This document shows, one piece after another, positions 1-13,044 of a stretch of DNA of 13,044 bases (position 1 is its first letter; every line of letters starts with the position of its first letter). This stretch comes from Gammaproteobacteria bacterium (GTDB lineage Bacteria; Pseudomonadota; Gammaproteobacteria; Pseudomonadales; Azotimanducaceae): NCBI GenBank assembly GCA_018667205.1, contig JABIVN010000193.1, positions 1 through 13,044 of the forward strand, given 5' to 3'. A program made the position numbers and the translations under genes. The notes under the pieces are model-generated. The model saw nothing but the letters and a program-made list of their open reading frames with translations. It did no database searches and was not told the origin of the DNA.

Positions 1-19
1 GTAGTGGACTGTAGTGGAC
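1..19. repeat. Two tandem copies of GTAGTGGAC at the window edge
   Basis: GTAGTGGAC occurs at 1-9 and again at 11-19, a 10-base period. The array could continue to the left of the window. With only two copies seen, it may be chance. Confidence 0.3.
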
Positions 20-136
20 CGCACAGAACCATCAGGACGCCAGCCTTCCAACAGGAGTTTGCCACGCTGACCTTGCGTCTAGAATTTCACGAACTCGGCA
101 CTATAAGCGAGCATCGCATTTCTTTCTGTCCCCGAC

Positions 137-315
137 ATGCCCGTGTCGACATCAGATCAAACGCCTCCCTATGGAGTTTTGGAAGCGCGGTTTGAAGCTT
201 CCTTGCAACAACACAACCGGGTGGGGTGATTTGCTACATCGATGACCCAGGCAGCACGATTAAAAAACTGGCTCCCGAAGATGTCCTGGCTTTGGATGAA
301 GCTGAAGCTTCATGA
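137..315 (+). pseudogene. Possible frameshifted small gene of unknown function
   Basis: An ATG at 137 opens a 30-residue frame (starting MPVSTSDQ, ending QQHNRVG) that stops at TGA 227-229. The frame one step over continues directly from the GGTGGGGTG run at about 220-228 as VICYIDDPGSTIKK...LDEAEAS and stops at 313-315. Both halves have ordinary protein-like composition, and a change in the G-run would fuse them into one protein of about 60 residues. I recognise no family. The alternative is two unrelated chance frames, since both are short. The stop overlaps the ATG of the next small ORF (ATGA at 312-315), which mildly supports a real reading frame here. Confidence 0.28.
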
Positions 316-401
316 GACGCCGAAAACCGCTAGCGCCTTGCCTTTCAATATTAGCGTTAATTGGTCTATGGGCGCCCGTGATTTACGGCATCGGATATTG
401 A
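312..401 (+). CDS. Possible 29-residue membrane peptide
   Basis: The frame reads MRRRKPLAPC, then a hydrophobic run (about residues 11-29, LSILALIGLWAPVIYGIGY), then TGA. A positively charged N-terminus followed by one hydrophobic helix is typical of a tiny inner-membrane peptide, or of the start of a larger membrane protein that has been cut short. Its ATG overlaps the preceding stop as ATGA, which would allow translational coupling. No family is recognised. The frame is short enough to be chance, and no strong ribosome-binding site lies directly before it. Confidence 0.27.
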   Translation: MRRRKPLAPCLSILALIGLWAPVIYGIGY

Positions 402-524
402 AGATTATGGACCCGTTTTAATTAGCGCCTGAGGGCTGTCAAACACGATATGCGACATCCTTGCCTGGGCCGTGAAATGTCTCAGCCGCCGGACAATTAG
501 ATCCTTACCCCTGGGGTTTTTAGG
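402..524. other. Non-coding gap after the glycosyltransferase operon
   Basis: No convincing gene lies between the small ORF and the stop of the minus-strand GT1 gene at 525. A short palindrome, ACCCC/GGGGT followed by T residues, occurs near 508-521. It has no room for a loop, so I do not call it a terminator. Confidence 0.4.
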
Positions 525-1778
525 TCACTCAAACAATGCTTCGTTAACCCCCGCCTGGGTCATTCCGGGCTCCGGACCTGGCTTCACGGTATCGAGTTGA
601 GCAATGATCGCCTCGGACAGCTCAGTGGCACTCATTTCGTTTGGAGATAAAACCGTAGCGACACCAACACGCTCCAAATCAGTCGCATTGGCGAATTGGT
701 CGGTCGAAAAAGGTAACACCAGCTGTCGCACTCCAGTGCCAAGGCACTCTTGCACGCTGTTGTTTCCACCATGGTGAATGGCCAGGTCTGCATAGCGCAG
801 CATTGCCACTTGCGGCAGCTCCCTAGAAACGACCCAGTCGTCAGGTACCGTGCCAAGATCGTGTTTCGGCATTGAACCGATTGCCATTGCAGCCCTCGCA
901 CCCACCTTACGAAGCGCTTCGGCAACGCGCGCAAGGACATCAACTCGGTGCGATAAAAAAGTTCCAAGAGCAACGTAAATTTGTGGCCTGTTGTCTTTTT
1001 TATCGCGCCAGGCGTCCATATTTTCAGGCAGCGTTTCCTCTCTCACAAGCGGGCCTACGAACCGATGATCTAAGCTTAACTCCGCTGACCGCAGCGCACT
1101 ATGGTAACGAGAGACACTATTATAAAGCACCCGTCGACCATGAACTCTGAAGGCGTCTTCTACCGGCGGACGCTCAGGCGCCACCATCGCTAGAGCGCTA
1201 TTCCAACGATCAGTAAAGGCAGCCGTTACGGTATCCGCGAGCCGCTCAACCTCGTTGAGTTGCTCATTGTCGGGACGCATGCACGCTGGCCACTCAGCAG
1301 GGATTCCGTAGCGTTCCTTACCCACCGGTAGCTGGCTAGGGTGACCAGGCACCAGTGTCATGAAGTCCTCCCCGATGGCATACATTGCCAAAGTTGATCC
1401 GAAGGATACATGGTCGACCAACACCTCTTCGGGTTCGAGATCTTTATACAGCGCAGTGACGGAACCCACCACCTGCTCAGGATTCCACAGCAAATCCACT
1501 TGCCTTTGCATCGCTTGATATCGAATCGTGTCAAGCGGCCCCTGCCGAGTGGCTGCCAGAAAGCGATCGATAGAGGCATTCCTAGTAACAACACCGCTAT
1601 TCGAACTCGCAGCGAGATTCAGCTCACGCCACTCAAACCCCTCGACTTTCACTCGTGGGCGTAAGCTGTGACCCGTCGCAATCACGACCCGCCGGCCGGC
1701 CTGCTGTGCCGCTCGAGCCATTACGGCCAACGGACCATAATGGGACGCGTAGTCAGGGCTGATCACTAGCAACGTCAT
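525..1778 (-). CDS. GT1-family glycosyltransferase (UGT/MGT-like)
   Basis: This is a 417-residue cytoplasmic GT-B glycosyltransferase that probably moves a sugar from a nucleotide-sugar donor onto a small hydrophobic acceptor. The N-terminal domain opens with MTLLVISPDYASHYGPLAVM, the usual first strand plus a His (residue 13) where GT1 enzymes place the catalytic base. The C-terminal half shows VGPL (241-244), YVALGTF (268-274), and the donor-site signature HHGGNNSVQE (335-344) followed by PFSTDQFANA (356-365), matching the HGGxNS...DQ pattern of the family. Length is normal. Donor and acceptor cannot be told from sequence. The ATG overlaps the stop of the upstream GT4 gene (ATGA, 1775-1778), so the two are almost certainly co-transcribed and translationally coupled. 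It is the last gene of the operon, and no clear terminator follows. Confidence 0.9.
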   Translation of the reverse strand: MTLLVISPDYASHYGPLAVMARAAQQAGRRVVIATGHSLRPRVKVEGFEWRELNLAASSNSGVVTRNASIDRFLAATRQGPLDTIRYQAMQRQVDLLWNPEQVVGSVTALYKDLEPEEVLVDHVSFGSTLAMYAIGEDFMTLVPGHPSQLPVGKERYGIPAEWPACMRPDNEQLNEVERLADTVTAAFTDRWNSALAMVAPERPPVEDAFRVHGRRVLYNSVSRYHSALRSAELSLDHRFVGPLVREETLPENMDAWRDKKDNRPQIYVALGTFLSHRVDVLARVAEALRKVGARAAMAIGSMPKHDLGTVPDDWVVSRELPQVAMLRYADLAIHHGGNNSVQECLGTGVRQLVLPFSTDQFANATDLERVGVATVLSPNEMSATELSEAIIAQLDTVKPGPEPGMTQAGVNEALFE

Positions 1779-3952
1779 CTGTAGGACGGTTCCGCCTGGT
1801 AGACGCTGACCAGCTGTGATGCCATTGCCGCTATCGAGTAACGCTCTTCTACCAATGTCTGGGCCCGCTTGACCCGACCGGGAAGATTGACGAGACTTAT
1901 GCCATGTCGTATTCCTGCCGCAAGATCGGCGCCTGGATCAACAAGAACGCCTGTATCACCATGTACCACGTAGGTGGGCGGTCCACCGGTACTCGGTGCA
2001 ATCACCACCAGTCCTGCGGCCATGGCCTCGATCAAGGCAAGGCCGAACTCTTCCTTCAACGCCCCATCAACGTATAAGCCACCCTTCGACCAGAACCCAA
2101 CACGGCCTTGAACGGTGGCTACGAGCAGCCTAGCAACATCGGCTCGCGGCCTACCACCAAGAAGTACAAGGCCCTCCCGGAGCGGACTTTCCAACGGGAT
2201 TACCTGATCTATGGCATTAAGCACCGTTTGCTCAGTCTGTGTCGGGTTAACCAGGTCACCGCCGACGAGCACAAGGTTGTAACGTGAATGAATAAGTGGA
2301 TCGGCAGCCCAAGCTGCGGCAACCCTTTCCATCCCTTTAACGGGATTAAAACGACCAATACTAAGCAGGAGGGGCAAATTCCGACGACTTTTAGGAATCC
2401 GACCAGCAAGCTGGAGAAGAATATCTGGCTGCTCTTGAGTTTCTTTTTCTCCGCAGTCGTAGGTTCTCTCTGCCCGACGAATCAGATCGACATCGATACC
2501 TTCTGACACCACCGCCACCCGTTGACCGTAACGGCGAGAATCAATTCCGAACACGTCGAGCAGTTCGCCAGGTTTCGCGCGCGGAAACAAGACCAAACGA
2601 TTCGCGCGTTCGGCCAACCTCTCGACTAGCCGTGCCCGGAACCACAAATGCTCCTTGGCGCACAGTTGAAGAAATTTATCCTGATCAAGTTCACCGCGTG
2701 ACTGCAGCGAGTGAATCACATTGTGCGGATCTGGGGCCGCACTAAAGCATACCGGAACACCCAACGCTTCAGCCACCTCTGCACCGGCGAGCGTGCCGGC
2801 ATCGGCCATACGAAGATGCAGCATGTCGATTGGAGCAGCTTCCTGCATCACCCGGCGAAGCCCACGCTTGATCGCTGGAAGGTGCTCCCAGGCAGCATCC
2901 GGGGTTTCTGCAGGACGACCATGGTCTCCGACCGTTATCATGGCGTACGCCAAGGCGCTGTCTTTTAAATAACCAGGTTTGCTTAGGCTGTCAGCGAAAG
3001 TCCCGCGACCGATAGTAAGCACATGGTCGACTTCTGGACGGCAGGCCAACGCCTCACCCAGCGACACCAGCAGGCTGGCCACGCCACCTGTATCACCAAG
3101 ACCACCACGGCTAAGCTTTCCGTCCAGTCCGGCCGCCAGCACAAGCTGAGCGATTCGTAAACCAGCGTTACTACATTGCGCCGGTGGTGCTTTAAATACT
3201 TCTAAATCGCTTAACGCCAGAGCGGCATGGGTGCCGATCACGTCTTCCGCGCCGGCGAGTCTTTGCAAGGTTGCCCGGCTATTAGACCCGGGTCGGTCAC
3301 CCAAAGCACCAATTGCCGCGATTCGCGCCGCCAATGCCTCCCCAGAATCTGCAGCAAGCCGAACTAAGAGTTCATTTGAGTGCTTTAAAGAACCTAGAAG
3401 GTCAACAAGGCGCGCGCGAACATGGCCGTCGTCGACACTTTCTAACGCGCCCGCGAGGTGAGCCCTGATCCCATCAGGGCTAGCGGTCGACCATCTGCGT
3501 AACGTCCGAAACGCGTGCATCGAGTCTATCCCGCCAACAGCAAGCTGTTCGACAAGTGGCCCGAAGGCAGATGCAATGGGCTTTCTTCGACCCAGCAGCC
3601 AGGTGGCATGACGCCTGACCAGTTGAAATGGGTGTGCCAGAAGCGCTATAAGTTGCTGGTCAGCGCTGCGATCCTTGACGGCGGCGAGAGACTCCATTAC
3701 TAGCAGACTCGAAAAGGCTCCCCCTTCGGAAAAGGACTTTAAATCGACCATCAGACCCCGTGGATCCGCAGAGCGGCTAGCAATACTTGCAAGCTGAGAA
3801 GAACGCGTCATTACCCGTAAAAAGTCGTCACTCCTCATCAAAAACTCAAACTCGACCAACAATTGGCTATTCGACAGGACCCCGCATTCGTCTTCGCGCA
3901 CGTAGCTCTCGTGATTAGAAACCTGAATCAGGCTCACAAAATCCGCCCACAA
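1775..3952 (-). CDS. HEAT-repeat protein fused to a sucrose-synthase-like GT4 glycosyltransferase
   Basis: This 725-residue protein has two parts. Residues about 60-255 are helical and repetitive, with HEAT/PBS-lyase-like units (for example HPFQLVRRHATWLLG, and ARIAAIGALGDR). From about 262 a GT-B glycosyltransferase follows: GGLGDTGG (283-290) resembles the donor-domain loop of sucrose synthase, sucrose-phosphate synthase and glycogen synthase, and HLRMADAG (379-386) resembles the HxHYADAG segment of sucrose synthases. The C-terminal domain has SIGRFNPVKG (531-540) and the E-x7-E motif in EEFGLALIEAMAAG (634-647). It is therefore a retaining GT4-type enzyme. No signal peptide or membrane helix is obvious. 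The first possible start at 3952 is TTG without a clear ribosome-binding site; GTG codons at residues 6 and 18 or ATG at residue 39 are alternatives. It overlaps the following GT1 gene by four bases. Acceptor and biological role are unknown. Confidence 0.85.
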   Translation of the reverse strand: MWADFVSLIQVSNHESYVREDECGVLSNSQLLVEFEFLMRSDDFLRVMTRSSQLASIASRSADPRGLMVDLKSFSEGGAFSSLLVMESLAAVKDRSADQQLIALLAHPFQLVRRHATWLLGRRKPIASAFGPLVEQLAVGGIDSMHAFRTLRRWSTASPDGIRAHLAGALESVDDGHVRARLVDLLGSLKHSNELLVRLAADSGEALAARIAAIGALGDRPGSNSRATLQRLAGAEDVIGTHAALALSDLEVFKAPPAQCSNAGLRIAQLVLAAGLDGKLSRGGLGDTGGVASLLVSLGEALACRPEVDHVLTIGRGTFADSLSKPGYLKDSALAYAMITVGDHGRPAETPDAAWEHLPAIKRGLRRVMQEAAPIDMLHLRMADAGTLAGAEVAEALGVPVCFSAAPDPHNVIHSLQSRGELDQDKFLQLCAKEHLWFRARLVERLAERANRLVLFPRAKPGELLDVFGIDSRRYGQRVAVVSEGIDVDLIRRAERTYDCGEKETQEQPDILLQLAGRIPKSRRNLPLLLSIGRFNPVKGMERVAAAWAADPLIHSRYNLVLVGGDLVNPTQTEQTVLNAIDQVIPLESPLREGLVLLGGRPRADVARLLVATVQGRVGFWSKGGLYVDGALKEEFGLALIEAMAAGLVVIAPSTGGPPTYVVHGDTGVLVDPGADLAAGIRHGISLVNLPGRVKRAQTLVEERYSIAAMASQLVSVYQAEPSYR

Positions 3953-4290
3953 CGATCAACAGTTAGATAATTGGACATTTTTTAGCTTCTTTTAGATTGG
4001 ATGGATTTCCCTACCCGTGTCTATCGATAGGAACCCCACCTTTAGATTAAACTTTTAGTGGATAGAGGCTTTATACGTCAAATGTCGATAAGCAGATCAA
4101 ACAACAGCACCGATAACTTAATCCTATCCCGTAAAAGTCAGGCTCGTAGCCTCGAAAAACCGCGTGAGCTCAGCCGAAGATAATCAGGGCTGACCCAACT
4201 TTCTTTCCATTGCTTCACGCCCGGACACTTTCCCTATCGGGTTTCACCGCAGGAAGAACAAAAGCCTATACGAGAGTCTGAAAATTAACC
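3953..4290. other. Upstream region of the glycosyltransferase operon, no gene seen
   Basis: This stretch is AT-rich compared with its neighbours and must contain the promoter of the minus-strand glycosyltransferase operon. On the minus strand a TTGACG hexamer lies near 4075-4080, but no convincing -10 box is placed at the right distance. CTATCGATAG (4021-4030) is a perfect 10-base palindrome, a length expected by chance in a window of this size. TCAGCC (4170-4175) and GGCTGA (4188-4193) could pair. Confidence 0.4.
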
Positions 4291-4303
4291 GAAAGTGTTT
4301 CGG
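4289..4303. other. Short perfect hairpin CCGAAA-GTG-TTTCGG
   Basis: Six-base arms surround a three-base loop. Read on the minus strand, the hairpin is followed by TTAATTTT, so it could act as a weak terminator for transcripts running out of the KstD-like gene about 340 bases upstream. The stem is short and rather AT-rich, so this is tentative. Confidence 0.25.
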
Positions 4304-4320
4304 GGTTGAAACGACAAGGG

Positions 4321-4537
4321 TTAATCGTCGTGCCACGAATCTCGCCAGGTTGAGCCCCGTAGCTTTCGCGACACCCTATGCTAAATGCTGCTTGATGAGT
4401 TGAACCTCGCACCGCCTAACGCAGAGCTTGCTTCGCGTCTCATCAGCGGGCGGCTGATTGCCGTGGATGGGGGACAGTCCAACGTGCGCTGTAACGACAC
4501 CACTGTTCGAGCCACTAGGATGATATTGCCAGCATAA
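4321..4537 (+). pseudogene. Decayed 3' end of a short-chain dehydrogenase/reductase (SDR)
   Basis: The frame from the ATG at 4385 to TAA 4535-4537 reads ELASRLISGRLIAVDGGQS, close to the classical SDR C-terminal motif (LAS..ITGxxIxVDGGxS). In a different frame just upstream (about 4338-4376) the translation NLARLSPVAFATP resembles the SDR N-x-x-x-PG-x-x-TP segment that normally precedes it. The Rossmann TGxxxGxG and YxxxK catalytic motifs were not found upstream, so only a broken tail is present. The frame stays open for 37 codons beyond the TAA but with no recognisable motif. It lies next to a KstD-like gene, and hydroxysteroid dehydrogenases are SDRs, so the fragment may once have belonged to the same pathway. 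The evidence is motif-level only. Confidence 0.42.
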
Positions 4538-4644
4538 GCATCCCGTATCGACCGCGATATTGCCACCCAAGATCAGGCATCAAGCTATTGCAGCAACTTC
4601 AAAACGGCGAATATCACGATCAACAACCCCAATGGTAAGCCTGC

Positions 4645-6297
4645 TCATCGAGTTTTAGCGTCCATAGCGGCTATATAGGCGTAGGTCATGGCAGCGCCAA
4701 TCGTCCCGCCGGCGCCGGGATAGTAGTTACCCATCACCGATGCTGAGCTGTTGCCTGCGGCATAGAGACCCGGCACTATTGTGCCATCGTCGCGAACCAC
4801 TTGTGCGTGTTCGTTGGTTAGCAATCCACCTTTTGTACCCAGGTCACCCGCCTTTACTTCCATGGCGTAAAAAGGCGCCTTTGCAACGGTCCCCAGACAG
4901 GCATTAGGCTTGTGACTAGGGTCACCCGCATAAAGATCAAATGCACTTTCACCCTTTTGAAAGTCTTCATCCTTGCCGGCTATGGCCATTTCATTAAACC
5001 GGGCGACAGTTTGTCTAAGACCATCGGCATCTATGCCTGTTAACTTAGCCAAAGCTTCCAGCGTATCCGCCCGCTTCACATAACCGTTCTCGATATGCCT
5101 TTCAGGCGTAACCCCTGGCAACAGGCCACCAATCGCATAACGGCTACGAAACTGCTGATCAAAAATGATATACGCAGGTGGCGCAGTATCCTCAAAAATT
5201 AGCCGACCTAGCTCATTATAAGGTCTGGCTTCATTCGCAAAGCGCTGACCGCGTGCATTAACGATCATCATGTGTGGCAGACCACGTTCAAACACAATAA
5301 TGACAGGTGCGCTGTCTGGCGGCAGCGCGGATGGCATCCACCACATGTCATCCATAAGATCCATCGCTGCGCCAATTCGAGCGCCTGCATTGATGCCGTC
5401 TCCAGTATTACCGGGCGAACCAGAAGTGACGCTGCCTGTATTCCAATCGCTTCCGCCTTTGTCGCCAAAGAACTGTTTTCGCATAGCAGCGTTGCGCTCA
5501 AACCCACCCGCCGCCATCACTACGCCTTTTCTTGCACGTATGTTGATCCTCGCACCATCTTTTGTGGCACGAACACCCACGACAACCCCATCTTTTAGCA
5601 CTAAGTCTTCCAGCGGTGTTTCAAGCCATAATGGCACATCTTTTTTTTGCAGAGTAAGGCGCAACCGGGCAATGAGCGCCCTGCCGCTGGAAAGGTGCTC
5701 TCGCCGAGCTAGCTTGTTCCAAAGATTACGCGGGAAGAATCTCCAGACCTGCAACAGCCCAAGCGGATTGGCGCGAAAGAATGCCAGCCGGCGTAGTTCA
5801 GTCACGGAACCCACGACACCACCCGGCACCGCAAGGTTCGACTTTCGTAATTTGTCATAATCGTTAATCCGCCGCCCCGAAATCACCTTAGGATCAATCG
5901 ACCGGCCGCCTTTAGAGCCACCTGGCGTTTCCGGTCGGTAATCGGGGAAACCATGTACCAGATTGAATTTTAGCTCACTGTTAGCCATTAAATAGTCGGC
6001 CATTTCAGGCGCACGATCGACAAACGCCCGCAGTTTGCTGTCTGCCACGCGTTGGCCAATATTATGTTTTAAATAGGTCAGCGCCTCGTCTGGATCGTCA
6101 TCAATGCCTGCCTTCGCCATTAACGAATTATTCGGTACCCACGCAACCCCGCCAGATAACGCCGTTGTGCCGCCATAAAACGGTTCTTTTTCAAGTACGA
6201 TCACCTCCAGCCCCTCATGATCGCCAACAATGGCAGCGGTCAAACCGGCGGACCCCGTGCCAATGACAATGAGGTCTGTTTCAAAATCCCAACTCAC
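4645..6297 (-). CDS. 3-ketosteroid delta1-dehydrogenase-like FAD flavoprotein
   Basis: About 550 residues of the fumarate reductase/KstD flavoprotein family. Such enzymes use FAD to remove hydrogens from carbons next to a ring ketone, as in 1(2)-desaturation of 3-ketosteroids. Numbering from the upstream GTG at 6306: the FAD Rossmann motif is VIGTGSAG (14-21), followed by the acidic ribose binder in LEKE (38-41) and GGTTALSGG (45-53). The C-terminal FAD loop is GLYAAGNSSASVMG (513-526). Tyr123 (PDYRPE), Tyr363 (NEARPYNE) and Tyr529/Gly533 (NYYPGAGG) fall where the catalytic tyrosines and glycine of Rhodococcus KstD are, as I remember them; no alignment was run. I prefer the GTG at 6297 as start because AGAGG lies eight bases before it, whereas the GTG at 6306 overlaps that site. 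Related delta4-dehydrogenases or flavoproteins acting on other cyclic ketones are possible. Confidence 0.8.
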   Translation of the reverse strand: MSWDFETDLIVIGTGSAGLTAAIVGDHEGLEVIVLEKEPFYGGTTALSGGVAWVPNNSLMAKAGIDDDPDEALTYLKHNIGQRVADSKLRAFVDRAPEMADYLMANSELKFNLVHGFPDYRPETPGGSKGGRSIDPKVISGRRINDYDKLRKSNLAVPGGVVGSVTELRRLAFFRANPLGLLQVWRFFPRNLWNKLARREHLSSGRALIARLRLTLQKKDVPLWLETPLEDLVLKDGVVVGVRATKDGARINIRARKGVVMAAGGFERNAAMRKQFFGDKGGSDWNTGSVTSGSPGNTGDGINAGARIGAAMDLMDDMWWMPSALPPDSAPVIIVFERGLPHMMIVNARGQRFANEARPYNELGRLIFEDTAPPAYIIFDQQFRSRYAIGGLLPGVTPERHIENGYVKRADTLEALAKLTGIDADGLRQTVARFNEMAIAGKDEDFQKGESAFDLYAGDPSHKPNACLGTVAKAPFYAMEVKAGDLGTKGGLLTNEHAQVVRDDGTIVPGLYAAGNSSASVMGNYYPGAGGTIGAAMTYAYIAAMDAKTR

Positions 6298-6305
6298 AGT
6301 ATTCA

Positions 6306-6310
6306 CCTCT
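6306..6310 (-). promoter_or_regulatory. Ribosome-binding site that decides the KstD-like start
   Basis: AGAGG on the minus strand, eight bases before the GTG at 6297. It overlaps the other in-frame GTG at 6306, which therefore could not use it. Confidence 0.5.
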
Positions 6311-6377
6311 ATTCCCTCGGTAACTTGACGGATTTACGCTATAGGTTCGACACTTTTCTATCACGACTGTCATACGA

Positions 6378-6394
6378 TTGACGGTTTAAGTCAA
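6378..6394. promoter_or_regulatory. Inverted repeat TTGAC-N7-GTCAA, possible operator
   Basis: A dyad about 80 bases upstream of the KstD-like start, a position where a repressor or activator could bind. The five-base arms are short and could be chance. The TTGACGG half recurs at 6325-6331. Confidence 0.27.
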
Positions 6395-6520
6395 GCGATG
6401 GCTATAGCGCAATTGTCACCCGCGACCTTTAACTATCATGGCCGAAGAAACTCACAAAAAACTGTTTACTTCGCCCTCTAACCCAAAAATTCTTTGGATA
6501 GAGTTGTAGGTTGGAGAGCG

Positions 6521-6549
6521 ACCGGTTAACTTAACTCCGCTCAACCGGT
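6521..6549. promoter_or_regulatory. Inverted repeat ACCGGTT-N15-AACCGGT
   Basis: Perfect seven-base arms lie in the divergent promoter region, about 240 bases before the aminotransferase gene. It could be an operator or a hairpin; no T-run follows, so it is not a terminator. Chance cannot be excluded. Confidence 0.3.
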
Positions 6550-6788
6550 GGCATAGCCCCTATTTATAATCCTTCGGATAGCACTCAAAATTGACTCAGG
6601 TACCTTATTTTTATTGACGAGTATTTAATTAAGCGATTCAGCGCCTCTAACCTTAAAATACAGGCAGGCTTCTTCTAGATGGTGCGCCCTCTCAGGTTTT
6701 TCTGGAACTGAATAAGTCTATTTTCGGGTAGATTCGCTTTTACTGGATTACTGACAAAAATTCTTATCCTCTGCACAGGAACATCTAA

Positions 6789-8588
6789 ATGGAAATAGCA
6801 AATATCTTTCAAACCTGGCTCCAAGGTTCGGTAAAAGACGACCGTGCGTGTCGTCGTATTTTCGACAGCATCGACCTGGACGGTTCGGGGACTATTTCTC
6901 TAGACGAGCTTGACGCTGTTTTTGACTCTCTTGACGAGCCCGTTGAAAAGCATGAAGCCGCATCCCTAATGGCTCGGATAGATGAAGACAAGAGTGGGCA
7001 AATCGATTACGAGGAGTTCAAAAGCTTCATTCTTCAGCTCACGTCTTTCGACAAGCATCACCAGGACAGTGATTTTCAAAAAGCCTACGACAAGTGGTGG
7101 AGCAGCCAGAGAGTCGAGGGAGCGCAAGCATCGTCCTCTGATGAGGTAAACGCGGGCAAAGTACTACTTCCTACGAACATCAATCCCTGCGTGCGCAAGG
7201 TACAGTACGCTGTTCGCGGAGAACTCCTGATGCTGGCCGAGCAAATTGCCGAAGAGTTGCGACAAGGAAAGAAAAAACCGTTCGAAGAGGTACTTTTTTG
7301 CAACATCGGAAATCCCCAAGCGGTGGAACAACCGCCGATCACCTTTTACCGGGAGGTACTCGCCCTATGTGATCATCCGACGCTGATTAACCATCCCGAC
7401 GCGAACAAAATATTCTCCATAGACGCCATAAAACGAGCCAAGCAGATAACGGAATCAATCCCTGGGGGTACAGGGGCATATAGCCATAGCCAAGGAGTGG
7501 TGTCGATTCGCCAGAATGTCGCCGATTTCATCACCCGGCGGGATGGATTCCCTTCGTTAACAGAAGATATCTTTCTCACCAACGGCGCATCGTCCGGCAT
7601 CGCACTATTGCTTCAGGTGATGCTCGGCCGCCCGGAGGATGCCATGCTGGTGCCGATCCCCCAATATCCCATTTATAGCGCGCTCACCGAACTAGCGGAC
7701 GGCAAGACTTCGGGCTACTACCTGGATGAAGACTCCGGCTGGGGCTTAAAACCTTCCGAGCTACAAAACGCTCTCGACAAGGCCAAAGATAAAGGCCTAA
7801 ACCCGCGTGCTATGGTGGTCATTAACCCGGGAAATCCGGCCGGTCAATGCCTTTCAAGGCAGGTGCTCGAGGATATTGTGCGCTTCTGCAAAGAGAATCG
7901 ATTGGTTCTGCTCGCAGACGAGGTCTACCAGGCCAATATCTACAGTAAAAAGAATTTCATCTCCTTAAAAAGCGTCGTGCGCAGCCTTGGTAACGCTTTC
8001 GACGATTTTGAGTTCATCTCGTTTCATTCCACGTCCAAGGGGCTGATCGGAGAGTGCGGCCGTCGCGGGGGGTATATGGAGGTTTGCGGACTACATCCCC
8101 AGGTAAAAGCGGCCATGATCAAGCTGGCCAGCATTTACCTTTGTCCCAACTTGGACGGGCAGGTAATGACCCAACTGATGACTACACCGCTGGACGAAGA
8201 TTCGCCGTCTTACCAGAACTTTAAAAAAGAAGAAGGTGCCATCTTCAGCTCGCTTCAGAGAAAAGCAGCTATGGTCTACGACGTCATGGACAAACTGGAG
8301 GGGGTTTCCTGCCAACGGTTGGAAGGCGCGATGTACGCCTTCCCGCGCATCTCGCTCCCCGCAGGGGTGATTGACGAAGCTGCAGCCCAAGGTATTGCAC
8401 CGGATAGCCACTATTGTCGCTCCTTGCTGTTGTCCACCGGCATCTGCACAGTCCCGGGTTCCGGGTTCGGACAAAAGCCGGGAACATTCCATATCCGGAT
8501 GACCTTTCTGCCCGAGCAAGATGCTTTGGAAAAAGCCCTGTTGCGTCTGGAAGAACATCACCGCAACTACCTGGACCGCTACCGATAA
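6789..8588 (+). CDS. EF-hand pair fused to eukaryote-type alanine aminotransferase
   Basis: A 599-residue protein. Residues about 18-85 form two EF-hands with complete 12-residue calcium loops: DLDGSGTISLDE (29-40) and DEDKSGQIDYEE (65-76), each with Asp at 1 and 3, Ser at 5, Gly at 6, Ile at 8 and Glu at 12. After a linker (about 86-125), residues about 126-599 are a full fold-type I aminotransferase of the alanine aminotransferase (GPT) kind: NIGNPQ (172-177), GGTGAYSHSQG (226-236), VINPGNPAGQ (344-353), LADEVYQ (375-381), the PLP lysine Lys417 in STSKGLIGECGRRGGYMEV, and the carboxylate-binding Arg570 in HIRM. It should interconvert alanine and 2-oxoglutarate with pyruvate and glutamate in the cytoplasm. 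An AGGA lies eight bases before the ATG. Calcium control of activity is inference. It stands alone, divergent from the KstD-like gene. Confidence 0.93.
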   Translation: MEIANIFQTWLQGSVKDDRACRRIFDSIDLDGSGTISLDELDAVFDSLDEPVEKHEAASLMARIDEDKSGQIDYEEFKSFILQLTSFDKHHQDSDFQKAYDKWWSSQRVEGAQASSSDEVNAGKVLLPTNINPCVRKVQYAVRGELLMLAEQIAEELRQGKKKPFEEVLFCNIGNPQAVEQPPITFYREVLALCDHPTLINHPDANKIFSIDAIKRAKQITESIPGGTGAYSHSQGVVSIRQNVADFITRRDGFPSLTEDIFLTNGASSGIALLLQVMLGRPEDAMLVPIPQYPIYSALTELADGKTSGYYLDEDSGWGLKPSELQNALDKAKDKGLNPRAMVVINPGNPAGQCLSRQVLEDIVRFCKENRLVLLADEVYQANIYSKKNFISLKSVVRSLGNAFDDFEFISFHSTSKGLIGECGRRGGYMEVCGLHPQVKAAMIKLASIYLCPNLDGQVMTQLMTTPLDEDSPSYQNFKKEEGAIFSSLQRKAAMVYDVMDKLEGVSCQRLEGAMYAFPRISLPAGVIDEAAAQGIAPDSHYCRSLLLSTGICTVPGSGFGQKPGTFHIRMTFLPEQDALEKALLRLEEHHRNYLDRYR

Positions 8589-8726
8589 CGTCATTGAGTC
8601 GACTCACCAACTGTTATGGTGCGTTTAATAGCGCAACGGGAACATCCGCTAATCAGCCCTGCCATCAATGATGGCGGAACAATACCCGCTTTCAAACGAG
8701 CGGAAAGCTAGCCCGTGCGTGTCGTC
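8589..8726. other. Gap after the aminotransferase gene with two small hairpins
   Basis: GCCATC-AAT-GATGGC (8661-8675) and CCGCT-N8-AGCGG (8686-8703) could fold into hairpins. Neither is followed by a T-run, so a rho-independent terminator is not supported. TGAGTCGACTCA (8595-8606) is a perfect palindrome just after the stop, of a length expected a few times by chance in this window. Confidence 0.35.
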
Positions 8727-8849
8727 ATGTCTTACGTTTATGATCGCGGTACTTCTGGCTTAGCGTCCCAGTTCTGCGGGTACGGGCGCAAGCCGGAGGA
8801 AAAGCATCTCCTACATCGATTTCCATCACCAGCAAAGGATGTGACATGA
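8727..8849 (+). CDS. Possible 40-residue ORF overlapping the next small gene
   Basis: An ATG at 8727 (or an in-frame GTG at 8715, which has GGAAAG about seven bases before it) opens a frame beginning MSYVYDRGTSG and ending PSPAKDVT. Its TGA overlaps the ATG of the following ORF as ATGA at 8846-8849. It has no recognisable motif, signal or membrane segment. The overlap arrangement is the main reason to list it. It may be chance or the leader of the next ORF. Confidence 0.25.
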   Translation: MSYVYDRGTSGLASQFCGYGRKPEEKHLLHRFPSPAKDVT

Positions 8850-9052
8850 GCGCCCCGTGCCTGACCTACAAAGGAACCTGCGAGTTGCTCAGTGATCAGG
8901 AAACAAAAGACTGGCTCCTGTCCAATCGGGCAAAACGGTTGCATAGTAGCGATAAACAAGCACAAAGGGCTTTAGCCAGGCTCAACCACACACCCAATCG
9001 GCGCGTGCTAAAATTCAACCCGGTCAAAAAACAGCCTTCGACAGCCGTATAA
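8846..9052 (+). CDS. Small hypothetical protein, 68 residues
   Basis: A basic protein beginning MSAPCLTYKGTCELLSDQET, rich in Arg and Lys toward the C-terminus (KRLHSSDKQAQRALARLN, then NRRVLKFNPVKK). It looks soluble, with a likely helical middle and no membrane segment. AAGGA lies seven to eight bases before the ATG, a good ribosome-binding site. No family is recognised. The basic tail could suit nucleic-acid binding, but that is only composition. Two antisense frames cover it, and I take them to be shadows. It faces the DUF3127 gene convergently. Confidence 0.5.
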   Translation: MSAPCLTYKGTCELLSDQETKDWLLSNRAKRLHSSDKQAQRALARLNHTPNRRVLKFNPVKKQPSTAV

Positions 9053-9131
9053 AGGGTCAGGCAAACCTTGGTGCAGCCTGGCCTTGACACGTTATTTATT
9101 GGTGGTGTCGCACATCAAACGCTGAGGCGGC

Positions 9132-9521
9132 CTAAAATGGAATGTCATCATATTCGTTATCATCAAAAGGTGGTGGCGAGGCACCTTGTTCTTCCTGAGG
9201 CGAAGAATGTGATTGTCCTGACGCCGGATTCACGCGCCAAGCCTGCAAACTGGTAAAACACTTCTCCGGATTACCCCCGCCTGACCAAAGTCGTCCCGAA
9301 AGATTAAACTGCACTTGGATTTCATCGCCAATATTGTGAGCATCCATCATTGCACACTTGTCTTTAATCAATTCAAGGGCAATATGATTAGGGTAGGCTG
9401 GGTTTTCATTCTCGCCGGTCAGCTTGATCACGAACTCGCGTTTTGTGAAACCGTTGTTGCCATATTCAGTGGTATCGCCAATGGAATGGATCAGTCCCTG
9501 GACTTCAAAACTTTGTGACAT
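9132..9521 (-). CDS. DUF3127 family OB-fold protein with SSB-like acidic tail
   Basis: A 129-residue protein. Residues about 1-97 match what I know of DUF3127: an opening FEVQGLIHSIGDTTEYG, then GFTKREFVIKL (24-34), a central AMMDAHNIGDEIQVQFNLSGR (57-77), and SLQAWRV (91-97). This gives an OB-fold-like beta barrel. After a Gln/Ser/Pro-rich linker (98-119) the protein ends in FDDNEYDDIPF, which copies the acidic, Phe-terminated tip that bacterial single-stranded DNA-binding proteins use to dock partner proteins. It probably binds single-stranded nucleic acid in the cytoplasm, but this is inferred from fold and tail. AGGAG lies about ten bases upstream of the ATG. It appears monocistronic. The family is, to my knowledge, most common in Bacteroidota. 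Confidence 0.8.
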   Translation of the reverse strand: MSQSFEVQGLIHSIGDTTEYGNNGFTKREFVIKLTGENENPAYPNHIALELIKDKCAMMDAHNIGDEIQVQFNLSGRLWSGGGNPEKCFTSLQAWRVNPASGQSHSSPQEEQGASPPPFDDNEYDDIPF

Positions 9522-9591
9522 CCTGAGGAGGGCTCCTTTTACTCAAAATTTAATTCTACGGCTCGCTATTGTAATTCAAATTAACGCGAAA

Positions 9592-9624
9592 CGAGCACTG
9601 TTGTTAAAAGTTAATTAGTGCTCG
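9592..9624. promoter_or_regulatory. Inverted repeat CGAGCACT-N17-AGTGCTCG
   Basis: Perfect eight-base arms about 70-100 bases upstream of the minus-strand DUF3127 gene, around its expected promoter. It could be an operator or a stem-loop. No regulator is encoded nearby. Confidence 0.33.
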
Positions 9625-9635
9625 CAAGAACATCT

Positions 9636-9650
9636 AAGGCCCGGGGCCTT
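9636..9650. terminator. GC-rich hairpin AAGGCC-CGG-GGCCTT
   Basis: Six-base arms with a three-base loop, directly before the histidine kinase remnant. There is only a short T extension, so it is a weak candidate for a terminator; it may instead be chance. Confidence 0.22.
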
Positions 9651-9653
9651 TAG

Positions 9654-9897
9654 CACCAGAGATGCAAGCTCGACAGGGGTCATCGTTAAGTTTCGTACTG
9701 GTCTAATCGCCGATGACGAAGACGTTTTCGTTGAAGTGGTCGACCACGGAACGGATATGAATGCCGAAACTACCGAGCGTGCCTTCGATCCTTTCTTCCC
9801 GACCAAAGATATCGGCAGTGATTCTGGTCTTGGGCTTTACGCAGTGAACGGAGCCGCTAGTCTATTCCATCCCAGCGCACTGGAGATAACAAACTGA
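9654..9897 (+). pseudogene. Remnant of a sensor histidine kinase ATPase (HATPase_c) domain
   Basis: The open frame contains RDASSTGVIVKF, then VFVEVVDHGTDMNAETTERAFDPFFPTKDIGSDSGLGLYAVNG. This follows the order of a kinase ATP-binding domain: N-box tail (NARDA...), G1 box DxGxGM (here DHGTDM, with the second Gly lost), F-box AFDPFF.TK, and G2 box GSGLGL (here SDSGLGL). The histidine-containing dimerisation domain, the N-box Asn and any receiver domain are absent, the frame lacks a credible start, and a stop lies at 9650. It is a dead fragment of a hybrid or PAS-type sensor kinase, now lying between the DUF3127 gene and the P450 gene. The antisense frame at 9615-9806 is its shadow. Confidence 0.68.
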
Positions 9898-9933
9898 ATA
9901 ACGAACTGAACAACGAACTGAACAACGAACTGA
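9886..9933 (+). repeat. Four-copy 12-bp tandem repeat (consensus AYAACGAACTGA)
   Basis: Units at 9886-9897, 9898-9909, 9910-9921 and 9922-9933 differ at only one or two positions. Being a multiple of three, the repeat keeps frame. In one frame it spells (LNNE)3 and ends LSNKGKAL before TGA 9954-9956. That frame differs from the kinase remnant frame, which stops inside the first unit. It looks like slippage expansion at the tail of the dead kinase gene. Confidence 0.8.
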
Positions 9934-10071
9934 GCAACAAAGGAAAGGCTCTGTGAACACACTAAGCTAGTGTCGCTAATCCGTTAAATCTTAGGTGGGA
10001 TAAAGACTTCAAGCAAGACGTCAATAAACACTGCCACGCTCAGCATTGACATTCGTTTTTAACGCTGGCCT
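9934..10071. other. Gap between the kinase remnant and the P450 stop
   Basis: There is no gene. ACACTA-AGC-TAGTGT (9959-9973) can form a small hairpin but lacks a T-run. No convincing terminator for the minus-strand P450 operon is visible here. Confidence 0.4.
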
Positions 10072-11262
10072 CTACTGATGCGTCACCGGTAACTTCGCTC
10101 GCCCCCAGAATAGGAACGGACCGACCCGTTCACCCTCATTAACTAACCGCAACTTTGGATAGCACTTACGAAGTGCCGTTAATGTCACCCTTGCCTCAAG
10201 TTTCGCCAATTCTCTGCCAATACAAACATGCAAACCCACACTGAAGCTCAACATCTTTTTCCCAGAGCGCTTTAACTTGAAGGCGTTCGGTTCGGGAAAT
10301 GCTTGCGGATCCCTATTTGCCGCACCGTAATGCATCATCACTTTGGTGTTAGATGGTATCGTCACGCCGTCAACGTCAACGTCCCGTGATGTCGTTTTGA
10401 ACAAACCCAACAGCGGCGGATCGAATCTCAAGCTTTCGTTAATTGCATCGTCTACGTCAATTTCACCCCGACAAAACTCGTTCCACAAATCACCAATTGT
10501 CAACAATCGCCAGACCAGATTTGAGATCAACGACGTCGTTGTTTCGTTCCCCGCAACAAATATCTGACCCGCGAACGAAACCAATTCGTCATCCGACATA
10601 TATTCCCCATCTTCTTTGGCTAGTGCCATAACGGATAACAGGTCATTCGATTTTCCTGCTTTTCTCTTAAGATGAATCTGTTCCAGAATATACTCACCCA
10701 TCTCGGCTAGTTCGACCGCATATTCAGAGGGGTCTTCCGCACACATGTTTGCCACCGAAGCATCCGCCCACCTTTTGAATTTTTTAATGTCATCAGTAGG
10801 TAGCCCAAGAATCTCACATATGATGATTACTGGAAGCGGAAAAGAGAGCTCATCATGTAAATCCCATTCCGCTTTTGACGCAACCGCATCCAACAATTCC
10901 TGCACGATTTCTTCCAACCTGGGTTGCAGATCACTAATCTTCTTGACCAGGAAATCACGCTGAATAAGACCTCTGGTGAAGGTGTGATGCGGCGCGTCTG
11001 ACAAAATGCCCTGAGACGGCTGAAAGTTAGGCCCGTTGCCGAACCCTTCGACATAAGTTTCTGCATCTAACAACGCACTGTTGATATCTTCATATCTGGA
11101 TAAAATAAAGAAGGGTGGGTCGAATTTGTCATAAAAATATGCCCTTTCCCGACCTAAAAGCTTTGCGGCCGTTATCGACGGGTCTTGAAGCTCTTCCTCA
11201 CCTAAAAGATCAACGTCTTTTGTCTGGGCTTTTCCCATATCCATCGTTTCTTCAAATTCCAT
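10072..11262 (-). CDS. Cytochrome P450 monooxygenase
   Basis: A soluble bacterial-type P450 of 396 residues, a normal length, with no membrane anchor. The I-helix oxygen-binding motif is AGNETT (237-242), the K-helix ExxR is ESLR (276-279), and the heme loop is FSVGLHVCIG (340-349), with Cys347 the axial ligand. It should insert one oxygen atom into an unactivated C-H bond, using electrons from a ferredoxin and reductase, neither of which is encoded in this window. The substrate cannot be told from sequence, though its place behind a Baeyer-Villiger-type monooxygenase points to an alicyclic, terpenoid or steroid compound. GGAG sits just before the ATG and overlaps the end of the upstream small ORF, so translation of the two is probably coupled. 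It is the last gene of the operon. Confidence 0.95.
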   Translation of the reverse strand: MEFEETMDMGKAQTKDVDLLGEEELQDPSITAAKLLGRERAYFYDKFDPPFFILSRYEDINSALLDAETYVEGFGNGPNFQPSQGILSDAPHHTFTRGLIQRDFLVKKISDLQPRLEEIVQELLDAVASKAEWDLHDELSFPLPVIIICEILGLPTDDIKKFKRWADASVANMCAEDPSEYAVELAEMGEYILEQIHLKRKAGKSNDLLSVMALAKEDGEYMSDDELVSFAGQIFVAGNETTTSLISNLVWRLLTIGDLWNEFCRGEIDVDDAINESLRFDPPLLGLFKTTSRDVDVDGVTIPSNTKVMMHYGAANRDPQAFPEPNAFKLKRSGKKMLSFSVGLHVCIGRELAKLEARVTLTALRKCYPKLRLVNEGERVGPFLFWGRAKLPVTHQ

Positions 11263-11265
11263 TAA

Positions 11266-11475
11266 TTACTCCAAACGGTCGTTCTTGATGGTGAAAATAC
11301 CCCTGCCCCTCACGATGCTTCTGTACCACTCGTTCATGCGTTCAAAGGGTAGGCTGCGGTTAACGCCTAGATAGTAACCCGTGAAGAACCCAGTCTTAAA
11401 CCTCGAACCCATAGCCTGATCGGGTTTATGCCCCACAGTGAACCGCTGGGTAGAAAATTCTGCGACCAACCCCAT
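11266..11475 (-). CDS. Small unknown ORF between the BVMO and P450 genes
   Basis: 69 residues from an ATG without a good ribosome-binding site: MGLVAEFSTQRFTVGH..., a middle FKTGFFTGYYLGVNRSLPFE, and a tail RSIVRGRGIFTIKNDRLE. The stop TAA is only three bases before the P450 ATG and the P450 ribosome-binding site lies inside its last codons, so it belongs to the same operon. There are no cysteines, so it is not a ferredoxin. No family is recognised. The same frame is open upstream to an ATG at 11568 except for one TAA at 11479-11481, so this may be the downstream part of a roughly 100-residue protein broken by a nonsense codon. Confidence 0.5.
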   Translation of the reverse strand: MGLVAEFSTQRFTVGHKPDQAMGSRFKTGFFTGYYLGVNRSLPFERMNEWYRSIVRGRGIFTIKNDRLE

Positions 11476-11478
11476 GCG

Positions 11479-11568
11479 TTAACCAGCGGGGATTAACGCA
11501 GCCATTTCGACGCAAAACGTACTCCGCAGCACCGCAGATTCAACCTGTTTTTTAGCTTTAGAGACCAT
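11479..11568 (-). pseudogene. Upstream in-frame segment ending at TAA (possible 5' half of the small ORF)
   Basis: From an ATG at 11568 the frame reads MVSKAKKQVESAVLRSTFCV and ends EMAALIPAG at TAA 11479-11481, then Arg and the ATG of the 69-residue ORF in the same frame. It starts 21 bases after the BVMO stop. Composition is protein-like. Either it is the first part of a gene interrupted by a nonsense mutation, or a separate tiny ORF, or chance. No ribosome-binding site is clear. Confidence 0.3.
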
Positions 11569-11589
11569 GACTAATCTTTGTCAGTTCTT

Positions 11590-13044
11590 TTAACCACCAG
11601 TGTTTTTGTTGGGCCTGAAGACGTAAGGCTCAAGTGTTTCTAATGCCCAGCTACGCTGTCGTTCAGCTTTCTTACCGCCAAAGTAGCCTAGCGAACCAGG
11701 AGCAGCTTGCCCGTAACCGTTAAAGTTTCCAAGACAGTCCCGCAGCGGCTTGGTTGCGATGTCGGCTTTGGCACAGTGATCAGCAAACTCGATTTCATCC
11801 TCCTGCCTGATATCTACGACGCTGTGACCCCCGTCTCGCATCTCTGTCAGCAGAGCCACCAGATACTCACTGTGCTCTTCAATCGCATCAAGAAAATTGA
11901 AACTGCCCCCTGTACCCTGAGGACCGGCAATGATGAACAAATTCGGAAACCCGCAGGTATGCAACCCAACGAAGGTACGAGTGCCCTCTTCCTGCCACTT
12001 GGCCGCAATAGATCGCCCGTCGATACCCCGGACACGTGCCATGGTTTCTCTGGACATGAATTCGAAGCCAGTGGCATAGATCAACACATCCAGTTCGTAC
12101 TGAACACCATTGTGTACCACCCCCTGCTCATTGATCTCCTGCACCCCAAGCGGGGCTACATCAACAAGATGGACGTGGGCTTTATTAAAAGTTGGTAGAT
12201 ACTCGTCATGAAAAGTTGGTCGTTTGCAACCGTAGGGATAGTAAGCTTTTAGCTGCCTCGCCGTTTCAGGGTCGTCTATAATCACATCAATCCGATCACG
12301 AATCTGCTCCATGATTCGAAAGCTCGTCTCAAGGTCCCGCGCAACCTGCTCATCCTGACTTAGCCGAGGCCCCTCGCTTCGCGTTCGCCTTTTCGGCGGC
12401 CCAGCCTTGCCTGACAGAAAACCATCATTCGCCTGCATCGCCCTTCGACCAAACAGCTTTGCAAAACGCTGCCGTCGATGCTTTGCCCAGCCTGGCTCTT
12501 TCTTCCATTCTTCGATCTCCTCTTCCGTGGTTTCACGCTGGTCACGAACATCAATCGTAGAAGCTGTCCGCTGAAACACGTGCAATTGTCCCGCCATTTT
12601 TGCGATTTCAGGAACGACCTGCACGGCGGTTGCCCCGGTCCCAATAATCCCAACACGCTTACCCTTTAAGTCCACATCGTAATCCCACCGAGCGGTGTGA
12701 AAAGATTTACCCTGAAACTTATCCATCCCAGCAATGCGCGCCAACCTTGGCGTTGTCAGAACGCCGTTTGCTAAAACCAAGTGCTTAGCGCGCATGACGT
12801 CACCACGGTTAGTACTCACTATCCAACGCTCGGCAACATCATCCCAACTCGCATCTGTGACCTCCGTGTGAAACAAGCAGTGGTCATAAAAGCCGAATCG
12901 CTCAGCCATTTTTTGACAGTATTCAAAAATCTCAAAACCAGAGGCGAACTTCATCTTAGGAAAGTAGCCCATCTCATCGAGCAACGGCAGATAGGAATAT
13001 GCCTCGACGTCACAGGCAATACCCGGGTAACGATTCCAATACCA
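11590..13044 (-). CDS. Baeyer-Villiger / flavin-containing monooxygenase, 5' end cut by the window
   Basis: The frame is open to the right edge and there is no true start inside; the apparent first codon at 12984 is an internal TTG. The first visible residues, WYWNRYPGIACDVEAYSYLP, are the conserved segment of Baeyer-Villiger monooxygenases (BVMOs) that follows the first FAD Rossmann fold, so roughly 50-100 N-terminal residues, including that GxGxxG, lie outside. Visible next are the BVMO fingerprint FQGKSFHTARWD (110-121 of the visible part), the NADPH Rossmann GIIGTGATA (132-140), the segment LIYATGFEF, and GPQGTGGSFNF near the C-terminus. It should use FAD, NADPH and oxygen to turn a ketone into an ester or lactone; N- or S-oxidation is the alternative for the wider family. 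It is the first gene seen of the operon with the small ORF and P450. Confidence 0.92.
   Translation of the reverse strand, partial: WYWNRYPGIACDVEAYSYLPLLDEMGYFPKMKFASGFEIFEYCQKMAERFGFYDHCLFHTEVTDASWDDVAERWIVSTNRGDVMRAKHLVLANGVLTTPRLARIAGMDKFQGKSFHTARWDYDVDLKGKRVGIIGTGATAVQVVPEIAKMAGQLHVFQRTASTIDVRDQRETTEEEIEEWKKEPGWAKHRRQRFAKLFGRRAMQANDGFLSGKAGPPKRRTRSEGPRLSQDEQVARDLETSFRIMEQIRDRIDVIIDDPETARQLKAYYPYGCKRPTFHDEYLPTFNKAHVHLVDVAPLGVQEINEQGVVHNGVQYELDVLIYATGFEFMSRETMARVRGIDGRSIAAKWQEEGTRTFVGLHTCGFPNLFIIAGPQGTGGSFNFLDAIEEHSEYLVALLTEMRDGGHSVVDIRQEDEIEFADHCAKADIATKPLRDCLGNFNGYGQAAPGSLGYFGGKKAERQRSWALETLEPYVFRPNKNTGG

Follow-up and report, generated by a model that had tools for sequence, protein, structure and literature searches.

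A bacterial alanine aminotransferase fused to a predicted calcium-binding EF-hand pair, and its relatives in diatoms and cryptophytes

The EF-ALT locus and its bacterial setting

The DNA considered here, referred to as the window, is a stretch of 13,044 nucleotides (contig JABIVN010000193.1 of GenBank assembly GCA_018667205.1) from a metagenome-assembled genome (MAG) of a gammaproteobacterium of the family Azotimanducaceae, which measures 3.2 Mb in 614 contigs and is 69% complete. It contains a gene, here named EF-ALT, whose reading frame begins with ATG and runs through 599 residues with zero internal stops. The gene and its surroundings are made up as follows.

4645..6306, minus strand: 3-ketosteroid-delta-1-dehydrogenase-like (KSTD-like) flavoprotein, left flank (Pfam/NCBIfam matches and same-genus loci)
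6413..8702, no strand: segment of 2.29 kb that holds the EF-ALT gene and is without counterpart in four same-genus genomes (blastn)
6777..6780, plus strand: AGGA, putative ribosome-binding-site-like motif 8 nt 5' of the ATG, read from the sequence
6789..8588, plus strand: EF-ALT gene (EF-hand alanine aminotransferase), 599 aa (open reading frame, Pfam, PDB and Foldseek evidence)
8703..9031, plus strand: remnant of a disrupted PNPOx-like gene, matching residues 54-148 of the 166-residue protein
9132..9521, minus strand: DUF3127 protein, right flank
10072..11262, minus strand: cytochrome P450, further right flank (89-93% identity in same-genus loci)

The DUF3127 protein was found at 89-93% identity in four of the 16 other same-genus genomes, and the corresponding locus stretches of these four (L034-L037) were compared with the window. 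The KSTD-like protein is 85-93% identical in all of them, over the whole length in L034 and L037; the match covers the first 218 residues in L035, up to the end of its contig, and no more than the first 78 in L036. Nucleotide similarity (blastn) ends at positions 6396-6412 and restarts at 8703-8707 in all four comparisons, and no match to EF-ALT is present in L034-L037. Their interval is occupied instead by a gene for an acyl-CoA dehydrogenase domain and by the start of a gene for a PNPOx_N domain (Pfam, on the L034 copies), the other three copies being 95-98% and 92-94% identical, respectively, to those of L034. The acyl-CoA-dehydrogenase-like gene has no match in the window, and the PNPOx-like gene, intact in L034-L037, is reduced to a remnant that lacks its start; a stop immediately upstream closes the frame, and adjacent parts of the same protein turn up in other frames. 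Thus, from comparison of the sequences, it is most likely that resident sequence gave way to the EF-ALT segment in this lineage, a polarity favoured over the opposite one because the latter would leave the broken PNPOx-like remnant unexplained. At third codon positions the GC content is 0.60 in EF-ALT versus 0.45-0.56 in six neighbours in the window. Participation of a mobile element in the insertion was considered and set aside, the searches at the segment junctions having yielded no tRNA, no Rfam match at the gathering score and no convincing repeat. Promoter and terminator scans of 6300-8750 were uninformative (one and four sites versus shuffle means of 2.0 and 3.5).

The fragmented state of the MAG and the eukaryote type of the enzyme could be taken to indicate eukaryotic contamination or an assembly chimera. 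This explanation is hardly credible and is ruled out by the synteny of the flanks, given that both, on the same contig as EF-ALT, match the same-genus genomes (four genomes, 85-93% protein identity). It is further opposed by the uninterrupted frame, by a cluster of 99% identity (P0001) that stands for 46 sequences with a longest contig of 29 kb, and by the existence of 12 further fusions, three of which are named as bacterial MAG proteins (Proteobacteria, Polyangiaceae and Xanthomonadales). The preliminary description of this DNA, which had argued for a bacterial gene rather than a contaminant, is therefore upheld by the flanks.

Towards the left end of the window, positions 1775-3952 encode a protein of 725 aa, in which a HEAT match below threshold precedes a glycosyltransferase part with weak resemblance to sucrose-phosphate synthase. 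This protein is present in two of the 16 other same-genus genomes and adjoins a glycosyltransferase gene (525-1778) with a weak match to macrolide types.

Domain architecture and calcium loops of EF-ALT

Within the EF-ALT frame the following elements can be distinguished, all on the plus strand.

6846..7031: EF-hand pair, residues 20-81 (Pfam; AlphaFold2 model, block pLDDT 78-94 over residues 11-80)
6873..6908: predicted Ca2+ loop 1, residues 29-40, DLDGSGTISLDE (sequence, conservation)
6981..7016: predicted Ca2+ loop 2, residues 65-76, DEDKSGQIDYEE (sequence, conservation)
7065..7106: linker helix after the EF pair, residues 93-106 (AlphaFold2 model; weakly shared with diatoms)
7149..8585: eukaryote-type alanine aminotransferase part, residues 121-599 (PDB matches, Foldseek)
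8037..8039: Lys417, expected pyridoxal phosphate (PLP) Schiff-base lysine, within STSKGLIGECGRRGGY (invariant in 53/53 rows of alignment A2)

The protein matches Pfam EF-hand_7 (E 6.6e-14, 52.4 bits, cut-off 30) and Aminotran_1_2 (128.3 bits, cut-off 19.7); the EF-hand match and those to solved alanine aminotransferases given below are far above the chance level. The AlphaFold2 model, calculated with 53 sequences, has a mean pLDDT of 88.2 and a pTM of 0.87, the weak ten-residue blocks being 111-120 and 381-390 (pLDDT 57 each). In the model the EF-hand pair consists of helices 18-28, 38-46, 54-64 and 74-84 with short strands in the loops, as expected of such a pair. In the canonical 12-residue EF-hand loop the ligands are at positions 1, 3, 5, 9 and 12, with Gly at position 6. 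Loops 1 and 2 of EF-ALT have acceptable ligands at all five positions, Gly at 6, and, in both cases, Asp at 1 and Glu at 12, so that the pair is of the calmodulin type, each of its two helix-loop-helix units having a canonical loop of 12 residues, and the initial claim of complete calcium ligands in both is borne out. In the near-identical P0001 loop 2 reads DEDKNGQIDYEE. On these grounds EF-ALT is predicted to bind Ca2+ through its two loops. No signal peptide was noticed by eye in the sequence.

The aminotransferase part is of the eukaryotic GPT/ALT type, as indicated by full-length alignment to solved alanine aminotransferases and by the conserved PLP-lysine motif. Barley AlaAT (3tcm) aligns to residues 121-599 (E 3.3e-154) and human ALT2 (3ihj) to residues 130-598 (E 1.2e-137), and 3tcm is also the best solved Foldseek match of the model (TM 0.96 by target and 0.77 by query length; rmsd 1.8). 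Lys417 we take, from its role in the family, to be the residue that forms the Schiff base with PLP. EF-ALT thus shares catalytic fold and motif with the barley and human enzymes, which, however, have no EF-hand domain ahead of the enzyme, their alignments starting at chain residues 19 and 27, respectively. The single frame was initially read as an EF-hand pair joined to a full eukaryote-type alanine aminotransferase, and the reading frame, Pfam and PDB matches agree with that reading: EF-ALT is a genuine EF-hand/eukaryote-type ALT fusion within a bacterial genome. A search of the protein with Pfam at E 0.001 gave no match to a cyclic-nucleotide-binding-like domain.

The same genome also encodes a typical bacterial alanine transaminase of PRK08175 (741 bits, cut-off 647), the AlaC family. 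The AlaA and PRK08175 enzymes are, like EF-ALT, fold type I PLP enzymes and by annotation catalyse the same reaction, but they are only about 24-30% identical to it, comprise about 400 aa and have no EF-hand. PRK08175 is not among the best 25 of the 59 NCBIfam families matched by EF-ALT, and the top match, to another family, reaches 145.6 bits versus a cut-off of 534. Since the genome has its own PRK08175-type enzyme, EF-ALT is an extra enzyme with room for a special role.

Residue 351 of EF-ALT is Ala instead of the Thr of the NPGNPTG motif. Thr is found in 16 of the 18 rows of alignment A1, and Ala in the window protein and the near-identical P0001 only.

The alignment of the 13 bacterial-clade fusions gives information on how the EF-hand domain has been maintained. 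The ten ligand positions have a conservation of 0.81, compared with 0.52 in the rest of residues 1-114 and 0.74 in residues 130-599, and only eight of 5000 random ten-position sets drawn from residues 14-113 did equally well. By a seven-position rule both loops are complete in 10 of the 13 proteins (nine of these ten being only 51-78% identical to the window protein) and incomplete in P0008 (loop 1), P0017 (loop 2) and P0018 (both). The ligand conservation, together with two complete loops in 10/13, therefore argues for selection on Ca2+ binding. The bacterial-clade relatives P0015, P0016 and P0020 lack the EF-hand domain, which is therefore dispensable in part of the clade. These domainless proteins, along with those with incomplete loops, are what might be expected if the EF-hands were a passive leftover of the donor, with no useful binding of cytosolic Ca2+ and no effect on the enzyme. 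Retention of both loops in 10/13 fusions at such sequence divergence would be unexpected without selection, and the passive-leftover reading is considered quite improbable.

Relatives in bacteria and algae and the origin of the fusion

The distribution of the EF-ALT gene is sporadic. With a threshold of 1e-60 it was found in none of 205 other genomes of the family, none of 368 of a class sample and none of 397 of a phylum sample, and a search of 57 relatives at 1e-40 gave one match, a distant transaminase covering residues 230-591 at 37%; these genome sets overlap and include incomplete genomes, and scoring in the large searches was confined to the best few candidates of each genome. A scan of genome contigs with the single protein returned distant aminotransferases only (18 loci, best segments 22-28%), probably because the search patterns fell in variable stretches, and a plasmid search returned 37 records, all below 60% identity and none spanning 80% of the query. 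The protein database contains at least 13 distinct bacterial-clade fusions, including the window's own cluster, a lower bound as are all fusion counts given here, being drawn from the best 120 of several thousand matches per protein search. Besides the three named as MAG proteins, the other nine fusions outside the window's cluster were assigned to bacteria by tree position.

The same layout is found in a group of 120 proteins chosen by search rank (P0126, P0133, P0134, P0161 and P0167-P0282), here called the diatom group, some of which carry organism names. UniRef lists those of Thalassiosira oceanica (P0253), Corethron hystrix (P0264) and Cylindrotheca closterium (P0272) as 'EF-hand domain-containing protein'. 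The proteins of the group are mostly of 590-670 aa with the domain order of EF-ALT, namely, as in P0126, P0133 and P0167, an N-terminal EF-hand region, a linker and a eukaryote-type ALT, and identity to the window protein is 41-45% for the 12 included in alignment A3. They differ from EF-ALT in that at most one loop is complete and in that they form a separate catalytic group. Among the 105 of the 120 with at least 120 residues ahead of the catalytic domain, the seven-position rule found one complete loop in 45 and two in none, i.e. no complete second loop in any; the best loop scores at least 6 of 7 in 88/105, and a complete loop appeared in 0/2100 shuffled N-termini. Pfam placed one of 15 scanned proteins (14 of the 120 plus P0137) above the EF-hand cut-off and 11 below it, with no match in P0134, P0137 and P0268.

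A second arrangement is that of the cryptophyte-type proteins, P0025, named Hemiselmis andersenii, and P0021, P0023, P0024 and P0026, placed by the tree. These too have EF-hands N-terminal to a eukaryote-type ALT, but with about 330-445 residues before the enzyme and, in between, a domain resembling cNMP-binding domains, for which EF-ALT shows no match at E 0.001. The cyclic-nucleotide-binding match lies between EF-hands and ALT in all five, above the Pfam cut-off in P0026 only (27.8 versus 27.5) and below it in the other four. The combination might provide a double second-messenger input.

Thus, the proposal that the architecture is unseen among known alanine aminotransferases proved too strong, diatom, cryptophyte-type and MAG fusions being already present in databases. 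The database check suggested at the outset did recover the same EF-hand/ALT layout; characterisation of it was not found, as no paper on an EF-hand alanine aminotransferase appeared among the literature matches listed, judged from titles and abstract openings.

The catalytic tree comprises 82 domains and was calculated with a quick method and with a midpoint root only. The 18 bacterial-clade rows (13 fused, four unfused and P0005, a 420-aa fragment that had been labelled unfused) form one group with SH-aLRT 97, the nearest to which are two eukaryote-type rows (support 88). P0044, labelled bacterial unfused by guess, fell among eukaryotes. In the free tree P0009 nests with the unfused P0015 and P0016, which implies domain loss or regain; holding the 13 bacterial fusions and P0005 together (14 rows) was not rejected (p-AU 0.19). 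Transfer from a protist, or shared ancestry with a protist gene, had been put forward from the start as a possibility, and it is live, the tree placing the bacterial-clade ALTs with eukaryotic neighbours.

Whether the fusion arose once or separately in bacteria and diatoms is a question of origin that is independent of those on function. The 18 diatom-group rows form a group of their own (support 99) and fall outside a group of 40 rows in which bacteria, cryptophytes and others are united (SH-aLRT 84), which speaks for separate origins, as do the different arrangement of the cryptophyte EF-hands and the absence of an EF-hand match from the diatom-group tree members P0137 and P0268. On the other hand, the domain order is identical, and a profile of the N-termini of 13 bacterial-clade proteins matches that of 11 diatom-group proteins (P0134, the twelfth aligned, being left out) with a probability of 98% and E 1.1e-13, the match extending into the linker. 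The linker by itself matches only weakly (probability 19%, E 0.0012), yet above all 60 column shuffles; likewise, none of 60 shuffles reached the score observed with the EF pair alone or with the complete region. Furthermore, a tree with bacteria and diatoms constrained as one clade was not rejected (p-AU 0.265). Separate origins are accordingly judged possible, if somewhat short of an even chance, and a single fusion shared by bacteria and diatoms is plausible from these comparisons. The profile match as such is not decisive, since EF-hands resemble each other anyway. The cryptophyte EF-hands match the bacterial profile less well (probability 81%, E 1.2e-5) than those of diatoms do, which disfavours a cryptophyte origin of the bacterial EF-hands.

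As for direction, a paper on a diatom isocitrate dehydrogenase cites a study that assigns a bacterial origin to stramenopile EF-hands (PMC7460673), which would favour the bacteria-to-eukaryote direction for that domain. It may tentatively be imagined, although this is considered rather unlikely, that one calcium-sensing ALT module moved between bacteria and algae, while cryptophytes built a parallel version with EF-hands and a cyclic-nucleotide-binding domain. If so, most bacterial versions of the mobile module would have kept both Ca2+ sites and those of diatoms one at most, and ALT would be a recurrent point at which second messengers act directly on microbial carbon-nitrogen exchange.

Calcium and the function of EF-ALT

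The explanation proposed as a whole, to which somewhat better than even confidence is attached, is that EF-ALT is a laterally acquired, Ca2+-binding and probably Ca2+-modulated alanine aminotransferase. The gene would have arrived laterally, in a place where, compared with the relatives, one gene is missing and a second is broken. Its product would catalyse the conversion of L-alanine and 2-oxoglutarate into pyruvate and L-glutamate, with PLP on Lys417, and its N-terminal domain would bind two Ca2+ ions. Binding would rearrange the EF pair, and the change would reach the N-terminal part of the aminotransferase through the helical linker, so that activity or stability would change upon a rise in cytosolic Ca2+. 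Here, we infer Ca2+ binding, the cytosolic location, the direction and size of the effect, the substrate pair and the path and direction of transfer. An effect of Ca2+ on activity or stability is the most likely outcome, by inference from the strong EF-hand and ALT matches, the conserved ligands, the confident model of the EF region and the lineage-specific replacement; the incomplete loops in 3/13 fusions, the domainless relatives and the lack of a complete second loop in the diatom group are points against this explanation. The stretch 111-120, which follows the linker helix and separates the EF domain from the enzyme, is modelled with low confidence (pLDDT 57) and gives no support for tight coupling between the two.

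The nearest experimental precedent found is PtIDH1, the NAD-isocitrate dehydrogenase of the diatom Phaeodactylum tricornutum, in which a central-metabolism enzyme is likewise fused to an EF-hand; its catalytic fold is unrelated, and the EF-hand is C-terminal with one described loop (PMC7460673). Deletion of the EF-hand disrupted the dimer and activity, mutation of the sites lowered calcium tolerance, and what was shown for the wild-type enzyme is Ca2+ tolerance, not Ca2+ activation; according to its authors the domain occurs in no more than a few stramenopile algae, and they assume that it was transferred laterally (PMC7460673). EF-hand-fused metabolic enzymes are thus already known as a kind, of which EF-ALT is a variant.

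The PtIDH1 case speaks no less for a structural role than for a switch. In the structural reading the EF-hand domain would hold Ca2+ permanently and aid dimerisation or stability, as suggested by the disrupted dimer and by the loss of calcium tolerance in the site mutant (PMC7460673). The retention of the domain after loss of ligands, in P0018 and in the second loop of diatom-group proteins, would also fit a scaffold. However, in the bacterial fusions the ligands are better kept than the remaining domain, and the existence of domainless relatives implies that the enzyme fold does not need it. A purely structural module is therefore regarded as unlikely, though less so than a passive leftover, and a calcium-modulated enzyme is the preferred reading.

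Apart from EF-ALT, a single protein of this incomplete genome matches EF-hand_7 at E 0.01. It comprises 167 aa, shows four EF-hand matches and has an N-terminus that looks signal-like by eye; its gene, on another contig (C379 of G000; L040:1324-1827), lies directly upstream of a gene with sigma-70 regions 2/4 (ECF-like; L040:1841-2374). The two resemble the CaBP-sigV pair of Caulobacter (PMC13171946).

The interest of EF-ALT lies in its being a candidate for a sensor and a central-metabolism enzyme in one protein; few bacterial enzymes are known to take a Ca2+ signal directly. Natural relatives with two, one or zero complete Ca2+ loops, or with no EF-hand domain at all, make calcium control directly testable. 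With the same layout occurring in diatoms, one may ask whether the alanine metabolism of phytoplankton is steered by calcium, and by what route a gene of this kind passed between bacteria and eukaryotes. Thus, EF-ALT raises the possibility that calcium steers carbon-nitrogen exchange in some microbes.
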